Below, piece after piece: positions 1 through 64,000 of a stretch of 64,000 bases of DNA. Numbering within the stretch: position 1 is the first letter of the stretch; every line of letters begins with the position of its first letter. Made by a program: the position numbers and the translations under genes. Source of the DNA: a virus; IMG/VR virus record IMGVR_UViG_3300045974_000283, positions 1 through 64,000 of that record; one strand, written 5' to 3'. Below the pieces are notes generated by a model that had not been told where the DNA came from, did no database searches, and saw only the letters and a list, made by a program, of their open reading frames with translations.

Positions 1-539
1 TCATCGACCTGAACGTCTTGCAGCCCGGCAGTCCCAAGTTGACGGCCGCGTGGATTCGCATGTTCGAGCGCACCGTGGAAGCCAAGACGCTGGCGCAGGA
101 CACGGTCGATGAGATCTACGAAGCCTTGGCCTCCGCCGTGGACTTCAAGGGTTTCAAGTCGACCCTCAACGAGGAGACGACGGAAGCCGCCAAGCGCATC
201 TTCGAGGTGATCCGGAAGACGAAGCACGTTGAGCCCTACTACGTTGCGGCGCTCAAGGACTCGGACTCGATGGATACCATCAAGGCTCTGTGGCCCAAGG
301 GCTCGGCGTGTATCGCGGCAGAGGCCAAGTCTTTGGTCACGGAGTACGCCTGCAAGAACGTGAAGGAACTCTTCGCCGAAGCCTTCTCCTACTACGCCAT
401 CGGCTCGGACCTCCCGAAGCCCGTTGTAGGTCTGGTTGAAGCCTCCATTCAGCGCGCCATCAAACTCCTCCCCGAAGCCATCGCGATGGCAAACGACCGC
501 TCCTCCAAAAACGCTGAAGCCTCAGCATCACTGGATTGA
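1..539 (+). CDS. Unknown protein, 5'-truncated by the window edge
   Basis: The reading frame is open from the first in-frame codon at position 3, so the true start lies left of the window; a TTG at 18 is only an internal codon. About 179 residues are visible. They are mostly helix-forming with an Ala/Ser-rich tail. No motif that I recognise is present. The stop overlaps the start region of the next gene, which suggests translational coupling. Confidence 0.6.
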   Translation, partial: IDLNVLQPGSPKLTAAWIRMFERTVEAKTLAQDTVDEIYEALASAVDFKGFKSTLNEETTEAAKRIFEVIRKTKHVEPYYVAALKDSDSMDTIKALWPKGSACIAAEAKSLVTEYACKNVKELFAEAFSYYAIGSDLPKPVVGLVEASIQRAIKLLPEAIAMANDRSSKNAEASASLD

Positions 540-544
540 ACATC

Positions 545-1129
545 ATGCCCAAGAAAATCTACCCCGCCTCCAACCCTCGCTACAAGCTGGCGATCAAGGA
601 CCAGGAATTCAGCTTCGATGAAGACGGTACGCCGCTCGACCCTTTCAGCAGTGCGACGCCGCCTTCGTTCATCGTCGAGCACAGCCAGAACCCCAAGACC
701 AAGGTCGAATCGGTTCAACTCACATTCGTGGGCGGGACGGCCATCCAGGGTCTGATGGAAGTCCTCAACGGTTTCATGAACTGCCGCATCGAGGAGATGC
801 CCGTCATCTGGACGCACATCATGGACGCGCTGGAATTCGGCAAGCTCATCAAGAATCAGCCGCTCGCGCACGGCAAGCCCGCTGGGATGCAAGTCATCCA
901 GGAAGACGCGATGGTCCCGATGGAGATCGTTCCACAGCCGACGGTTCTGTTCGGGGTTCCGGCCGCGCTTCACGAAGCGGTCCACAAGGTCGTGGTCGAA
1001 GACCTGACCCCGCCTTTCTACCGACCCTTCACAGCCCTCGTTGCGTTTCCCAACGGCAAGACGCGTGAACAGTGGCTCGTTGGTTCGCCGGGCAACTTCA
1101 TGCCCTTCTCAGATACGCAAGGCTCTTGA
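545..1129 (+). CDS. Unknown protein (194 aa)
   Basis: ATG 545 is preferred over the TTG at 536 that overlaps the previous stop. The protein starts MPKKIYPASNPRYKL and is soluble, with no membrane segment or signal peptide and no recognised domain. It ends two bases before the kinase-like gene, so the two are probably co-translated. No strong Shine-Dalgarno site is seen, which leaves the start uncertain. Confidence 0.6.
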   Translation: MPKKIYPASNPRYKLAIKDQEFSFDEDGTPLDPFSSATPPSFIVEHSQNPKTKVESVQLTFVGGTAIQGLMEVLNGFMNCRIEEMPVIWTHIMDALEFGKLIKNQPLAHGKPAGMQVIQEDAMVPMEIVPQPTVLFGVPAALHEAVHKVVVEDLTPPFYRPFTALVAFPNGKTREQWLVGSPGNFMPFSDTQGS

Positions 1130-1131
1130 CC

Positions 1132-1803
1132 ATGCGAAACCCCACTCCCAAGCGGGTCGTCTTCCTCTGCGGCCCCGGCGCCTCAGGCAAAGGTACGATT
1201 CTGAAGGAACTGAAGGCCGAACTCGGCGACCAAGTGATGCTCTTCCCGTCCACGAATCGTGCAGCGGCTGATCAGGCAGGATTCAACAGCGAGAAGGAGA
1301 TGCTGTCGTTGACGCCGCGTGACCACACGAAGGTTCAGGTCGGCATCTATCGTTTCTACCGTGAGGCGCTGTCCAAGGCACTCACGGACTTCCGCAAGTC
1401 AACGGCTGAGATTCTGGTAACCGAGCGCAGCCCGGTTGATTATCTCGCGTACATCGACATGATTCGTGATCACGGTTCGCTGACCGCCGCTGAGCTTCTG
1501 GCGTATGGCATCCAGAACTACAAGGAGATTCATCAGCGCAACTTCGACACGTTCACGGTCATGCTGCCTTGGCCTGTTCCGTGGTCCGGTTCTGCTCAGA
1601 CGCAAGACGGGTTTCGGCATGTTGATTCCTCGAAGGAGACTGCGCTGCACCTTAGCGGGTTGAACTTCGCATCTATCCTGGCCCGCACTCCGCACTGGAT
1701 TCATTTCGGGTATATGGACGCCGAAACTCTTTCTGTTGACGCCCGAATCTCATGGCTCTGCAAGAGTTTGGGAATCGCCCTGCCACTGAAACCTGAGCTG
1801 TAA
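1132..1803 (+). CDS. P-loop nucleotide/nucleoside kinase-like protein
   Basis: A 223-residue protein. A Walker A motif, GPGASGKGT, lies near residue 13, directly after a hydrophobic strand (RVVFLC). A later ERSPVDYLAY motif resembles the DE/ERS-type loop of deoxynucleoside and NadR-like (AAA_28) kinases. The size fits a single-domain P-loop kinase. The likely role is phosphorylation of a nucleotide or nucleoside in precursor metabolism, but the substrate cannot be read from the sequence. The start at 1132 removes a 20-residue upstream extension that overlaps the preceding gene. It is the last gene before the first promoter region. Confidence 0.65.
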   Translation: MRNPTPKRVVFLCGPGASGKGTILKELKAELGDQVMLFPSTNRAAADQAGFNSEKEMLSLTPRDHTKVQVGIYRFYREALSKALTDFRKSTAEILVTERSPVDYLAYIDMIRDHGSLTAAELLAYGIQNYKEIHQRNFDTFTVMLPWPVPWSGSAQTQDGFRHVDSSKETALHLSGLNFASILARTPHWIHFGYMDAETLSVDARISWLCKSLGIALPLKPEL

Positions 1804-1853
1804 ATGGCGGTTATGTAGGATTTCCCGAGTATCCCCAAATCTATGGAAAACGA

Positions 1854-1912
1854 GGGTATTTTGGAGCCTGCGGGCAAACCCTGCTGGAGCCCAAAAACCC
1901 TCCAAAATACCC
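1854..1912. repeat. 13-bp perfect inverted repeat upstream of promoter P1
   Basis: GGGTATTTTGGAG at 1854-1866 is the exact reverse complement of CTCCAAAATACCC at 1900-1912, with a 33-nt spacer. The right arm ends one base before the -35 box of P1. It could be an operator, or a stem-loop closing the upstream transcript; no T-run follows it, so intrinsic termination is doubtful. Confidence 0.7.
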
Positions 1913-1913
1913 C

Positions 1914-1942
1914 TTGTGGATGCAGAAAAAGAGGGGTATAAT
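1914..1942 (+). promoter_or_regulatory. Sigma70-like promoter P1
   Basis: TTGTGG (1914-1919), a 17-bp spacer and a perfect TATAAT (1937-1942). Transcription would begin near 1949. The leader has a small hairpin (GTAGG/CCTAC, 1949-1961) overlapping the start of ACAATCAACCC (1960-1970), an element also found after promoter P2. The promoter faces the small gene at 1988 and the ligase cluster. Confidence 0.75.
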
Positions 1943-1987
1943 GGGGTCGTAGGCTTCCTACAATCAACCCAAACCAAGGCACCCAAA

Positions 1988-2284
1988 ATGCACCAAGCAC
2001 AAACGCCCCTCAGCACCCTGTCCGCCGCCGCCATGCAAGCTCACCGCGAGCTCACTCTGGCTTCGCTCTGCCAGAAGGCTTCGGCCTTCGTGCCCATCGG
2101 CGAAACCCGTCGGGCGCGTGAGCAGTCCAGCCCGGTGGCAATGGCATCCAGCAAGGTGGTCAGCACCAAGACGTCCGCCTCGACAACCAATCACGTCGCT
2201 CACTTCGAGTACGCTGACGGCTCCAGCGAGACGTTCGACGGTCGGGTCTGGGCCAAAACTGCGGCACCCAAAACCGCAAACTGA
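1988..2284 (+). CDS. Unknown small protein, first gene after promoter P1
   Basis: 98 residues starting MHQAQTPLSTL. ATG 1988 was chosen because it follows an AAGG box and lies about 39 nt after the predicted transcription start; an upstream in-frame ATG at 1916 would precede the promoter -10. The middle is Ser/Thr/Ala-rich and the C-terminal part (HFEYADGSSETFDGR) looks like a short beta-hairpin domain. No family recognised. As a promoter-proximal gene it is probably strongly expressed early. Confidence 0.6.
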   Translation: MHQAQTPLSTLSAAAMQAHRELTLASLCQKASAFVPIGETRRAREQSSPVAMASSKVVSTKTSASTTNHVAHFEYADGSSETFDGRVWAKTAAPKTAN

Positions 2285-2295
2285 TCATCAACACC

Positions 2296-2313
2296 ACGGG
2301 GCTTCGGCCCCGT
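2296..2313 (+). terminator. Stem-loop with TTCG loop (attenuator or weak terminator)
   Basis: ACGGGGC-TTCG-GCCCCGT forms a 7-bp GC-rich hairpin with a stable tetraloop directly after the stop at 2284. Only one T follows, so it is more likely an mRNA-stabilising or attenuating structure than a full terminator. Confidence 0.5.
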
Positions 2314-2338
2314 TCGCACCCTCACTAAGGAGTTCATC

Positions 2339-2569
2339 ATGTCAAACGGCCAATCTGGTGGATACCAGTCGATCAAGGACTTCAGCCGGGCCTTCCCGGA
2401 AGAAGGCTCCGCCATGTGCATCACCATGCGTGATTCACAGTCGCGTCGCGTGGTGGACGTTCGCTACTTCTGCGGCAACGACGACAGGACTTGGGTGGCG
2501 AACCACCTCACGGCGTGGACCTACGTCAACGGATACACAGCGACCATCGAAATGGTCCGGATTCCCTGA
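2339..2569 (+). CDS. Unknown small protein (76 aa)
   Basis: Preceded by a good ribosome site (TAAGGAG, 6 nt spacing). The protein is soluble and mixed alpha/beta by eye. No recognisable motif. It sits between the promoter-proximal gene and the gene overlapping the ligase. Confidence 0.6.
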   Translation: MSNGQSGGYQSIKDFSRAFPEEGSAMCITMRDSQSRRVVDVRYFCGNDDRTWVANHLTAWTYVNGYTATIEMVRIP

Positions 2570-2592
2570 TTCAGCCGAGCAAGGAGACAACC

Positions 2593-3057
2593 ATGCTCAG
2601 AATCGCAACGGTGAAAACGGCAGACCTCAATCTGCCTTTCCCTGACGGCTCGGGTATTGAGCCCACAACGGCCGAGCGCTACATCTTCGCGCTTCGCAAG
2701 CGCTTCGGATTGGAGGCCACCGCCAAAACCCGTTTCCATCGTCTCATCTGGGAAGAGCAGGTCATCGCTCATCTTCTCAGCAAGGGTTGGCTCCCAACGA
2801 GCGTTCCGTTGTTCCACGACGGTCCCGCTTTCGAGGGTTCCTCGTTCTCTCGTACCGTCTCGATGATCAAGCCGAACGGCGTCGCCGTTTATGTCTGGTT
2901 CAACACTGCACTCGCACCAAAGCACCCGCATCATGAAAACAACTCCCGTCACCAATCAGCTCAGCTCGTACACGGTAAGCCGTCTCAAGACGCTGGACTT
3001 GGTCAACCTGAAGCGGCTTTATCTGCGCGCGAAAGAGGCCTACTACAATTCGACTGA
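2593..3057 (+). CDS. Unknown protein overlapping the ligase gene
   Basis: 154 residues from ATG 2593, which has an AAGGAG site. Its last 42 codons are read in a different frame from the ligase, which starts at 2933, so 125 bp are shared. The C-terminal part is rich in His, Gln and Gly and may be less constrained than the first 110 residues. No known domain. Because the ligase N-terminal domain is conserved, the overlap looks real rather than a wrong ligase start. Confidence 0.55.
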   Translation: MLRIATVKTADLNLPFPDGSGIEPTTAERYIFALRKRFGLEATAKTRFHRLIWEEQVIAHLLSKGWLPTSVPLFHDGPAFEGSSFSRTVSMIKPNGVAVYVWFNTALAPKHPHHENNSRHQSAQLVHGKPSQDAGLGQPEAALSARERGLLQFD

Positions 3058-4918
3058 TGGCGTTGTCCGCATGTCGGACAAGGTGTTCGACGCCCTTGAA
3101 GCCCTCATCAAGGACGAGGACCCGAAGTGGTCTGGCTTAAAGAAGGTCGGCGCTCCTGTCAAGACAGTCGTGGGCAAGAAGGTCGAGCGCACTCTTCCGG
3201 TGCCAATGGCCTCACTCAACAAGGTGAAGGCCGACGCTGGCCCGAACGCTCTGCGTCTGCGTCTGGCTCAGTTCACAGGCAACAAGGTCGTCATCGGCCC
3301 GAAGTACGATGGCTCCGCTGTTCAGGGCTCCTACGTTCTCGGCAAGCTGACCGCCCTGAACACTCGTGGCAACGGCACCCTCGGCAAGTCGCTCGATCAC
3401 TTCATCACGCATCTGGGCGGCGCTTTGCCCACGACCCTGCCGACGAAGTGGACCGGCATCGTGCGCTGCGAAGCCATCGTTCCGCTGTCCGTGTGGAAGG
3501 CCAAGTACAGCAAGGAATTTGAGACCGCTCGCGCCATGTCGTCGGCCATTCTCAACCGTCAAGACGTCCACCCGGCGCTGACAGCAGGCGATGTCCATTT
3601 TGTGGTTTTGCGCGTTCTCAGCGATGGCCCCACGCGAATAATCCCGTCCATCAGCGACGGTCTGGCGAAGGCCGCTCGCCTTGGGTTTCATGCTGCCTCT
3701 TGGGTTGACTACACCAAGGCCGAAGTTACTCACGAGCTTCTGGTTCGCATGGCATCCATGTCCGAAGACTGGGACGTTGACTATCGCCTGGACGGCCTCG
3801 TGGTGTTCCAGGATCACGTGAACCTGCGCTGCACGGCCACGAACCCCGCCTACGGGTTCGCGTTCAAGCTCGACGAGGACGAGGACGAAGCGGCTCAAGC
3901 CACAATCCTCAGCATCGAGCACTCGGTCACGCGTACGAAGCGCGTCGTGCCTGTCGCCATTCTGACGCCGACCGTGTTCGACGACGGCACGACGGTGTCA
4001 CGCGCCACGCTGAACAACGTTCCGTGGGCTCGCGACCAGAAGGCTGGTGTCGGCTCGGTCGTCAGCGTCATACGTGGCGGGGAAATCATCCCCAAGGTAA
4101 TCGCGGTCAAGACGCCGAAACCCTACGCTGTGCCTACGGCGGCCAGCCTCGGCGTCGTGTCAGTCGCCATCCAGGGCAAAGACATGGTCGTAGTGGACAT
4201 CGGCGAAGGTGACGTTGCCCTCAACGTGCGTGAGCAAGCCTTCTCGTTCGCCATCAAGACGATCGGCATGAAACATCTGGCTGGCAGCGCAGCGGTCACG
4301 CTGGCCGAGGTCTACGAAGACCCGCTGGAAATGATCGCCGACTTCTACCGTCCGGGCGTGTTCGAGGAGAAGGTCAAGGACACCATCGGCGTGAAGACAG
4401 CGCGGCGCGCACTGACTACGTTGCCCAAAACCATTCCGCTGTGGAAGCTGATGCGCGCATCCGGCGTGTTCGGCAAAGGTCTGGGGTCCACGCTCCTGGA
4501 GCGCCTGTTCACCACAGCGCCGACTTCGGCACGGAAGGTCGGCAGCAAGTTCCAAGTGACCTACTCGCGCGCGAAGGCCATCGAGGTTCTCGGTCCGGTG
4601 GCTGGCACGAACTACGCTGACAAGGAAGACGCGTTCTACACCATGTATCTGGGGATGGACTTCGACATCCCGTTGGATCGCACGGTGGCAGCGGCCAAAA
4701 CCGTGGTCAGCGGTCGCCTGACCGGAAAGGTCTTCTGCTTCACGGGCTACCGCGACTTCGCTCAGAAGACCCACATCGAGTCCCTCGGTGGCGTCGTGTC
4801 GGACAAGTTCGACAAGAGCGTAACGCACCTGCTCCATCGCGAAGGCGGTCGGGCATCCACCAAGCTGGAAAAGGCACGGGCCTCCGGCATCTCTGTTCTC
4901 ACCTTCACGCAAGTCTGA
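2933..4918 (+). CDS. ligA: NAD-dependent DNA ligase, LigA-like
   Basis: Seals 3'-OH/5'-phosphate nicks using NAD+, in phage DNA replication and repair. Visible parts, in order: an Ia-like N-terminal region (YYNSTDGVVRMSDKVFDALE, about 37-56); the adenylation domain with the KxDG motif at Lys124 (PKYDG) and a following TRGNG; an OB fold (TVSRATLNNV); a helical HhH-like region; and a C-terminal BRCT domain (about 585-661, CFTGYRD). At 661 residues it is close to bacterial LigA length. I see no tetracysteine zinc finger after the OB fold, where cellular LigA has one. The start at 2933 lies inside the previous gene. Confidence 0.9.
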   Translation: MKTTPVTNQLSSYTVSRLKTLDLVNLKRLYLRAKEAYYNSTDGVVRMSDKVFDALEALIKDEDPKWSGLKKVGAPVKTVVGKKVERTLPVPMASLNKVKADAGPNALRLRLAQFTGNKVVIGPKYDGSAVQGSYVLGKLTALNTRGNGTLGKSLDHFITHLGGALPTTLPTKWTGIVRCEAIVPLSVWKAKYSKEFETARAMSSAILNRQDVHPALTAGDVHFVVLRVLSDGPTRIIPSISDGLAKAARLGFHAASWVDYTKAEVTHELLVRMASMSEDWDVDYRLDGLVVFQDHVNLRCTATNPAYGFAFKLDEDEDEAAQATILSIEHSVTRTKRVVPVAILTPTVFDDGTTVSRATLNNVPWARDQKAGVGSVVSVIRGGEIIPKVIAVKTPKPYAVPTAASLGVVSVAIQGKDMVVVDIGEGDVALNVREQAFSFAIKTIGMKHLAGSAAVTLAEVYEDPLEMIADFYRPGVFEEKVKDTIGVKTARRALTTLPKTIPLWKLMRASGVFGKGLGSTLLERLFTTAPTSARKVGSKFQVTYSRAKAIEVLGPVAGTNYADKEDAFYTMYLGMDFDIPLDRTVAAAKTVVSGRLTGKVFCFTGYRDFAQKTHIESLGGVVSDKFDKSVTHLLHREGGRASTKLEKARASGISVLTFTQV

Positions 4919-4929
4919 AAGTCATCACC

Positions 4930-5463
4930 ATGCAACACGCCCTCAACTACATCCGCAACCTTATTGCCCGTTCTGAAGCGCGGCGAGGCGAGGAGGTCGC
5001 GCAGAGCCCGACACTCTACAAGCCGAAGCCGAAGCCGGAGCAGAAGCCCGCGCCTGCACCGACGGTCCGCTTCGTGAACCTTGAAGGCTTCCAGCTCGCA
5101 ATCGATCAAGCCGCGTACTCCGTCTCCCGGTCGGTGATCGCGAAGCAAGCCTTCGTTCTCTTCTGCGAGGGCGAGGGCGTCATCCGCTGGGGACAGCGCG
5201 GCCCAAACCTGAAAGAGCTCCTTGGACAGGTCATCGCCGAGCGAATGATCTTTCTGACTGACGGCGCATCCGGAGAGTTCTACGCTGGCGCATGGATGCA
5301 CGATCTGGAATGCCGACTGGCGCTGGCTCAGGCTTTGTGGCCTCTCGGCTTCAAGACCGAATACAAGTCCTATACGGCCGAAGACTTGGGGTCGTCGTCG
5401 CAGCATATCTGCATCACGCTCCGCACCGACAACGGAGCAAAGTTCAACTCGGCGAATATCTGA
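4930..5463 (+). CDS. Unknown protein (177 aa)
   Basis: Starts 11 bp after the ligase stop, so probably co-transcribed with it. Residues about 30-45 form a Lys/Pro-rich linker (repeated KPKP) between a short basic N-terminal helix and a folded C-terminal domain. No recognised family, membrane segment or catalytic motif. Confidence 0.6.
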   Translation: MQHALNYIRNLIARSEARRGEEVAQSPTLYKPKPKPEQKPAPAPTVRFVNLEGFQLAIDQAAYSVSRSVIAKQAFVLFCEGEGVIRWGQRGPNLKELLGQVIAERMIFLTDGASGEFYAGAWMHDLECRLALAQALWPLGFKTEYKSYTAEDLGSSSQHICITLRTDNGAKFNSANI

Positions 5464-5465
5464 CC

Positions 5466-5750
5466 ATGTCGCCGTCACAACGCATGACCCTCGCGTACTT
5501 CCTGCGCGAGCGCCGACGGTGGCGTCGCATCCGTGCAAAGCAGAAGGTTCTCCCCACCGAGAACTTCTTCACCAACGACTGGCTCCGTGGATACGCGGAT
5601 ATGTACAAGAAAGAGGCTTCCAATGTTCCGAAACCAAAACCCCAAGTCGCTCACTCCGTCACGACTGTCCCCTTCCGCCTTTCGGCCCGTGAACGCCTTG
5701 GCGGCGATCAGTGGGGTCGTCACCCGTGGCTTCCGCTCTGTGACCTCTGA
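5466..5750 (+). CDS. Unknown basic small protein overlapping the next gene
   Basis: 94 residues, very Arg-rich near the N-terminus (LRERRRWRRIRAKQK), which suggests nucleic-acid or membrane-surface contact. The ATG follows the previous stop by 2 bp. The last 42 codons overlap the membrane-protein gene that begins at 5623 in another frame. Confidence 0.5.
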   Translation: MSPSQRMTLAYFLRERRRWRRIRAKQKVLPTENFFTNDWLRGYADMYKKEASNVPKPKPQVAHSVTTVPFRLSARERLGGDQWGRHPWLPLCDL

Positions 5751-5973
5751 AATGGCCGGGCTGGCTCTCCGTCTCATGTGGTGGCTGGACAACTTCCTGG
5801 AGTTCGCTTGGCTGCTCGTTTGCATCCTGTGGACGCTCACCTGGACAGCCGTCGTCAGCTTCTTGGTGGCCTTCTTCCTGGTGCAGGCACCTACTGGATC
5901 GGAGCTGACCGGCATGGCTGCGTTCACCATCCTCTGGTTCCTGGTGGCCTTTCAACGCTTCACCCGCTATTGA
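5623..5973 (+). CDS. Small two-helix membrane protein
   Basis: 116 residues from ATG 5623, which has an AAAGAGG site 6 nt upstream; ATG 5752, just after the previous stop, is an alternative start. Two strongly hydrophobic segments are visible in the C-terminal half (FAWLLVCILWTLTWTAVVSF and GMAAFTILWFLVAF). The function is unknown; it is likely in the inner membrane of the host. Confidence 0.6.
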   Translation: MFRNQNPKSLTPSRLSPSAFRPVNALAAISGVVTRGFRSVTSEMAGLALRLMWWLDNFLEFAWLLVCILWTLTWTAVVSFLVAFFLVQAPTGSELTGMAAFTILWFLVAFQRFTRY

Positions 5974-5981
5974 GGTTCATC

Positions 5982-6266
5982 ATGAAAATCAAACCGCTGG
6001 AATGGTCCCGTGAGCACACACTCGGGCGCGGACGCAGGGTTGAGATCTCGATCGAGGCCCGCACTTCTGTGGGCGACTACAAGATTTCCTGGTTCGGTGG
6101 CGAACAGCCCCGGTACTTCGAGGTTGATCTTCCGTTCCGCGAGGCCGAACGCTTGAAAACGCCTTCAAGCTGGGCGGAATCTTTGGATGAAGCCAAGGAA
6201 TTGGCATCGAAACACTACGAGACGGACATCTTGGCCTGCATCGAACAACCCGTCACCACTGAATAG
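5982..6266 (+). CDS. Unknown small protein (94 aa)
   Basis: ATG 5982 follows a GAGG box. The N-terminal half is an Arg/Glu-rich beta-strand pattern (MKIKPLEWSREHTLG...). Short proteins opening with KPLEW are common in phage accessory regions, but I cannot assign a function. The C-terminus has a helical region ending in CIEQPVTTE. Confidence 0.55.
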   Translation: MKIKPLEWSREHTLGRGRRVEISIEARTSVGDYKISWFGGEQPRYFEVDLPFREAERLKTPSSWAESLDEAKELASKHYETDILACIEQPVTTE

Positions 6267-6275
6267 GATTCCATC

Positions 6276-6470
6276 ATGTTCTTCGCTACCCTACTTCACA
6301 TTCTCGTCGTTGCCTTATTCGTTCTGGGCTGCATCTTTGGTCTGATGGCTGCGATCGGTTCGTCCGGCTTCTGTGAACACTATCGCAACAAACTGGCTCT
6401 TCTCAGCCTCTTCTGTTTCGCCATGTGTGGCACCGTATCGCGCATCGTTTCGCACCAGACCGCCCTGTAA
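6276..6470 (+). CDS. Small membrane protein (64 aa)
   Basis: Two hydrophobic segments (about 5-27 and 40-58) separated by a short charged loop (CEHYRNK). Ribosome site AGGA. Probably inserted in the host membrane; no family recognised. Confidence 0.55.
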   Translation: MFFATLLHILVVALFVLGCIFGLMAAIGSSGFCEHYRNKLALLSLFCFAMCGTVSRIVSHQTAL

Positions 6471-6521
6471 ATACTAGGGCAACACCGTCATACTTCACTT
6501 GTCACCATCACAGGAATCATC

Positions 6522-6809
6522 ATGTCACTTTCAATCGAAGCGGGCGTCGCGAACGATCTCGCGGTGAACCGCCGCAAGCACCTCGCTCGCTGGAATCCAG
6601 GCATCGAAAAGCCGCCACACGACCAGACGGTCATCGTGACCGAACTGCTCAACACGCTGTCCCTGACCGGACAAGAGGACCTTGTCTACATCCGCACCCC
6701 TGACGGCCTGCTCCGGCCTCTGCAGGAAGTGCGGATGCACAAGAAGGGCGGGGAAACGCCTGTTCGTGTCGAGATGGAGATCATCCTCGGCGACGTTGTT
6801 CAGGAGTGA
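6522..6809 (+). CDS. Unknown small protein (95 aa)
   Basis: ATG 6522 after an AGGA box. The protein is soluble, with a central beta-rich part (LVYIRTPDGLLRPLQEVRM). No recognised family. The next gene starts 4 bp after its stop. Confidence 0.5.
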   Translation: MSLSIEAGVANDLAVNRRKHLARWNPGIEKPPHDQTVIVTELLNTLSLTGQEDLVYIRTPDGLLRPLQEVRMHKKGGETPVRVEMEIILGDVVQE

Positions 6810-6813
6810 CCTG

Positions 6814-7131
6814 ATGTCAACATCCGCTTACTACAACAGCCGCAACAACGTCGCTCAGCTGAATGCGGAGAGCCTCGCTCGTCAGGAGAAGGCTCACACG
6901 AAGGCCCACAGCCAAGGACGGTCGGGTTACTGCGAACTGTGCAGGCTTCCACTCCGAGTCCGAGTCGCAGACTTGCCTCTCTACGGTCGGTACGGTTCGC
7001 CGAGTGACCCGGTAAGGCGCACTCCGCCTCCTGGGTACGACTTCGACAAGAATGGTCCGTACATTCCTTGGGACCCAGATGTCCCTCGCGGGGCGCACGG
7101 ACAACCGCTGTACGGTCTCAAGCCACGCTGA
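6814..7131 (+). CDS. Unknown small protein with CxxC motif (105 aa)
   Basis: A single CELC pair (about residues 40-43) after a basic helix, then a Pro/Gly-rich C-terminus (PPPGYDFDKNGPYIPWDP). One CxxC alone is not enough for a classical zinc ribbon, but a dimer could bind metal. Function unknown. Confidence 0.5.
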   Translation: MSTSAYYNSRNNVAQLNAESLARQEKAHTKAHSQGRSGYCELCRLPLRVRVADLPLYGRYGSPSDPVRRTPPPGYDFDKNGPYIPWDPDVPRGAHGQPLYGLKPR

Positions 7132-7158
7132 TCATCTTCACATCGTCACGGATATTCC

Positions 7159-8232
7159 ATGAACGCACCTCACCTTCGATCACCGACCGTCTGGCTCGCC
7201 AGCGCGGTCACCGCCTCCGGCGTCGGCATGGCCGCGATCGCCGCCGGAGAACGCTCAACCGGGCCGGACACCTGGATGCTGACCATCCTGGCCGTCAGCC
7301 TCGCGCTCGGGGCGCACCTGCTCCCCGGTCTCGTGAAGCGCTCCTTCCCCATGTGGAGCATGTGGGCGGTCTGCGTCTTGATGACGCTGTACGGTCACAC
7401 GCATTTCATCGTGGCTGCACAGATGCGGGCCTCACTCGGCCGGGCTGACATCGTGAAAGCGCAAGACGCTACGCTGGCCGTCCGCGAAGAACTGGACGCC
7501 ATCAAGGCGCGCTCGCGTTCCGAGGTCGCTGCTGACCTTGCGACGCAAACCGCCAAAACCGCAAAGCTGGAAGCGCTGCGTCTGCGCTGCGAAGGCGCTA
7601 CGCCCGGTCAGTGCGGTTCGTCCACCGCGATAGCTCGGGCCTCGGCCGCTCAGGTGGACGCCTTGAAGCTGGAGGCCGCGCAAGCTGAGAAGGCTGACGG
7701 TCTGCGCTCGCGCCTAACGCGTGACGCCGAGCAGCGCGACGACAAGAAGGCCACAGCTCAGGCCGACCCGGTTGACTTGGAGATGTCGCGCCTCGTAGGC
7801 GTTGACCTGCACCGGGTCAACATCTTCATGGCTCTGGCGCAGTCGGTAGCGTTGGAGCTTCTCGGAGCCCTGCTCTGGTGGAGCGCGCTGCGCTCCGATG
7901 AAGATGACGAAGAGGACGCCGAAGACGAGCAAAACCCACGCGATGAGCCTGCGAAACTCGAGACGGAGGGCCGCATCACGTTCGGTGAGTGGATGGCTCG
8001 CAAGACCAAACCGATCGTGTACGCGGGGGATATACAAGATCGTATCATGGAGGCAGCGCGCAATCCGGCGGACGAGCCGAGTGGAACGGTGACGGCTGCA
8101 GATTGGACGGCGGTCACAGGCTCGAACGGCAAGACGACAGCCGCCACTGAGGACTTCCCGGCGATGCCGAGACCAAAGCGAACGACGCCACGCAAGCCCA
8201 AGGTGAAACCCAATAAGGAGATCGCAGTATGA
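7159..8232 (+). CDS. Membrane protein with coiled coil and acidic tail
   Basis: 357 residues. Three hydrophobic segments (about 11-29, 38-57, 66-87), a long Ala/Lys/Glu-rich coiled-coil stretch (about 95-200), a fourth membrane segment (about 221-244), then an acidic run (DEDDEEDAEDE) and a basic Pro/Lys-rich end (PRPKRTTPRKPK). This layout suggests a membrane-anchored scaffold. The stop overlaps the next start (ATGA). I do not recognise the family. Confidence 0.6.
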   Translation: MNAPHLRSPTVWLASAVTASGVGMAAIAAGERSTGPDTWMLTILAVSLALGAHLLPGLVKRSFPMWSMWAVCVLMTLYGHTHFIVAAQMRASLGRADIVKAQDATLAVREELDAIKARSRSEVAADLATQTAKTAKLEALRLRCEGATPGQCGSSTAIARASAAQVDALKLEAAQAEKADGLRSRLTRDAEQRDDKKATAQADPVDLEMSRLVGVDLHRVNIFMALAQSVALELLGALLWWSALRSDEDDEEDAEDEQNPRDEPAKLETEGRITFGEWMARKTKPIVYAGDIQDRIMEAARNPADEPSGTVTAADWTAVTGSNGKTTAATEDFPAMPRPKRTTPRKPKVKPNKEIAV

Positions 8233-8756
8233 CCGCTCAAAAACTTCCGCAACCTCCCATCGGCCAGCGGCCTCCGCCACCTCCGGCTCCACCGCCAGCT
8301 CCTTCGCCGTTGAAGGGCGCTCGCTTTCGTGCCTGTCAATCGTGCGCAGGAACAGGCTTCTTGATGCACACCGAACACGCGGGCTCGCCGTGCGAAGAGT
8401 GCAAGTCCACAGGATCGGCGAAGCCCACCGTGGCTTCAGGCAACGAAGTCAAGTCCTACGCAACGGCAGACGACGTCTACTGGCGACACGAGAAGCCGAA
8501 GCGCACTGACCAGACGATGCTTCTGCTTACGACCGGTGAGGTGATGACGAGCGGTCAGTGGGTCGGCGAGTTCGGCGAGTTCTTTGTTGGATGGAGCCCG
8601 ATGCCGAAGATCGACAAGGGTGAACTCGCGGCCGCACAAAACCGCGCAAAGCTCGCGCGTCTAGCCCGGCTTCTCAGTCAGCAGGAAGCGTCCGCAGTTC
8701 CCGATCCGATTCTTGAAGCGCAGATTGCGGCGGTGACGGCGCGACCGCCCCGCTAG
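8229..8756 (+). CDS. Protein with DnaJ-like CxxCxGxG zinc motif
   Basis: 175 residues. The first 25 or so are almost pure Pro/Gln/Ala (PPPPPAPPPAPSPLKGA). Then CQSCAGTGF and CEECKSTGS form one pair of CxxCxGxG-type repeats, as in DnaJ-type zinc-binding modules, enough for one zinc ion. The rest is unassigned. It overlaps the preceding membrane protein by 4 bp and could work with it. It is the last gene before promoter P2. Confidence 0.6.
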   Translation: MTAQKLPQPPIGQRPPPPPAPPPAPSPLKGARFRACQSCAGTGFLMHTEHAGSPCEECKSTGSAKPTVASGNEVKSYATADDVYWRHEKPKRTDQTMLLLTTGEVMTSGQWVGEFGEFFVGWSPMPKIDKGELAAAQNRAKLARLARLLSQQEASAVPDPILEAQIAAVTARPPR

Positions 8757-8785
8757 GGGGAGGCGGTGTTGCGCTGGCGCTACGG

Positions 8786-8815
8786 TCTAAATAGTTCTAA
8801 AAAGTTCTAAATAGC
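8786..8815 (+). repeat. Three tandem 10-bp repeats upstream of promoter P2
   Basis: TCTAAATAGT, TCTAAAAAGT and TCTAAATAGC follow each other without gaps. The array ends two bases before the -35 box. The 10-bp period puts each copy on the same DNA face, which fits an operator or an AT-rich UP element for this promoter. Confidence 0.75.
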
Positions 8816-8817
8816 GC

Positions 8818-8845
8818 TTGCAATGGCGCTGTCTAGGCGTATAAT
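8818..8845 (+). promoter_or_regulatory. Sigma70-like promoter P2
   Basis: TTGCAA (8818-8823), a 16-bp spacer and TATAAT (8840-8845); predicted start near 8852. The leader can fold as CATGGGC (8851-8857) with GCCCATG (8877-8883), placing ACAATCAACCC (8863-8873) in the loop. The same 11 bases occur at the same distance after P1. Confidence 0.75.
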
Positions 8846-8919
8846 GAACTCATGGGCAGCTAACAATCAACCCGCCGCCCATGCTTCAACAACCCGCACC
8901 CGCACCTAGGAGTTTTACC

Positions 8920-9228
8920 ATGTCCAAGCTCGCACTCGTTCAGATCAACGCTTCCACCGCTTTCAACGTGTCCTTCCGCGCCCGCAAGGTTCACACCGTC
9001 GTGGCTGGCGTCACGGTCAACAGCGCCAAAATCGCCCGTCCTTCGGGTCACGAGCGGTTCCAAACCCTCGGTGACCTCGTCATCACCCCGGCCCCGAAAA
9101 AGGGCTTCGTCGCTCTGGCTCGCGACGCCGGTCGCAACGTGGCGGTCGAGGTCGCTCGCGGTGAGACCGAGGACATTGTGTTCGAGAAGGCTGTCAAGGC
9201 CACTTGGGCCAAGCACGTCACCGCGTAA
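8920..9228 (+). CDS. Unknown small protein, first gene after promoter P2
   Basis: 102 residues starting MSKLALVQINAS; ATG 8920 follows TAGGAG with ideal spacing, so it is preferred over the in-frame ATG at 8881. Beta-rich, Ala/Val/Lys-rich and soluble. An efficient terminator-like hairpin follows, so it may be produced in excess over downstream genes. No family recognised. Confidence 0.65.
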   Translation: MSKLALVQINASTAFNVSFRARKVHTVVAGVTVNSAKIARPSGHERFQTLGDLVITPAPKKGFVALARDAGRNVAVEVARGETEDIVFEKAVKATWAKHVTA

Positions 9229-9247
9229 TTCGCGCGGTCCACAACCT

Positions 9248-9270
9248 GGGGAGCTTCGGCTCCCCTTTTT
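9248..9270 (+). terminator. Rho-independent terminator
   Basis: GGGGAGC-TTCG-GCTCCCC followed by TTTTT: a 7-bp GC stem, stable tetraloop and T-run. It lies 20 bp after the stop of the promoter-proximal gene and probably ends part of the P2 transcripts. Confidence 0.85.
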
Positions 9271-9310
9271 CGTTTCTACCCCGCACCCGCAATCGCACAA
9301 GGAGTTCATC

Positions 9311-9502
9311 ATGGACACCGTCATCTTTGGTTTTAGCTACGCGAGCATCCTGCTCGGCATCGGCTGGGTCTTTGCCTTCGCCGTTGGGACAGCCTTCGCT
9401 TGGCTGTTCATCACGGTCATCCTCCGCTCGATCGAGTTCTGGGTGGCGCTCTTCGTGACCGGAGTCGTGGTCCTGCTGACCATCTATCCGTTCGGAGCCT
9501 GA
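9311..9502 (+). CDS. Small membrane protein (63 aa)
   Basis: Almost entirely hydrophobic, with two transmembrane stretches (FSYASILLGIGWVFAFAVG and FWVALFVTGVVVLLTIY). Good AAGGAG ribosome site. Function unknown. Confidence 0.6.
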   Translation: MDTVIFGFSYASILLGIGWVFAFAVGTAFAWLFITVILRSIEFWVALFVTGVVVLLTIYPFGA

Positions 9503-9503
9503 G

Positions 9504-9659
9504 ATGGCGACCACACTCGTCTGCTCTCGCTGTGGCGTCAAGGTGATATCTTGGCTCGACGGCTGGAAACACGCTAGCGGATGGAAAGGCCCGAAGTCCT
9601 GCGGACAAAAGCCTATCCCCGTTCGCGCCAAAACCACAACCCCGGAGCGCCAATCATGA
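9504..9659 (+). CDS. Very small putative zinc-binding protein (51 aa)
   Basis: A short frame starting 1 bp after the previous stop: MATTLVCSRCGVKV..., with a CSRC pair and a third Cys near residue 33. The stop overlaps the next start (ATGA), a pattern typical of real coupled genes here. Function unknown. Confidence 0.5.
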   Translation: MATTLVCSRCGVKVISWLDGWKHASGWKGPKSCGQKPIPVRAKTTTPERQS

Positions 9660-9889
9660 ACGCCAAAACCACGCCCACGCCACCGCCGTCGGTTCGCGAG
9701 AACCGCTTCGCCGAATTGCTCAAGCTCATCGGCGAATACCGCGAACGGATCGGCCATCCTCCCATCACCGAAGCCGATCGCCGCGCTCTGTCAAAGGACT
9801 GGATCGAGTCGCGTCTGTCCCTTCGGAACTGGATGATGAACGACATCCGCAGCCGACTGGCTATCCTCCCACCCAAGAAGGTGAAGTGA
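9656..9889 (+). CDS. Unknown small protein (77 aa)
   Basis: Starts at the ATGA overlap with the 51-residue gene. A Pro/Thr N-terminal tail is followed by a helical, Arg-rich domain. No motif recognised. Confidence 0.55.
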   Translation: MNAKTTPTPPPSVRENRFAELLKLIGEYRERIGHPPITEADRRALSKDWIESRLSLRNWMMNDIRSRLAILPPKKVK

Positions 9890-9890
9890 C

Positions 9891-10451
9891 ATGAAACTCA
9901 TCGACCGTCAGATCAATGACCTGCGCTTGACTGCGCAGACTGTCATCGAAGTCCGGATGACGCGGTTCTCGCGCAACGGCGAGATGCCCGCCGAAGGATA
10001 CAAGATGGAGCCCACCGACAAGGCCCTCAAGGCTCAGTACGGGACCATCAAGATCGCGCGTCCGCCTGAATCGCGCGTCGGCTGGATTCCCTTCATCGAC
10101 CCCTTCGCCCCGGCTTTGCGCGGATCGTCTGTTGACGGCCCCGTGCAGGTCAAGCTGAAGGTAGCCTTCAGCGCAGCTCGCACCGCTCAGGCGGTCTTTG
10201 CTCTCGCCGTCACCCAGACCTGGGAACGAACGGCGAAGCGGCTCGAAGCCAAAGATCAAGAGGCTGAGGGGCTCAACAAAGCCTACGCTCGTGTTCTTGC
10301 CAAAGCCACCGAGCTCGGGGTCACCGAGAAGACCGAAGCGGCCCGCCTGCGCATGACGGCCAGATTCACAGATCACAAGCTTCCGCTGGCCGAGCAGTCG
10401 CTCCTCTGGAAAGCGGTTCGCATCTGGGGAAGCGACGAGGCGCCGCTGTGA
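9891..10451 (+). CDS. Unknown protein (186 aa)
   Basis: Soluble protein; the C-terminal half (about 95-160) is a long Ala/Lys/Glu helix likely to form a coiled coil. Its ATG lies 1 bp after the previous stop and its end overlaps the next start, so it is part of a translationally coupled string. No recognised domain. Confidence 0.55.
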   Translation: MKLIDRQINDLRLTAQTVIEVRMTRFSRNGEMPAEGYKMEPTDKALKAQYGTIKIARPPESRVGWIPFIDPFAPALRGSSVDGPVQVKLKVAFSAARTAQAVFALAVTQTWERTAKRLEAKDQEAEGLNKAYARVLAKATELGVTEKTEAARLRMTARFTDHKLPLAEQSLLWKAVRIWGSDEAPL

Positions 10452-10795
10452 CGCCTCGTTCGTGGGGCGACATCCGTGGTTTTGCGCGTCGGCCTGTTAA
10501 TGTTTCGGCCCCTGCTGTCAAGGTGAAGCAGGCACCGTTCACACCGGATTTCCCGGTCAAGACCAGACCCGTTCGCACCGGCACCTACGAAGCCACTCTC
10601 GTCTCAGGCGAGACGCGGCTTCTACAGTTCGACACTGATGCCCGTCAGTGGTTCACCCTTTGCCCAAAAGGCCGAGAGCGATTTCCCTTCAACCAGATTG
10701 CGACTTGGAGAGGTCTTTCAGAACAAGAGTACAAACGCCGCCTCGCTGAGGTCAACTCGAACCGGGCCTACTGGCCTGGACTTTACGACAACTGA
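10448..10795 (+). CDS. Unknown protein with GTG start (115 aa)
   Basis: The frame begins at GTG 10448, overlapping the preceding TGA (GTGA). Basic protein with a beta-rich middle (GTYEATLVSGETRLLQFD). No family recognised. Confidence 0.5.
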   Translation: MTPRSWGDIRGFARRPVNVSAPAVKVKQAPFTPDFPVKTRPVRTGTYEATLVSGETRLLQFDTDARQWFTLCPKGRERFPFNQIATWRGLSEQEYKRRLAEVNSNRAYWPGLYDN

Positions 10796-10804
10796 GGAAT
10801 CAAT

Positions 10805-11182
10805 ATGAATGCGAAAGCCAGAGCCGCTGAGGGTAGCCCCCTCTACGCCGAACTGTATCTTTATCGAAAGGACGAACCGAACACTCCACCGATGAAGAAC
10901 GTCTCTGTCAAGGTCAGCGCAGTGCTCACAGAATGTCTGATGCGCGGCGAGGTGACCAGCGAGTCGCCTCAAGTGTTCGGCACTGAGGCTGAGCCGGGCT
11001 ATCTGGCTCAGCGCCTCAGCTCGCTGATGCCGCAACGACTGCTTCACTCCGAAACACGCTTCCAGTTCAAGCTGGCAGACAAGTTCGGCCAGCCCTTCAA
11101 GACAAAGGCCGAAGAACGCGACACTCTTGAGAACCGTCTCGCCAAAGCCTTCTCCAGTTCCGACCGTCTCACTCCCCGTTAA
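10805..11182 (+). CDS. Unknown protein (125 aa)
   Basis: ATG 10805 after GAGGA. Mixed alpha/beta, soluble, Arg/Lys-rich. It directly precedes the MoxR-type ATPase gene (26-bp gap) and shares its transcript, but no motif links it to that function. Confidence 0.5.
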   Translation: MNAKARAAEGSPLYAELYLYRKDEPNTPPMKNVSVKVSAVLTECLMRGEVTSESPQVFGTEAEPGYLAQRLSSLMPQRLLHSETRFQFKLADKFGQPFKTKAEERDTLENRLAKAFSSSDRLTPR

Positions 11183-11208
11183 CTTTCTCTCTTCACCAGG
11201 AATCCATC

Positions 11209-12339
11209 ATGAACGCACCTAGCACCCGCCCCGTCTCCGCAGAACTCGGCGTTCCCTTCATCAGCCTGCTCGACTCCATTGACTCGGTCAAGATGTTCGG
11301 GCAGAAGACCTCCTTCCTGCTCCGTGGTCAGCCCGGCATTGGCAAGACCGAGATGGCCCGTCACATGGCGAAGAGCCTCGGCATGGAATGCGTCCCCATC
11401 GACTGCGGAGCGGCCGACTTGGGCGAAACGGCGTTGCCTTACATCATCGATCACGTGTCGGGCCGGAAGACCTCGGCGTTCGCACCGAACGAAAAGTTCC
11501 GCACCGAGCTCGGCAAGCCTGTCGTCATCCTGCTCGACGAGATCGGCAAGGCGAATCCCATCACGCTGCCGATTTTCACGACCCTGATGCAGGAACGTCG
11601 CGTTGGCGACACGCCGCTGCCCGACGGCAACATCGTGATCGGCTGCACGAACTTCGACCAAGACGGTCTGGGTGATGTCCTGCCCGCACACGTTGACAAC
11701 CGCTGCATCACGCTCTACCTGAAGAACCCGACGGCGCGTGAGTGGAATATGTGGGCGGAATCGGCTGACATCGCTGCCGACATCCGCGGCTTTGCCGAGA
11801 CGTACCCGTCGATCTTCGATCTGTACCTGCTCGACGACGTCGCCAACCAGAACCGCTACATCTTCAATCCGCGCATCAACCGCACTCGTGGCTTTGTGTC
11901 GCCACGTTCGCTGGTCATGTGCGATGATATTGCGAAGGCATTCGTGGCGAAGCGCATCACCGCCGAACGCGCGAACTCTCTGTTCTTCGGTGCGATTGGT
12001 CCGGCCGCATCCAACGACCTGATGTCCTACATCGAACTTGGTCGTGGTCTTCCCACCAAGGAACTCATCCTGCAAGATCAGGATACAGCGCTCGACATGG
12101 TTCGCGTTGCCATGATGGCGCTGCCTACGCTCTGCGCTCAACTGCCCATGCAGATCATGACCGGCATCGAGCTGGACAAGATCGTCGAGTTCTTCCAAGC
12201 GTTGAACCAAGCTGAGGCAACGCAGATGTTCGTCGAGAGCGTCATGCGGCGCCCGAGTCTGGCAGTGCCACGAGCTCAGTCCAGACGCTATGCTGCGCTC
12301 ATCCGCGAGCTGGCGATCCTTTCGCAACCCATCCGCTAA
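11209..12339 (+). CDS. MoxR-family AAA+ ATPase
   Basis: 376 residues. Walker A GQPGIGKT (40-47), Walker B VVILLDE (105-111), and a sensor-1-like stretch (GNIVIGCTNFD) are all present. The order and spacing match MoxR/RavA-type AAA+ ATPases, which use ATP to remodel or activate partner proteins, usually one with a VWA domain. Such a partner is encoded right after it (12350-13594, 10-bp gap), which supports a two-protein chaperone-like machine in the host cytoplasm. The substrate is unknown. Confidence 0.85.
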   Translation: MNAPSTRPVSAELGVPFISLLDSIDSVKMFGQKTSFLLRGQPGIGKTEMARHMAKSLGMECVPIDCGAADLGETALPYIIDHVSGRKTSAFAPNEKFRTELGKPVVILLDEIGKANPITLPIFTTLMQERRVGDTPLPDGNIVIGCTNFDQDGLGDVLPAHVDNRCITLYLKNPTAREWNMWAESADIAADIRGFAETYPSIFDLYLLDDVANQNRYIFNPRINRTRGFVSPRSLVMCDDIAKAFVAKRITAERANSLFFGAIGPAASNDLMSYIELGRGLPTKELILQDQDTALDMVRVAMMALPTLCAQLPMQIMTGIELDKIVEFFQALNQAEATQMFVESVMRRPSLAVPRAQSRRYAALIRELAILSQPIR

Positions 12340-12349
12340 GGAACCCATC

Positions 12350-13594
12350 ATGGCAACCGACACCCGCACTGAGCGGGCGGTCCTTCTGATTCGGAAGGCT
12401 CGTCTCGAACTCGTCAGGGATTCCCTGACCCGTCCGATCAGCACGTTGCTGATCTCACTCGTCCACGATGTGACCCCGGATAACGGCATCGTGGACACGG
12501 CCCGGACCAATCTGATTCGCGTGACCTACAACGCGGCTTTCATCAACAAGGCTCACTTGGATAACGGAACGAACGGCCAGAAGGTCGTGAACTTCATTGT
12601 GGCCCACGAAGCCATCCACGCGGCTTTCTTGCACCCGATTGCCAAAGCCGGAGTCTCGGATCGTCCGCTGTGGCCTATGGCAGCGGACATCTTCGTGAAC
12701 AACTTCCTGCGCGAGATCGACTCTCAGCAGAAAGTCATCATGCAGCCGCCAACCTTTGGCGTTCAACCGATACGGTCGTTTAAGGGCTGGTCTGTTGTTC
12801 AGATTCTTCGCAAACTGGAAGAGATGTTCGGCGAGGGCAGCGGTCCAACGGACTTGCCACACGCTGATCACGAGTTCCTTGACAAGGACGCCCGAAAAGC
12901 GCAGGATGCTCAGAAGCGCGGGATGCAGAACGCCCTCGGCAACCTGAAGGCTCAACTGGCGCAGCGCGGCTCCTTGAGCATGGAGCAGAACCTGATGTTC
13001 GAGAACGGTCAGGCCACCGTGGACTGGAGAGGGGTCTTCAAGAACGCGGTCAACGACGCGGTGGGTCGTGGCATCGATCACGCCATCTGGACAAGACCGC
13101 ATCGTCGGATGTTCGCAGCCGGGGTCTTGCTGCCGCGAGCTGTTGGATCATCGCCGAAGCGGGTCGTGCTGATCGCTGATACTTCGGGTTCGTTCGTCCC
13201 GCGTCTGGACGACGTCTGTGCCAACTTGGCATCCCTGGGCGCTCATGTTCAAGTCAGCGAAGCCATCGTGCTATGGACAGAGACCAAGGTCACCTCGGTG
13301 CAGAAGCTGACCCCTGCTCAACTGTCGAACGCGGCGGCGCACCTGAAGCCTGTCGGCGGTGGCGGCACGGACATGCGAGCCGGGTTCTTCTGGTGTCAAG
13401 AGGAAGCCAAGAAAGGAATGGATATCGGGCTCATCGTTTGTCTGACCGACGGTGAAACCCCTTGGCCCCAAAAGCCCGTTCTGGGCAAAGACGGCAAGGC
13501 CATTCCGTCCGTGTTCCTTTGCTGGGATCGCACACCCAATCATCAGAAGACCTTCGGCAACCCGCCATTCGGCGTCACCATCGACTGTGAGTAA
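12350..13594 (+). CDS. Metallopeptidase-like/VWA-like (DUF2201-type) partner of the MoxR ATPase
   Basis: 414 residues; ATG 12350 has AAGGA upstream, and an in-frame ATG at 12290 inside the ATPase gene is rejected. The N-terminal part has a zincin-like HEAIH (86-90) with another His at 95 and a following AADIFVNNF, as in putative metallopeptidase domains of the DUF2201 type. The C-terminal half has a VWA-like MIDAS pattern: DTSGS (277-281) and later GGGTDM. In cellular systems such proteins pair with MoxR ATPases. Metal-dependent peptidase activity is possible but not proved by the motif. Confidence 0.8.
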   Translation: MATDTRTERAVLLIRKARLELVRDSLTRPISTLLISLVHDVTPDNGIVDTARTNLIRVTYNAAFINKAHLDNGTNGQKVVNFIVAHEAIHAAFLHPIAKAGVSDRPLWPMAADIFVNNFLREIDSQQKVIMQPPTFGVQPIRSFKGWSVVQILRKLEEMFGEGSGPTDLPHADHEFLDKDARKAQDAQKRGMQNALGNLKAQLAQRGSLSMEQNLMFENGQATVDWRGVFKNAVNDAVGRGIDHAIWTRPHRRMFAAGVLLPRAVGSSPKRVVLIADTSGSFVPRLDDVCANLASLGAHVQVSEAIVLWTETKVTSVQKLTPAQLSNAAAHLKPVGGGGTDMRAGFFWCQEEAKKGMDIGLIVCLTDGETPWPQKPVLGKDGKAIPSVFLCWDRTPNHQKTFGNPPFGVTIDCE

Positions 13595-13597
13595 ATC

Positions 13598-14314
13598 ATG
13601 AACGCACCCGCACAAGAAAGCTTCGGGCTTTTCGGCATCCTCTACACGACGCGCAAGTCAGATACTGACCCGCGTGATACCCTGAACGTCAAGGGCGTCA
13701 TCTACGAGCACGACTTCGCGTCAAGCTATGGAACGCTCGACGGCCGAGCTGGCCTGCAAGAGTCCATCCACCGGCTGGCACTAGGACCCTCTGTGTTACG
13801 TCTAAGTGCCGCCGAGGTCTACTACGGATTCCTGGAATCGCCCTTCATGAAAGAGATGGCGACGCGGCCAAAAGCGTGGAGTTCTTCTTACTTCGGGCCG
13901 ATATCAACTGTGAACGCCGATATGTCGGCCCGTCTGCTGGACCAGATTCTGATCATGGACCAAGACGGCCACGATACTCTGCAAAAGAGAGTCAACGGGA
14001 AACAGATCGGTGGCGACCAGATCGGTGGTGACCACGGCTTTGGGTTCAGTATCAAATCTCCGACGGGAACCTGGATTTCCATATACCTTATGGAGCTGCT
14101 CACGACGGTGAAACCGACTCGTATGAATCAGCGCGAGTGGCTGAAGAATACTGTCGTGGTTCAGCCTGCCCTGAATGCTCTATATTCTCCTGATATGCTG
14201 AATACTCTGGAGATCAGTTCGCGTGCCTCCGATATGTCAGTTCCATCGGTGAATCCAACGCTGCATCGGCAAGAATGTATTGAGGCGGCGCACGACCTGT
14301 TTTCGGGGTTGTAA
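13598..14314 (+). CDS. Unknown protein after the MoxR/VWA pair (238 aa)
   Basis: Starts 3 bp after the VWA gene's stop, so probably the third member of that unit. A perfect peptide repeat, QIGGDQIGGD, is encoded by two 15-bp tandem copies (14003-14032) that differ at one base. No domain recognised. The gene ends just before promoter P3. Confidence 0.55.
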   Translation: MNAPAQESFGLFGILYTTRKSDTDPRDTLNVKGVIYEHDFASSYGTLDGRAGLQESIHRLALGPSVLRLSAAEVYYGFLESPFMKEMATRPKAWSSSYFGPISTVNADMSARLLDQILIMDQDGHDTLQKRVNGKQIGGDQIGGDHGFGFSIKSPTGTWISIYLMELLTTVKPTRMNQREWLKNTVVVQPALNALYSPDMLNTLEISSRASDMSVPSVNPTLHRQECIEAAHDLFSGL

Positions 14315-14321
14315 ATAATAC

Positions 14322-14350
14322 TTGCGGCCCCCTTAATTCTGTGTTATAAT
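14322..14350 (+). promoter_or_regulatory. Sigma70-like promoter P3 with extended -10
   Basis: TTGCGG (14322-14327), a 17-bp spacer and TATAAT (14345-14350) preceded by TGT, an extended -10. Start near 14357. The roughly 75-nt leader can form a GGGCG/CGCCC hairpin. It faces the unit holding the oxygenase-like, E1-like and ubiquitin-like genes. Confidence 0.75.
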
Positions 14351-14430
14351 TACAACAGGGCGGCGCATACTGCAAAAACGCCCGGCAACCCATAGTATCA
14401 ACGCACCCTGCACACGCACAAGGAAACATC

Positions 14431-14790
14431 ATGCCACTCGGCCTCCTACCCGCTGAACGCGCTGCACTCATCGAAGCCATCGAATTGGCTTATCCAGGCA
14501 AGGTCATTCTTCTGGACCCGACAACCGAAGACCTCGCCGCTGTAAACCCACACGCGATCCGTCTTGTCTTCGAGACGCGTCAGCGCGCTCAGGGCTTCAT
14601 CGTGGTCTACTGCAAGTTCAATCCGATGGAAGACATCGTCGGTCTGTTCAATACGCTGACCCGCAAGTTCGGGTCGTCTTTGGGCAAAGCCCCGATCGTC
14701 CGAGCGGCTCGCGGCGAGGCCATTGCGGTCGTCCCCTACGATGTCAAGTTGCAGCATGGCTGGCTCTTCATCAACGCCGACCTTCTCTAA
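14431..14790 (+). CDS. Unknown protein, first gene after promoter P3 (119 aa)
   Basis: Good AAGGAAA ribosome site. Soluble alpha/beta protein (PAERAALIEAIELAYPGKVI...). No recognised family. Like the first genes after P1 and P2, it is short and promoter-proximal, which suggests strong early expression. Confidence 0.6.
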   Translation: MPLGLLPAERAALIEAIELAYPGKVILLDPTTEDLAAVNPHAIRLVFETRQRAQGFIVVYCKFNPMEDIVGLFNTLTRKFGSSLGKAPIVRAARGEAIAVVPYDVKLQHGWLFINADLL

Positions 14791-14800
14791 GGAGACAACC

Positions 14801-15226
14801 ATGAGCGACCTCTACTCAAGCGGCCCGGTCAGCACTCTGCCCGGAGCCGTTCGCCCTGTCGAGCAGGGAGACACTTGCGACAACGACTGGCACCTGCACG
14901 ACGGGGAGACCCGTCCGGCGGTCCACCGCGTTCAGGGCGAAACAGACAGCATGGGCGCTGAGTATTTCTACGCCTGCGCCGGATGCTACGCCAAGATGCT
15001 CAGCGAGCTCGCGGCCGAGAAGGCGACGCCCAAAACCTGCGATTGGTGCAAGAAGGTGACCACCGATTGCATTCCGCACCGCGACCAAGATGAGGGCTCG
15101 TGCGGCCCGGTCTACTCGGTCTGCTCTGCCTGCCGCACCAAGGAAAACCTCGCCGCTCTAGAAGAGCTGGAACTCAACCGCACCGAGGGCGACTGGATCT
15201 CTGACCTGATGGACGAGGACGACTGA
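14801..15226 (+). CDS. Putative zinc-binding protein with three CxxC pairs
   Basis: 141 residues from ATG 14801 (AAGGAG site). CAGC, CDWC and CSAC pairs are spaced along the middle, with extra Cys/His between them (HRDQDEGSC), enough to bind one or two zinc ions. The tail is acidic (SDLMDEDD). It could bind nucleic acid or protein; the role is unknown. Confidence 0.55.
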   Translation: MSDLYSSGPVSTLPGAVRPVEQGDTCDNDWHLHDGETRPAVHRVQGETDSMGAEYFYACAGCYAKMLSELAAEKATPKTCDWCKKVTTDCIPHRDQDEGSCGPVYSVCSACRTKENLAALEELELNRTEGDWISDLMDEDD

Positions 15227-15227
15227 C

Positions 15228-15437
15228 ATGAAAAGCCAACACCGCATCTGTGCAGAAATGCACCTGCAATTCAACCCGGCGGAAACGCGAACGGTCGATC
15301 AGTTGGAGGCGTACTATCGCAGCCTCTCCATGTCGAGCCCGTTCGCCCCGCTCGTTCAAGCCTTCAAGGAAGCGGACGCGCAAGCGATCGCCGAGTTCGA
15401 AGCATCCGTCGCCATCAACAACGCCCGCAAGGGCTAA
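15228..15437 (+). CDS. Unknown small protein (69 aa)
   Basis: Starts 1 bp after the previous stop. A short, mainly helical protein (FKEADAQAIAEFEASVAIN). No motif. Confidence 0.5.
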   Translation: MKSQHRICAEMHLQFNPAETRTVDQLEAYYRSLSMSSPFAPLVQAFKEADAQAIAEFEASVAINNARKG

Positions 15438-15446
15438 GGAACCATC

Positions 15447-16016
15447 ATGCTCCATTCCGACTACCGTCCGCTCGTGTCTGTCGATCTCCCGTTTCAGGGT
15501 CGCCAGATGTACATGCACACGTTCGATCTGGCAAACCCGGTCATGGCCCCGGGATTCGAAGACTACCTGGAACCCGTGCGCGCTCTCTGCCACGCGGCCG
15601 GAGCCGTCGTCGGTGAAGCCCATATGACCGTGGACGAAAAGGTCATCCAACCGGGTCGTTCGCAGCGTCGCCCAAAACCGCACGTTGACGGCGTCTTCGT
15701 CATCGCCTCGATGAATTGGGGCCACGGTGGCGGGTGGAACCACGGATGCAACAATATCGGCGCGGGTCCTGTTCGTCGGATGCCTGTCATCGTGGCAGCA
15801 TCAGCGATCGGCTGTCGTGTCTGGCGCGGCACGTTCAACGCGATACCTGCTGCCGACGGCGACCTGTCCCACCTGAGCCTGCCCGAAGGCGAGATCGTCC
15901 CCGCCAACATGGGCTTCCTGCTCAACGGCGACTGCGTCCACGAGTCGCTGATACAGCCTGTCGCGGCGCAGCGCACCTTCCTGCGAATCGCGCTTCCCGT
16001 CAACTTCCCGTTCTGA
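15447..16016 (+). CDS. 2OG-Fe(II) oxygenase-like protein
   Basis: 189 residues. The pattern HxD (His79, Asp81 in PKPHVDG), a distal His165 (NGDCVHES) and Arg176 or Arg180 (AQRTFLRIALP) matches the iron and 2-oxoglutarate ligands of the cupin-fold oxygenase superfamily. Such phage enzymes hydroxylate proteins or DNA bases or repair alkylated DNA; the target here is unknown. A Gly/His-rich loop (MNWGHGGGWNHG) lies between the ligand sets. It precedes the 1315-residue gene and the E1/ubiquitin-like pair in the same unit. Confidence 0.6.
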   Translation: MLHSDYRPLVSVDLPFQGRQMYMHTFDLANPVMAPGFEDYLEPVRALCHAAGAVVGEAHMTVDEKVIQPGRSQRRPKPHVDGVFVIASMNWGHGGGWNHGCNNIGAGPVRRMPVIVAASAIGCRVWRGTFNAIPAADGDLSHLSLPEGEIVPANMGFLLNGDCVHESLIQPVAAQRTFLRIALPVNFPF

Positions 16017-16037
16017 CTTCGTCACTAAGGATTCATC

Positions 16038-19000
16038 ATGTCGAACCCTGACCAATCTCTAGGCGAGATACTCTCAGCCGCAGCCGAGATATTCTTGCCG
16101 GGCTCCACCACGACTGCGGTGACGGTGCAGGTCCCCACTCCGGCACAGAACAACCTCAAGCTCCAGACGGACCTGAACACCGGACGCCTGTCGCGCGCTG
16201 TCCCGCCTAAGCCTTGGCCGGGCGAAGAGCCGAAGACCCAAAACCGCAAGGCGCGGAAACTTGTCATGAAGACCTACGACGACGAAGAAACCAATGAGGA
16301 ATCCGAAGATGACGGAGAAAAGCTTCTTCGGAAGCTCCCAGCCAAGAGCAAATCGTACACTGAGTTGGAGGCAGAGAAGGCGGCAGCGGGCATCCAGAAG
16401 AACCCGAAAGTCGGTTTCAAGTCCTTCACCGATACCCTGGAAATGGCTCGGGAGCAGAGTCTTGTCAAAGCGCGGCCTTTGCCAGAATGGACGCAAGCGT
16501 TCAACGTGAACGCGCATCACGACGATGCGTTCTATCCGATTCTGGTGGACCTTCGCTCCGAGCGCACCCTGAGCGAGATCACCAAGAAGCTGGAAGAACA
16601 ACGGCTGAATGAGGAGAACCGGAACCGCCCGCGTCTGTTCCTGTCCGCCTTCAATGAGACTGGAGCTGCGCGCGAAGTTCACCTTGACGGGCTGCTCAAC
16701 GCGTCGAATCGACTCAGCTTCTTGACGGCTTCCGTCATGAAAGGGTTCCTCATGAGCCCAATCTCACGCGCAGAGCTCGACTACCTGTATGAGGAAGTCG
16801 TTCACAAGTTCGGGATGGATACGAGCTGGTTCTCCTCGACAAAAGACCCATCAGCTGTGAAGTGTTCGTTGGAAGAACGCCGCGTCGTTGAGGACCTGAT
16901 GGTGAACGTGCGATACGCACGAACGCGTTCGCGTGACCACCATCTCCACAGCATCTGCAACGATTTTGGATACAGCAACGGTGACCGTATCCGTCCTTTG
17001 CCGAAGACTTCGAAGTCGATTGAGACCCGCTCGAAGATGCTGGACTACTTCTACGAGTTCGACACGTATATCGAGATCCCGTCGTCGGTGATGTCTTGCG
17101 ATTACACCCCCGAATCGCTGTTCAATGGACGTGAAATCTGCCTCATGCCGCTCGTGTCGAACTTCAAGTCGCACTTGGCCGAAGACAAGTTGGCGACCTG
17201 CGGACCTCGTTACTCGCCTGAGTGGGAGAACCGCCGCCTCGATCAGGAAACCAGCTTTGTGGTCGTGTGGGTTCCCCGCGAGCAGTTCATCACTCCCCGC
17301 GAAGGTGCCAATCCTTTGACCGGGGTCTCGCAGTATCTGCGAGCGGGTATTGCCACGGGAGCGTTCTTACCGGAAAACGACCAGACGGCAAATCCCGTGT
17401 CGCGGGCTGACGCAGCCGCTTTCATCGAGAAAGTTTACTCCGAAAACGTGTCTTGGACCCGGCGTCTCAACTTCGAGCTGGAAGGCGTGAATGTCATCAA
17501 GGACATGGCCGACACCATGCTCCCCGAGGAGATTGGATTGTTGCAGGAGAATGTGACGACGAAACCGTTCCTGTTCGTGGACTGTGGCGCGCTGGACCCA
17601 ATCGTGCAATCCTTTGGGGCGGAGTTCTGCGCCCTGTTCAACTCGCCGGTGCGCGATCGCACTTTCCCGATGTACTTCAACCGCTCAACGACGAACGACG
17701 ATCATCGGAAGAAACGGAACGTGGTGTTCCCGATCCAGCCCCTCCGAGACTACGTCTACCGCAACGACGGCATGTTGAAAATTTCGTGGAAGACCTATCA
17801 AGACAACGATACGAGCAAAGGCTACACGGAAGTCGAGGATGAACTCGTCCGGAGCCTTGGCATCAAGAGTACGGATGAGGTCAAGACCGAGAATACTTTC
17901 AACCTTGACGCGTGGACGGCTTCCTTCGATGATCCGTGCTTCGACGTGGAGCACGTCGTGTTCATCGACGACCACCACCGTCAAGACCGACTCAGTGCAA
18001 TCCGGGCGGCGCTGGGATCGGTCGGTGTCACCTTCGACCCCGAAATCCTGTTGGACTTCCTTGTTCGCGTGTGCATCGGCAGCGCCCCGGACTTTCTGAT
18101 AGCGTTCACCGGGCGAAACGCTGGAGTGCAGAGCTTTGACTACTTGCTGAGGCACTACTTTGCAGGAAACCTCACGGCTCCAAAATCGGTTGGATCCTTC
18201 TTGCACATGATCGGTCGAAGGGGGTTAGCTGACAACCAAGACCGTGCTCGGGGTCTGGCGCTGATTGAAGCTGTCGAGGCCCTGCCGCGGTCCGCGGGTT
18301 TGGTGGATCCGACCGCCATCCTGTCTCCCGGTGAGTGTGCCGTCAATCCGCTGAACACCGTTGGTATGAGCCCCCGCAAGGGTAAGCCTGCTCCAGCGGC
18401 GAAGAAGAAACCACGGCCCCGCGACGATGAGGACGATGAAGAGGAAGAAGAGGAAGAATCCAAAAAGGATGACGATGAAGAGGACGAAAACTTCCAAGAG
18501 ACACCCGCAACGGAGCGCGTTCTCCGCGAAACCCGGAATGACGATCAGGATGACAAGGAAAAACTCCGTGCGGAATACCTGGACCTGCTCTCTTTGCTTT
18601 CTCAGCAAGACCAGACGTCTAAGCTCGGCTGTCTTGTCTCGGCCGAGCGCCGCAATCTCGTCGTGGCAGCAGGCATCGAGAACGTGAGTGAGTTTGCCTA
18701 CATGAAAACTGGCGACTCGATCTATTCAAATCTGTTCACTGCTCAAAACCTGGACTACGAACGGGTGTCAGTGATCAACCGGGCAACGGCGACCAAGCTG
18801 TCAGCGTCCAGCAAGAAAGCGCAGGAACGGCTTTTGGCGGGATCCAAGGATCAGCTGTCTACATCAGAAACCGTTTCCAAGCGGGTGAAAACCGCTGCCG
18901 AAACCCTGCGCGCCTTGGAGCAAGCGCGAGGTGAAGTGCGCAAGCAAATGGAACGGTATCAGGTTCACCTTGAGGACCTGCGCGAGGGCATCCTGATACG

Positions 19001-19985
19001 GTCGGGTCGCTCATTGCGAATCTTCACGCCGGAGAAACTTCGCAAGGAGCTTGAGGCGTTCCCGTTCATCCAGTCGCTTCGGGTGGTCGGTGACACCGTC
19101 TACTTGGTGATGCAGCCCGCAATCGTTACGCTGGAATCCGCTGAAGCATTCTGGGAAGTCAAGCGTGTCCAGGGATACGGCGAGTTCGTCGAAAAGTGGG
19201 CGGCGGCAGTTCAAAGCTCCTGGCCCTGCGGGAGTGCTGAAAAGGCGGCGATTCAGAAGGTGATCCTGAAAAGCGAACAGTTCAAGCATCTTGCCACCAA
19301 GTACGGCACTCGTCTCCCGGACGAGAAGATCCACATAGCGGACCGGGATGACGAGGTTCATCGGTTCCTTCAGCTGGCAATTCGCGACGCGGGTTTCCAG
19401 CGGTATGTACCGGCGATGAGCATGGGACTCACGGTGAAGGACGTTTATGAGAAGTCCGACACCACGAATCCGGTCAAGCTGTCCATGTTCGGAATAGGAG
19501 TGGGCATCCGGGACTTCGAGGAGAGTCATGCCGAGCAGCTGAACGAGCTCAAGCTGTCACCAGAAATCTACGGAGTTCTTGAACCTCTATACACGAAGTG
19601 GCGAAACACCCTTCAACCCAAGGTCACCGGATCATCAAGCAAGAAGATGGACGCCCTGGAAAGTTGGAAAGAGGAATACCAGAAACTGAAAAGCACTCCG
19701 TACGGTTCCATCATTTCAACCGAGCTGACGACGGCAGGCTTCGACAGGTTCGTTCAGGGCAAGCCGCTCACGCCTCACCTCAAGATCAGTGGCAACTCCT
19801 GCTGGTCCTCTTTCAAGGACGCCATCAATCTGTCGCTGCGAAAACGTCGTCATCTGGAAGCCATGCTTTTGTGCCGGGACTTCTTCACCTCTGCCACTGA
19901 TAACGTGACGGGTATCCCGGGCTTGCTGGAAATGCCCACAAAGGAACCGTCAATCAAGTTCGTCTCAAACCGCGTCAGCTTCTAA
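16038..19985 (+). CDS. Very large unknown protein (1315 aa)
   Basis: The largest gene in the window. It has a charged N-terminal region (DDEETNEESEDDGEK), a large globular-looking part (about 140-770), a Lys/Pro then Asp/Glu linker (about 780-830, DDEDDEEEEEEESKKDDDEE), a helical region (about 890-990, RALEQARGEVRKQMERYQ) and a C-terminal globular part. No Walker motif, HExxH, JAB or RING-like motif was found by eye. Only 9 bp separate it from the E1-like gene, so it may be a partner or substrate of that system. Confidence 0.65.
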   Translation: MSNPDQSLGEILSAAAEIFLPGSTTTAVTVQVPTPAQNNLKLQTDLNTGRLSRAVPPKPWPGEEPKTQNRKARKLVMKTYDDEETNEESEDDGEKLLRKLPAKSKSYTELEAEKAAAGIQKNPKVGFKSFTDTLEMAREQSLVKARPLPEWTQAFNVNAHHDDAFYPILVDLRSERTLSEITKKLEEQRLNEENRNRPRLFLSAFNETGAAREVHLDGLLNASNRLSFLTASVMKGFLMSPISRAELDYLYEEVVHKFGMDTSWFSSTKDPSAVKCSLEERRVVEDLMVNVRYARTRSRDHHLHSICNDFGYSNGDRIRPLPKTSKSIETRSKMLDYFYEFDTYIEIPSSVMSCDYTPESLFNGREICLMPLVSNFKSHLAEDKLATCGPRYSPEWENRRLDQETSFVVVWVPREQFITPREGANPLTGVSQYLRAGIATGAFLPENDQTANPVSRADAAAFIEKVYSENVSWTRRLNFELEGVNVIKDMADTMLPEEIGLLQENVTTKPFLFVDCGALDPIVQSFGAEFCALFNSPVRDRTFPMYFNRSTTNDDHRKKRNVVFPIQPLRDYVYRNDGMLKISWKTYQDNDTSKGYTEVEDELVRSLGIKSTDEVKTENTFNLDAWTASFDDPCFDVEHVVFIDDHHRQDRLSAIRAALGSVGVTFDPEILLDFLVRVCIGSAPDFLIAFTGRNAGVQSFDYLLRHYFAGNLTAPKSVGSFLHMIGRRGLADNQDRARGLALIEAVEALPRSAGLVDPTAILSPGECAVNPLNTVGMSPRKGKPAPAAKKKPRPRDDEDDEEEEEEESKKDDDEEDENFQETPATERVLRETRNDDQDDKEKLRAEYLDLLSLLSQQDQTSKLGCLVSAERRNLVVAAGIENVSEFAYMKTGDSIYSNLFTAQNLDYERVSVINRATATKLSASSKKAQERLLAGSKDQLSTSETVSKRVKTAAETLRALEQARGEVRKQMERYQVHLEDLREGILIRSGRSLRIFTPEKLRKELEAFPFIQSLRVVGDTVYLVMQPAIVTLESAEAFWEVKRVQGYGEFVEKWAAAVQSSWPCGSAEKAAIQKVILKSEQFKHLATKYGTRLPDEKIHIADRDDEVHRFLQLAIRDAGFQRYVPAMSMGLTVKDVYEKSDTTNPVKLSMFGIGVGIRDFEESHAEQLNELKLSPEIYGVLEPLYTKWRNTLQPKVTGSSSKKMDALESWKEEYQKLKSTPYGSIISTELTTAGFDRFVQGKPLTPHLKISGNSCWSSFKDAINLSLRKRRHLEAMLLCRDFFTSATDNVTGIPGLLEMPTKEPSIKFVSNRVSF

Positions 19986-19994
19986 GGAACCAAC

Positions 19995-20702
19995 ATGGAC
20001 CTCACTCGTCACCGCTATGTTTTCGATCCCGCTCAGTTCAACGACAGGCAGCTCACTGTCGCGGTCATCGGGGCGGGCGCCCTCGGCTCTCAGGTGGCAC
20101 TGCACCTGAGCAAGCTCGGCCTCGACCGCGTCTATGTCATCGACGACGATCAAGTCGAGGGTCACAACCTACCGAATCAGCTGACCTACGGGGAAGACGA
20201 CATCGGCAAGTACAAAGCCGTGGCTTTGGCAAATCGCCTGAATCTACTGCGAGGCGGTTCCGACTTCGGTGCGGATGTCGTTTGGCCTGTCGTGCGTCGT
20301 GCTCCGATCGGATACGTGGCGGAAGCCGCCGCTGTCTTCGTCTGCGTGGACAGCATGAAGGCGCGGAAGGAAATCGCGGATTTCGCGTTCACCAACTGCC
20401 CACCTAGTACCCTGTTAATAGATGGTAGGATCGGTGCCTATACCGGTTCTGCCCTGATATCACGTGTCGGGCTGGAAAACGAAGTCGAGGGCTACAGGCA
20501 AACCCTGTACTCCGATTCCGATGTCCAGCCCGACACGGGTAGCTGTGGGGAGACCCTCAGCATCGGAGCCACTGCGAGCATCATCGCGGCGCAGATGGTC
20601 TGGCTGTTCATGCAGCGTTTCTCAACCGCCGAAATCCCTCGGCATGTCAACGAAGTGATCTTTTCCGTCAACCCCTGGAGCCTCATGGCTCGTTCTTTCT
20701 GA
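19995..20702 (+). CDS. E1-like activating enzyme (ThiF/MoeB/UBA family)
   Basis: 235 residues. Rossmann nucleotide-binding loop VIGAGALGS (24-32), Asp50-52 at the strand end, a HNLPNQL stretch (58-63), GKYK with the ATP-contacting Lys (71-74) and VDS (118-120) reproduce the order of motifs in ThiF/MoeB/E1 adenylating enzymes. Cys184 in TGSCGET aligns by position with the SCAEAG region of MoeB, a candidate thioester cysteine. Such enzymes adenylate the C-terminal Gly of a beta-grasp protein; one ending in Gly-Gly is encoded 9 bp downstream. I see no CxxC zinc site. Confidence 0.85.
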   Translation: MDLTRHRYVFDPAQFNDRQLTVAVIGAGALGSQVALHLSKLGLDRVYVIDDDQVEGHNLPNQLTYGEDDIGKYKAVALANRLNLLRGGSDFGADVVWPVVRRAPIGYVAEAAAVFVCVDSMKARKEIADFAFTNCPPSTLLIDGRIGAYTGSALISRVGLENEVEGYRQTLYSDSDVQPDTGSCGETLSIGATASIIAAQMVWLFMQRFSTAEIPRHVNEVIFSVNPWSLMARSF

Positions 20703-20711
20703 AAGCAAACC

Positions 20712-21455
20712 ATGTCCAAAATCAACGTCACGTTCCGTTCCGCCCTCGGCTCTGTCTTCACCGCTGCGGTGGATGCGGGCACCTCCCTCCGTCAGGCTTT
20801 CAATCAGGCTGTCGGCAAGACCTACGGTGCCATCGACCACCAAGAAATCACGGCTGAAGGCGCGAAGGTCAGCAAGGAGAAGAAGCTGAGCGCCGACCTC
20901 GAAGTCGCCGTCGTCCTGAAGGGCGAAACGGCCCCTGTCGCCAGCTCGGCGACTCCGGCGAACACGGAAACCGCAAGCGATTCCGTCGCTGAAAGCACCA
21001 CGACCACGGAGACCTCCAATGCCAACACCGCAGACACCGCACAAAGCGCCACCGAAGGCACCGCCACCGATGCCGTCCAAGGATCAGCCGAACAGGCCGC
21101 AGAAGGCACCACCGAAACCGCGAACGCTCAACCGGCCGAGGGCGTGAAGGCCGAGACCGAGACGGCTTCTGTCGCCTCGGCTTCCGGCATCGAGGCGGTT
21201 CCAGTCGGCACGGCTCCGGTTGTCGAGAAGGTCAGCGTGACCTTCAAGGGCATGGGCTCCGGCCGTGGTTCGCCCGACATCATCGTGCAGCGCAACAAGG
21301 GCACGCCGCTGTCTGAGTTCCTGACTGAGTCTTCGCTCGTGTCTGTGTCCAAGGGCAAGCGCTTCTTCGACCAGACCAACAAGTCGATCCCGGTCGGCAT
21401 GTTGATCCAGGCGAACATGGCGCTGTCGGCACGGGCCGCGTCATCCGGCGGCTGA
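20712..21455 (+). CDS. Double beta-grasp (ubiquitin-like) protein ending in Gly-Gly
   Basis: 247 residues. Two similar small domains (about 1-70, KINVTFRSALG...VAVVLKG, and about 172-245, EKVSVTFKGMG...) are joined by a Thr/Ala/Glu-rich linker of about 100 residues. Both have the strand-helix-strand pattern of a ubiquitin/ThiS-like beta-grasp. The protein ends ...ARAASSGG with no extra residues, the mature form of a conjugatable or sulphur-carrier modifier. Pairing with the adjacent E1-like gene strongly suggests that it is adenylated at this tail. A stem-loop follows the stop. Fold assignment is by pattern only. Confidence 0.7.
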   Translation: MSKINVTFRSALGSVFTAAVDAGTSLRQAFNQAVGKTYGAIDHQEITAEGAKVSKEKKLSADLEVAVVLKGETAPVASSATPANTETASDSVAESTTTTETSNANTADTAQSATEGTATDAVQGSAEQAAEGTTETANAQPAEGVKAETETASVASASGIEAVPVGTAPVVEKVSVTFKGMGSGRGSPDIIVQRNKGTPLSEFLTESSLVSVSKGKRFFDQTNKSIPVGMLIQANMALSARAASSGG

Positions 21456-21474
21456 TCGTTCGGTAGTTCGTCAC

Positions 21475-21498
21475 GAGGGTCCGCGATCGCGGACCCTC
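21475..21498 (+). terminator. 24-bp perfect palindrome, terminator or attenuator
   Basis: GAGGGTCCGC-GATC-GCGGACCCTC can form a 10-bp stem with a GATC loop, followed by a T-rich run (TTCCCTCTT). It lies 20 bp after the ubiquitin-like gene and probably reduces read-through into 21520. Confidence 0.65.
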
Positions 21499-21519
21499 TT
21501 CCCTCTTCACATCGTCACC

Positions 21520-21885
21520 ATGAAACACGCACATCGCACACGCAAGCCGAACGCGCACGAACGAGCCCTGATGGCCGAGTGGGAGCGCACGGTGAAAAAG
21601 CATTCCGCTCCGTTGGACCGTGGTGCCAAGGCCAAGGGCGTAAAACGCGCAAAGCCGCAGAAAGCAGAGTCGCTGATTCCGCCTTCAGGCTACTCGATGG
21701 TTGAGCCGTCACGCGTGAGTGTGGAAACCTTCCAGCGCAAGTTCGTTGGCTCAGTGGCACCACGGCAGTCCACTCAGTACACGGGGACTGAGATGCTCGG
21801 TGTCAGCACGATGCACAAGTCCAACTCGACGCCTGTCTTCTCGAAAGAAGCCGCGATCGACATCGCCCGCATGAGGAGGGGCTGA
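21520..21885 (+). CDS. Unknown basic protein (121 aa)
   Basis: The first half is strongly basic (Lys/Arg/Ala/His), the second half Ser/Thr-rich with a conserved-looking end (MHKSNSTPVFSKEAAIDIAR). Possibly a nucleic-acid-binding or adaptor protein. Its ATG has only a weak ribosome site. The next gene starts 1 bp after the stop. Confidence 0.5.
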   Translation: MKHAHRTRKPNAHERALMAEWERTVKKHSAPLDRGAKAKGVKRAKPQKAESLIPPSGYSMVEPSRVSVETFQRKFVGSVAPRQSTQYTGTEMLGVSTMHKSNSTPVFSKEAAIDIARMRRG

Positions 21886-21886
21886 G

Positions 21887-22714
21887 ATGGACTATTTGCT
21901 GGACCCTCTCCTGTGCTACACGAGGCCCATGCGAACCGCCTACAAGATTTATCCAGAGCATCTATGGCTGGCCGCGTTCAACTTGATCCAGGCAGTAGCC
22001 GGTCCCTGCGCGGACCACCCTGTAACGAGTGATCCCTACGATCCGAACAGAGGCAGCTTCCGCATGTTCAAGACGAGCGTCTACGTGGACTGGAACGTCA
22101 GTGCCGAGATCTTCATCAAAGAGAATGCCACTGACGTGTGGCTGAACTACATAGCTGATGTTCATGTGCCGCGTAGAAGCAAGACAGCGCTCGTCTTCAA
22201 CATGAAGATTTTCCTAGGTGACGCCTCTGGTCAGTTTGCGCTGAGCAGCCACCAGAGCCCGGAGAAGGACTTCAACGTCTATCTACTGTTCGATGACACG
22301 CCGTTCGCCGGCGAACCGTTCGCCTTAGTCTTCAACGACCGCCCCCGATCGCCACCAGGAGGGGCTCGGTCCTTGACCCGTTCCGATACTACCCTCGAAC
22401 TTGATCCCTACCTTGATTGGGCGCCGGTTCAAGGGCCTTTGTGGACAGACGGACGAAAGTTCCGGCATCCGATGGTCTGGGGGCCGAGAGCTGCGCGAGT
22501 CGCTGGAGCTGTGATAACCAAAGCGGTCGAGGAAGCCTGCGCTGTGAGGGGGAACTCAGAAGTCTCGATACCCGGTATGAAAGCGGCCCTTGACTGGAAA
22601 CGCATCTTCACGAAGCCTATCGTAATGGCTGCCCTGTGTTCCTCACAGGAAATCAACCCTGAGCAGTTCACGTCAGACCTTCTCTTCTCTGGACAGAGAC
22701 ACCTCGTATTATGA
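21887..22714 (+). CDS. Unknown protein, paralogue A of a tandem pair
   Basis: 275 residues. It resembles the next gene's product in order and motif: YLLFDDTPFAGEPFALVF versus LHFLENTPFEKEPFALTI, HPMVWGPRAARVAGAVITKA versus a DMTWGPGKL segment, and similar C-termini (LLFSGQRHLVL versus MLFPMQEHLEP). Probably an old tandem duplication. Function not recognised. The stop overlaps the next ATG (ATGA). Confidence 0.55.
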   Translation: MDYLLDPLLCYTRPMRTAYKIYPEHLWLAAFNLIQAVAGPCADHPVTSDPYDPNRGSFRMFKTSVYVDWNVSAEIFIKENATDVWLNYIADVHVPRRSKTALVFNMKIFLGDASGQFALSSHQSPEKDFNVYLLFDDTPFAGEPFALVFNDRPRSPPGGARSLTRSDTTLELDPYLDWAPVQGPLWTDGRKFRHPMVWGPRAARVAGAVITKAVEEACAVRGNSEVSIPGMKAALDWKRIFTKPIVMAALCSSQEINPEQFTSDLLFSGQRHLVL

Positions 22715-23646
22715 ACTCACTGAATCTGGAAGTATCCCAAACGGCACCGCACATGGAAGAAATCGTGAGCCCCGGGAATCTGTGGATCACCCTGTTCAAC
22801 TATTGGGCGATGGTGCGCAGATCCCTCAAGTCGGGAGGGCAAGAAGAAAGTACTCTGCATCTCCACGTGTCTTGGCATTCTGGGGCAGAGACCGAGCAGG
22901 TAATGAATTCTATCTGGCTCGATGATGACGACGACAGCGGGGATTGGCGAAGCAAGGGCGTTCTGATCTGCGATTCTTTCAAGACGAGTCAGCCCGGTCG
23001 TGTATGGCAATGGGGTGATGCCATCCGGAACGAAACGCGGTCGATCGTCGTCTTCAGTATGGAAGACTGGAGCCCGCTTGGGGCCACACAGATTCCCCGG
23101 AAGCGCCGGAAGGTGATACTGCACTTCCTCGAGAACACACCTTTCGAGAAGGAACCCTTCGCCCTGACGATTCAGTATCGGTCGAAGACTCAGCGAGAGA
23201 CTGGCAACCCGTACCGAAAGAAGGACCCCTTTGAGATTTCCGTGTACGATCAATGGGATCTTGTTGGAACGATTCTGGGTCACCGGACCTCAGTTTCCAT
23301 TCAGAGGGTGTTTCACCCTTTCTTGGATTGGAATCGCGGCGATATGACTTGGGGGCCGGGTAAGCTGCCGAATCAAAAGACCTTGAACGATCGCTATCTC
23401 TCGTTGATCAAAGTGTCTTTGAAGAAGGCTAAGATTGTGAGTATCGCGCTGCTGAAGGCGCTGGAAGAAACTTCTGTGCTCGGCCTCGAGAAGATGGTCA
23501 TTCGTTCGGGTTTGGAAAAGTTCTCAGACAGATTCTCGACACTCGGCTGTCCGTTCAGCAAGTTCACTTTCCACGGGCATCCCATCCTGTGGGAATCAAT
23601 CACCCCAGAAATGTTATTCCCGATGCAGGAACACTTGGAACCATGA
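22711..23646 (+). CDS. Unknown protein, paralogue B of a tandem pair
   Basis: 311 residues. Shared blocks with the upstream gene product are described there. This copy is longer in the middle, with a Lys/Arg-rich stretch (YRSKTQRETGNPYRKKDP). It has an acidic DDDDDSGDW segment near residue 70. No catalytic motif seen. Overlaps the next ATG by 4 bp. Confidence 0.55.
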   Translation: MNSLNLEVSQTAPHMEEIVSPGNLWITLFNYWAMVRRSLKSGGQEESTLHLHVSWHSGAETEQVMNSIWLDDDDDSGDWRSKGVLICDSFKTSQPGRVWQWGDAIRNETRSIVVFSMEDWSPLGATQIPRKRRKVILHFLENTPFEKEPFALTIQYRSKTQRETGNPYRKKDPFEISVYDQWDLVGTILGHRTSVSIQRVFHPFLDWNRGDMTWGPGKLPNQKTLNDRYLSLIKVSLKKAKIVSIALLKALEETSVLGLEKMVIRSGLEKFSDRFSTLGCPFSKFTFHGHPILWESITPEMLFPMQEHLEP

Positions 23647-24653
23647 GCAAATCGAATCAATACGCGGATCAGCAGAAATGGTCGCAACGATGCCGCGACA
23701 AAGCCTACGGGTCGAAGCGGAGTCGCGACGAGTTCATCGGTTCAACCGTCAGACCCATAGTTCAAGTGTTCTTGGATTCACCGCCGGACTCGTTGTTCCC
23801 GAATGTCGGTATGCTCCGGAACGCCGAGGCGGTTCCCATGCACAGCGCTCCCGGAGCACGGAACCCGAACACCGCGAAGCTGGCCCTGCTCAGCGTCCTA
23901 GACAGGTGCCGTCCGTGGACGGGTCCAGAGTTCGTTGGACATGCTGACGAGGGGGACAAGACGAACAGCTTCATGTGTCTTCAGCTGAAGGTGACGAATG
24001 CGGGTGAGACAGGTAGGATCGTTCAGGTCTCCATGCGTCGCCGCGAGCTGCCGCATTATGTTCTTCAAGAGGACGCGGTCCATCCAGACATCCATATAGT
24101 CGAAGAGACGCATATGCAGTCGTACGCCAATGGACTGGTGCGGTGGGCGCAGAAGAAAGCCGTTCGTACTTGGGAAGCCCCGTGGTTTGTGGCGACACGG
24201 CATCTGGGAGATTTCCGGTTCAGCGAACGGGACCACAAGACGCTGATCTTCAAGCCCGGCAAGTCCGCCTTCGTCGACAAACAGTTCATCCGCTCCGTGA
24301 ACCTGTCGTCGTATGATGGCAAGGCTCCGGATCAACTGAACGCTCGTCACTCCGATGTGCTCCAGAGGCTGGAACTCGCGGCGATGGAAGCGCTCGTCGG
24401 GAATACTTGCCTTATCGCCTACATGGTGGGCACTGAGCTTGTCGTTCGCGAGAAAGCTGAGGAGGGCGGGGCTAACCAAAATTTGCGGATATTCCCGCAT
24501 CAAAACGTAATCACCAGCTGCGCGAGGCAGACCGGGAAGACATGGGTCGCCGCTCAGATGTCAATGGGTAAGAACACCTATCATCAGATCCAGGGCCTGA
24601 TCAACGCTGCACTAGCGAATCCGATGATGATATCACCCAAAGGAAAACCATGA
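23643..24653 (+). CDS. Unknown protein (336 aa)
   Basis: Third gene of a coupled string (ATGA overlaps at both ends). Basic N-terminus (WSQRCRDKAYGSKRSRDE). Near the C-terminus SCARQTGKTWVAAQM resembles a Walker A of the terminase type, but no Walker B or nuclease region follows, so I do not call it an ATPase. Function unknown. Confidence 0.5.
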   Translation: MSKSNQYADQQKWSQRCRDKAYGSKRSRDEFIGSTVRPIVQVFLDSPPDSLFPNVGMLRNAEAVPMHSAPGARNPNTAKLALLSVLDRCRPWTGPEFVGHADEGDKTNSFMCLQLKVTNAGETGRIVQVSMRRRELPHYVLQEDAVHPDIHIVEETHMQSYANGLVRWAQKKAVRTWEAPWFVATRHLGDFRFSERDHKTLIFKPGKSAFVDKQFIRSVNLSSYDGKAPDQLNARHSDVLQRLELAAMEALVGNTCLIAYMVGTELVVREKAEEGGANQNLRIFPHQNVITSCARQTGKTWVAAQMSMGKNTYHQIQGLINAALANPMMISPKGKP

Positions 24654-25213
24654 CCCGGTACAACACGCGAAACGCCGAGCCGAACCGCTCGGAGCGTCGG
24701 ACGACTCTGGCATTGAACCGCCGAAAGATGGCCGTGCTAGAACTTCTTGAAGCCGCGACAGTAGACACCGTCGCGATGAACTCGGCCAAAGCCGGGGACC
24801 GGTTTCTCTTGCTCGTGCTCAAGCCGTGGCCTGAGAACGCCAGCTTGAAAGGACCTAGGGTGCGGATCACTCTGCAGGAAGCTGAGGTGGCTGCTGACGA
24901 GCAGGTCGTAAACCTACTCGGCCAGATAAAAGAGTCCATCTGGGCTCGGTTCGGGCGGGGTGAGGATGCTTTCGAGAAAGAACCCGTCTATGAGAAAGAC
25001 GGGTGGGTGAACCAATACGCACGGATGTTCGCTGATCGATACGGCTACGTTGCAGATCGGTTCGAGGACAGGGACCGTATCTTGCGACCTGACCACGAGG
25101 TAGACTATCAGGTCTTCAAGACGGCCTTGCTAGAGACGCTCGCGGTAGGGACCATGTTCGTCTACCGAAGCAAGGACAAGAAGCAAGTCATTTCAATCGC
25201 AGTAGACACCTAA
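24650..25213 (+). CDS. Unknown protein (187 aa)
   Basis: Arg-rich N-terminus (RNAEPNRSERRTTLALNRRK), then a mixed alpha/beta domain with a Trp/Tyr-rich centre (DGWVNQYARMFADRYGYV). No family recognised. Last gene of the string that begins at 21887. Confidence 0.5.
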   Translation: MTRYNTRNAEPNRSERRTTLALNRRKMAVLELLEAATVDTVAMNSAKAGDRFLLLVLKPWPENASLKGPRVRITLQEAEVAADEQVVNLLGQIKESIWARFGRGEDAFEKEPVYEKDGWVNQYARMFADRYGYVADRFEDRDRILRPDHEVDYQVFKTALLETLAVGTMFVYRSKDKKQVISIAVDT

Positions 25214-25221
25214 GGAACACC

Positions 25222-25686
25222 ATGAAAACTTGCACAGTGAACGGTAAGGTCCTTCAAGTTCCAGTGAACGTTCGTCGGCTCGCCCCACAGAAAGGCTGGC
25301 AAGCAACCTTCAGGCACGAGCTGCCCTCAGGAAAGAAGAACGCGTTCTTCCCCGACAGCGGACGGGATCCGAAAGTTTCCTTGAAAGAAGCTTCCGACTT
25401 TGCTGATCTTCATCGTAGACCAGTGGAAACAGGTCTATCCCGTGAAAGCCTTCACAACCCAGAAGCAAGCATCTGGGAGTCCAGAGTTCCGGCCAAGAAG
25501 GACCGTCGAGCGCAGATATACGTCTGCGTCGGCCCTGTTGGAAACGTGCGGGTTCCAAAACGAATCTATGTGGGCACCGACCTGACAGCGACGCCGGAGC
25601 GCTTCGCGAAGGCGCACGAACGTGCCAAGACGATTCGGGCTGAGATGATACGAGCCAAGGCAGCTCAGCTTCAATCGGCTGCGTGA
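25222..25686 (+). CDS. Unknown basic protein (154 aa)
   Basis: ATG 25222 after AAGGA. Basic throughout. The C-terminal segment (GNVRVPKRIYVGTDLTATPE followed by a helix) has a loose resemblance to small AP2/integrase N-terminal DNA-binding folds, but this is too weak for a call. Function unknown. Confidence 0.5.
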   Translation: MKTCTVNGKVLQVPVNVRRLAPQKGWQATFRHELPSGKKNAFFPDSGRDPKVSLKEASDFADLHRRPVETGLSRESLHNPEASIWESRVPAKKDRRAQIYVCVGPVGNVRVPKRIYVGTDLTATPERFAKAHERAKTIRAEMIRAKAAQLQSAA

Positions 25687-25689
25687 ACT

Positions 25690-26088
25690 ATGGCTCGTCG
25701 TTGGAAACCCCGTCGTCAGGGCGTCTCTAGACCTAAGGAGGTCCGCGGCTTTGGGCGCAAGCCGGACGGTTCCGCGCTGCACCGGGAACTGAACAAGACA
25801 CCCAAGAAGGCGACGCCGTGTCCTTACGAGTTTGCGTTCATCACGCTACGACGCAAGGGCCGAAAGCGGTCTGTTGAGTTCTACGAAGCCGTCAAACGGG
25901 CCTTCGAGATCAACAGAACGTATCCTTCGTGGGCGCATGTTCCGGCTCCAACCGAGGTTGACCTCGTCGTTCTACGGTGCCACCGCACCTCTGTGGGTTC
26001 AGACCCCTGGAACCCACCTGTACTGATGTTCAAGTCCCGCAAAGAGGACGGCGTCTTGGTCTGGGTGCGAGTGCGCGGTGCAATTTAA
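25690..26088 (+). CDS. Unknown very basic protein (132 aa)
   Basis: The N-terminus is rich in Arg/Lys (MARRWKPRRQGVSRPKEVRG), suggesting nucleic-acid contact. It starts 3 bp after the previous stop. No recognised domain. Confidence 0.5.
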   Translation: MARRWKPRRQGVSRPKEVRGFGRKPDGSALHRELNKTPKKATPCPYEFAFITLRRKGRKRSVEFYEAVKRAFEINRTYPSWAHVPAPTEVDLVVLRCHRTSVGSDPWNPPVLMFKSRKEDGVLVWVRVRGAI

Positions 26089-26120
26089 TGGTGGATCATC
26101 TACAGTCTAGGGAGTACTGA

Positions 26121-26663
26121 ATGAACGCTTGGATCAAGAATCCCGGGAACAGGCCGGTCGTCTCCCTCAAGAGGAAGCCGGAAGCCGGGGAACCGTTTCT
26201 GTACGACAACCGGAACCTTCTACCCTATGTGGGCAGACCGGGTTGGGGAATTGAGTATCTGGACGCCGAGGGCGACTGGACGGAAACCTCCGTATGGAAA
26301 CCGGTCAACACAGAGCACCACCTGCTCTTCAAGTTGTTGAAGAACGATGTCGGCTGCTACCGGGCTCACTTCACACCGCTGCAAGGGCCGCGAGTCATCT
26401 ACCCGACCGCTGAGGTTTGTGAAGAGGAGTTTCGCTGGGACAACTCGACTCTGCTCGGTGTGATCGCTTTAGGTCAAGAGAGGTACTTCGTTGAGGAATA
26501 CAACGGAAGCTTCAGCATGTCGGCCAGCATCGCAGGTCTCACATGGAGCCTCCACTCGCTGGAGAACCGCTCTGCACGGGAGATCATTGGCCTGAACGGC
26601 GACCGTCTGTTCCGCCTACGCGAGAGCATGGGCGCGCCCGTCGTTGGAAGGATGGCCCGATGA
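26121..26663 (+). CDS. Unknown protein (180 aa)
   Basis: A good ribosome site (AGGGAG) precedes ATG 26121. Beta-rich, soluble, with many Trp/Tyr residues. No motif recognised. The stop overlaps the start of the next gene. Confidence 0.5.
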   Translation: MNAWIKNPGNRPVVSLKRKPEAGEPFLYDNRNLLPYVGRPGWGIEYLDAEGDWTETSVWKPVNTEHHLLFKLLKNDVGCYRAHFTPLQGPRVIYPTAEVCEEEFRWDNSTLLGVIALGQERYFVEEYNGSFSMSASIAGLTWSLHSLENRSAREIIGLNGDRLFRLRESMGAPVVGRMAR

Positions 26664-26854
26664 GCCGACCCGACCAAGAGAAGATCGGAGCCCTCGTCGA
26701 ATTCCCACGCAACGGCAAGATTGAGCGAGCGCTCTTCCTCGACGAGGCCACCGCCCTGAGGTACGCTGTCGTGAATCACGGCATCATGCGAGTCGCTTGG
26801 GCTGACACGGTTAATGCTCCAGCAAAGGAGAACACCGATGACAACCCCGAGTGA
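26660..26854 (+). CDS. Unknown small protein (64 aa)
   Basis: Starts at an ATGA overlap and runs 17 bp into the next gene. Mixed alpha/beta with an acidic end (AKENTDDNPE). No motif. Confidence 0.5.
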   Translation: MSRPDQEKIGALVEFPRNGKIERALFLDEATALRYAVVNHGIMRVAWADTVNAPAKENTDDNPE

Positions 26855-27155
26855 ACGAAAGCGCCTCTTCGTCTGTTTGGCCTGCGGAAAGATGTCGAAC
26901 GACTTAGACGGCGAGGACCCCATCAGCAACGGATGGGATGAAAGCTGTATGCTCAACGCGGCCCTCGTCTACCAAGACAGTATCAACATTGAGAACGGCC
27001 GAGTCCTATCGCTGACCAGAGGCGACGCCATCATCACGCCTCCTCTGCCACCACAGCAGATGCCCACCTTCGAAGAGATGCTGGCCGAACCCGTAGACCC
27101 TGAGCTCCTGGCTCTCTGCCAGGAAGTAATCGACTTCCGATCCCTCAACCCCTGA
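26838..27155 (+). CDS. Small protein with CxxC motif (105 aa)
   Basis: ATG 26838 follows AAAGGAG inside the previous gene. FVCLACGKM near the N-terminus and a further Cys (DESCML, about residue 36) give three possible metal ligands. The C-terminal half is acidic/Pro-rich. Function unknown. Confidence 0.5.
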   Translation: MTTPSERKRLFVCLACGKMSNDLDGEDPISNGWDESCMLNAALVYQDSINIENGRVLSLTRGDAIITPPLPPQQMPTFEEMLAEPVDPELLALCQEVIDFRSLNP

Positions 27156-27180
27156 CCCTCAACTTCACTACGTCACCCTC

Positions 27181-27756
27181 ATGTTAACATCACCCTCACC
27201 AGCGTTCCAAGAACGCGTCAAGGCCGCTGTCTCACAGAAGATGGCGGGCTTGCTCACCGACGAGGAAATCGAAGTCCTTATCCGGGCCGAGATCCATGCG
27301 TTCTTCGATTCGGCCAACGACTTCGAGTTGATTCGCATCAACGGCAGCTACGGCTCCAGCGACCAGTGGAAGCTGAAGTCGCAGGTCTCGCCGTTCCGAG
27401 CCCTCGTATGGCACAAGCTCTCTGTTCTGGTTCAGCCTATGATCGACGCCTCGCTGAGCGGCCCTATTCTCAAGGCCCAGATCGAGCACTGGATGGAAGA
27501 CCCCTTGGTGACGGACGACGTCGGCAACCGCACTCGTCATCTGGCACTGGAGATGTCACGTCAGATGTTCCTGAACGTCTACAAGGCAGCGGCGGGCGAC
27601 GCCGTGAACCAAGTGCGAAGCGCCTTCCAACAGTGGAATCCGTCATCGCCTCTTAGCCAGGAGATGATCAACGCCACCGCCAGAATGAGCGGGCTCGGCC
27701 CTTGGATGTCACATCCGGACGGCCCTGAGGTCGGCTGGGACAGGAGCACGAAATGA
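27181..27756 (+). CDS. Unknown helical protein (191 aa)
   Basis: Mostly helical, soluble. It starts ATG TTA ACA with no strong ribosome site, so the start is uncertain. No recognised domain. Its end overlaps the next ATG. Confidence 0.5.
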   Translation: MLTSPSPAFQERVKAAVSQKMAGLLTDEEIEVLIRAEIHAFFDSANDFELIRINGSYGSSDQWKLKSQVSPFRALVWHKLSVLVQPMIDASLSGPILKAQIEHWMEDPLVTDDVGNRTRHLALEMSRQMFLNVYKAAAGDAVNQVRSAFQQWNPSSPLSQEMINATARMSGLGPWMSHPDGPEVGWDRSTK

Positions 27757-27947
27757 CCATCATCAAAATATACGTCCTGATCATGATCTTCGGCGGTGCT
27801 TCCTCGCAGAGCGGCTATGCCACCATTCAGCAAGAGTTCAACACGATGGAGCGTTGCGAGAGCGCCAGGAAGTTTCTTGCTCAGCGGCACGAGAAGGACA
27901 CCGGCAACACTTTCACGCTTCAAGCTCAGGGGTGTTTTGAGAAATGA
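27753..27947 (+). CDS. Small exported-looking protein (64 aa)
   Basis: The first 20 or so residues (MTIIKIYVLIMIFGGASSQS) look like a signal peptide or membrane anchor with a short positive start. The rest has two Cys (ERCESA and QGCFEK) that could form a disulphide in the periplasm. Function unknown. Confidence 0.5.
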   Translation: MTIIKIYVLIMIFGGASSQSGYATIQQEFNTMERCESARKFLAQRHEKDTGNTFTLQAQGCFEK

Positions 27948-28417
27948 CCAAAATCTACTGTGCGGGTTTCATGTTCATGCCGAGGGCGCTCGGTCATGAC
28001 AATTCAACGCGGGTGATTCTCATTGAGAAAAACCGCCCCGATTGGCAGAAGGGAAAGCTCAACGCTGTCGGTGGGCGCTTGGACGAAGGCGAGACACCTG
28101 CTCAAGCGATGGTTCGGGAGTTCAACGAGGAGACAGGCATCGTCACCGTTGAGAGTCACTGGCGTGAGTTCTGCCTGCTCGACCATCGGTCGGCGGATGG
28201 CCTCGTTCACTTCTTCTCGGCGCACTGGAGGTCTGAGATGGGATTTGCTCGGTCGATGACCGACGAGAACATCCATGTGGTGGACATCAAGAAGCCCAAG
28301 CACGGCGACCCCGAGTGGATGCGGAACCTGGACTGGCTCATTCCAATGGCGCTGGACACCAGCGAAGTGGTCGCCAACGTCGTGGACATGAGTGTTCCCT
28401 TGAGGGCTCCAGTATGA
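27944..28417 (+). CDS. Nudix hydrolase
   Basis: 157 residues. A complete Nudix box, Gx5Ex7REUxEExGU, runs from Gly44 to Ile66 (GRLDEGETPAQAMVREFNEE then TGI). These enzymes hydrolyse nucleoside diphosphates linked to another group, such as oxidised dNTPs, NAD(H), ADP-ribose or nucleotide sugars. The substrate cannot be told from the box alone. The presence of a candidate ADP-ribosyltransferase elsewhere in the window makes ADP-ribose or NAD metabolism one possibility. Overlaps both neighbours by 4 bp. Confidence 0.9.
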   Translation: MTKIYCAGFMFMPRALGHDNSTRVILIEKNRPDWQKGKLNAVGGRLDEGETPAQAMVREFNEETGIVTVESHWREFCLLDHRSADGLVHFFSAHWRSEMGFARSMTDENIHVVDIKKPKHGDPEWMRNLDWLIPMALDTSEVVANVVDMSVPLRAPV

Positions 28418-28785
28418 GCAGCAATCGCAAGCGCGCTTCCCAGCGCAAAGCCATCGCCGAGCGTGACCACCTGAGGAGCGAGATTGGCTTCGGCCAGTTC
28501 CAGAATCACGCCCTGAGCCTGATGATCGAGAAGTTCAACGAGCAGACCAAGAACCTCGCGAACTGGCAGGACAAGGCGGCTGAGTTTGCCAGTGAAGTTA
28601 TCACGATCACGTCTCGCGTCGGCAGTAGTTTCCCACCGACGGCGGAAGAGTGGACTGAAATTGCGAGGGAAGCTCAGTCTTTGCTGGACTTGAAAATATC
28701 CCCCAAAACAGTCGATTTACGCGACGCCCGTGCAAACCCTGCGGAGCCCGGAAAACCTCAAGTTTTGCCCGTCAAAATTGATTGA
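28414..28785 (+). CDS. Unknown helical protein, last plus-strand gene (123 aa)
   Basis: ATG 28414 overlaps the Nudix stop. The first 20 residues are very basic (SSNRKRASQRKAIAERDH), followed by a helical middle likely to form a coiled coil. No family recognised. The bidirectional terminator follows 45 bp after the stop. Confidence 0.5.
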   Translation: MSSNRKRASQRKAIAERDHLRSEIGFGQFQNHALSLMIEKFNEQTKNLANWQDKAAEFASEVITITSRVGSSFPPTAEEWTEIAREAQSLLDLKISPKTVDLRDARANPAEPGKPQVLPVKID

Positions 28786-28830
28786 CAGGATGGGTATTTT
28801 GCCCTAACTTTGCTGCCGAAGCTCCAATAG

Positions 28831-28867
28831 AAAAGCCCCTACAGGTTCATCACCTGTAGGGGCTTTT
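28831..28867. terminator. Bidirectional rho-independent terminator
   Basis: A perfect 16-bp stem, AAAAGCCCCTACAGGT (28831-28846) and its reverse complement (28852-28867), with a 5-nt loop. The A-run on one side and T-run on the other serve both strands. It lies exactly between the convergent plus- and minus-strand halves. Confidence 0.95.
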
Positions 28868-28888
28868 GACGTTTGAGCGACAGAGTGG

Positions 28889-29464
28889 TCAGGTTCCGAA
28901 TGTGGTCTTGACCTTGGTGCCGTTCCAGTACCATCCGGAATAACTCTGACGGAGCGCCGGGCCGTTCTTCCGAGCTTGAGAGCAGATGCCGTTGTCCGAT
29001 ATCCACTGGAAGAACTCAGGGCTCAGGTGCCGGGCGCGTAATCCCGCGAAGGTCATCTGCACCGGGACGCACTCCTGGCCCTGAAGTAGGACGCAGGCTG
29101 TCGTGCGAGCGCGACCCTCGTGGTCGTTCACCCAGACGCGACCGGGACTGGCGGGTTCGCCTTCCATGTCCAACTGAAGGAACGGAGCGGCGATGGCCTG
29201 ACCCTCTTTCATGAGAGCAAGGATTTCCTTGGCGTCACTCATACGGTCTTCAGGGAACGCCAGATCGAGGAAGTGACGCGGACGCATCCAGCATACCGCG
29301 CCACCGTACTCGATGTTCTGCCCCATAGGCGTGTTGCCAAGACCCTTCTCGTTGTCGAACAGAATCTTCCCGTAGCGGAACCGACTGTCCATGTTGTTCG
29401 GTGCCGGGTTCGGGTAGGTCGAGGCGTCAGCGTCGCTGCGGACGCGGTGGACTTGTAGGCTCAT
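28889..29464 (-). CDS. Unknown protein with ParB/Srx-like HEGR motif
   Basis: 191 residues, last gene of the late operon. VNDHEGRARTTACVLLQG (about 112-130) resembles the HxGRHR-type motif of ParB/sulfiredoxin-like folds, which in phages occurs in many uncharacterised proteins. Two basic residues flank a CxxQ-type end. Its start, MSLQVHRVRSDAD, resembles that of the gene at 30221-30595 (MSLVVHRAASAPD). Function unknown. Confidence 0.5.
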   Translation of the reverse strand: MSLQVHRVRSDADASTYPNPAPNNMDSRFRYGKILFDNEKGLGNTPMGQNIEYGGAVCWMRPRHFLDLAFPEDRMSDAKEILALMKEGQAIAAPFLQLDMEGEPASPGRVWVNDHEGRARTTACVLLQGQECVPVQMTFAGLRARHLSPEFFQWISDNGICSQARKNGPALRQSYSGWYWNGTKVKTTFGT

Positions 29465-29466
29465 GG

Positions 29467-30213
29467 TCAGTCCCTGAAAACGTAGGCAATGTTCACCTTG
29501 ATGCCATGCGGATGGAACAGGATGACTTCCTTCTCGTCGCTGAACGTCTGCAAGTTGGATTCCAACTGATCGAGGGCGTCACGCGCTTTGAGCAGGAAGT
29601 GGCTCTTCTGACAGGCTTTCGCTCGTGGCGCTCGTGCAAGAAACGCGACCAGTTCTTTGTGGACGTACTCCAGCACCTTGGCAGATTCGGGCGCCCAGAT
29701 AACCTTCCCAGCGAAGTCTTTCGTGGCGAGCAGGATGTCGGTGAAGTTCTTCCCGTCCAGGTCGGTCTCGGTCTCGAAGTGGTCGCGGACCTGCGCTCGC
29801 CGTGCGAAGCTGTACTTCTTGGCGTCCACGGCCGAGGTCGTCCAGCTAGACCACCCCGGATGAGACTGATGGTCCCAGAGGTAAACCTGAGGAGACCAGC
29901 CCACCTCAGCGCCGTTGGTCTGCGCGAGTTCCGAACGGTAGATCTCGGGCTTGCGAAGGGTTGTCTTCGCCAGTTCGTTCGTGATGAGCGCTGCAAACTT
30001 GAGCGCCTTCATACGGGTGGACGAAGTAGGGGTGGACCTGGAGGTGACAGGCCATGCCGCTTGGTCGCTCAGGTCAATGCGACTGGATTCAACTTCGCTG
30101 AGGTGGCGGTCGAAGGCTTGCAGCCCCCAGATGAACTTGAGGGTCTCGTTCGGGTCGTTCACCCACGACCAGAAGAGCTCCTCCACTTTGTAGTTGTTGA
30201 TCTTGACTGCCAT
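29467..30213 (-). CDS. Candidate mono-ADP-ribosyltransferase
   Basis: 248 residues. The three R-S-E landmarks are in order: EIYRSE (Arg93), SSWTTS (122-127) and DEKEVILFHP with Glu-Lys-Glu (227-229) followed by a hydrophobic strand. An ExE pair is typical of arginine-specific enzymes such as phage T4 Alt/ModA-type ARTs. The gap between the S and E motifs is about 100 residues, longer than usual. If correct, it would transfer ADP-ribose from NAD+ to host proteins such as RNA polymerase. Position in the late operon allows packaging in the virion, as for Alt, but nothing proves it. Confidence 0.45.
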   Translation of the reverse strand: MAVKINNYKVEELFWSWVNDPNETLKFIWGLQAFDRHLSEVESSRIDLSDQAAWPVTSRSTPTSSTRMKALKFAALITNELAKTTLRKPEIYRSELAQTNGAEVGWSPQVYLWDHQSHPGWSSWTTSAVDAKKYSFARRAQVRDHFETETDLDGKNFTDILLATKDFAGKVIWAPESAKVLEYVHKELVAFLARAPRAKACQKSHFLLKARDALDQLESNLQTFSDEKEVILFHPHGIKVNIAYVFRD

Positions 30214-30220
30214 AGGTCAC

Positions 30221-30595
30221 CTAGAAGATAGCGACAACGAGAACTTCGTCATCACCGTAGCCGTTGAAATTTGACAGCGCGCCCTTGACCATCGGCATCA
30301 CGTGGCCCTTGACGAAGACGAGGCCCGTGAGCTTGGTCGTGCCAGAATACTGACGAGCCGTCATACCCTTAGCGGCCTTGGTCGCGCTCAGGTCGAAAGG
30401 CTTGCCTGTGATGGCGACAGCGATGTGGATGGTATCCGCCACGGAAAGGCCGAAGGTGACCCCGTCCCATCCGAAGCTCCGAGCGACGTCGGTGATGCGC
30501 TTCTCCGGGACACGAAGGGTCTTCTCCAGGGCCACGATCCAGCACGAGCGCTCCCAGTCAGGAGCGCTGGCTGCGCGGTGAACGACGAGGCTCAT
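30221..30595 (-). CDS. Unknown protein (124 aa)
   Basis: Lies between the candidate ADP-ribosyltransferase and the topoisomerase. Beta-rich, Gly/Val-rich, soluble. Its stretch VMPMVKGALSNFNGYGDDEVL is near the end. The first 13 residues match the pattern of the gene at 28889-29464. No family recognised. Confidence 0.5.
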   Translation of the reverse strand: MSLVVHRAASAPDWERSCWIVALEKTLRVPEKRITDVARSFGWDGVTFGLSVADTIHIAVAITGKPFDLSATKAAKGMTARQYSGTTKLTGLVFVKGHVMPMVKGALSNFNGYGDDEVLVVAIF

Positions 30596-32778
30596 GATGG
30601 AGCATTGAGCTTTGGGTTGGTAGCGACGATGGCAACAAGGGCGGCATCAATCTCAGAATCGTTGAGATAACGATACAGAAACTGTGTGTTGAACTTGCTT
30701 GCAGCCATCAAGTCCCAACGAAACCTCTTATCAGAGAGACCCCGAAGAGCGTACCGTTCCTTGATACCTGGATTGAGGTTCACAACGCGACGAATCGCGA
30801 TCTCCAAAGCCTCATAGTCAGATCGAGTCATGCTCGATCGAGCCGTCCAGCCGATGCCCGGAGTGGTCGCGGAGGCCCATTGCATTGTCTGCTGGAAGCC
30901 CTCCTTGAGGATGTGCAGCAAAGTCTCACCAGCGGGTAAAGGTTCCACGTCATCCACCTCTTCTTCAGTTGGGAGCTCTTCTTCAGGCTCCGGGGTTTTC
31001 TCTTCGGGCTCGTCTTCCTTTTCGGGTTCGACAGGCTCCTCGGGTTCTGTATCTTCCTCAGCTTCGGGATCCTCTTCGGCTTCTTCGGCCTCGACCTTCT
31101 CCTTCTTGGGTTTGCGCTTGGCCGACGCGACGTATCCGCTCTGCTCGTAGGAACCACCGCCCTCGTCTTCGGCCATGATGGCTTCCAGATACTTGGGGAT
31201 CGGAGCTCCGTAGTGCTGGAAGAAGTCCACCTGCGCGTTCGGGTCGACGTAGTTCTTCAGCGAGGTCATCGGCTGGACAACGTCCGGACCTTCAGCAGAG
31301 CGGCGAACGTGGTTGAGCACCTTGCCAATGACACCGCCCGCCTTCTTGACCATCTCGTTGACCTGCACGGGCGTCAGGGTCGGATACTTGGCGTAGACCT
31401 TGGCGATGTACTCCTTGAAGAGCTTCGTGCCCTTGGCCGTGCGCAGCTTGTGAACGGTGAGGTCTGGGTTGCCTGTGAGCGACTTGAACAGACGCGTGAC
31501 TACCGAAGCCTGCACAATCTTCTTGGAGCCGTTCGCCAGATCGTAGGTGAACAGTGGATCACGAGGGCTCTTGCCCGCTGCCAGACTGGCGACTTTCTCG
31601 CAGACCATCGCCGCGAGCGCATCGTCGGAGCGCTTGATGTTGGCAACCGTCTTGACGCTGTCCTTGCCCAAGTAGATGAACCTGATGGAGCCGTCGGACT
31701 GGAGATAGAAGTGACCGGTCAGCAGTGAGGCGATACCGAAGCCGCCCGCTTTGGGGTCAGAGATGACCTTGGAGCCCACGCGATTGGAAGTCCGGTACAG
31801 GATCTCCAGGATCAGTGCTGCCACGTTGTCAGGCTTCGCGTCGTAGGGGTCGAGGGCCTTGATCAGCGGAATCCACTTCTTGCGAGTTGCCTCAGCGTCG
31901 AAGGTTGCCACCTTGGCGAACTTGTCCTTGTTCTGGGACTTGCGGAGGCCTTCCGTGTAGGCGTAGTTCCCCGCAGAGCCGTCCGGCCGCTGGGACATGA
32001 AGACCCAATTCGTGCCGTCGTACTCGGGGTTCATTTTGATGACTGGGAACATGGCCTTGGAGGGCAGGCCTCCAAGGATCTTCTCGTTCTTCATCGTGTA
32101 GACCGCGCCGTTCGCGTCGACGCGACCGATGAAACCCGTGGGTAGGTCAGTCACAATGCCGTGCGACTTCAGATGATCCAACACCTCCTGCAACGGGACG
32201 GTCGTCTCGTCCTGATTGCGGATGTAGTTGTTCATCGGCCCCTTCCAGGAATCGACGAACCTCTTCCGCAGTTGCAGGTACTCCGAGTAGATCAGCGGGT
32301 TGGACTCCTTCGCGGCCTTGCGCTCGTCAAGGGTAAGCTCGATACCGTCACCGCCGAGCTTCTTCACCACCGACTTGAGGGTCGTGGTGACGGCCTTCTG
32401 AGAAACGACGGGCTTCTCGAAGTAGCCCCGAATGAAGTCGTCGTCCATGTCCGCCGTCAACTTCTCAATCACCTTGAGGGCGTTCGGCGAGGAGGTACGG
32501 AAGAAGGTCGCGTAGTTCTTCATCCAGAGCACAGGGGTGGCCCGTGCGCCGGGTGACTTGGCGTAGGCTTCCGCGTAGCGCCTCACGCCAGCAGACAGCG
32601 CACCCCAATCAAACTCCTTGCCCTTGTCGTACGCGTCGAAAGCGCCCTTCAGTTCTGGAATCTTCCCCAGAACCTTGGCACGATTGGCAGGCGACATGAC
32701 ATCTGCGAGTTCCTTGATGGGATGTTTCCCATTGAGGTAGCAGATGACGATCGCCGTCAGGATTTGGATGAGTTCCAC
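30592..32778 (-). CDS. Type IB DNA topoisomerase-like protein
   Basis: 728 residues, GTG start at 32778 with GGGG upstream; no closer ATG is in frame. The catalytic order of TopIB is present: Arg333 (YRTSNRVGS), Lys372 (YLGKDSV), Arg446 (HKLRTAKGT), His490 (VLNH) and nucleophile Tyr510 (LKNYVDP). An N-terminal part (GNYAYTEGLRKSQNKDKF) resembles the DNA-clamp region of poxvirus/bacterial TopIB. An acidic Glu/Pro linker (about 558-625) separates a C-terminal domain (about 630-728) of unknown role. It would relax supercoils through a 3'-phosphotyrosine. A tyrosine recombinase is less likely, given the KxxxT-type RTxKGT context. Confidence 0.8.
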   Translation of the reverse strand: MELIQILTAIVICYLNGKHPIKELADVMSPANRAKVLGKIPELKGAFDAYDKGKEFDWGALSAGVRRYAEAYAKSPGARATPVLWMKNYATFFRTSSPNALKVIEKLTADMDDDFIRGYFEKPVVSQKAVTTTLKSVVKKLGGDGIELTLDERKAAKESNPLIYSEYLQLRKRFVDSWKGPMNNYIRNQDETTVPLQEVLDHLKSHGIVTDLPTGFIGRVDANGAVYTMKNEKILGGLPSKAMFPVIKMNPEYDGTNWVFMSQRPDGSAGNYAYTEGLRKSQNKDKFAKVATFDAEATRKKWIPLIKALDPYDAKPDNVAALILEILYRTSNRVGSKVISDPKAGGFGIASLLTGHFYLQSDGSIRFIYLGKDSVKTVANIKRSDDALAAMVCEKVASLAAGKSPRDPLFTYDLANGSKKIVQASVVTRLFKSLTGNPDLTVHKLRTAKGTKLFKEYIAKVYAKYPTLTPVQVNEMVKKAGGVIGKVLNHVRRSAEGPDVVQPMTSLKNYVDPNAQVDFFQHYGAPIPKYLEAIMAEDEGGGSYEQSGYVASAKRKPKKEKVEAEEAEEDPEAEEDTEPEEPVEPEKEDEPEEKTPEPEEELPTEEEVDDVEPLPAGETLLHILKEGFQQTMQWASATTPGIGWTARSSMTRSDYEALEIAIRRVVNLNPGIKERYALRGLSDKRFRWDLMAASKFNTQFLYRYLNDSEIDAALVAIVATNPKLNAPS

Positions 32779-32804
32779 AAGTAGCCCCTAGTTTCATAGA
32801 CCCC

Positions 32805-32828
32805 TAAAATTGCCCTGAGCGATCAGGC
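32805..32828 (-). terminator. Minus-strand intrinsic terminator after the tail fibre gene
   Basis: On the minus strand GCCTGA-TCGC-TCAGGGC (one bulge) is followed by AATTTTA. The hairpin overlaps the fibre stop codon. It would limit transcription into the topoisomerase gene. Confidence 0.65.
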
Positions 32829-35396
32829 CGTGCGCTTCCACTTGGAGACGACCGTGTACGGAGGCAGATTGTTGTGAGCGCCGCCACCGCCCGTCGTGGT
32901 CATCGTGTCGAAGTAGAGATAGGCATTGTTGTCAGGGTCAGTGGAGTGCGAGCCGACGTTTCCGTTGTAGCCTGTTGGAGGAGCGCCTGGATCTCCTTGA
33001 AGTTCCTTGTAGGTTGCAGTCGCCTCAGCACTCGCAGCCTCAGGGTAGTATCGGTCACGCACACCAAGCGCTGGAACTTCAGCGGCCGTCAACGTGTGAG
33101 TCTTCTCGCCACCAGTGACGCCGACCGTATCGAAGTCCGGATCGCTGGCATCCTTGCCGATGTACATACGACCGACCGCCGTGCGAACCCAAGTCGTGCC
33201 TGCGTAGTCTGCATTAGGATCGCTGTCATCTTCACGGATGATGACCGTGCCCACCTTGTAGACGATGTCGATGATCACCGAGGTCAGACTGGCACCGAGT
33301 CCGTCGAACGCCGTCTTTGCCATTGATACACCGTCGAAGGTGTAGTGATACGGACTGCGAGCGAAGACATAGCACATGGAACCAGCGGCAAGCGTGAAAC
33401 TCCCACCCGAACCATCGAAGTTGTTCGTGAAGAGCACACCGGAACCCGGGATGACGTTCGCATCTGCGCTTCCAGAATTCTGCAGCCAGAAGTATTCGCC
33501 TTCTCGAAAGATCCCACCCGGAATCGTGAAGGGGCCTTGCGCCCTCACCTGACGACCCGAAGCCGAGGCGTTGATCGTGTAGGTAGTATCCGAACCCGAG
33601 CCGAGCGGTGGGAACCGACGAACAGCGGCCTTGTCGTAGTAGGCCGCATCCGGGTTGTAAGACGGGTCGTAGATGTTCTGGGAACCGTTGACGTAGTTAT
33701 CACCCGAGAAGACAGCGTGGTTGCCACCGGGGCCACCGTCAAAGACCAGAACCGTCGTGCTTGTTGTCAGCCATGCCGCAGTGCGCGCCAGTGTGGCGAC
33801 GCCCGTAGCGATGTTGATAGACGCGATCGGAACGATCTGCCCGGTCGAAGGCAGCATCAGCATGTAGCGATAGGCCGGACCGTTGTGAGCCAGATCGCGG
33901 TTGTAGTCGTAGAACCGCGAAGACGTCACCAGCAGACCGGAGCGCGCTGAGGGCGTGAGCTGACCGACTTCGCGATAACCCTGAAGGCTCCAACGACCCG
34001 CCGCTGTATCACGAGTGAGCAAGATCGTCCGGTCTGACGCCGACTGAGGAGTTTTGTCCTGCACCAGGATGGCGTTGACCTTGCCGCCGTGGTCGTTGGG
34101 AAGGCGGACGAGGTCTGGGTTGAAGAAGATCGGGATACACGGGCCGACCGAGTTCGGGAACGCTTCCGGCTCGTAGATTTGGAAGGCGTCTCCGGAAGCC
34201 AGATCGCTGATTGGGTCTTGCAGCGCACAGGAACCCGTCTGGTCCGCTGTGACCATCGACATCGCACCGTCGGAGGCGCGCTGGATCAAGAAGCGGTTGG
34301 ACCCTATCGAACCGATCACGGCCAAAGGACTGCCCGCAGGAACCACCAGCGTCGTGGAGTTGGAACCCGTCTGCGCGGTGACGCCGTAGCGATGCGTCCA
34401 GCCTTCCGGGGTCCACTCTCCAGCGCTGAGCTTCTTCAGCATGATCACCGAGTCTTCGTAGGCATTCAAGATGGACGCCGTGCGAGCGTAGAGAACATTG
34501 CAGTTGAAGCCCATCTTGCCCGGAGCACGAACAAGGCTCATGTCCACGACAGGGATGTTCGTGTCGTAGTCGTCGCCCCGGAATTCGTACAGGCGGAAGG
34601 TCGCGCCCGCAGTCATCCAAGCGCAGGCGTAGGACAGGGTCGCAGTGCCGTCGCCGTTCGACGTAGCCGTGACGATCTTGCCCGTGACGTCTTGCAGGAG
34701 GTACAGGTAGGGGCGCGACGTAGCGATCGGGTCACGCCAGAGGTTCGCATCTGTGGCGTTCGCAAGCGTCGTGGTCGCACCGGTGTTCACCGTGTAGGCA
34801 CCGCGATAGAGGTAGTCCGTGGGCGTCCACTGCGTTGCGCTCTCGCGCTTCAGGGCGATCGTGGACGTACCCGACGAGGGCGCGTTCGGAGTCTTCAACC
34901 GGGCGAGCACGAGGTTCGTATCCGCGCCGGTAATATCAGGGCCAAGAACAGCGCTGCCAGCGTAGGTCGGAACGATGGCGCTCAGGGTGGAAGTGAAATC
35001 CAGAACCGCTGCGATGCCTTGCAGTTGCACGAGGCAGTGAAACGTCCACACCGAGCCGACACCTGAGGAGGCGTCGCGCACCTGCTGTTGAAGGGTCGGG
35101 TAGACCCCGCGAGCAAACAGGACGGGGACAACGTCGTTCGTGAACAGGCAGATCTCAGCAAAGTTGAACGGGCCTGCAGACGCGGGGATTTGCACCACGA
35201 TGTCAGCTGTGTTGTCGTCCACGCGAAGGACGGCTGCGACGGTGCCCGTGTAGACGACCGTTCCAATCACGTCGGTATCGCCAGGAGCAGCGGCGGTCGT
35301 GCTCGTCCCGAGTTTGAAATTTCCGAGATGGATAGCCGGGCCACCAGCGGCGACAGTTGCGGCAGCGAGGCCGACGTCAGTTACGATGAAGTTCAT
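32823..35396 (-). CDS. Tail fibre / tail-collar protein
   Basis: 857 residues. The N-terminus (MNFIVTDVGLAAATVAAGGP...IHLGNFKLGT) resembles the base-plate-attaching part of phage tail-collar fibre proteins (DUF3751-like). Three similar repeats of about 115 residues follow (about 155-272, 286-410, 428-553), each with an IxLKR/TR...W strand pair and a GTATL or similar strand near the end. The C-terminus (GGGGAHNNLPPYTVVSKWKR) is a tail-collar/microcystin-dependent-type tip. The probable role is host receptor binding. The strand order in the operon, next to the baseplate gpI-like gene, fits. Confidence 0.75.
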   Translation of the reverse strand: MNFIVTDVGLAAATVAAGGPAIHLGNFKLGTSTTAAAPGDTDVIGTVVYTGTVAAVLRVDDNTADIVVQIPASAGPFNFAEICLFTNDVVPVLFARGVYPTLQQQVRDASSGVGSVWTFHCLVQLQGIAAVLDFTSTLSAIVPTYAGSAVLGPDITGADTNLVLARLKTPNAPSSGTSTIALKRESATQWTPTDYLYRGAYTVNTGATTTLANATDANLWRDPIATSRPYLYLLQDVTGKIVTATSNGDGTATLSYACAWMTAGATFRLYEFRGDDYDTNIPVVDMSLVRAPGKMGFNCNVLYARTASILNAYEDSVIMLKKLSAGEWTPEGWTHRYGVTAQTGSNSTTLVVPAGSPLAVIGSIGSNRFLIQRASDGAMSMVTADQTGSCALQDPISDLASGDAFQIYEPEAFPNSVGPCIPIFFNPDLVRLPNDHGGKVNAILVQDKTPQSASDRTILLTRDTAAGRWSLQGYREVGQLTPSARSGLLVTSSRFYDYNRDLAHNGPAYRYMLMLPSTGQIVPIASINIATGVATLARTAAWLTTSTTVLVFDGGPGGNHAVFSGDNYVNGSQNIYDPSYNPDAAYYDKAAVRRFPPLGSGSDTTYTINASASGRQVRAQGPFTIPGGIFREGEYFWLQNSGSADANVIPGSGVLFTNNFDGSGGSFTLAAGSMCYVFARSPYHYTFDGVSMAKTAFDGLGASLTSVIIDIVYKVGTVIIREDDSDPNADYAGTTWVRTAVGRMYIGKDASDPDFDTVGVTGGEKTHTLTAAEVPALGVRDRYYPEAASAEATATYKELQGDPGAPPTGYNGNVGSHSTDPDNNAYLYFDTMTTTGGGGAHNNLPPYTVVSKWKRTA

Positions 35397-35405
35397 GAGA
35401 GTTCC

Positions 35406-36230
35406 TTAGATGTACGGGGGACCAGCGTAATACGGAGAGATGACTCGTTCGGTGCGTTCTACGACCATCGCCGTGCTCACCACATAGAGCGGGTCCGGCA
35501 CTAAGCCGACAGGGCCTGTATCGGTGACGTCGTAGGTGAGCTCGCCCATGATCTTGAGCGCGACGGATTCCAGAACGAGGTTGTAGTTGGCAATCGCGTA
35601 GAACAGGCGCACCAGTTCCGGGAGGGTGTTCAGGTCAAACTCACCGAGCACAATGTTGATGCGAACGTGCGTCGTGGGATACCAATCACCGCCATCCCAG
35701 ATAGGGGTCCCGATGCCCTCGTCCTCCTGCAAGAACGTCTTGTAGTCCGTCGTCCACAGACGGTGCATCTTGACGTTCGTGTTCAGCACGAAGTTGATGT
35801 ATTCGATGACGGCATCCAACCCCTTGTGATACCAATACATACCGATCGTCTGAGTCGTCCGGTGGAGTGGGCTGTTCTCAAGAGTGGGCGTGACGTGAAC
35901 CAGCGATGGATCAAGAATCGAGGGGTCTTCGATGCGAACGCCCAAGTGGTTCAAGCGCAGGCGCTCGATGTTCGAATCGAAGACATGGTAGTCGGTTGGG
36001 AGTACGAACTCCCGGTTTACCACCTTGTCAGCCACCAAGCTGAAGTCGAGTGACGATGCCGCCGTCAGATCGTAGTCCGTGATGGAAGTATGACGAATGA
36101 ACTCCAGGGCGTCTAGCGGCTGATGAACCTCCGTGTCGAAGACCGCAGACATGGCGTCAGCCAGATCGAGCCATGCTTGGTTCTGCAGGTAGCTCGGGAG
36201 CAAGAGCTTGTAGTCAGTGCCGGATGACAT
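35406..36230 (-). CDS. Baseplate tail protein, gpI-like
   Basis: 274 residues. ATG 36230 is preferred over the GTG at 36233 because GGAG lies 7 nt upstream; it overlaps the previous stop as TGATG. Position after a gpJ-like gene and before the fibre gene, and the opening (LLPSYLQNQAWLDLADAMSAV), match P2 gpI-type tail proteins that link baseplate and fibre. The rest is beta-rich. No direct catalytic role. Confidence 0.6.
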   Translation of the reverse strand: MSSGTDYKLLLPSYLQNQAWLDLADAMSAVFDTEVHQPLDALEFIRHTSITDYDLTAASSLDFSLVADKVVNREFVLPTDYHVFDSNIERLRLNHLGVRIEDPSILDPSLVHVTPTLENSPLHRTTQTIGMYWYHKGLDAVIEYINFVLNTNVKMHRLWTTDYKTFLQEDEGIGTPIWDGGDWYPTTHVRINIVLGEFDLNTLPELVRLFYAIANYNLVLESVALKIMGELTYDVTDTGPVGLVPDPLYVVSTAMVVERTERVISPYYAGPPYI

Positions 36231-37996
36231 CACAGGCTCCGTTCGCTGTAGCGAGCTTCAACGGTCAGGCTTGCCAGCGTGTTGTAGAGGATCGGGTAGT
36301 CCGCCAGCGTAGGCAGCGGATCGGTGGACGGGGTGACGGTGCCGTCGTCCGTGAAGGTGAGACCCGTCGTTGAACCGATGACGCCCTGACCGCCGTAGCG
36401 GCCGACAACATAGTACATGGTCGCGCCAGGATAGGCGTCCCATGAGATGTCAACGTGCGAGCCGCTGTCAGTCACGTTGATTGAGCTGTAGTGCGCCGGA
36501 CGCGTGAGTCCGTTTGCGTCCTGCGCGTAGACCGAGTACGAGTAGAGGGCCGCAGGGAGTATCCCGTAGCTGTCCAGAGTCGTGAGCACGGGTTGCCGCA
36601 TCGGACGAGCGGACACGATCATGTCCTGGAGCGGTTCCAAGAGGTCGACGTACTCGATGCCTGAGTTGGACGCCAAAGCCGCACGGTAGACGTCCGACAA
36701 CGCTATATCCCAGCTCAGGTAGTTGGAACGGAGGGCGAACAGCGCGCGGATGGCCGCGTCTGCATCAGCAGCGCACTGCGTAGCGTCGGCCCAATTGAAG
36801 CATCGCACTGCGACACGAAGTGTCCGCGGGACAGCGACGGGGTCAACGAGGTAGAGAACCGGAGCGTACATGCAAGATTTCTGCATGTAGGTGAGGAAAG
36901 CCGCTTTGGTAGGTGCGTCCCACCCGGACGAAGTCAGCAGTGTCACCTGGATGGTGTTCATCCGACGAACGTCCGTGTGATCGAGCTCGCGCTGCGCGTA
37001 GAGCTTGGCGTCTACGACACCAGGATAGCTGAGCGCCGTGTTCTTGTACTGATCACGAGTGACCGCTGAATCGAAGTTGCCGAAGTTGGAAGCGCTCAGG
37101 GTTTTGTAGGTCAGCGGCGAGGGCTGATCACCACCGCCCGTGGGAGTGCTGACGAAGGCGTAGGTCAGGCCAGATGCCAGCGTCGTGACGGGGTTGATCT
37201 TCGCGTCGGTGACCGAGATGTTGTTTCCATCGGAGCCGGAGGTCACCGCATACAGGATGCGGACGAGGTCGGTGTTTGCAGGCTTGTAGCCGAAGTTGTC
37301 GTTACCGAAGCTGAGCTTCAAGCGACCGTCCGGGGTCGTGCGGTCGAGCACCTTCTGAGCTGAGGAGCCGTCGTTGCGATGCAGCCAGAGGCCGTCGCGC
37401 ACTACATCTTGACGGTCACCGTTGGCATAGACCACGACGTGACCCTCCATGTCAGAAACCGTGAAGTTCTTCTCCGGCGACACGAACGTGACGTAGTCGT
37501 AGCCGGGGCCTTGGATGGTCTGATCGATGACGTAGCCCTGATAGAAGGTGACCGCCTCCGTGCTACCATCAGCCACGACCACAGAGTCCGTACTGAACCA
37601 GTAGGTGCCCGCTCCCTGGAACTGAGTGAAGGCCACGATGGTCGCCGAGGGATTGGCACCATCACCCGGAACCGTCACACGCGAGGGGTCAACGTAGCTG
37701 ATGTTCACCGTCAGCGAGGCCGGGGTCTTGCGCGTCAGTCGGAGGCCTTGCGTGTCCGCGATGGCGTACTGCGCTCGTGCAGCGACGGCCGTTTCCGAGA
37801 AGGCGTCTTGCGAAAAGCGCAGACCCTTCATCTGAGCGCTGGAACCCACCGTGGCGATGAAATCCAGCAGGGCCTGTCCGGTCTGCGTAGGTAGCAAACC
37901 CTTCCAAGCGTCTTTGGTGGACAGGCGCGATTGCAGTTGGGAACGGATGCCCTCGAAGTCTGGTTGGAGCGTGGAAAGGTAGATGGGATCAGGCAT
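36230..37996 (-). CDS. Baseplate wedge protein, gpJ/gp6-like
   Basis: 588 residues. The N-terminal two thirds follow the pattern of baseplate J-like proteins (early GQALLDFIATVGSSAQMKGL, then a long beta-rich part, GNNISVTDAKINPVTTLASG). Residues about 470-570 form a fibronectin-III-like domain (VDISWDAYPGATMYYVVGRYGG) that also occurs in the sheath protein of this phage. The wedge ring transmits the contraction signal from baseplate to sheath. It sits between gpW/gp25- and gpI-like genes, the normal myovirus order. Confidence 0.75.
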   Translation of the reverse strand: MPDPIYLSTLQPDFEGIRSQLQSRLSTKDAWKGLLPTQTGQALLDFIATVGSSAQMKGLRFSQDAFSETAVAARAQYAIADTQGLRLTRKTPASLTVNISYVDPSRVTVPGDGANPSATIVAFTQFQGAGTYWFSTDSVVVADGSTEAVTFYQGYVIDQTIQGPGYDYVTFVSPEKNFTVSDMEGHVVVYANGDRQDVVRDGLWLHRNDGSSAQKVLDRTTPDGRLKLSFGNDNFGYKPANTDLVRILYAVTSGSDGNNISVTDAKINPVTTLASGLTYAFVSTPTGGGDQPSPLTYKTLSASNFGNFDSAVTRDQYKNTALSYPGVVDAKLYAQRELDHTDVRRMNTIQVTLLTSSGWDAPTKAAFLTYMQKSCMYAPVLYLVDPVAVPRTLRVAVRCFNWADATQCAADADAAIRALFALRSNYLSWDIALSDVYRAALASNSGIEYVDLLEPLQDMIVSARPMRQPVLTTLDSYGILPAALYSYSVYAQDANGLTRPAHYSSINVTDSGSHVDISWDAYPGATMYYVVGRYGGQGVIGSTTGLTFTDDGTVTPSTDPLPTLADYPILYNTLASLTVEARYSERSL

Positions 37997-37997
37997 G

Positions 37998-38432
37998 TCA
38001 GTTCCTCAGGATGAAGTTTTCGGTGGAGCGGATCCCGTTGAAGAGGATCTGGACTGCCACCCGGTAGAGCTGATTGTTTCGATCGGGCACGACCGTGATG
38101 TCCGACGGTGAGACCCGCACACGGGGCTCCCACTTGTAGATCGACTGATACAGCGTGATGCCGAGCAGCTGACCCGTCTTCTCATCGACAGGCTCTTGCA
38201 GCATGTCGTAGACGCCCGAGAAATAGTCTGGCGTGAAGATGCGTGACCGGGTGCCCCGGAACGCCAAGATGAGGTTCCGAATGGAAGCCATCACAGCGAC
38301 CCGGTCGTAGACCAGAACCGGGACACCTTCACCCTGCACGGGGTTGACATCGACGTACCGGGCGTCCGATCGCCGATGGTTCGGGGCAATCAGGAACTCC
38401 GGCAGGGTATCAGCGTTGTCTGAGATAGCCAT
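37998..38432 (-). CDS. Baseplate wedge subunit, gpW/gp25-like
   Basis: 144 residues. The pattern of a gp25-like wedge protein is present: an early IRNLILAFRGTRSRIF with the conserved GxR/RxF type core, FNGIRSTENFILRN at the end, and YRVAVQILFNG. gp25 stabilises the wedge ring and starts sheath polymerisation. Position is just before the gpJ-like gene, the usual order in contractile tails. Confidence 0.75.
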   Translation of the reverse strand: MAISDNADTLPEFLIAPNHRRSDARYVDVNPVQGEGVPVLVYDRVAVMASIRNLILAFRGTRSRIFTPDYFSGVYDMLQEPVDEKTGQLLGITLYQSIYKWEPRVRVSPSDITVVPDRNNQLYRVAVQILFNGIRSTENFILRN

Positions 38433-38441
38433 GACAGCTCC

Positions 38442-39239
38442 TTAGGTTGGAAGCGGAGGCGTCGTGGAAGACGAACCCGACATGACGCCCGCATGGGTAT
38501 GAGTGAGCAGCGAGATGCCGTTCGCCACGACGTCCAGCTGGAAAGTTGCCAGACCCGAATGGCTTTCCGCCTGTGAGTTGACAACGAGCGCGCCCTGGAT
38601 GGTCTGAGTCTTGGTCAGGCCCACGAATTCCGTGTCCAGCCCACTGAGCGTAGCGGTTCGGTTGCCTGTGACCGCTGTCGTCTGACTGCCAGCGATGACT
38701 TCGTTCAGATCGCCGCCGACTTGCAAGGTGTACGAGCCCTTGACGATGTCGGTGCGGTTGCCCATCACCAGCGTTGCCATGTCGCCCGCCGCGTTGATGG
38801 CGTAGCACGTTCCCGAGTTGTGACGGAAGTAGTGCTCGCCTGTTGACACGTCGAAGTATGACAGATCACCCTTCGGCGTGACGTAGCCGATGCGGTGCGG
38901 ATAGTTCGTCTTCAGCTCGTCCGGCAGAATAAAAGTGCCCGCAGCCATGTCCGCGACATAGACTCCGTGCTCCAGATCGCCGTCTTCGAACATGACTTCC
39001 ACACGCGAGCCCACCGCTGGGACGTTGACAACTCCGTAGTTGTCGCCCATGCCGAACGGCGAGTACAGACGGGGCCGAATCCAAGGGAGCGTATCAACAG
39101 CGCCTTCGAGCAGGGAAGGTACGACCACCTTGATGCGTTGATGCTGATCGGGGTCTTCGTTGAAGATGACCCATCCGACCACGGAGCCAGCGGTATCGCC
39201 TCGCTTGCTGAACTCTACGCCAGGAGCACTGAATGACAT
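38442..39239 (-). CDS. Baseplate spike protein, gpV/gp5-like
   Basis: 265 residues. An OB-fold-like N-terminal part (GWVIFNEDPDQHQRIKVVVP...LPWIRPRLYSPFG...VPAVGSRVEVMFEDGD) is typical of gpV/gp5 spike proteins. A repetitive beta region follows (VKGSYTLQVGGDLNEVIAGS), consistent with a beta-helical needle, ending with THTHAG. It forms the membrane-piercing tip under the tube. No lysozyme domain is present, so the cell-wall enzyme is supplied by another tail gene. Confidence 0.8.
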   Translation of the reverse strand: MSFSAPGVEFSKRGDTAGSVVGWVIFNEDPDQHQRIKVVVPSLLEGAVDTLPWIRPRLYSPFGMGDNYGVVNVPAVGSRVEVMFEDGDLEHGVYVADMAAGTFILPDELKTNYPHRIGYVTPKGDLSYFDVSTGEHYFRHNSGTCYAINAAGDMATLVMGNRTDIVKGSYTLQVGGDLNEVIAGSQTTAVTGNRTATLSGLDTEFVGLTKTQTIQGALVVNSQAESHSGLATFQLDVVANGISLLTHTHAGVMSGSSSTTPPLPT

Positions 39240-39248
39240 GTTGAATCC

Positions 39249-41144
39249 TTAAGGCAGCAGATCAGTGACCGAAGCGATGGAGGAATCCTTCGTCGTGGTC
39301 AAGATGGAAGAGGCGTTCGTAGCCTGATTTGAGATATCAGATGCGGTGGAAGACAGGCTATCTACTGCACCTGAGACCGCACTCTGCGCGCTTGAGATCG
39401 CTGAGCTCACGCTCGCTAGACTGCCGAGACCCGCCGCTGAAACGATGGATGCGAAGGACGGAGGCGAGAGCATGGACAGAGCTGCGCTGATGTGCGGGAT
39501 GGCACCACCGAGTCCCGGAAACGACGACGCCAAGGAGCCCAAGCTAGACGCGGCTCCGAGAGCACTCGATGCGGCCCTCGCGGCTTGAGGGGCCACAGAC
39601 TCGATTGCTGCCCGAGGCGACTCGACCGCAGAGGTGATGTCTGACGTAGCTGTCGCGGCCACCGCAGCCGCTGCTCCCATGGAGTCGGTCGGGTCGGACG
39701 CCAGGATGCCGGTGATGGTTCCGGTCGCCGTAGACACCAGACTGGACGCACCCGCAGCGACACCCGACAGACTGCCCCTGATGTCCGGCACCGTGGCACC
39801 AGTCAAGGCAGTCAAGGTGCGCGCCGCGCCAAGAGATGCTCCGGCTCCGGCTGACGAGATCGACCCTGTGATGGTTGATGTGGCCTGTGCGATGGCATCT
39901 GTAAGAAACGAAAAGCTCAATGGAATCAAAGACGCGGCTGAGGCCACCGGAGCGGGAAGGCTGGCCGTCCTCTTGAGGGGAGCGCTCGCGGTGGACGCCG
40001 ACTTGGCGAGAGCCGAGTTGACCGTGCGGCGAAGCAAGGAGAACCGCTCCGCGTAGTGGCCTTGAGTGATGTAGATCACCTTCGTGGCGATGCGGTACAG
40101 GCCCTTCCAAGCTGAGGCTGATGCGTTCGACTCTTCCAGCAGAGTCGTGATTACGTTTGTGCAGTCAGTGATATGAAACGGCGTCATCACCGGGGTGACT
40201 AGCTCGAACTGCGATGAGAACAAAGATTGGACACGCGAGTTCTGGTAGCGGGCGCTCTGGCTGTTCTCGTGGGCGTTGCCCGGAGAGATAGGACCGAAGC
40301 GCACGTTGCCCTCATTGATGGACGACTTCACCTCACTGTTGACCATCAACTGGCCTTGCTCGTTGACAACCGTTCCAATCGCCGAGTGCTTGGTGTTGAT
40401 AGACTCGGCGTCCAACAGGTTCTGCTCCACCACCGCACCCGCATATCCAGCGCGGATGTTCTCCACGCCAGAGTTCGTTGAGGGCTTGTAGGAGACCGCT
40501 GGGTAGCCGCTGCGCCCTGACATGTCAAGGATACCAAAGCTTCCCACCGGGTTATCCATCGAGGTGATGTCGCGGTAGACGAGCGTCTTGTCCGTGGTCA
40601 CCGCGATCATCATGCACGAGTTCTCGGTAGCGTAGCCGCGCTCAGCAACGTACTTGGCAAACGAGTTGATCGTCTTGTTGCCAGGATACCAAATCTGCTG
40701 ATCGGAGGTACCGACGCCGCTGAAGGTGAACCCGCACGTGTCGGCCACCTTCTTGAGCACGTCGCTCGACGAACCCTTCACCGGATCTTTCAGGGTAGCG
40801 GCCAGATACTTGGGAGCGTCGAGCAGGGCTTCGATCAAGTAGGTATCCGCAGCCGGACCGGGCTCGCGCTTCTTGGATGCCAGACGGAACTCAACCGTGG
40901 ACAGCTTGGAGCCTTCCAGTGTGCCGCTGCCGAAGACCACCTTGATGAGCGTAGCGTCGGCCAGCGCGCCGTTCTGGATGAGCCACTGCTCGCCGTCCTT
41001 CAACGATATGGTCAGCATCGGCAGCTGAAGCATCGTCGACTCCACGATGTGGATGAAGTCGAAGGAGTTGACTTGGTTGAACGGGAACTCCAACCCGTTG
41101 AAGTAGAGCTCGACGTAAACTTGGTCTTGTAGTGAGTAGGCCAT
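39249..41144 (-). CDS. Baseplate hub protein, gp27/gpD-like
   Basis: 631 residues. The first 370 or so are the folded hub part (VYVELYFNGLEFPFNQVNSF...LPMLTISLKDGE); pattern and position next to the spike gene match gp27/gpD-type hub proteins. The C-terminal 240 residues are mainly Ala/Ser/Thr (SSAQSAVSGAVDSLSSTASD), probably a long disordered or helical tail. The hub joins the tube to the spike and baseplate. Homology is inferred from place and strand pattern, not from a motif. Confidence 0.6.
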   Translation of the reverse strand: MAYSLQDQVYVELYFNGLEFPFNQVNSFDFIHIVESTMLQLPMLTISLKDGEQWLIQNGALADATLIKVVFGSGTLEGSKLSTVEFRLASKKREPGPAADTYLIEALLDAPKYLAATLKDPVKGSSSDVLKKVADTCGFTFSGVGTSDQQIWYPGNKTINSFAKYVAERGYATENSCMMIAVTTDKTLVYRDITSMDNPVGSFGILDMSGRSGYPAVSYKPSTNSGVENIRAGYAGAVVEQNLLDAESINTKHSAIGTVVNEQGQLMVNSEVKSSINEGNVRFGPISPGNAHENSQSARYQNSRVQSLFSSQFELVTPVMTPFHITDCTNVITTLLEESNASASAWKGLYRIATKVIYITQGHYAERFSLLRRTVNSALAKSASTASAPLKRTASLPAPVASAASLIPLSFSFLTDAIAQATSTITGSISSAGAGASLGAARTLTALTGATVPDIRGSLSGVAAGASSLVSTATGTITGILASDPTDSMGAAAAVAATATSDITSAVESPRAAIESVAPQAARAASSALGAASSLGSLASSFPGLGGAIPHISAALSMLSPPSFASIVSAAGLGSLASVSSAISSAQSAVSGAVDSLSSTASDISNQATNASSILTTTKDSSIASVTDLLP

Positions 41145-41152
41145 GATGCCCC

Positions 41153-41509
41153 TTAGAGCAGGGTGACGTTGGAGTTCGGCAGGTAGTTCGTTCCTGAGTT
41201 CTCAGACTGACGAGCCTGTATGAACGCCATCAAGCGGTTCCTATCGGGAATGCGCAGTTGCACACCGGGCTGGACATCGCGGATGGAATCGTACAGACCG
41301 TTGAACATGAGCAGCGCCCACCAGAGGAACGGCGAGCCGAGCTTCTCCTGCGCGAGGCCGGGCAGATTGGCTGTCCACTGCGCGTCGACGACAACGGTCT
41401 CGACGGACGGAACCGAGAAGGCGATGTCCTTGAACGGGGCGTCCCAGAAGTTGATGGCGTCTTTCTCGTCCGTGGCCTGCACGAACACTTCGATCTGAAA
41501 TGCTGACAT
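41153..41509 (-). CDS. Baseplate wedge protein, gp53/LysM-like
   Basis: 118 residues. FLWWALLMFNGLYDSIRDVQ then PGVQLRIP matches the LysM-like core shared by T4 gp53 and related baseplate proteins (a W-W-x-x-x-x-N pattern followed by a GxxLxIP strand). It would hold wedges together around the hub. The next gene upstream starts 9 bp away. Confidence 0.6.
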   Translation of the reverse strand: MSAFQIEVFVQATDEKDAINFWDAPFKDIAFSVPSVETVVVDAQWTANLPGLAQEKLGSPFLWWALLMFNGLYDSIRDVQPGVQLRIPDRNRLMAFIQARQSENSGTNYLPNSNVTLL

Positions 41510-41517
41510 GGTTCACC

Positions 41518-42585
41518 TCAACTTTTCTTGATGACGTTACCTTGAGCGACCAGTTGACGAACATAGTTCTTAGCGCGTTCATCATAGAAGATCTCGGCCA
41601 AGTCGTCGAAGGTCAGATCGGTGAACGGGTCAAAGGCCACCGAGCCCTCGATACGTTGATAGTTGCCCGTGGGAACACCGTCACGACCCATCACGGGTTG
41701 GACGAAGGTCTTGTGCTGAACGTCCTTGATCACGACAGACGGGAACGTGAGATACGTTCCGATCTGGACTGAGGTCATGTTGGTCGTATGCTGACGAACG
41801 AAGTCGTCTACGCCTCCGGACAGCTTCAATGCCGCCTCGCTGGTCTTGGCAGAGAGGGCTGCGATGTCTCCAGCGCTCAACTGTTTGTATTCCTCAGCGA
41901 CCGCTTTGAAGACTCCCGTGGCTGCGTCTTTGGCGGCCTCCAATATTCCACCTGAGTTGTTCGCGCCTGCGACTAGTCTGGTAGCGACATTCTGCAGATT
42001 CTGTATTCCAATTGAGACCGCTTGGTCCAAAGGAAGTCGAGGTCCAGGAGCCGCGAGTACAGCGCCTTTCTTGCCACCTTGCAGCCGTGGCATTGTGAAG
42101 CTGAGTAGGCTGATCAGCGGTTCCAGGACATCGGTGTAGTCATCCGTTCGAGCTTGAAGAACGAACGGAAGACTGATGCCAGTCGTGGCAGAACCTGTCC
42201 ACACCTTCGCAGTGAGGGCCTGCGTGACAAGCTGAAGGCCCGCTGCACGAGCGAGACCAGACGCACCCTGAGCGAGCCTTGCCACACCGCGTTCCATAAC
42301 CGAGCCGATCAGTTCGCGGAATGGGGTGTCGTATTCTGCGGTGGACGACCAGTCGAAGTCAGGTGGAAGCGCGGCAGAGAAGGTCACGTTGGCTTCTGTC
42401 GAATGGATGATAAACGAGTACTCAGGCAAAAGCGGGCTGTAGACACCGCGCGTCGTATTGTTGCCGCCGAAGCGGGCGACCATGTCGGAGATCGGCGAGG
42501 GAATCGCGTTGCGAAGCCCGGAACTCAAATCGTTCAAGCCGTTCAGGGCTTGCGACATCGGATTCGTGGAAAAGAAGTCTGGCAT
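41518..42585 (-). CDS. Baseplate/tube junction protein, gp48/gp54-like (tentative)
   Basis: 355 residues. Beta-rich first half (YSFIIHSTEANVTFSAALPP) and a central part (DDYTDVLEPLISLLSFTMPR) that looks like the tail-tube-related fold of the T4 tube-initiating proteins gp48/gp54. A helical insert (about 195-260) interrupts it. Position between the transglycosylase and the gp53-like gene fits. No motif allows a definite call. Confidence 0.45.
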   Translation of the reverse strand: MPDFFSTNPMSQALNGLNDLSSGLRNAIPSPISDMVARFGGNNTTRGVYSPLLPEYSFIIHSTEANVTFSAALPPDFDWSSTAEYDTPFRELIGSVMERGVARLAQGASGLARAAGLQLVTQALTAKVWTGSATTGISLPFVLQARTDDYTDVLEPLISLLSFTMPRLQGGKKGAVLAAPGPRLPLDQAVSIGIQNLQNVATRLVAGANNSGGILEAAKDAATGVFKAVAEEYKQLSAGDIAALSAKTSEAALKLSGGVDDFVRQHTTNMTSVQIGTYLTFPSVVIKDVQHKTFVQPVMGRDGVPTGNYQRIEGSVAFDPFTDLTFDDLAEIFYDERAKNYVRQLVAQGNVIKKS

Positions 42586-42590
42586 TTTTC

Positions 42591-43826
42591 CTATCCTATC
42601 TTGACTAGACGACCCTGAGTATCCTTGAAGACGGTAGGGGTCGAAGGCGCAGCCGGAGTTTGACTGCTCTGTGGGACGGATGTCGTTGAGGGCTGATCGT
42701 CTGCCACCGTAACTGGTGGAGGCAACGTGATACGCGATGCCACCTTGTTGGACGGAGCAGCGGAAGGCGTGGACGGAGCTACGGGCTTCACAACCGCCGT
42801 CGTGGACTTCGGCGTGTCTGGCTTGGTCAGGGCCACCGACCGCATCGTCAACTCTGGGTGTTTATCAACTTTCTTGTCAGTCGACAGCTGAGCGAGCCCT
42901 TGGTTCTGCAGAAGCTGATTGTAGGCCACTGCCTTGTCGCCCACGCGACCGCTGTAGATGTCCCAGATCTCCGCAAACGTGCGAGGCATCTTGCGGCCAT
43001 TCTTGGGATCTTTGTAGAAGACGTCAGCGTTGGAGCCAGCCGCCTTGGCAAGAGACGTAGCGGCCGGAGCGTTCGGATTGTTGTTCAACCCGTTGAAGAA
43101 AACCCTGACGTCGCCCGGACCCAAGAAGTGCGCCATGTAGACGGAGGTCGGTGTGATAGGCGCACCCGGAACCTTCTTCAGGATGTCCACGTTCTCCTTA
43201 GCGTACAGCGCACCCATGATGGCAGAGGAGCGGGCGTCTTCGATGTCCTGGATGCGGATACCGTAGGCCGGGCTGTCACGGTTGTGACTGTACTTCGCCA
43301 CCATGTTCGCCCACGTTCCTTTGGTGAACTGGAACAGACCGCGAGCCGAGGATGTGCCTGCACCCGCGTTCGGGTCGAACGAGCTTTCGGCAGAGGCAAT
43401 CGACAGCATCATACCGGGGTCGACACCGACGCTACGAGCCGCGCTGACGATGATGTTGCTGACCGTCGTCGTGGGGATTGCTACGCTGACGCTGCCCGCA
43501 GGCGTCCGAGCCTTGGCAAGCTCCATCGTGACGTCGGATACCGATGAAGGTTGCGGAAGTGACTCATCACGTTCCGGTGCTCCGGCAGCCTCTTCAGGAG
43601 TTGGAGCCCGCTCTTCGCCTTGGTCTTCCAAGTCTGTCTCAAAGAACATCTTGTAGAACTCGCGCGCCGCCACGGCGAGGGCGGTGCCGAGCACGACCAT
43701 CATCAGAGTGGATGAAACCTTCCGAAGTTTCAGTGGACTTGCTTTGGGGCCGTCCTCAGGGTTCAGGTCCGCCAGAACGGTCGGAAGGTCGTGAACTAGG
43801 GATCGGACCATACTGGAGGCCAGCAT
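42591..43826 (-). CDS. Tail lytic transglycosylase (SLT-type)
   Basis: 411 residues. A membrane-like segment (about 38-56) is followed by an acidic/Pro-rich linker, then an SLT domain (about 120-270): IASAESSFDPNAG with the catalytic Glu147, and SSARGLFQFTKGTW, the usual GLxQ motif. It cleaves peptidoglycan at the GlcNAc-MurNAc bond, probably opening the wall locally during DNA injection, since it is encoded next to the tape measure. The rest is Pro/Thr/Ser-rich and disordered. The membrane segment is odd for a structural protein. Confidence 0.8.
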   Translation of the reverse strand: MLASSMVRSLVHDLPTVLADLNPEDGPKASPLKLRKVSSTLMMVVLGTALAVAAREFYKMFFETDLEDQGEERAPTPEEAAGAPERDESLPQPSSVSDVTMELAKARTPAGSVSVAIPTTTVSNIIVSAARSVGVDPGMMLSIASAESSFDPNAGAGTSSARGLFQFTKGTWANMVAKYSHNRDSPAYGIRIQDIEDARSSAIMGALYAKENVDILKKVPGAPITPTSVYMAHFLGPGDVRVFFNGLNNNPNAPAATSLAKAAGSNADVFYKDPKNGRKMPRTFAEIWDIYSGRVGDKAVAYNQLLQNQGLAQLSTDKKVDKHPELTMRSVALTKPDTPKSTTAVVKPVAPSTPSAAPSNKVASRITLPPPVTVADDQPSTTSVPQSSQTPAAPSTPTVFKDTQGRLVKIG

Positions 43827-43835
43827 AGAACTTCC

Positions 43836-46202
43836 TTAGCTGCCGAAGGCGTTATACATCATCAGAGCAGAACTTGGGTCAGCGAACATTGGGATGCCGG
43901 ACACGTTGAGCGCCGGAATCTGCGACTGCGTTCCTGTGCGCGGAGCCGCAGTCGGGCCGGGTTGGCTCACACCATTCGGGCCGGGCGAAGGAGCTTGTTG
44001 CTCCGACGGAGTAGACATCCGGGCGTTCCGCGTGTTCTGCATTGGACCACCACGACCCATCGCCCGAGGCGAAGTTCCCGAGCTAGATAGGGCCTGAGCG
44101 CTGATGTAGTCGATCTTGGAGCCGGGGTCGCCGTTCACCTGATCGTAGATCCACGAGCCGAAGCTCGTACCCATCATCTCCTCGAACTTCTTGTTGAATT
44201 TGTTGCCCAAGAAGCGGCCCGCGTCCATTGGATTGAGGATAGCGTCCATCACGCTCAGGCTGTCAACCGTCTTGCCCTCAGCCTCTTCATAGATGCCCAT
44301 GACCGTACCGATGGCGGTTGCCACCCATCCGGCCTTGTTGGCAATCTTCATCAGCGAGGCGACACGTGGATTGCTGGCAAGCGTAGACGCGGCGGAGCGT
44401 AGGGTGTTCACGCCTTTCGATGCGACCCACTCAGCGCCCTTGCCGACAGCCGACAGACCGTCGCCCACTGCGCCTCCCACTGCGCGAGCACCTGTCGTGA
44501 TGGCCTCGCCTGCACGACCCGCGAGGTTGAGAGCCGCCGTTCCGATGCGTGAAGCGCTCACGCCAGAGACCGCGCCACGAACAGCGGTTGCACCGCCGCG
44601 AACAGCCTTGGTCACGTTGCCGACGACCTTCTGTGCAGCAGAACCTTCCCAGCCGAACTTCGACTTGAAGAAGTCGCCCACCTTGGCGGTGAACTCTTCA
44701 ACAGACGCCCACTTCTCGCCGAAGAACTTCTTCATCGTGTCCCACTTCTCACCCGTGAGTTTCTTCAACTCTTCCATCTTGCCTTCGAGATACTTGTAGG
44801 CGTCGGACTCCTTGATCGCAGCCTTGATTGTGTTGTAGATGGACTTGATGCCGTTCCACGCACCCTTCGCCAGTTTCGCAGCAAGACCCGTGACCAGCGA
44901 TCCGGCCACGCCGAGCAGACCAGCCATCCATGGATTGCGGAACCAGTCCATGATCGAGCCTGAGCCAGAACCGTCGCTGGGACGAACGCGTCGTGCGAGG
45001 TTGCGCGCCAACGTAGCAATGGACTCCAAGGCGCGGATCTCCCGGCCTTCGTTCATGCGCTGACCCGCGTCAAGGTAGGACGACTGATTGTTGCGGGCGT
45101 TGCGGTAGATGTTTCGGTAAGGTGACTGGGGCTGAGGGTCGTCGGGACGAGTCAGCGGAGCCGTGTACGAGGGACCACCCGTAGCAGGCGGCTGAGAAAG
45201 CGGTGAAGTTGACGGAGGCGTGAAGTTGGCCGGGCCACCACGACGCACTACCTCCGCTTGCAGGTTGGAACGCTGAGCCACCAGATTGGTTCGCGCCGCA
45301 GAGAGGGACAGCTTCTGCAGTTCTTTGGTCTTGCTGACGATGTCTTGCTTGCGCTGTTTCTCGGAGGCCAAGAACTTGCTGACCGCCGTGATGCCAGTGC
45401 GGTCCTTGATCTTCTGTACCGTGTCCTTGAAGGACTTGTTGATGGCGTCAACAATGGGGTCAACAGTCTTCCGCCGCAGGAAGGAGTGGTTGAGTCGGGC
45501 AATCTCCTTGCGGAGGTTTTCGATCTTCTCTTCCTGTTTCTGCTTCTTGGTCTTGGCCGCTTCGACCTTGTCCTCTTCGGCTTCCTTCTCGCGCTGTTCC
45601 TTCTCAATGGTATCCAGGTCCTGGATGGACTTGTTCAGGGCTTCGATCTGCGAGGAAACCGTCTCGTCTCGGTAGCCTTGGATCTCACGAACGGCCGACT
45701 GGTTGAGCATCTTGGAGGTGTGGACGTACTCCTCGTAGAGGTGCAACGACTTCTGGCGGAAGCGGCGTTTCTCTTCCTCGACGCGGTGTTCGTAAGCCTG
45801 CTCGACACGACGCCGAGCGTAGTCCTCGCGAGCACCTTGCAGACGATCAGCAGACTCCCGTGCCAGACGGGTGAGAGCTTGGTTAGCACGGGTCAGCGTC
45901 ACTTTCGCGCGGTCGCGTTGTTTCTGTCCAACCTCGCGCAGTCCCTTCATCAGCGTTTGCAGGCGTTCCTTCGCGCGTTCGTAAGCCTCCGAACCCTGAA
46001 GGGAATCGGCCAGATTGCGAGCGGCGTTGGCACCGTTGTGGATAGCTTCCTCAGCCGTTTCCATGGCGAACTCGACCTCGCTCAACATGGAGTTGTAGAT
46101 CGCGTTCGTGCGGGCGTCGAGTTGGCTCTGGGTCATGCGCGGTCGCGCAGAGCCCCGAGGGGCTCGTTGCGAACCGGGCCGTGAACGTGAAATGGAAGCC
46201 AT
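43836..46202 (-). CDS. Tail tape-measure protein
   Basis: 788 residues. A long coiled-coil N-terminal half (about 30-300, with KEQREKEAEEDKVEAAKTKK), a Pro/Ser-rich linker, a hydrophobic patch (about 410-445, WMAGLLGVAGSLVTGLAAKL), and an amphipathic Ala/Gly/Lys-rich part are the usual tape-measure layout. At about 0.15 nm per residue a tail near 120 nm is expected (inference). The start lies 8 nt downstream of the frameshift extension's stop, with AAGGA between them, a classic position for a tape measure after the tail chaperones. Confidence 0.75.
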   Translation of the reverse strand: MASISRSRPGSQRAPRGSARPRMTQSQLDARTNAIYNSMLSEVEFAMETAEEAIHNGANAARNLADSLQGSEAYERAKERLQTLMKGLREVGQKQRDRAKVTLTRANQALTRLARESADRLQGAREDYARRRVEQAYEHRVEEEKRRFRQKSLHLYEEYVHTSKMLNQSAVREIQGYRDETVSSQIEALNKSIQDLDTIEKEQREKEAEEDKVEAAKTKKQKQEEKIENLRKEIARLNHSFLRRKTVDPIVDAINKSFKDTVQKIKDRTGITAVSKFLASEKQRKQDIVSKTKELQKLSLSAARTNLVAQRSNLQAEVVRRGGPANFTPPSTSPLSQPPATGGPSYTAPLTRPDDPQPQSPYRNIYRNARNNQSSYLDAGQRMNEGREIRALESIATLARNLARRVRPSDGSGSGSIMDWFRNPWMAGLLGVAGSLVTGLAAKLAKGAWNGIKSIYNTIKAAIKESDAYKYLEGKMEELKKLTGEKWDTMKKFFGEKWASVEEFTAKVGDFFKSKFGWEGSAAQKVVGNVTKAVRGGATAVRGAVSGVSASRIGTAALNLAGRAGEAITTGARAVGGAVGDGLSAVGKGAEWVASKGVNTLRSAASTLASNPRVASLMKIANKAGWVATAIGTVMGIYEEAEGKTVDSLSVMDAILNPMDAGRFLGNKFNKKFEEMMGTSFGSWIYDQVNGDPGSKIDYISAQALSSSGTSPRAMGRGGPMQNTRNARMSTPSEQQAPSPGPNGVSQPGPTAAPRTGTQSQIPALNVSGIPMFADPSSALMMYNAFGS

Positions 46203-46210
46203 GATTTTCC

Positions 46211-47393
46211 TTAGCGTCTGCGCCTACCGGGTGGAGGCTGTTTCTCTCGGTCTGCCCGTTCCTTCTGCCGCTTTTCTCGGAGCGTCGCCGCCTTGGAGAT
46301 CATGAAGGTAAGCTCGACGACGGGTTGATCCATCGAGAGCAGAACTCCGTATTCCTCAGCTACATCGGCGATGCCATTCAGCAAATAGTCCTGGGAGAAC
46401 CGATCAAAGAAAGCAGTGCGCCGACATGATGACTTTCGTCTTCACGGTGGCGCCGCACTCCTTGCAAGGGACCGAGATGGATTCCTTGATGCCGTAGTCG
46501 CCGATCAGGGCAACGAAGGCGTTCAAGGCAGCGATGACGTCAACCGGGAGTTCACCTACCAGCTTGACGCGTTCTTCAAAGGGAACCTGAGGGCCTTCCA
46601 ACGGGCGCACATGCGCAGCCATGTCGGCCAGCATCGCGTGTTCCTCGTCCACGATCGCCTCGCCTTCCGGGCCGATCGTGGTGTAGGGCTCCAGGTACAC
46701 ATCCGTGGGGATCAGGTCGTGGACTCGTGGTGCCGTGGCGAGAAGACCGAAGTCAGCCAGTTCAGCATTCGTGATGCTGAAGGCGCGATCAGCCGCTTCC
46801 TTGTCCAGGGACTTCTCATCCAACGTGGTGGCCGAGAGCACGTGAATCGCTTTCAGCGTGTCCTCATGCGCCAGCCCCGCAGCGACCTTCTTCAGGTGCA
46901 ACGGATGGTTGCAGACCGCGAGGTGTGTGAACTGCGACTTGGTGTACGACATCAGTCGCAACCAGTACATGAGATAGTTGAAATCGACGAGCGTGAACTC
47001 GTTGATCAGTGCCGGGTCCGCCATTGTGGATGCCACCGCTTCGACAACGTAACTCAAGTTCTCTTCCGCAGCCGCACGAGTGAACTTCGCCTGTTGCTTG
47101 CCCTTGATGCGGGAAGCCGCCAAAGACTTCCACGGGTAGAAGTAGAAATCCGAGGGTAGTTGAACGCTGAAATAGTCGGCGTTGCGATATTCGGGCGGGG
47201 CTGGAGTAAGCCTGATTTGGTCGTATCCTGAGATAGATGGGACGTCCGTTTTGGACGATTTTTCAGGCTCCAGTGGGTTTGCCGGTGCGGGTGCGTTTTG
47301 GTCGTTTTGGGAAGGATTTGCTCGTTTCCGGGGAAACGGCATTTCTATGTGGGAGATGGACTTGCGGCCATCATCTTCTTCAGGAGTGCTCAT
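46211..47393 (-). CDS. Frameshift fusion: gp26-like protein plus 64-residue extension
   Basis: The main frame (47393 to 46404, 329 codons) ends ...CFL then UGA at a CUU UGA site. A +1 shift there enters an open frame that continues as DRFSQDYLLNGIADV..., 64 residues, to a TAA at 46211-46213. The result would be about 393 residues. The extension has no own start codon near its 5' end, looks protein-like (helical, then a Lys/Arg-rich tail), and stops right at the tape measure's ribosome site. This is the arrangement of tail assembly chaperones made by frameshifting. Confidence 0.65.
46404..46412 (-). promoter_or_regulatory. Probable +1 frameshift site, CUU UGA
   Basis: The mRNA reads UUU CUU UGA. 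CUU UGA is the shift site of bacterial prfB (release factor 2), where tRNA-Leu slips +1 before a slow stop codon. I see no strong internal Shine-Dalgarno a few bases upstream, as prfB has. The preceding UUU C could also slip (tRNA-Phe UUU to UUC). Confidence 0.6.
46404..47393 (-). CDS. Baseplate/tail chaperone protein, gp26-like (zero-frame product)
   Basis: 329 residues. The first 60 are charged and Pro-rich. The C-terminal CKECGATVKTKVIMSAHCFL has the CxxC zinc-like motif and final aromatic pattern of the T4 gp26 (T4_baseplate) family. The body is alpha-helical (ALINEFTLVDFNYLMYWLRL). The gene lies just upstream of the tape measure, as gp26/gp51 or lambda G/T do. Both this short form and the shifted long form (see 46211-47393) are expected if recoding is partial. 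Confidence 0.75.
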   Translation of the reverse strand: MSTPEEDDGRKSISHIEMPFPRKRANPSQNDQNAPAPANPLEPEKSSKTDVPSISGYDQIRLTPAPPEYRNADYFSVQLPSDFYFYPWKSLAASRIKGKQQAKFTRAAAEENLSYVVEAVASTMADPALINEFTLVDFNYLMYWLRLMSYTKSQFTHLAVCNHPLHLKKVAAGLAHEDTLKAIHVLSATTLDEKSLDKEAADRAFSITNAELADFGLLATAPRVHDLIPTDVYLEPYTTIGPEGEAIVDEEHAMLADMAAHVRPLEGPQVPFEERVKLVGELPVDVIAALNAFVALIGDYGIKESISVPCKECGATVKTKVIMSAHCFL

Positions 47394-47421
47394 GGTTCAT
47401 GCCTTTCAGGCGTAGTGAAGA

Positions 47422-48144
47422 TTAGAAACCAGCCAGACCCGAGATACCGGGAACCGTTGGGAAGATGCTGTTGATCCTCGCTGATACAGCAGAAAGATCG
47501 TTTGAGGAAGATCGGAGAACGTCCTCGGTGGCGATGGTGAGGTCAGTCTTGAGCAGAGTGGATTCGGAACCAAACTGATAAGATGCGAAAGAAGTCGGGA
47601 CGCAATTCACATAGCGGAAATCAACCACCGTTTGATTCTTGGCATCCAAGACAAACAAGACGATGTCCTTCCAATATACAGAAGGGAGGTTGTAGTAACC
47701 GTCAGACCGTTGGACAGCGTAGTACCAATCCAGGCCCCAATTGATTGACTGACCATCGATGTCCGTGTAGAGACCGATGTTGATGTCACCCACCGAAGAC
47801 GCACCAGCCGTCTTCGAGAACTTCCCGTTGCGGAACGTCGATTGGACATCGTACCCTAGCTGAGGAGATTGAAACGAATCAATGAGAAGCGGGTCAATCT
47901 CAGTCAGCGGTGAATGGCCGATCACCGCTGCGATCCAGTCGCAAGCCAGAACCGGATCGCTAACTGCCTGCATGGCAGAAAGGGTCAGGCGACTCTTGTA
48001 TGGATTGGCAGCGGTGCGCAGCTTCTTGCTCAGGGCGTCAATGGGGCCGGTGAAGGTCTTCGCTACAGATCCGACGAACGAGTTAAGGCTGGAGGCTTGC
48101 TTGTTGAGAACAAGCCCAGCGATACCGTCCAGACCGATAGGCAT
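47422..48144 (-). CDS. Second tail-tube-like protein
   Basis: 240 residues. The C-terminal half (VVDFRYVNCVPTSFASYQFG...LLKTDLTIATEDV) has the strand order of the T4 gp19 / tube-like fold, as in tube-initiator or terminator proteins. The first 60 residues are helical. It lies between the main tube and the chaperone gene. Strong ribosome site (AAGGAGG). It may be the tube completion or initiator ring; the exact role is unclear. Confidence 0.6.
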   Translation of the reverse strand: MPIGLDGIAGLVLNKQASSLNSFVGSVAKTFTGPIDALSKKLRTAANPYKSRLTLSAMQAVSDPVLACDWIAAVIGHSPLTEIDPLLIDSFQSPQLGYDVQSTFRNGKFSKTAGASSVGDINIGLYTDIDGQSINWGLDWYYAVQRSDGYYNLPSVYWKDIVLFVLDAKNQTVVDFRYVNCVPTSFASYQFGSESTLLKTDLTIATEDVLRSSSNDLSAVSARINSIFPTVPGISGLAGF

Positions 48145-48153
48145 TCAACCTCC

Positions 48154-48666
48154 TTAGGCGGCGATGTCTTCGAAGTAGTCCATGCTGAAGCCGCAGGTAT
48201 ACGTCACGATGCCTGTGCCTTGGTCCATCTGGACTTGGCCGAGCGTCAGCGGGAACACGTTGACGATGCGAACAGAACGCGCGAGCAGGTTCTTGTCGTC
48301 GTAGAGGCCGAGCTCAACCGGAACCGCGTAGTCCGCAGAGTAGCCGCCCGCGCCTTCGCCTTGCCAGCTTCGTGCGGCATCACGCCACGCGGTGAGCATG
48401 TCGCGGGTCTTCATGTCCCGCGTTTCGATGGCAGTCATTTCCCACGTGTCATCGTAGGATAGCTTGCCAGCGAAGCGACGCTTCCGGGCATGAGCTTCCC
48501 AGGTCATCTGCTCGATGGCCCATCCGGGGAGGTTGGCAGAAACTGCACGAACGGTCATCTCGCGGCTGTCAGCCACGCCCGGAATGAATGGGATGACGAC
48601 TTCCCAATTCCAGGACCACAGCGGGTCGGTGACAGCGTTCATTTGCTGAAGGGTAGTACGAGCCAT
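48154..48666 (-). CDS. Major tail tube protein, gp19-like
   Basis: 170 residues, the normal size. A pattern of beta strands with SANLPGWAIEQMTWEAHARK, RRFAGKLSYDDTWEM and a final YTCGFSMDYFEDI resembles T4-like tail tube proteins (gp19), which stack as hexamer rings. It directly follows the sheath gene, the standard order. A stem-loop in the intergenic gap may separate their expression. Confidence 0.8.
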   Translation of the reverse strand: MARTTLQQMNAVTDPLWSWNWEVVIPFIPGVADSREMTVRAVSANLPGWAIEQMTWEAHARKRRFAGKLSYDDTWEMTAIETRDMKTRDMLTAWRDAARSWQGEGAGGYSADYAVPVELGLYDDKNLLARSVRIVNVFPLTLGQVQMDQGTGIVTYTCGFSMDYFEDIAA

Positions 48667-48686
48667 GTCTTCTCCTAAAGAGGATA

Positions 48687-48708
48687 GAGCCCGGCGATCG
48701 CCGGGCTC
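48687..48708 (-). terminator. 22-bp perfect palindrome between sheath and tube genes
   Basis: GAGCCCGGC-GATC-GCCGGGCTC: a 9-bp stem with a GATC loop. No T-run follows on the minus strand, so it is probably an attenuator or RNA-stabilising structure that adjusts the ratio of sheath to tube protein. Confidence 0.6.
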
Positions 48709-48713
48709 GGGGG

Positions 48714-50783
48714 TCAGATGGAAAGCGCCGCGACTTCGTTCTCGCTCAGCGAGAGGCCGTCTTCAGACACGATGAGCGTCAGCTCGATGGCTCGGACTGC
48801 CAGCGTAGCCACGATGGTCACTGCGATGCGCAGGGTGCCGGTGTTCACCACCGAGCTCGGGTTGTTCACCGAGTTGCAGAGCACACGATACGCGGTGATG
48901 CCACGAGTGCCCTTGACAAAGTCCAGGTACTTCTCGAGACCGTACTTGACCGCTTTCTGCAGAGTCTCATCGGAGGGCTCCTGCTCGGAGTACAGCAGAT
49001 ACTCGTACATGCTGCGCTTGAGTACGTTGCAGAGAACGCGAACGTTCAGGAACTGCAAAGCGTTCGGCGCAGACGACAGCGTCCACTGTTCCCAAAGCGG
49101 GATGCCCTTGCCCAAGAACTTGCGAGCGTAGTTGATGTTCGCACGGGCGAGGCGCGTCGCATCAGTATCTTCGTAGGCGTTGCGAATGCCGAGGACATCA
49201 AGCAGACCACGGTTCAAGCCGGCGATCGAGCGGTACGGGTAGGACACCCGCGACGTCCGTGCCAACAAGGAAGCCATGATGCCCGAAGGCGGAACGTAGA
49301 GCACCTTACCAGCCGTTGCGTCGCTCTCCAGAACATCCGACGCGAACAGAGCCGAGTAGCTGGAGTTCAGGTTCAGGTCAATGTTGCGATAGTCGAGCAC
49401 CGTCTGCGCGTCTTGAGCGACCGAAGGCGTATCGAGGAAGGCCACGCAGTCCCCGCGAGTGGAGGCCACCAGATCCATTTCCTTCTGGATGGCAGGAATC
49501 GCACGACCGGAGTTGATCATCACGTCGATGATGTATTCCTCCTTGTTGCCAAAGACATCCCACGTCGACAAGATTTCCGAAGCGGTCGGGGCCACGCCGG
49601 ATTGACCCGCTCCCAAGGAGAGGTTGATGTACTTGGTGCCCGCAGTGTTGATCGTCCAGTTCGTGGACGAGTACATGCGCAGAGCGGCCGCCGAGGCGTA
49701 GGTCGGCACGTTGGAGATACAGCGCAGGTACTTCGAGTAGACGTTGATGCGCTGTGCCGTTTCCATGGTCAGACCGGAAGCGTCGGTCTCTTCGATGATC
49801 GAGCAGTCGAAGGCTTCGACAGGCGTCAGGGTGGACTTGCTCGTATCGTAGATTTCCAGCTTGAACTTGGAGTTCACCGGCAGCGAGCTGTCCTGGGGCA
49901 GGGTCGTGAACGTGTTCGGGTAGTTCGGGAACAGAGCTCCGGTGGAGTCCTCAGCGGCACTGCCGTCATCCGCCCACGAAAGGGTTCCACCGCCTACCAC
50001 CGCGAGGGTGTAGTTCGTCAGGGTGCCAGAGCGCCCATAGATGACGTATCCAGCCGCGCCGGGAACCGCGTCCCAGTTGAGGGTGTTCTTCTTCGTGTCC
50101 GCGCCCGAGGTCGTCGAGAACGACTTGGTCGTCACCGAGAACACTTGGTTGAGCTCGTTGAATGCCGCGATGCGATAGCGGTAGGTCGTCGAGCCCAGGA
50201 GGGTGCCGCCCGTGTTGGACAGGGTGACGCCGACACGCGATGGCGCTTCCAGGTTTTTCGCTTTGATCTTGATCGCGATGTTCGCAGAGATCGAGCCCGG
50301 CCCCTTCTTGTAGAAGAAGGAATAGAGAGGCTTGCCAAGAGCGCCGAACACGGCCTCGCTCCACTGAGTGGAACCGTCGTTCGAGACGTCGAAGCTCTCT
50401 TCGAACGGATCGGCCGAAGCGTAGGCATAGGAGTTCAAGACGTAGGGGTTCGCAGCGTCAGAACCCCCGATGCCCACGTTGATGACCCCGTACTTCGTGC
50501 GGTCGGCGTCCACCGTGGACGAGGTGACAGCGCGCACCGCCCACATGGAATTGCCTTCCTTGAAGTAGTCGCGGGCTGCGAAACCGTCGAACGACAAGTA
50601 AGAACGCGCGGAGCCGAAGTCGGCGGCGAACGTGTCGTAGTTGTCGTAGAAGGTAGGGACGATCGGGCCTTGGTCGGACACGACCACGATGGCCGCAGTC
50701 GCCGACGAGTTCTGAGCGATGGTTGTTCCCAAGGCCACTTCGGAAATACGGACGTCAGCAGCTTGACGTGAGAGAGCAGTCAT
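48714..50783 (-). CDS. Tail sheath protein, gp18-like
   Basis: 689 residues. The N-terminus (SEVALGTTIAQNSSATAAIV) and C-terminal third (ANINYARKFLGKGIPLWEQW...ALQFLNVRVLCNVLKRSMYE) have typical contractile-sheath elements. An extra domain at about 180-290, fibronectin-III-like (LNWDAVPGAAGYVIYGRSG), matches the one in the gpJ-like protein. It probably decorates the sheath surface. The C-terminal domain contains the conserved strand that interlocks neighbouring subunits. The gene is followed by the tube gene. Confidence 0.85.
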   Translation of the reverse strand: MTALSRQAADVRISEVALGTTIAQNSSATAAIVVVSDQGPIVPTFYDNYDTFAADFGSARSYLSFDGFAARDYFKEGNSMWAVRAVTSSTVDADRTKYGVINVGIGGSDAANPYVLNSYAYASADPFEESFDVSNDGSTQWSEAVFGALGKPLYSFFYKKGPGSISANIAIKIKAKNLEAPSRVGVTLSNTGGTLLGSTTYRYRIAAFNELNQVFSVTTKSFSTTSGADTKKNTLNWDAVPGAAGYVIYGRSGTLTNYTLAVVGGGTLSWADDGSAAEDSTGALFPNYPNTFTTLPQDSSLPVNSKFKLEIYDTSKSTLTPVEAFDCSIIEETDASGLTMETAQRINVYSKYLRCISNVPTYASAAALRMYSSTNWTINTAGTKYINLSLGAGQSGVAPTASEILSTWDVFGNKEEYIIDVMINSGRAIPAIQKEMDLVASTRGDCVAFLDTPSVAQDAQTVLDYRNIDLNLNSSYSALFASDVLESDATAGKVLYVPPSGIMASLLARTSRVSYPYRSIAGLNRGLLDVLGIRNAYEDTDATRLARANINYARKFLGKGIPLWEQWTLSSAPNALQFLNVRVLCNVLKRSMYEYLLYSEQEPSDETLQKAVKYGLEKYLDFVKGTRGITAYRVLCNSVNNPSSVVNTGTLRIAVTIVATLAVRAIELTLIVSEDGLSLSENEVAALSI

Positions 50784-50812
50784 AGGTTTTCTCCGTAGAG
50801 TTCAGGGGTTCA

Positions 50813-51046
50813 TCAGATGGCCGAGACCCGAAGGTGTTTCTTGCCGCGAAGGCTGTTCGGGTCAACCGTCCAGCCCGTGGGAATCTTCGGACGGCCACCG
50901 GGCTGCACGAAGATGATGTCCGAGGCTTGACCCTCATCGGTGACCGGACCAAGGATGGTGACAGACTCAGAGGTCTCTCCGCGGTTGGTGACCACGAGCC
51001 GCCCGACAGGAGCTGCAGGAGTGGAAGGATCAATGGATTCGGGCAT
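50813..51046 (-). CDS. Small virion-associated protein (77 aa), unassigned
   Basis: Lies between the sheath and the 122-residue gene, in the head-neck-tail segment. Pro/Gly/Val-rich beta protein. A good ribosome site (AAGGA) precedes ATG 51046. No family recognised; the position suggests a structural or tail-completion role. Confidence 0.5.
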   Translation of the reverse strand: MPESIDPSTPAAPVGRLVVTNRGETSESVTILGPVTDEGQASDIIFVQPGGRPKIPTGWTVDPNSLRGKKHLRVSAI

Positions 51047-51049
51047 GGC

Positions 51050-51418
51050 TTATCCTTGGATGATTGAGACGTCGGTCTCGGATGATTGAACATTACGGAT
51101 GGTGACCGCGAGCACAGTGTCATCGATCACCAGCATGGAGCTGACGCGGTGAGTTGCCGTGTAGGCTGCGCGCCCTGCTCCGTTCTCAGAAATCGTGGCG
51201 TACTGCACGTCGACGAAGACGGGCTGCGACACCTTGATGCACATAAAATTGGCCGGTGAAACCGGGGTCACTGTGCTCTGGTCCTGCGCTGCCAGCGTGA
51301 GGTCAATCTTGTTGAACTGGTCAACTAGATACGACTCGCTGTAGCTGGCAGCGGAGGTGCGGATGTTGTTCACCGCAGAGAAGAGACCGAGGTTGACGGC
51401 GATACGACGAGCGCTCAT
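51050..51418 (-). CDS. Probable structural protein (122 aa)
   Basis: Soluble beta-rich protein (SQPVFVDVQYATISENGAGR). Position between the 238-residue gene and the sheath makes it a candidate neck or tail-terminator protein, but no motif confirms this. 3 bp separate it from the next gene. Confidence 0.5.
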   Translation of the reverse strand: MSARRIAVNLGLFSAVNNIRTSAASYSESYLVDQFNKIDLTLAAQDQSTVTPVSPANFMCIKVSQPVFVDVQYATISENGAGRAAYTATHRVSSMLVIDDTVLAVTIRNVQSSETDVSIIQG

Positions 51419-51421
51419 GGG

Positions 51422-52138
51422 CTACCTCTTGAAAGACCAGATTTGAGTGTTGGCCTGAGGCGCGGCTTGCGCATCGGCAGCGAGGAACCCGTCGTTCTCG
51501 ACGGAGGTGATGACTTGTTGTTCGTTGAGGACCGGGAGGCTGAGGAACCCGCGAACATCAAGGGTGCCCTCGAAGGTGAAGTCCTTGGGCATGTCCGGGC
51601 TATCGGCGCGCTGAGGGATAGTGGCGTTAGGCTCTGGGTAGACAGACACCTCAAGGGTCGTCCGCCCGTAGGCCACGTTGAACTTCAGCCATCCGTCACG
51701 GCGGGCCATGAACAACATCTTGATGAAGTTGATCATCCCCGAGTTGCTGTTGTGAACGCACTCGAACTTCACTGTCATCTTTACCGGCATGATGCGAGCG
51801 TAGAAGGCTCGCCGCCCTGAGTCGTCTAGGGCCACCGGGAAACCCTTGCGGGCCATGTAGTGAGTGTTCCCACGCTCCGTATCTTCTTCCCAAGACTGCA
51901 TCGTTAGGAAGCCGTAAGGATACTGGACAGAGCTGTAGTCGAAGGCACCAGCCGTCTGGTTGCCAAAGAGGGACTGTAGAGCAGGAAGCTTGTCAGGGCC
52001 GGTGAGCCAGACGCACTTGATTTCCAGAGCCTCGAAGATGCGCTTCTGCAATCCGTTGAAGACGAAATGCTCAACAGGGTCAACAGGCTTCTGCAGACCA
52101 GATCGGGAAGCGCCTGATTGCGATGAAGTAGCTTTCAC
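51422..52138 (-). CDS. Probable neck/tail structural protein (238 aa), GTG start
   Basis: Starts GTG at 52138 with AAAGG about 10 nt upstream. The body has strands separated by FECVHNSNSGMINFIKMLF and ARRDGWLKFNVAYGR, the look of a beta-sandwich head-tail connector. Position between the 313-residue head gene and the sheath fits. Family not recognised. A terminator lies immediately upstream, so it may need its own promoter. Confidence 0.5.
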   Translation of the reverse strand: MKATSSQSGASRSGLQKPVDPVEHFVFNGLQKRIFEALEIKCVWLTGPDKLPALQSLFGNQTAGAFDYSSVQYPYGFLTMQSWEEDTERGNTHYMARKGFPVALDDSGRRAFYARIMPVKMTVKFECVHNSNSGMINFIKMLFMARRDGWLKFNVAYGRTTLEVSVYPEPNATIPQRADSPDMPKDFTFEGTLDVRGFLSLPVLNEQQVITSVENDGFLAADAQAAPQANTQIWSFKR

Positions 52139-52163
52139 CTGGAGCCTTTCGCTGGCACAAATG

Positions 52164-52198
52164 AAAAAGGCGGCGACACCTTTTGGGCGCGCCGCCTT
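52164..52198 (-). terminator. Minus-strand rho-independent terminator
   Basis: AAGGCGGCG (52198 to 52190) and CGCCGCCTT (52175 to 52167) form a 9-bp stem with a 14-nt loop, and the T-run continues to 52164 on the minus strand. It ends the head transcript after 52224. Confidence 0.8.
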
Positions 52199-52223
52199 GG
52201 AGGGCCGGATCGTAGATCAGGAA

Positions 52224-53165
52224 TCAGCGGCGACGGGTCTGCCGCTTCAGGTCAACCGCTGCCTTGTGACCAGCGGCGTTTTGCAGCGCACGAGCGTAGC
52301 GCTTGGTGGAGGTTTCCATGCTCGGGAAGTTGTCAGGCCCCATGTCTTCGGCGCCCATCAGCATCTCGTCATCATCGAGGGACGGATCGAAGTCGTCCAC
52401 ACCGTCAACCGATGCGAACTCGTCCATGCCGTTGTCGTCGAAGCCCATGCCGAACTCGTCTTCGATGCCAGATTTCACCGATTGAGCTGCGCTCTTGATG
52501 ATTTGGATCTTGGACTTGAAGCCAGAGCTCGAACCGAAGAACACCATCAGCGAACCGCCGAGGGTGTCCATCAGCAGGCGCAGGGTGTAGGAGGAACCGT
52601 CGAGCGGCGACTTCATCACCCACTCAGACACGATGCCGCCTGCCGTGTTGGCGTTCAGGATGCGCGGTTGCCCGTAGAGCACTCGGAACGCACGGCCCAG
52701 CGAAGCGTAGGAACGCTCTTGGCTGACCGTCATGGCCTGAGGACGAGCCTTCATCACGCGGACGTTGGTCCCTGGGAAGCTCGAAAAGCCCCAGCGAGCG
52801 ATGCCGGACTTTTCCTTGATGAAGTCCACCAGACCCTTGCGGTTGTCCCCGCTGTAGGCACGCTGACGTGACTTGGTGCTCGCCGCAGCGAACTCCATTC
52901 CATCGTCGAGCATGTCGTCCATCGGATCGGTGAGACCCATCGCAAAGAGGTCGTCCTCGATGCTGCCTTCTTGGATCATGCGCGGTGAGGTCTCGGGGAG
53001 TTCCTCGCGCAATTCTTCTCCGACACTGGCACGAACGGTGCGCGTCAAGGATGCGAAGGACGGGTCTTTCGACGCGGCTTGCATGGCCTTGGCGGAACGT
53101 TCGAAGTTGCCGGAGCGCTGATGAAACGCGGACAGGACCAGAAGTCGCAGTGCGTTGTTTTTCAT
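52224..53165 (-). CDS. Unknown head-region structural protein (313 aa)
   Basis: The ATG at 53165 is chosen: the AGGAG site is directly against an earlier ATG at 53171 (0 nt spacing) but 6 nt from this one. It has a helical N-terminus (NNALRLLVLSAFHQRSGNFE), a central beta-rich domain (about 130-225) and a C-terminal acidic part (DDFDPSLDDDEMLMG) then a very basic tail (LKRQTRRR). Acidic-then-basic tails occur in packaged or scaffold-interacting proteins. Family unknown. Confidence 0.55.
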   Translation of the reverse strand: MKNNALRLLVLSAFHQRSGNFERSAKAMQAASKDPSFASLTRTVRASVGEELREELPETSPRMIQEGSIEDDLFAMGLTDPMDDMLDDGMEFAAASTKSRQRAYSGDNRKGLVDFIKEKSGIARWGFSSFPGTNVRVMKARPQAMTVSQERSYASLGRAFRVLYGQPRILNANTAGGIVSEWVMKSPLDGSSYTLRLLMDTLGGSLMVFFGSSSGFKSKIQIIKSAAQSVKSGIEDEFGMGFDDNGMDEFASVDGVDDFDPSLDDDEMLMGAEDMGPDNFPSMETSTKRYARALQNAAGHKAAVDLKRQTRRR

Positions 53166-53180
53166 AGACATCTCCTAGAT

Positions 53181-53198
53181 GAGGGGCCGAAGCCCCTC
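53181..53198 (-). terminator. Stem-loop after the capsid gene
   Basis: GAGGGGC-TTCG-GCCCCTC on the minus strand, a 7-bp stem with a stable tetraloop. No T-run; probably an attenuator or 3'-end stabiliser for the abundant capsid mRNA. Confidence 0.55.
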
Positions 53199-53215
53199 GT
53201 TGCAACGAACCAGAA

Positions 53216-54310
53216 TCAGACGCGAACGGCGGCGACCACCGAGCGGCTGTTGCCGATCGCTGCCGACCACGATTCGGCGAAGAGCCAGCCAGCGCCGATG
53301 ATGTTCTCCGACACGCCGTCGAGCGGACGCGAGTCCACACCGCCGCGATCGGAGTAGGCACCGTGAGTGGACGGATCCGACACCACGAAGAACTCGCCCT
53401 CGCCCAGAACCTTGTGTTCCGGGTGACGGTAGGCTTCGGAGATCAGGGTCATGCCGTACAGGATCGCCATTTCACCGGTCATCACGAGCTCGTGGCGGGC
53501 CACGGGTTCAATGGCCTGGATGAACGAGCTGTCGCCGACGATGTCCACGAACAGGTCGGAAGCCATGTAGCAGAACGCTGCCTTCAAGCCCCAGCGAGCG
53601 ACTTGCTGGCGGACGGCCATCAGCGATTGCGGCGACAGAGTGCCGGAAACGATCTGTTGGTTGTTGTCCGTGCCGATGGTGGCGCGGGCGAGGTTGTACC
53701 AGTAGCGGTCCTCGGTCACCATCACGGCTTCGAGCGCTTCCACGGCCTTTTCTTCCAGGACGTCGGAGTTCGACTGGTTCAGTTCGTTCTGGGGCACGAA
53801 CACGCGGGTGGCGATCTGGCCTTCCAGCGGGGTGAGCCATTTGTCCGTCACCAGTTGCGTCTCGATGCGTGACGAGCCCGACAGGTAGAACGCGGTCACG
53901 TTCTTCTGGCGAACCGGGAAGCGCGGCAGTTCGCCGGTCTTCAGCTCGATCTGGTTCAGGAACCGACGCGAGATGCCCTTGCGGTTCGTGGTCATATAGA
54001 TCTCACGGGCCACGGCTTCACCCAGGACGCGGCGAGCGTTGGGATCGGTCATGGCGGCGCGGAGCAGTTCGCGACGGGCTTGCATCGCCGAGCGCTGGAG
54101 CTCACGGCCCTGCACGGTGCGGTCGGTGCCGACTTCGCCACGGCCAGCGGCCTCAGCGATTGCCATGTTGGCGGTCAGGAGGTCACGCTTGCTGCCAGCG
54201 TTGACTTCGCCGTTCGAACCGATGGCGCGTTCTTGACGTCCAGCAATTCGGTACTCGGAAGCGGCTTGCATCCGCACGGATGCGAGCTTGGGTTTGACGA
54301 GAGTGGTCAT
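53216..54310 (-). CDS. Major capsid protein, HK97-fold type
   Basis: 364 residues. A helical N-terminal region (about 50-110), rich in Arg/Ala, may act as an internal scaffold (delta) domain. It is followed by a body with FVPQNELNQSNSDVLEEKAV, LARATIGTDNNQQIV and a final FAESWSAAIGNSRSVVAAV that resembles the P-domain/A-domain strands of HK97-like capsid proteins. The gene lies between a decoration-like protein and the 313-residue protein, with stem-loops on both sides. No experimental cleavage site can be read. Confidence 0.75.
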   Translation of the reverse strand: MTTLVKPKLASVRMQAASEYRIAGRQERAIGSNGEVNAGSKRDLLTANMAIAEAAGRGEVGTDRTVQGRELQRSAMQARRELLRAAMTDPNARRVLGEAVAREIYMTTNRKGISRRFLNQIELKTGELPRFPVRQKNVTAFYLSGSSRIETQLVTDKWLTPLEGQIATRVFVPQNELNQSNSDVLEEKAVEALEAVMVTEDRYWYNLARATIGTDNNQQIVSGTLSPQSLMAVRQQVARWGLKAAFCYMASDLFVDIVGDSSFIQAIEPVARHELVMTGEMAILYGMTLISEAYRHPEHKVLGEGEFFVVSDPSTHGAYSDRGGVDSRPLDGVSENIIGAGWLFAESWSAAIGNSRSVVAAVRV

Positions 54311-54338
54311 GGAGAGAATTCCTTTTCAGTGGGAGAGA

Positions 54339-54354
54339 GGGAGCACCTGCTCCC
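54339..54354 (-). terminator. Short stem-loop upstream of the capsid gene
   Basis: GGGAGCA-CC-TGCTCCC is a near-perfect palindrome in the 77-bp gap between the capsid gene and the gene before it. Two loop bases are too few, so the real stem is about 6 bp. Possibly an mRNA-processing or stabilising element. Confidence 0.4.
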
Positions 54355-54387
54355 CCGAAGTGGGACCAATCAGCTTAGTTCAGCTGA

Positions 54388-55098
54388 TCAGGGGCAGGCG
54401 AACCGCAGACCCAAGAAGGGGCGGGTTTCGGTCGGGATCGAGATGATCTCGGCGCGGATGGCAGTGCCGGAACCGGTTTGGTTCGTCAGCTTGCCGCTGG
54501 CAGCGAGCTTGACCGAAGTCGCAGAGCGCCAGTCAACGTAAGCGTCGATCTGATCGGTGTAGATCGTGCCCGAGCGGGCCAGATCGGCATTGCCGGTCGC
54601 TTGACCAGCGTAGCCGCCCGGCTGGATGTCGCCGACGCGAGCCTTGGCCTCGTCCACCGTTGCGGCATACGAGTAGTAGATCGACACCGAGCTGCCCCGG
54701 TGATCGGCCCCGCCGTTGTTCGCGACGGTGAGGGTCGTGCCGGAGTAGGTCACGTCAGCGGCCGCGATGACAGCACCGAGGGTCTCGTCATAGACGAGCG
54801 GTTCAGCGATCGGGGTCTTGGCGAGGGTGAACACCGACGGGACAGCGGCGGAAGCGCCCACGTCGAGGATGGTCGTCTCGACCTTGATCAGGGTCGTGGG
54901 CAGGAACGGCGACGCCGAGGTCTGCGCGTCCAGGAAGCCGGCGAAGTTGGCACCGTCGCCACCAGCGGCAGGCTTGACGCCATACACACCGTTGACAAAG
55001 CCACCGACCATCGCGACGCCGTCGTTGGACAGGATGACGCCCGCTTGCAGCGGAGCAGTCGTTTTGGAAAGAGAGTACGAGAGAGGACGGTAAATCAT
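54388..55098 (-). CDS. Probable capsid decoration or structural protein (236 aa)
   Basis: Start at ATG 55098, with GGAG upstream; the longer frame to 55149 is rejected because it has no ribosome site and overlaps the intercistronic hairpin. A beta-rich, Gly/Ala/Thr-rich protein without Cys until the end (FLGLRFACP). Its place directly upstream of the capsid gene, and its composition, fit a capsid stabilisation/decoration protein. Family not recognised. Confidence 0.5.
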   Translation of the reverse strand: MIYRPLSYSLSKTTAPLQAGVILSNDGVAMVGGFVNGVYGVKPAAGGDGANFAGFLDAQTSASPFLPTTLIKVETTILDVGASAAVPSVFTLAKTPIAEPLVYDETLGAVIAAADVTYSGTTLTVANNGGADHRGSSVSIYYSYAATVDEAKARVGDIQPGGYAGQATGNADLARSGTIYTDQIDAYVDWRSATSVKLAASGKLTNQTGSGTAIRAEIISIPTETRPFLGLRFACP

Positions 55099-55129
55099 GA
55101 GGTTGATCTCCAGACAGGTGGAAAGAGAC

Positions 55130-55147
55130 GGGGCGGAATTCCGCCCC
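55130..55147 (-). terminator. 18-bp perfect palindrome between head genes
   Basis: GGGGCGG-AATT-CCGCCCC, a 7-bp GC stem with AATT loop, lies between the stop of the scaffold-like gene and the start at 55098. No T-run; likely an attenuator or processing site. Confidence 0.5.
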
Positions 55148-55152
55148 AAGGG

Positions 55153-57582
55153 TCAGCGGGTGCCGAACAGCGGGATGTCGCCGCTCAGCATTGCGTTTGC
55201 CATTGCGCTCGCGGTCACCAGCGAGGGAACATCGGCGGGTTTCAGAAGCGCCGCGACTTGGCGGCTCGAACGAACGGGTGAAGGGTTGGTGAGGCGGGAG
55301 GCCAACGACATTTCCATGCCGTCATCTTCGCCAGTGTCGATGTCTTCGTAGCCGTCGCTGTCCATGGGCAGGTCGGCGATCGGTTCGTCGGCCACCATGT
55401 CAAGCGTATCGGCAAGTTCGCGCCGGGTCTCAGGCGTCTTGGACGCGAGCTGGGAAGCAAGCGAGCAAAGGACGCGCGAGTACTCAGGGCCATGCTGAGC
55501 AAAGAGCTGAGCCGAGATGCGACCCGGCTTGTTCACGCCAAGGCGGGACATCTCGCTCTCGAACGCTGCCTTCAGCGGGTTCGGAGTGCTCTTCCACATG
55601 CCACGAGCGAGACCGGTCGCCGCGATGGCGAAGCAGTCAGCCATGACTTGGTCCTTCTTCGCTTGCTCAGCAGCGGCTTGCGCCTTGAACGCCGAGACCT
55701 GACGCGAGACGGTTGCCTTGGTCTGCACGGGAATGCGGACGGGCTGGAAGTTGTAGCTTGCCAGCGCCTTGCGCATACCGTCTTTGCTGACCGAAGCGAG
55801 CACCGCTTCCGAGAAGCCGTCCGTGTACATGACAGCGGCGACGTCCTTGGCGGCGGAAGGTGTCAACGCGGCGACCGCGTAGTGACCCTTCATGGCGAGC
55901 AGGCGGTTGCCGTTCTGCACGATGTAGCAAGCGTTCACCGTGTCATCCAGATCGACAGCGTCCATCAGGATCTCGCCGTCGTCAGACATGGGCATTTCGT
56001 CCGCGCTGGCAATCTCGAAGCCGTTCGCCGGAGCGATACGGAGTTCGGAGCCGACCGTGTTCATGTCCATGAAGATGCCGCCGTCGGCGTCCATGCTGAG
56101 GTCAGGGGTGGAACCCATGCTCTGGTCGAAGGTGAGCATGTCGTCGGCCGCAGGAGCGTCGAAGTTCAAGTCGCCGGTGTCCACGCCGGTGTCGATGAGC
56201 GGGTCGTCCGCAAGCGTCATGGAGAGGTCGTCGGCCAGGAAGTCGTCCTCGTCGCCATCGTCAGCCATCATCATTTCGAGGTCGCCGATCGGAGCGGAAA
56301 GGACCGAGGGTGCCGAGAAGCCAAAGCCCTCGTTGTCACCGTCGTCGAAGGAGCCGTCGTCCTCGCCGAAGAAGTCAGATTTCTCTTTCTTCTTGTCGTC
56401 TTTCTTGTCGCCCTTCTTCTTGAACTGATTGTCCTCCAGAGCGTCTTTGGACTTCTCTTCGCCGTCTTCCTCGTCGGACTCGTCATCGTCCTTGCCCTTG
56501 GTATCCTTCTTGTCTTCTTTCTTGTCTTCTTTCTTTGCGAAGGGGTTCTCACCCTTTTTGGCGGTGACGGCGAAGGGCCAGCGGCGCGGCTCAGCGGCAG
56601 CGGTGGCACGGAGCGGCCACTCGGCAGAAGCGGTGGTCAGATCTTGCAGATCGTCCATGGCGTCGTCGTTCATTTCGTCGTCTTCAAAGTCCGCAGCCAC
56701 GATGGAGCCCGCCTTGACGAGGTCGACGCCACCGCTGGAATCAACGATCTTGAACCCGTACTTCTTGTTTTCGGGATTCATGACCTTGTCCCAAAGGGCT
56801 TGCCAAATGTCCGAGACATCATCGTCGTGAGCGCCACCCACAGCGATGGCGAGATCGTCAGCTTCGTCGTTCTCACCGTCGCCGCCAACTTCTTCGAGGA
56901 TGCCCATCATTTCGTCGTTGAGCTCGTTGGGATCAAGGTGACTGAAATCGTCCTTGCTGCCCATGTAGCGCTTGATGACATCTTCGTAGGCAGAACGGAG
57001 TTCCTTGACGAGACCGCTCGAGATGTTCGCTGAGCTGGATTTCACGCGGCGGCCCGAACGGATCGGTTCCATGGCGTCCTCGGTCTGGCCGAGCTTCACC
57101 GGCGTGACGCCGAAGTTCTCTTCTTCCAGATCGATGGTGTCGAGATCCGGCTCGGACTCAGCAGCCGAGACCTTGCCCGCGACTTGCATTTCGGCACCGC
57201 ACATGGAGCAGGCGGCCGAACCAGCGGAAGCCTTGAGAGCGCTCTTCTGCATGATCGAGGTGGCACCGCATTTGCACTGAACGGCGGCGACCACAGCGTC
57301 GCTGGCCGCGAGCGTCTTGGCGCGATAGGGCTTGCTCGTGGCGATAACGCGAGCGGAAGCGCAGCAAGGGCAGAACGGAGAAACCGTGTTCACCGAAGCG
57401 GTGATGCGCGTGTTGCACGACTGGCACTCGTGATCCACGAGGGCGTCGGCCGCAGCGGCAACGACCGTGCTTCGTGCGGCCAGAACGGCCGGATCAGTGA
57501 CGACGAATGCCAGAACTTTGGCACGAATGCCAATCGCTGCGCTGACGACGCGAGCTCGGGTTTTGCCAGTCGGGTTGCTCAT
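55153..57582 (-). CDS. Large acidic scaffold-like head protein with two zinc-ribbon-like motifs
   Basis: 809 residues; ATG 57582 is used (AAGGAAC upstream), not the longer frame to 57651. Near the N-terminus CQSCN...CPCC (about 52-75) and CKCG...CSMCG (about 100-125) look like two zinc ribbons. A long Lys/Asp/Glu-rich disordered middle (about 330-410, KKEDKKEDKKDTKGKDDDES) is followed by very acidic Asp/Met/Gly-rich segments. The C-terminus is Ala-rich and helical. Being just upstream of the capsid genes, it may be a scaffold or internal core protein. No protease triad was recognised. Confidence 0.5.
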   Translation of the reverse strand: MSNPTGKTRARVVSAAIGIRAKVLAFVVTDPAVLAARSTVVAAAADALVDHECQSCNTRITASVNTVSPFCPCCASARVIATSKPYRAKTLAASDAVVAAVQCKCGATSIMQKSALKASAGSAACSMCGAEMQVAGKVSAAESEPDLDTIDLEEENFGVTPVKLGQTEDAMEPIRSGRRVKSSSANISSGLVKELRSAYEDVIKRYMGSKDDFSHLDPNELNDEMMGILEEVGGDGENDEADDLAIAVGGAHDDDVSDIWQALWDKVMNPENKKYGFKIVDSSGGVDLVKAGSIVAADFEDDEMNDDAMDDLQDLTTASAEWPLRATAAAEPRRWPFAVTAKKGENPFAKKEDKKEDKKDTKGKDDDESDEEDGEEKSKDALEDNQFKKKGDKKDDKKKEKSDFFGEDDGSFDDGDNEGFGFSAPSVLSAPIGDLEMMMADDGDEDDFLADDLSMTLADDPLIDTGVDTGDLNFDAPAADDMLTFDQSMGSTPDLSMDADGGIFMDMNTVGSELRIAPANGFEIASADEMPMSDDGEILMDAVDLDDTVNACYIVQNGNRLLAMKGHYAVAALTPSAAKDVAAVMYTDGFSEAVLASVSKDGMRKALASYNFQPVRIPVQTKATVSRQVSAFKAQAAAEQAKKDQVMADCFAIAATGLARGMWKSTPNPLKAAFESEMSRLGVNKPGRISAQLFAQHGPEYSRVLCSLASQLASKTPETRRELADTLDMVADEPIADLPMDSDGYEDIDTGEDDGMEMSLASRLTNPSPVRSSRQVAALLKPADVPSLVTASAMANAMLSGDIPLFGTR

Positions 57583-57662
57583 GGGTGTTCCTTGAATGTT
57601 TAGGAGTCGGATTGCCGAGGGACGACACGACCCCCTGCAATAAAAGTGCAATCAGCAAAGAG

Positions 57663-58151
57663 TTAGAGTTTGATCTCTCCCCCTAAGCTATCGCGGTTCG
57701 GCTTGGCAAGACCGCAGTTGGAAACTTCGTACATATACGCATGATCCGCTTCAGGAGGTATCTCATAGCGTCCAAGGAATACAGAATAGGACAGCTTCTG
57801 AAGGAATCCAGGTGCATCGAGGTTGTTTGTCTTCAATGTCATGCTGACGAGATCATTGCCCTTGTAGAAAAAGATCTCGTTTCCGACAAGAGCGCAGCCG
57901 GGCAGAACCTGAGTCCTGCTGACTTGAATCGTCTGGAACTGTCCGTCGACTCGTACCTCGAGGTCACTGGCAATAGACGCCGGAACCGCCTGGAACAAGG
58001 CCGAGAGGAACAACGTCAATCCCGTTGTTCCAAGGAAAGCCGTTGTCAGTCTCGCCAGGAACGAGGATCGACTCGCAGTCTGAAACACAGAAAGGTTGAA
58101 CCCCGCATGGAGTAGGAACATTCCAGTGAGACTTTCGATTAGGATGTACAT
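57663..58151 (-). CDS. Membrane-anchored protein (162 aa)
   Basis: Hydrophobic segments in the first 60 residues (LIESLTGMFLLHAGFNLSVF and LTTAFLGTTGLTLFLSALFQ), then a hydrophilic beta-rich domain with two Cys (LPGCALV and VSNCGLA). This looks like an anchored periplasmic protein encoded in the lysis block; it could be a spanin- or signal-anchor-type factor. No family recognised. Confidence 0.5.
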   Translation of the reverse strand: MYILIESLTGMFLLHAGFNLSVFQTASRSSFLARLTTAFLGTTGLTLFLSALFQAVPASIASDLEVRVDGQFQTIQVSRTQVLPGCALVGNEIFFYKGNDLVSMTLKTNNLDAPGFLQKLSYSVFLGRYEIPPEADHAYMYEVSNCGLAKPNRDSLGGEIKL

Positions 58152-58169
58152 GGTCGATTATCCTTGAAC

Positions 58170-58655
58170 TTACTTTGGTGCATCAGACTTGCCGATGCTA
58201 TCTGCACGACGGTTCACAAACGAACGCAACAGGGGGATGATCCTGTCGGCGAGCGCACCTATGAGCAAGGCTGTGATGAGGAGCAGGTCTGGAACCGTGA
58301 CCTGCACTTCTTTGGGGAGGTAGGCCGCGATGTTCTTGACAACAAGGTGAGTGGTGAGGCCAGCGAACATTCCGCCTCGGAGCAAGGATATCCAGGCCGC
58401 GCGGTGATAAGGCGTGTGGACGTGAAGGATGCGAGCGGCATTCTTCCAGAAGCCGTGAACGACCTTGGGGTCGTCAGGGACCGGTGGAAGAATGAGCAGC
58501 TTGTCTGAGGAGGCCAGCGCGAAGAACGCGCCGAACACACCTGAGGTGATGATGGCGACATCGGTGCCGTACTTGGCCCCGAAGATCGCCGTGAACAGAC
58601 CGATGAGGGTAGAGCCCCCTGCGATTTGTGATGTCGTGGAAACGGGTTCAGTCAT
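58170..58655 (-). CDS. Holin-like membrane protein (161 aa)
   Basis: At least three hydrophobic segments are visible (about 10-50, 90-110, 122-140) with a charged, basic end (SFVNRRADSIGKSDAPK). With another small membrane protein and the endolysin 0.5-1 kb upstream in transcription, it may be a holin or antiholin. Family not recognised; other membrane roles are possible. Confidence 0.5.
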   Translation of the reverse strand: MTEPVSTTSQIAGGSTLIGLFTAIFGAKYGTDVAIITSGVFGAFFALASSDKLLILPPVPDDPKVVHGFWKNAARILHVHTPYHRAAWISLLRGGMFAGLTTHLVVKNIAAYLPKEVQVTVPDLLLITALLIGALADRIIPLLRSFVNRRADSIGKSDAPK

Positions 58656-58743
58656 AAAACTCCATCTTGAGATAGCGTTGCGTCAGTCGGAGCAGGCTGA
58701 CGATCTGCCTGTGTCGTTGATGGATGACGGAGAGGGAAGACGA

Positions 58744-59106
58744 TCATTTCTCAGCTGAGTCAGGCTCCTTGGAAGAAGAGGCCCCCTTGGAGGCTGCATA
58801 CCCGTCGGCCAGTTTGGAGGCCACCGCAGAACCGGACCAGATCAGAGCGTAGCCGAGCAGGATGTACTCGTTGATCTGACCCTTCGTGTAGATCACATGG
58901 TACATGAGCGCCCATGTGGTGGCCGCGAGGGAAACAAAGATTCCCAGTCGAGCGGCTGAGGGTTTGCCCTTGTCGTCGAGCAGCATCTGCTTGATGTCGA
59001 AGCCGTTGTCGGCGTGTTGCGCCGACCAGAGGACATAGAAGCCCATCACCATGAGGGCGATGAACACTATGGCCGGAAAATCAATATTCGCTCGCAGCCA
59101 TTCCAT
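58744..59106 (-). CDS. Holin-like small membrane protein (120 aa)
   Basis: Two or three hydrophobic segments (FPAIVFIALMVMGFYVLWSA, LGIFVSLAATTWALMYHVIY, EYILLGYALIWSGSAVASKL) and a charged tail (SKGASSSKEPDSAEK). Size, topology and position one gene downstream of the endolysin fit a class I/II holin. No sequence family recognised. Confidence 0.55.
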   Translation of the reverse strand: MEWLRANIDFPAIVFIALMVMGFYVLWSAQHADNGFDIKQMLLDDKGKPSAARLGIFVSLAATTWALMYHVIYTKGQINEYILLGYALIWSGSAVASKLADGYAASKGASSSKEPDSAEK

Positions 59107-59123
59107 AGCTTTCTCCCTGAGGT

Positions 59124-59154
59124 GATAAATAAAATTGCCCGTTGCAGGACAGGC
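59124..59154 (-). terminator. Minus-strand intrinsic terminator after the endolysin gene
   Basis: GCCTGT-CCTGCA-ACGGGC (one G-T pair) followed by AATTTTATTTATC on the minus strand. Both this and the terminator at 32805 end in GGGCAATTTTA. Confidence 0.65.
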
Positions 59155-59155
59155 G

Positions 59156-59800
59156 TTACGAGAGGAGCGCCAGAACTTTCTTGCTCAGCGCCGTGCGGGT
59201 CTCAAGGTCCAGCAGAGCTGAGTTGACCTTGGACGTGATGAGATGCACCGAGTCGTCCGTGATGCCTTGGGCCTGCGCGATCATGTGGACGTCGTGCTTC
59301 AGGCAGTACGAAACCGCTGAGACCGCTGCGTCAGGTGGCAGGACGAGGAGCTCTGGGTGATCGACGTAGGGACGACCCGTGTCTTGCGCTGCCGCTGCGT
59401 AGTTGTCATGGAACGTGGTTTGGATGTAGCCCATCCCACGATACTTCCAGCCGTCACCAGAGGCGACGTCGCCGTTGCCGTTCTTACTGGAGTAGACGAA
59501 GTTCGCCAGCTTCTGAGGGCTTCGCAGGTACTGAGCCTGATCGGTTTCAGGCAGCGCCGAAATCCGCCGGAAGGTGCGCGCGAGCACAGCAGGCGTCGAG
59601 TAGAAAAGGTTCTCTTCCGTCACCTTGAAACGACCAGACTCGACAGCGCACTGACCCAGGATGGCCGCGATGGAGAGGGGCGACGTGAGACCGCGCAGCG
59701 AGAGGGCTGACTGGAAGGCAGCGGTGACAGCCGGAACCTTGTCGGCTGAGCAGCCCAGAGCGGTGAAGACAGCGGCGTTGAGTTTGTCGAGTGCTGACAT
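59156..59800 (-). CDS. GH19 endolysin (chitinase/lysozyme-type)
   Basis: 214 residues. The glycoside hydrolase family 19 layout is clear: CAVESGRF with the likely catalytic Glu54, then EENLFYS, and WKYRGMGYIQTTFHDNYAAA, the conserved G(R)GxIQxT..N segment. It hydrolyses peptidoglycan glycan chains at the end of infection. There is no signal peptide or wall-binding domain, so it needs a holin; candidate holins follow. Ribosome site is weak (CTGAGAC). Confidence 0.9.
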   Translation of the reverse strand: MSALDKLNAAVFTALGCSADKVPAVTAAFQSALSLRGLTSPLSIAAILGQCAVESGRFKVTEENLFYSTPAVLARTFRRISALPETDQAQYLRSPQKLANFVYSSKNGNGDVASGDGWKYRGMGYIQTTFHDNYAAAAQDTGRPYVDHPELLVLPPDAAVSAVSYCLKHDVHMIAQAQGITDDSVHLITSKVNSALLDLETRTALSKKVLALLS

Positions 59801-59807
59801 GATGGTC

Positions 59808-60188
59808 TCAGGTGAGGGAGAGGCGGTAGCGAGCTTGCTTGAACTCGCCGATCGTTTCTTCCAGGGTGTTGCGAAGCGAGTCGGAGCAGGTGATGGAACG
59901 GCTGAGCTTCTCCAAATCGGCGATGAGTCCGGTCAGGTAGGACATCGGGTCGTAGGCCGCGCTGTCCCCCAAGACCTCGAAGCCCTCACCGATGGCCTGC
60001 TCGGCGATCTTGTCCACCGATTCCGACGCGAGGTTGTAAGCCCCGTCGAGGGCAACGTGCGTCGCGTGAGAGTGCGTCATCAGGTGAAGGATGTGCAGGA
60101 CGGTGCGGGCTTGCAGCAAGCGACGCACGACGTTGTCCACCGCGATGGCGCACTGTTCTTCTTGGAACATTCGTTGGGGATCAGACAT
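59808..60188 (-). CDS. Helical, ferritin/Dps-like phage protein (DUF5856-type)
   Basis: 126 residues from the second ATG (60188), which has better spacing from AAGGG than ATG 60191. A helical pattern LHILHLMTHSHATHVALDGA...DKIAEQAIGEG resembles the conserved helix of DUF5856 proteins, a phage family with a ferritin/Dps-like four-helix bundle and His-rich helix. Its function in phages is not established. It lies just upstream of the endolysin. Confidence 0.5.
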   Translation of the reverse strand: MSDPQRMFQEEQCAIAVDNVVRRLLQARTVLHILHLMTHSHATHVALDGAYNLASESVDKIAEQAIGEGFEVLGDSAAYDPMSYLTGLIADLEKLSRSITCSDSLRNTLEETIGEFKQARYRLSLT

Positions 60189-60196
60189 CATTGCCC

Positions 60197-60439
60197 TTAG
60201 TGGCCCGACTGCGTGAGCGGGGGATCAAACATGATGCCGCCGAGCTGAGCGAACTCTGCATCAGTGGTTTCTGCTGGAAGGCAACCGACGAACTCGGCGG
60301 TTTCCGTTTCCGGGTTCAGGCCGCATCGGTACTGGAAGATGACCTGCGTCGGTTTGTCCCGCACACCGACGAGATCTCCGCCTTCGCTGAGAGTGACGGC
60401 CATGCCACCGAAGTTGGCACCAGAGAGGATGAATTTCAT
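60197..60439 (-). CDS. Unknown small protein (80 aa)
   Basis: Short beta-rich protein with two Cys (YRCGLN, VGCLPA). Lies between the fibre-type genes and the ferritin-like gene. No motif recognised; it may be structural. Confidence 0.5.
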   Translation of the reverse strand: MKFILSGANFGGMAVTLSEGGDLVGVRDKPTQVIFQYRCGLNPETETAEFVGCLPAETTDAEFAQLGGIMFDPPLTQSGH

Positions 60440-60465
60440 GGGAAGCTCCGTGTAGTGGTGAAGGA

Positions 60466-61908
60466 TTATTCCAGGTATCCGTCGATGTGGACGTTACCCG
60501 CGATGACCTGAGAAGCGGTCGCAGTGCCGACAGGTATACGAAGAAGGATGGCGAAGAAGCGGCCCGCCTCGGTGATGAGCGGAGTTGCAAAGTTGCGTAT
60601 GACAGGCGTCGCGTTGGCACCGATCGCGATGCCGATAGGCAACGACTGCGAACCGAGGTGGTGAACGCGATAGCCGGAAGCGACGGCCGTTGCAGCAGAG
60701 ACAGCGGTACTGTTTGCGCCCGCGCTCCAAGTCAGTAGAGTTGGAGTAGTCGCACCTGCCGCACCGAAGTTCCACGTGTCAATCGCGATACCGTTTACCA
60801 CCAGCGTGAAGCCCGTCGGCACGGTGAAGCCGAACAGAACGTAGTCGGTGACCGCACCCGCGACGGCCGCAAACTGGAACTTACCACCGAGGACGGCAAA
60901 CGACGCCGCCGTGTTGGACAGTGCTGTCGTGGTGGCTTCCGTGCTGTTCGTGTAGTTGCAGTTCTGGACCGAGGTCGCCGGAGCGTTGTTCGAGTGCTGA
61001 TGGTTGCCCGCCATGACCGTCTCGACACCACGAGAGCAATCAGTGTCCAAGACGCCGATAGTGAGCTGACCCAGGATACAGATGCCGAACAACGACGGTC
61101 CAGACACCGCGTTGTAGATCCGCGTGTAGCCTTGCAAGTGAGTCGTGAAGTGGAGCTTCTGGATACCCGTTCCAAGGCCGTACACCGCACGAGCGATGAT
61201 GAGGCCGATGCTCGTGTCCTCGATGAGCAGCGAAATCTGATCGTTCTCAAGGATGATCGTGTACGAGTAATACTTATTCTGGTCGTAGGTGTTGCTGCCG
61301 GTGTAGGTGGGAGTAACCTGACCTACGACCGCACTGTTCTGGTAGATGTTCAGGATCGGGGTGTTGGTCGTCGTGAACTCCATCGCCACCGCGTTGGCCG
61401 GGTTGGCGACGCCGGAGATCACGTCCGCCAGACCGACGGAGACGCTACAGAACGGTTGCCCGCCGAACTTGCCGCGCCATTTCATGACAATCGGAGCGCG
61501 TGGCGAGTACGGGACGCGCTTCGTGGTCCGAAGGTTGTTCACCGCTGAGGCCGTCAGCAAGTTCGTGCTGTTCAAGTTGGCGCCAGAGACCGAGAAAGCA
61601 GACACGAAGGTTGTCGCGGTCGTATCCCAGCGCTGAAGGTTCAGGGTAGCGGATTCCCAGTTCTCCCAGATGAGTGGAACCCACTTGGAGGTGGCAAGAC
61701 CGCCGGAATCATCCACGCGCATGGAGACCGCCGTCTTGTCATTCTGGCCCATCATGACCAGACCAGACTCGCGGGTGTTCACCAGCGAGTAGTTGTTCTG
61801 GATGACAGCCGCGCCACCCGTGTCGTAGAGAGTCGCTCGGGCTGCGAAGGAAACTGCGTCGATCGTTAGGGCTTCACCGCCACCGGCGCCGCTGTTGATT
61901 TGTGGCAT
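60466..61908 (-). CDS. Probable tail fibre/virion structural protein (480 aa)
   Basis: Starts with a Gly-rich N-terminus (MPQINSGAGGGEALTIDAVS). The rest is Ser/Thr/Asn-rich beta structure with no catalytic motif; a segment from about 130 to 280 (YSPRAPIVMKWRGKFGG...YYSYTIILENDQISLLIEDT) looks like a concanavalin-like jelly roll, as in adhesive fibre domains. Position in a row of similar genes supports a fibre or receptor-binding role. Confidence 0.55.
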   Translation of the reverse strand: MPQINSGAGGGEALTIDAVSFAARATLYDTGGAAVIQNNYSLVNTRESGLVMMGQNDKTAVSMRVDDSGGLATSKWVPLIWENWESATLNLQRWDTTATTFVSAFSVSGANLNSTNLLTASAVNNLRTTKRVPYSPRAPIVMKWRGKFGGQPFCSVSVGLADVISGVANPANAVAMEFTTTNTPILNIYQNSAVVGQVTPTYTGSNTYDQNKYYSYTIILENDQISLLIEDTSIGLIIARAVYGLGTGIQKLHFTTHLQGYTRIYNAVSGPSLFGICILGQLTIGVLDTDCSRGVETVMAGNHQHSNNAPATSVQNCNYTNSTEATTTALSNTAASFAVLGGKFQFAAVAGAVTDYVLFGFTVPTGFTLVVNGIAIDTWNFGAAGATTPTLLTWSAGANSTAVSAATAVASGYRVHHLGSQSLPIGIAIGANATPVIRNFATPLITEAGRFFAILLRIPVGTATASQVIAGNVHIDGYLE

Positions 61909-61925
61909 TTAGGATGCTCCAAGAA

Positions 61926-62510
61926 TTAGGGATTGACGAAAGCGTACCGAAGCTGATAAGAGCCTTTCGTCTTGGACGAAGCTCGAATGTGGCAGGTAGA
62001 CTGATTGGTTCCAGAAGCCACAGGAGTGCAGCCGCAGGTGAAACTGATGAACTGTAGCTCGTCAGGAAGAGACGATGGCAGCGACGGAGTCCCGCTGAGC
62101 TCGGGGGAGATCCAGGCTAGAACCTGATTGCCCACATATATCGAAGACGGAGCAGTGATGACAACCGAACACGAGTCAACGAGGATGAGTCCAAAGCTGA
62201 TGGTCTGAACAAAAGACGCCAAGCCGTGCTGACCACAAACTTTCCAGGCGGTGCCCGTCCAGTAGAAGTCCTGATAGTCGAAGTCAGAAGCCGTCGCGAT
62301 GGCCCCCGTCACCAGACCTGAGGTGGGAAAAGATGCATAGGCACCGAGGAAACACTTGGTGATCGGGACCCACTGACCGTTGATGGACTGAACCTGATAC
62401 GGGTCGGTGTACAGAAAATTGTTCGTACGCATCTCCACGATCTTGCCGCGACAGAGGCTCGCGTCAGGCAGATGCGTCACGTCAAAGAATGGTTTGTACC
62501 GGGAGGTCAT
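61926..62510 (-). CDS. Probable tail-associated structural protein (194 aa)
   Basis: Beta-rich, Ser/Thr/Cys-rich protein (seven Cys), no catalytic motif. ATG 62510 overlaps the previous stop (ATGA type) with GGAGGG upstream. Its neighbours on both sides are fibre-like, so a role in a fibre or adhesin complex is inferred. Confidence 0.5.
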   Translation of the reverse strand: MTSRYKPFFDVTHLPDASLCRGKIVEMRTNNFLYTDPYQVQSINGQWVPITKCFLGAYASFPTSGLVTGAIATASDFDYQDFYWTGTAWKVCGQHGLASFVQTISFGLILVDSCSVVITAPSSIYVGNQVLAWISPELSGTPSLPSSLPDELQFISFTCGCTPVASGTNQSTCHIRASSKTKGSYQLRYAFVNP

Positions 62511-64000
62511 GCAACCCTCCTCATGGCGACGCGGCCTATTTTCAACGAAGCTGTGAACGTGTTGGCGAAGCGCATGATAACGTTCACGTAGATTTCGTCA
62601 TAACTCACCGCCGTCGGCAGGGTGAACTCCGGTATCACAACCTCACCGCAGAAGCCGCCCGAATAGGATTCAGCGCCTGTAGTTATGGCTGGCAATCCGT
62701 AGATTCCATAGGCCGAAGAATAGCGGGCGAATAGGGACGTCGCGCTGTAGGTGTTGGATCCTTCAACGTTGATCTCTATGTAGTCAAGGTTCGCAGCCGA
62801 GACCAAGTAGATCTCAAGACTCGCTTGATACGTCGCCCCTGCAACGAGTCGAGGGGCCATCGGATGAAGTGCCGTAGCGCCACCGAATTTGAAGGTGAAG
62901 AGCGATGCCGAAGAAGTCGCCGTTGCGCTCAGAGCGTACACGTTGTCATAAGACCCGAGCAGGTCTTGCCTCTGCACGAGCGAACAGGCGATAGCGCGCG
63001 ACGCGGCTCCAGATGTGACGACCGTGGACTCCGAATCGATTGTTCCTGTGGCATTCGTATCAGTGGGCGTCGATCCGGTGGCTGAGAACCCTCCGTCGTA
63101 GATGTTTGACGATTCCGTGGAAACCCCATAGCGGTCGTTGGAGTTTGCAGGTCCAATCGAAAGGGGCTGCAATCCCCACTCCGATGCGCGTTCTGCCAGG
63201 AAGAGGCCGCGAGCCCGGTTCGTGAGGTTGTTGTAAGTTAGTGCGTCTCCATTGGAAGCACAGGCTGGAGTGCCCGTGCCGTCACCACCGTTCGTTCCAA
63301 AGGCAGAAGCGTCAACGATCTTGAGGCTTCCACGGGAGTTGGCCGCGAACCATCGTTGCAGAGCTTTGCCAAGATTGCTCATCACTGCGACCTGAGTCGC
63401 CGTCATGGTTGACCACGGAACTGGAATTTCAAACAAGACCAGAAGACGACGATTCAGGCAAAGCGTTAGCATCGAGATCAGATTTGCCAGGATCGTAGCC
63501 GTGGCAACACCCGCGATGATGTCCGTTCGCATCCCAAAGTCGCCGATCACGACCTCAGGTAGCGTTGGGAGTACGATGTTTGTGAACAGCGTGAGCATGT
63601 CCGTCGTGCTGAAGGTCGTACTGAAGTTACCCGCCAAGCGGAATGGACTCCCGATAAGTTTCTGCATCTCAGCGAACGCGGAGAACTGACCCAGACGCTG
63701 CCCGAGAATCACTTTGTAGGCGTTCGTCGAGGTTCCATTGGGAGCTGAGGGGTAGTTGAAACGTACCGAAGTTGCGCTGACTCGGGCGTTTGTGTAACCC
63801 CAGAGATACAGAACGTCCAAGCTGTTGGAGCCCGCTGTGTACGGATAGCAATGGATTAGCGAGTTGATGCAGGTTTGATTGCTCTGCGTCATCGCCGCCG
63901 TTATCAGACCCGATGCCGCCGTAAGACTGCCGATGGCGATGTCGTACTCTTCACACTCGCGGCCCCAATGCTGTGAGCCAAAGAGCACCGTGTCCACTCC
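62507..64000 (-). CDS. Probable tail fibre protein, truncated by the window edge
   Basis: The frame is open to the right edge; GTG 63997 is only a possible start, so the gene probably continues outside. About 497 codons are visible. The C-terminal half is a Ser/Thr/Gly-rich beta domain (about 340-490, FKFGGATALHPMAPRLVAGA), the first half has longer helices and GxxN turns. It resembles the style of the next two structural genes. No catalytic motif. Confidence 0.5.
   Translation of the reverse strand, partial: GVDTVLFGSQHWGRECEEYDIAIGSLTAASGLITAAMTQSNQTCINSLIHCYPYTAGSNSLDVLYLWGYTNARVSATSVRFNYPSAPNGTSTNAYKVILGQRLGQFSAFAEMQKLIGSPFRLAGNFSTTFSTTDMLTLFTNIVLPTLPEVVIGDFGMRTDIIAGVATATILANLISMLTLCLNRRLLVLFEIPVPWSTMTATQVAVMSNLGKALQRWFAANSRGSLKIVDASAFGTNGGDGTGTPACASNGDALTYNNLTNRARGLFLAERASEWGLQPLSIGPANSNDRYGVSTESSNIYDGGFSATGSTPTDTNATGTIDSESTVVTSGAASRAIACSLVQRQDLLGSYDNVYALSATATSSASLFTFKFGGATALHPMAPRLVAGATYQASLEIYLVSAANLDYIEINVEGSNTYSATSLFARYSSAYGIYGLPAITTGAESYSGGFCGEVVIPEFTLPTAVSYDEIYVNVIMRFANTFTASLKIGRVAMRRVA

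Follow-up and report, generated by a model that had tools for sequence, protein, structure and literature searches.

Organization of the Locus

As shown in Table 1, three genes follow one another on the plus strand of the window, i.e., bases 1-64000 of the 177,837-base IMG/VR virus record IMGVR_UViG_3300045974_000283, a record that is possibly incomplete. The genes (16038-19985, 19995-20702, and 20712-21455) are separated by 9-bp gaps and encode, in this order, a 1315-aa protein with an E2-like region, an E1/ThiF-like enzyme, and a ubiquitin-like (Ubl) protein; the positions and 9-bp spacing that an earlier note on this DNA had given for the E1 gene and the reading frame after it were both confirmed. 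The three genes probably form one operon. To the right are genes for a tail sheath, a baseplate, and a tape measure, and to the left is an NAD-dependent DNA ligase gene; the tail genes therefore mark the window phage as a contractile-tailed phage. Elsewhere in the window (11209-13594), an AAA_5 ATPase adjoins a DUF2201 protein with metallopeptidase-like and VWA-like parts, the two making up a pair of the MoxR/VWA type.

Table 1. Features of the locus, with their positions in the window and the basis of each assignment.
Feature	Position	Strand	Basis
1315-aa protein: large N-terminal region, acidic linker, coiled coil, C-terminal divergent E2 (UBC)-like region	16038-19985	+	First gene of the putative operon, directly before E1; phage E2 profile
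Probable E2 core, residues ~1002-1290, split by two insertions; catalytic-Cys motif PHLKISGNSCWSSF	19041-19907	+	Colinear profile and phmmer segments
Codon of Cys1255, predicted E2 active-site cysteine	19800-19802	+	Aligns with the nearly invariant phage E2 Cys
E1/ThiF-like Ubl-activating enzyme, 235 aa	19995-20702	+	PF00899, E=1.1e-24; profile matches Uba1/ThiF structures; ATP and Mg residues conserved
Codon of E1 Cys184, candidate thioester cysteine	20544-20546	+	Kept in 54/54 aligned phage E1s
Ubl protein, 247 aa: N-terminal Ubl, A/T/E-rich linker, C-terminal domain with free Gly-Gly end	20712-21455	+	Profile, AlphaFold, Foldseek, sequence
Ubl domain 1, residues 1-72, beta-grasp	20712-20927	+	AlphaFold, Foldseek, phage Ubl profile
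Domain 2, residues about 169-247, candidate conjugatable Ubl ending ANMALSARAASSGG	21216-21452	+	Last-strand alignment with related phages
Gly246-Gly247, C-terminal, exposed without processing	21447-21452	+	Sequence; bare Gly in all four JAB-less systems

The E1/ThiF-like Enzyme

Among Pfam and NCBIfam families, ThiF is the closest to the window E1, and the match bears out the description of this protein in the earlier note as E1/MoeB/ThiF-like. All the motifs named there are present, i.e., GAGALG (residues 26-31), HNLPNQ (residues 57-62), GKYK, and Cys184 within TGSCGET. In an alignment of 56 related E1s, Asp50, Asp52, Asn58, Lys74, and Asp119 are invariant (56/56 each), four of them (Asp50, Asn58, Lys74, and Asp119) having been checked as ATP/Mg residues; Arg5 is found in 52 of 53 sequences, and the glycine loop is likewise kept. 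In place of the arginine in the NLxRQ motif that E1 enzymes usually carry, the window E1 has Asn61: where Uba1 reads NLNRQ in its alignment with the phage E1 profile, the window reads HNLPNQ (20163-20180), and the phage relatives have Arg at this position in 1/56 and Asn in 37/56. This replacement counts against an active conjugation cascade, and it is the same in most phage relatives. MccB and PaaA are also among the structural matches of the phage E1 profile. Single-sequence scans for close relatives found none for the E1, for Ubl domain 2, or for the 1315-aa protein.

The Ubl Protein

Two beta-grasp-like domains had been claimed for the second protein, of which the first is supported by AlphaFold, Foldseek, and profile searches, while the second is unconfirmed. 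Domain 1 is modeled with a pLDDT of 91-97 over most residues and a strand-strand-helix-strand order, and its best PDB matches in Foldseek are SUMO and ubiquitin (E=1.6e-4 to 2e-4, probability 1.00). It is also the sole significant match in the window to a profile built from the Ubls of other phages (E=1.3e-7), a value that is mildly favoured because the same reading frame entered the profile during iteration (E=1.7e-6) from the seeds of other phages; the AlphaFold and Foldseek support is independent of this profile. With the window sequence included, the profile matches archaeal SAMP2 (E=4e-7), the closest solved Ubl, as well as MoaD and ThiS.

A low-complexity linker of ~95 residues separates the two domains. 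Domain 2 has a pLDDT of 50-76, the rows of the input alignment having covered domain 1 only, and its score against the Ubl profile was not above that of shuffled sequences and was not significant. Over its last strand and ...SGG end, however, the domain can be aligned with ENLKLTAIAKASGG of Xanthomonas phage PhiXhv-12 (L002) and TDLTITATRNASGG of L005, a 238-kb relative. The bare C-terminal Gly-Gly, as the earlier note had it, is real and recurs in the relatives that lack a JAB gene, though one of them (L024) ends in His-Gly. This end is, judging from the sequence, a candidate substrate for the E1.

Related Phage Cassettes

Scans of IMG/VR with the E1 alignment collected 81 distinct viral contigs, some of them cut, and since the collection is E1-seeded, its counts are not unbiased frequencies; within it, a complete Ubl, E1, E2, and JAB cassette is present in 52 of the 81. 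The gene order is Ubl-E2-E1 in PhiXhv-12 and Erwinia phage Ep032 (L003), both deposited as complete genomes (227 kb), and E2-E1-Ubl in L005; L024 has E2-E1 plus a Gly-terminated Ubl-like reading frame upstream. The phage JAB profile matches Rpn11 (E=3e-12). In some phages the Ubl is, in the manner of polyubiquitin, a string of tandem repeats with ...KGN at the junctions. The clearest polyubiquitin-like precursor, at L039:9734-10402, has three near-identical tandem Ubl repeats, each ending PIKGN, and adjoins E1 and JAB genes.

Several variations on the cassette were seen. Cys-rich RING- or treble-clef-like tails occur on the E2-like proteins at L017:6786-7916, L019:6126-7625, L025:6620-7894, L007:7240-8985, and L002:6310-8988, and these tails are possibly built-in E3 modules. 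L031, L059, and L061 carry a second Ubl-E2-JAB set about 3 kb past the first cassette in the same phage, and two E2-like genes are adjacent in L036, L056, L060, L069, and L072. In cultured Flavobacterium phages of the FpV4 type, Ubl-like, E2-like, JAB, and E1 genes stand in a row (L004:1640-5651), annotated merely as hypothetical or thiamine biosynthesis proteins; the E2 and Ubl candidates gave no significant alignment to the main families and were identified by motif and gene order only. Related cassettes are also found in uncultured Myxococcales genomes (L095-L107), several in each, with E1 and JAB and many with E2 and Ubl; the two that were inspected lie near restriction-modification or nuclease genes, which suggests defence islands.

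The E2-like Region of the 1315-aa Protein

A profile of nine phage E2-like proteins, built without the window sequence, has E2 enzymes among its PDB matches, human UBE2A included (E=2e-4), and a 31-sequence profile matches UBE2A/B (E=1e-3). The alignment with PDB entries spans the HPN..C motif through the next helix and places the phage E2 cysteine on the active-site cysteine of UBE2A. These matches were obtained by profiles only; phmmer with one phage E2 against the PDB returned nothing relevant. In L002, L003, L005, and L024, the gene immediately before E1 carries a motif such as IHPH....CLG, and the gene of the 1315-aa protein occupies the same place in the window.

Of all reading frames in the window, that of the 1315-aa protein scores highest against the phage E2 profile (9.6 bits, E=0.018), a score that none of 2000 shuffles reached (maximum 5.9). 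The matches are colinear, residues 1004-1038 and 1242-1286 aligning with model positions 5-40 and 74-118; similarly, phmmer with the L005 E2 gives two colinear segments (E=0.0018), and hhalign of the E2-like segment gives P=8.5e-4. The cysteine and its PHL..G context are retained, with CWSS in place of the CLGx of the relatives. The weak sequence signal, the two insertions, and CWSS count against the E2 reading. No family library gave a match to the 1315-aa protein, and a profile from the four E2s of the JAB-less lineage did no better than a few shuffles. The AlphaFold model of the region, with a mean pLDDT of 60 and nothing useful among its Foldseek matches, is too poor to contribute, so the assignment is drawn from synteny, motif, and profile, by which an E2-like core in the 1315-aa protein is very probable. 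The earlier note had regarded an E2 gene as lacking, which is very probably wrong, as the gene directly upstream of E1 is E2-like in profile, motif, and gene order.

Absence of JAB and the Exposed Glycine End

The lack of JAB, by contrast, had been rightly noted. Neither Pfam nor the phage JAB profile finds a JAB in the 177.8-kb window record, which may be incomplete, and none was found in the 1315-aa protein. Five whole records (window, L002, L003, L005, and L024) likewise gave none, while four JAB-bearing controls match at E of about 1e-47 or better. This absence goes together with the exposed Gly-Gly, as JAB-bearing relatives nearly all extend past the glycine. The Ubl ends in a bare Gly in 4/4 distinct systems of the JAB-less lineage (SGG, SGG, SGG, and HG), whereas in 32 of 36 JAB-bearing loci the Gly is followed by further residues, usually one Asn (...KGN), and 4/36 are Gly-terminal. 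Among these four, L054 (KGNG) and L061 (KGN plus tail) retain an internal KGN, L025 can be read either way, and L019 genuinely departs from the pattern. The difference has a Fisher P of 8e-4, a statistic that ignores kinship, and a single lineage probably accounts for the JAB-less loci.

A single change on the E1 tree suffices to explain where JAB is present, and the JAB-less group is nested among JAB-bearing loci with weak clade support (62); L013, whose very long branch fell within the JAB-less clade of the first tree, was excluded from the second. The pattern therefore represents one evolutionary event fitting the mechanism and not four independent ones. The window, the Xanthomonas and Erwinia jumbo phages, L005, and L024 are regarded as a small derived group in which JAB was lost.

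Comparison with Known Systems

Bacterial E1/E2/JAB/Ubl operons were described by Iyer et al. 2006 (PMC1779556). In the parts of that paper considered here, operon types 6a-6e always have JAB fused to E1 or encoded beside it, type 6d consists of Ubl, JAB, E1, E2, and a helical protein, and the only phage case given is TAPI, a Ubl of tail assembly that is paired with a JAB. The phage cassettes resemble type 6d in having separate, adjacent E1, E2-like, JAB, and Ubl genes and a conserved terminal Gly of the Ubl, but differ from it in being phage-borne, in lacking JAB in the window lineage, and in showing no conserved helical partner; furthermore, phage E2s usually retain HPH..C, and no Prok-E2 Pfam family matched them.

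The anti-phage Bil system (BilABCD) comprises the same four functions, E1, E2, JAB, and Ubl, and its BilA, a protein with two Ubl domains, undergoes trimming by BilC, the JAB of the system (PMC11354881). Unlike Bil, the window system is encoded by a phage rather than its host, lacks JAB, and has a free Gly-Gly and an E2 buried in a 1315-aa protein, and its E1 has only 235 aa, with neither an inactive half nor a separate Cys domain. In type II CBASS Cap2/Cap3 and BubCD, E1-E2 transfer to a terminal Gly is accompanied by a JAB partner (PMC10097602). The phage cassettes share the JAB partner and, by prediction, the E1-E2 chemistry, but unlike these systems they have a separate E1 gene and a real Ubl as the tag instead of a cGAS-like enzyme. 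The match of the PADLOC E1-E2 models to the window is limited to the E1 core, and the 6A-MBL, CBASS, Bil, and Bub models likewise match the E1 core alone, far below the cut-off where one exists.

The PRTRC plasmid system, which the earlier note had raised for comparison, also pairs a ThiF-family E1 with a Ubl. Membership in it was rejected, as every PRTRC model tested misses: the PRTRC ThiF model scores 50.7 bits against a curated cut-off of 144.75, the PRTRC Ubl and E2 Pfam families gave no match, and no PRTRC model matched the neighbours tested. The archaeal SAMP2/JAMM1/UbaA system is similar in its small ThiF-type E1 and in SAMP2 being the closest solved Ubl, but the window has an E2-like gene and no JAMM. 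The terms ThiF, JAB, Ub-like, E1-like, and E2-like are absent from a 2021 overview that compares 224 jumbo phages (PMC7824862), and the term ubiquitin is absent from a 2026 jumbo-phage review (PMC13282480). The literature searched held no description of phage-encoded Ubl+E1+E2(+JAB) cassettes; their novelty is provisional, because subscription papers and preprints were outside that search.

Proposed Mechanism and Alternative Explanations

The earlier note had proposed a phage protein-modification or sulphur-carrier system. The pairing of E1 and Ubl in dozens of phage cassettes favours modification, and a phage E1-E2-Ubl protein-conjugation cascade is the best, and probably the correct, reading of the window genes. 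The E1 would adenylate the Ubl, a double-domain protein, at its free C-terminal Gly-Gly; Cys184 of the E1 would probably accept the Ubl and hand it over to Cys1255 of the divergent E2 core, while the extra region of the 1315-aa protein (about 990 residues) probably selects substrates or serves as an E3. In infection, the Ubl would be attached to amino groups of host or phage proteins. In the ancestral phage cassettes, the JAB (Rpn11-like) protease would trim the Ubl precursor and may also strip tags; the precursor of JAB-bearing cassettes needs such trimming before use by E1, as BilC does for BilA (PMC11354881). In the window lineage, JAB would have been lost and the mature Gly-Gly end encoded directly in the Ubl gene. 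Because only E1, E2, and the tag remain without JAB, tagging would be constitutive and, barring a host protease, probably irreversible; a deconjugase could come from the host, which counts against irreversible tagging.

A sulphur carrier would use the same adenylated Ubl end to form a thiocarboxylate, providing sulphur for phage tRNA, nucleotide, or cofactor modification in the manner of ThiS, MoaD, or Urm1. The proximity of the window E1 to ThiF and the MoaD and ThiS matches of the Ubl profile agree with this role, but the adjoining genes searched gave no hit to a domain of the sulphurtransferase, rhodanese, SirA, or thiolase kinds, genes for E2-like and Rpn11-like JAB proteins accompany the related E1s, and several related Ubls are tandem repeats in polyubiquitin fashion, so a sulphur carrier is improbable and much less likely than modification. 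The coupling to E2-like and JAB partners, together with a tag that is a full beta-grasp rather than a short peptide, also opposes non-conjugating E1 chemistry, in which a nucleotide or small molecule would be put on the Gly-Gly end to yield an inhibitor; despite the MccB and PaaA structural matches, such an MccB-like use is very unlikely.

Conjugation might also proceed independently of E2, the E1 alone ligating the Ubl in the way of archaeal SAMPylation; the 1315-aa protein, its E2-like part an inactive remnant, would then serve only as substrate, scaffold, or adaptor. The weak, insertion-split E2 match and the nearness of the Ubl profile to SAMP2 speak for this arrangement; the cysteine and PHL..G context retained in the window E2 core and the E2 adjoining E1 in all three related JAB-less phages speak against it, and it is considered unlikely.

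Biological Significance

The bacterial Ubl-conjugation systems known so far have been studied mostly as anti-phage defences. It appears moderately likely that tailed phages own a full Ubl-tagging pathway of E1, E2, JAB, and Ubl, sometimes with a polyubiquitin-like precursor or a RING-like E2 zinc domain, and that one jumbo-phage lineage made of it a one-way device, with JAB dropped and Gly-Gly pre-matured, marking host or phage proteins in infection; host takeover or counter-defence as the role of the cassette is a guess. If the widespread phage-borne version is true, phages would also wield ubiquitin-like tagging, a testable counterpart to Bil and CBASS. Such phage cassettes would also be fresh material on the origins of the ubiquitin system, and the JAB-less lineage offers a natural experiment on precursor processing because the Ubl tail and the protease seem to have been lost together.
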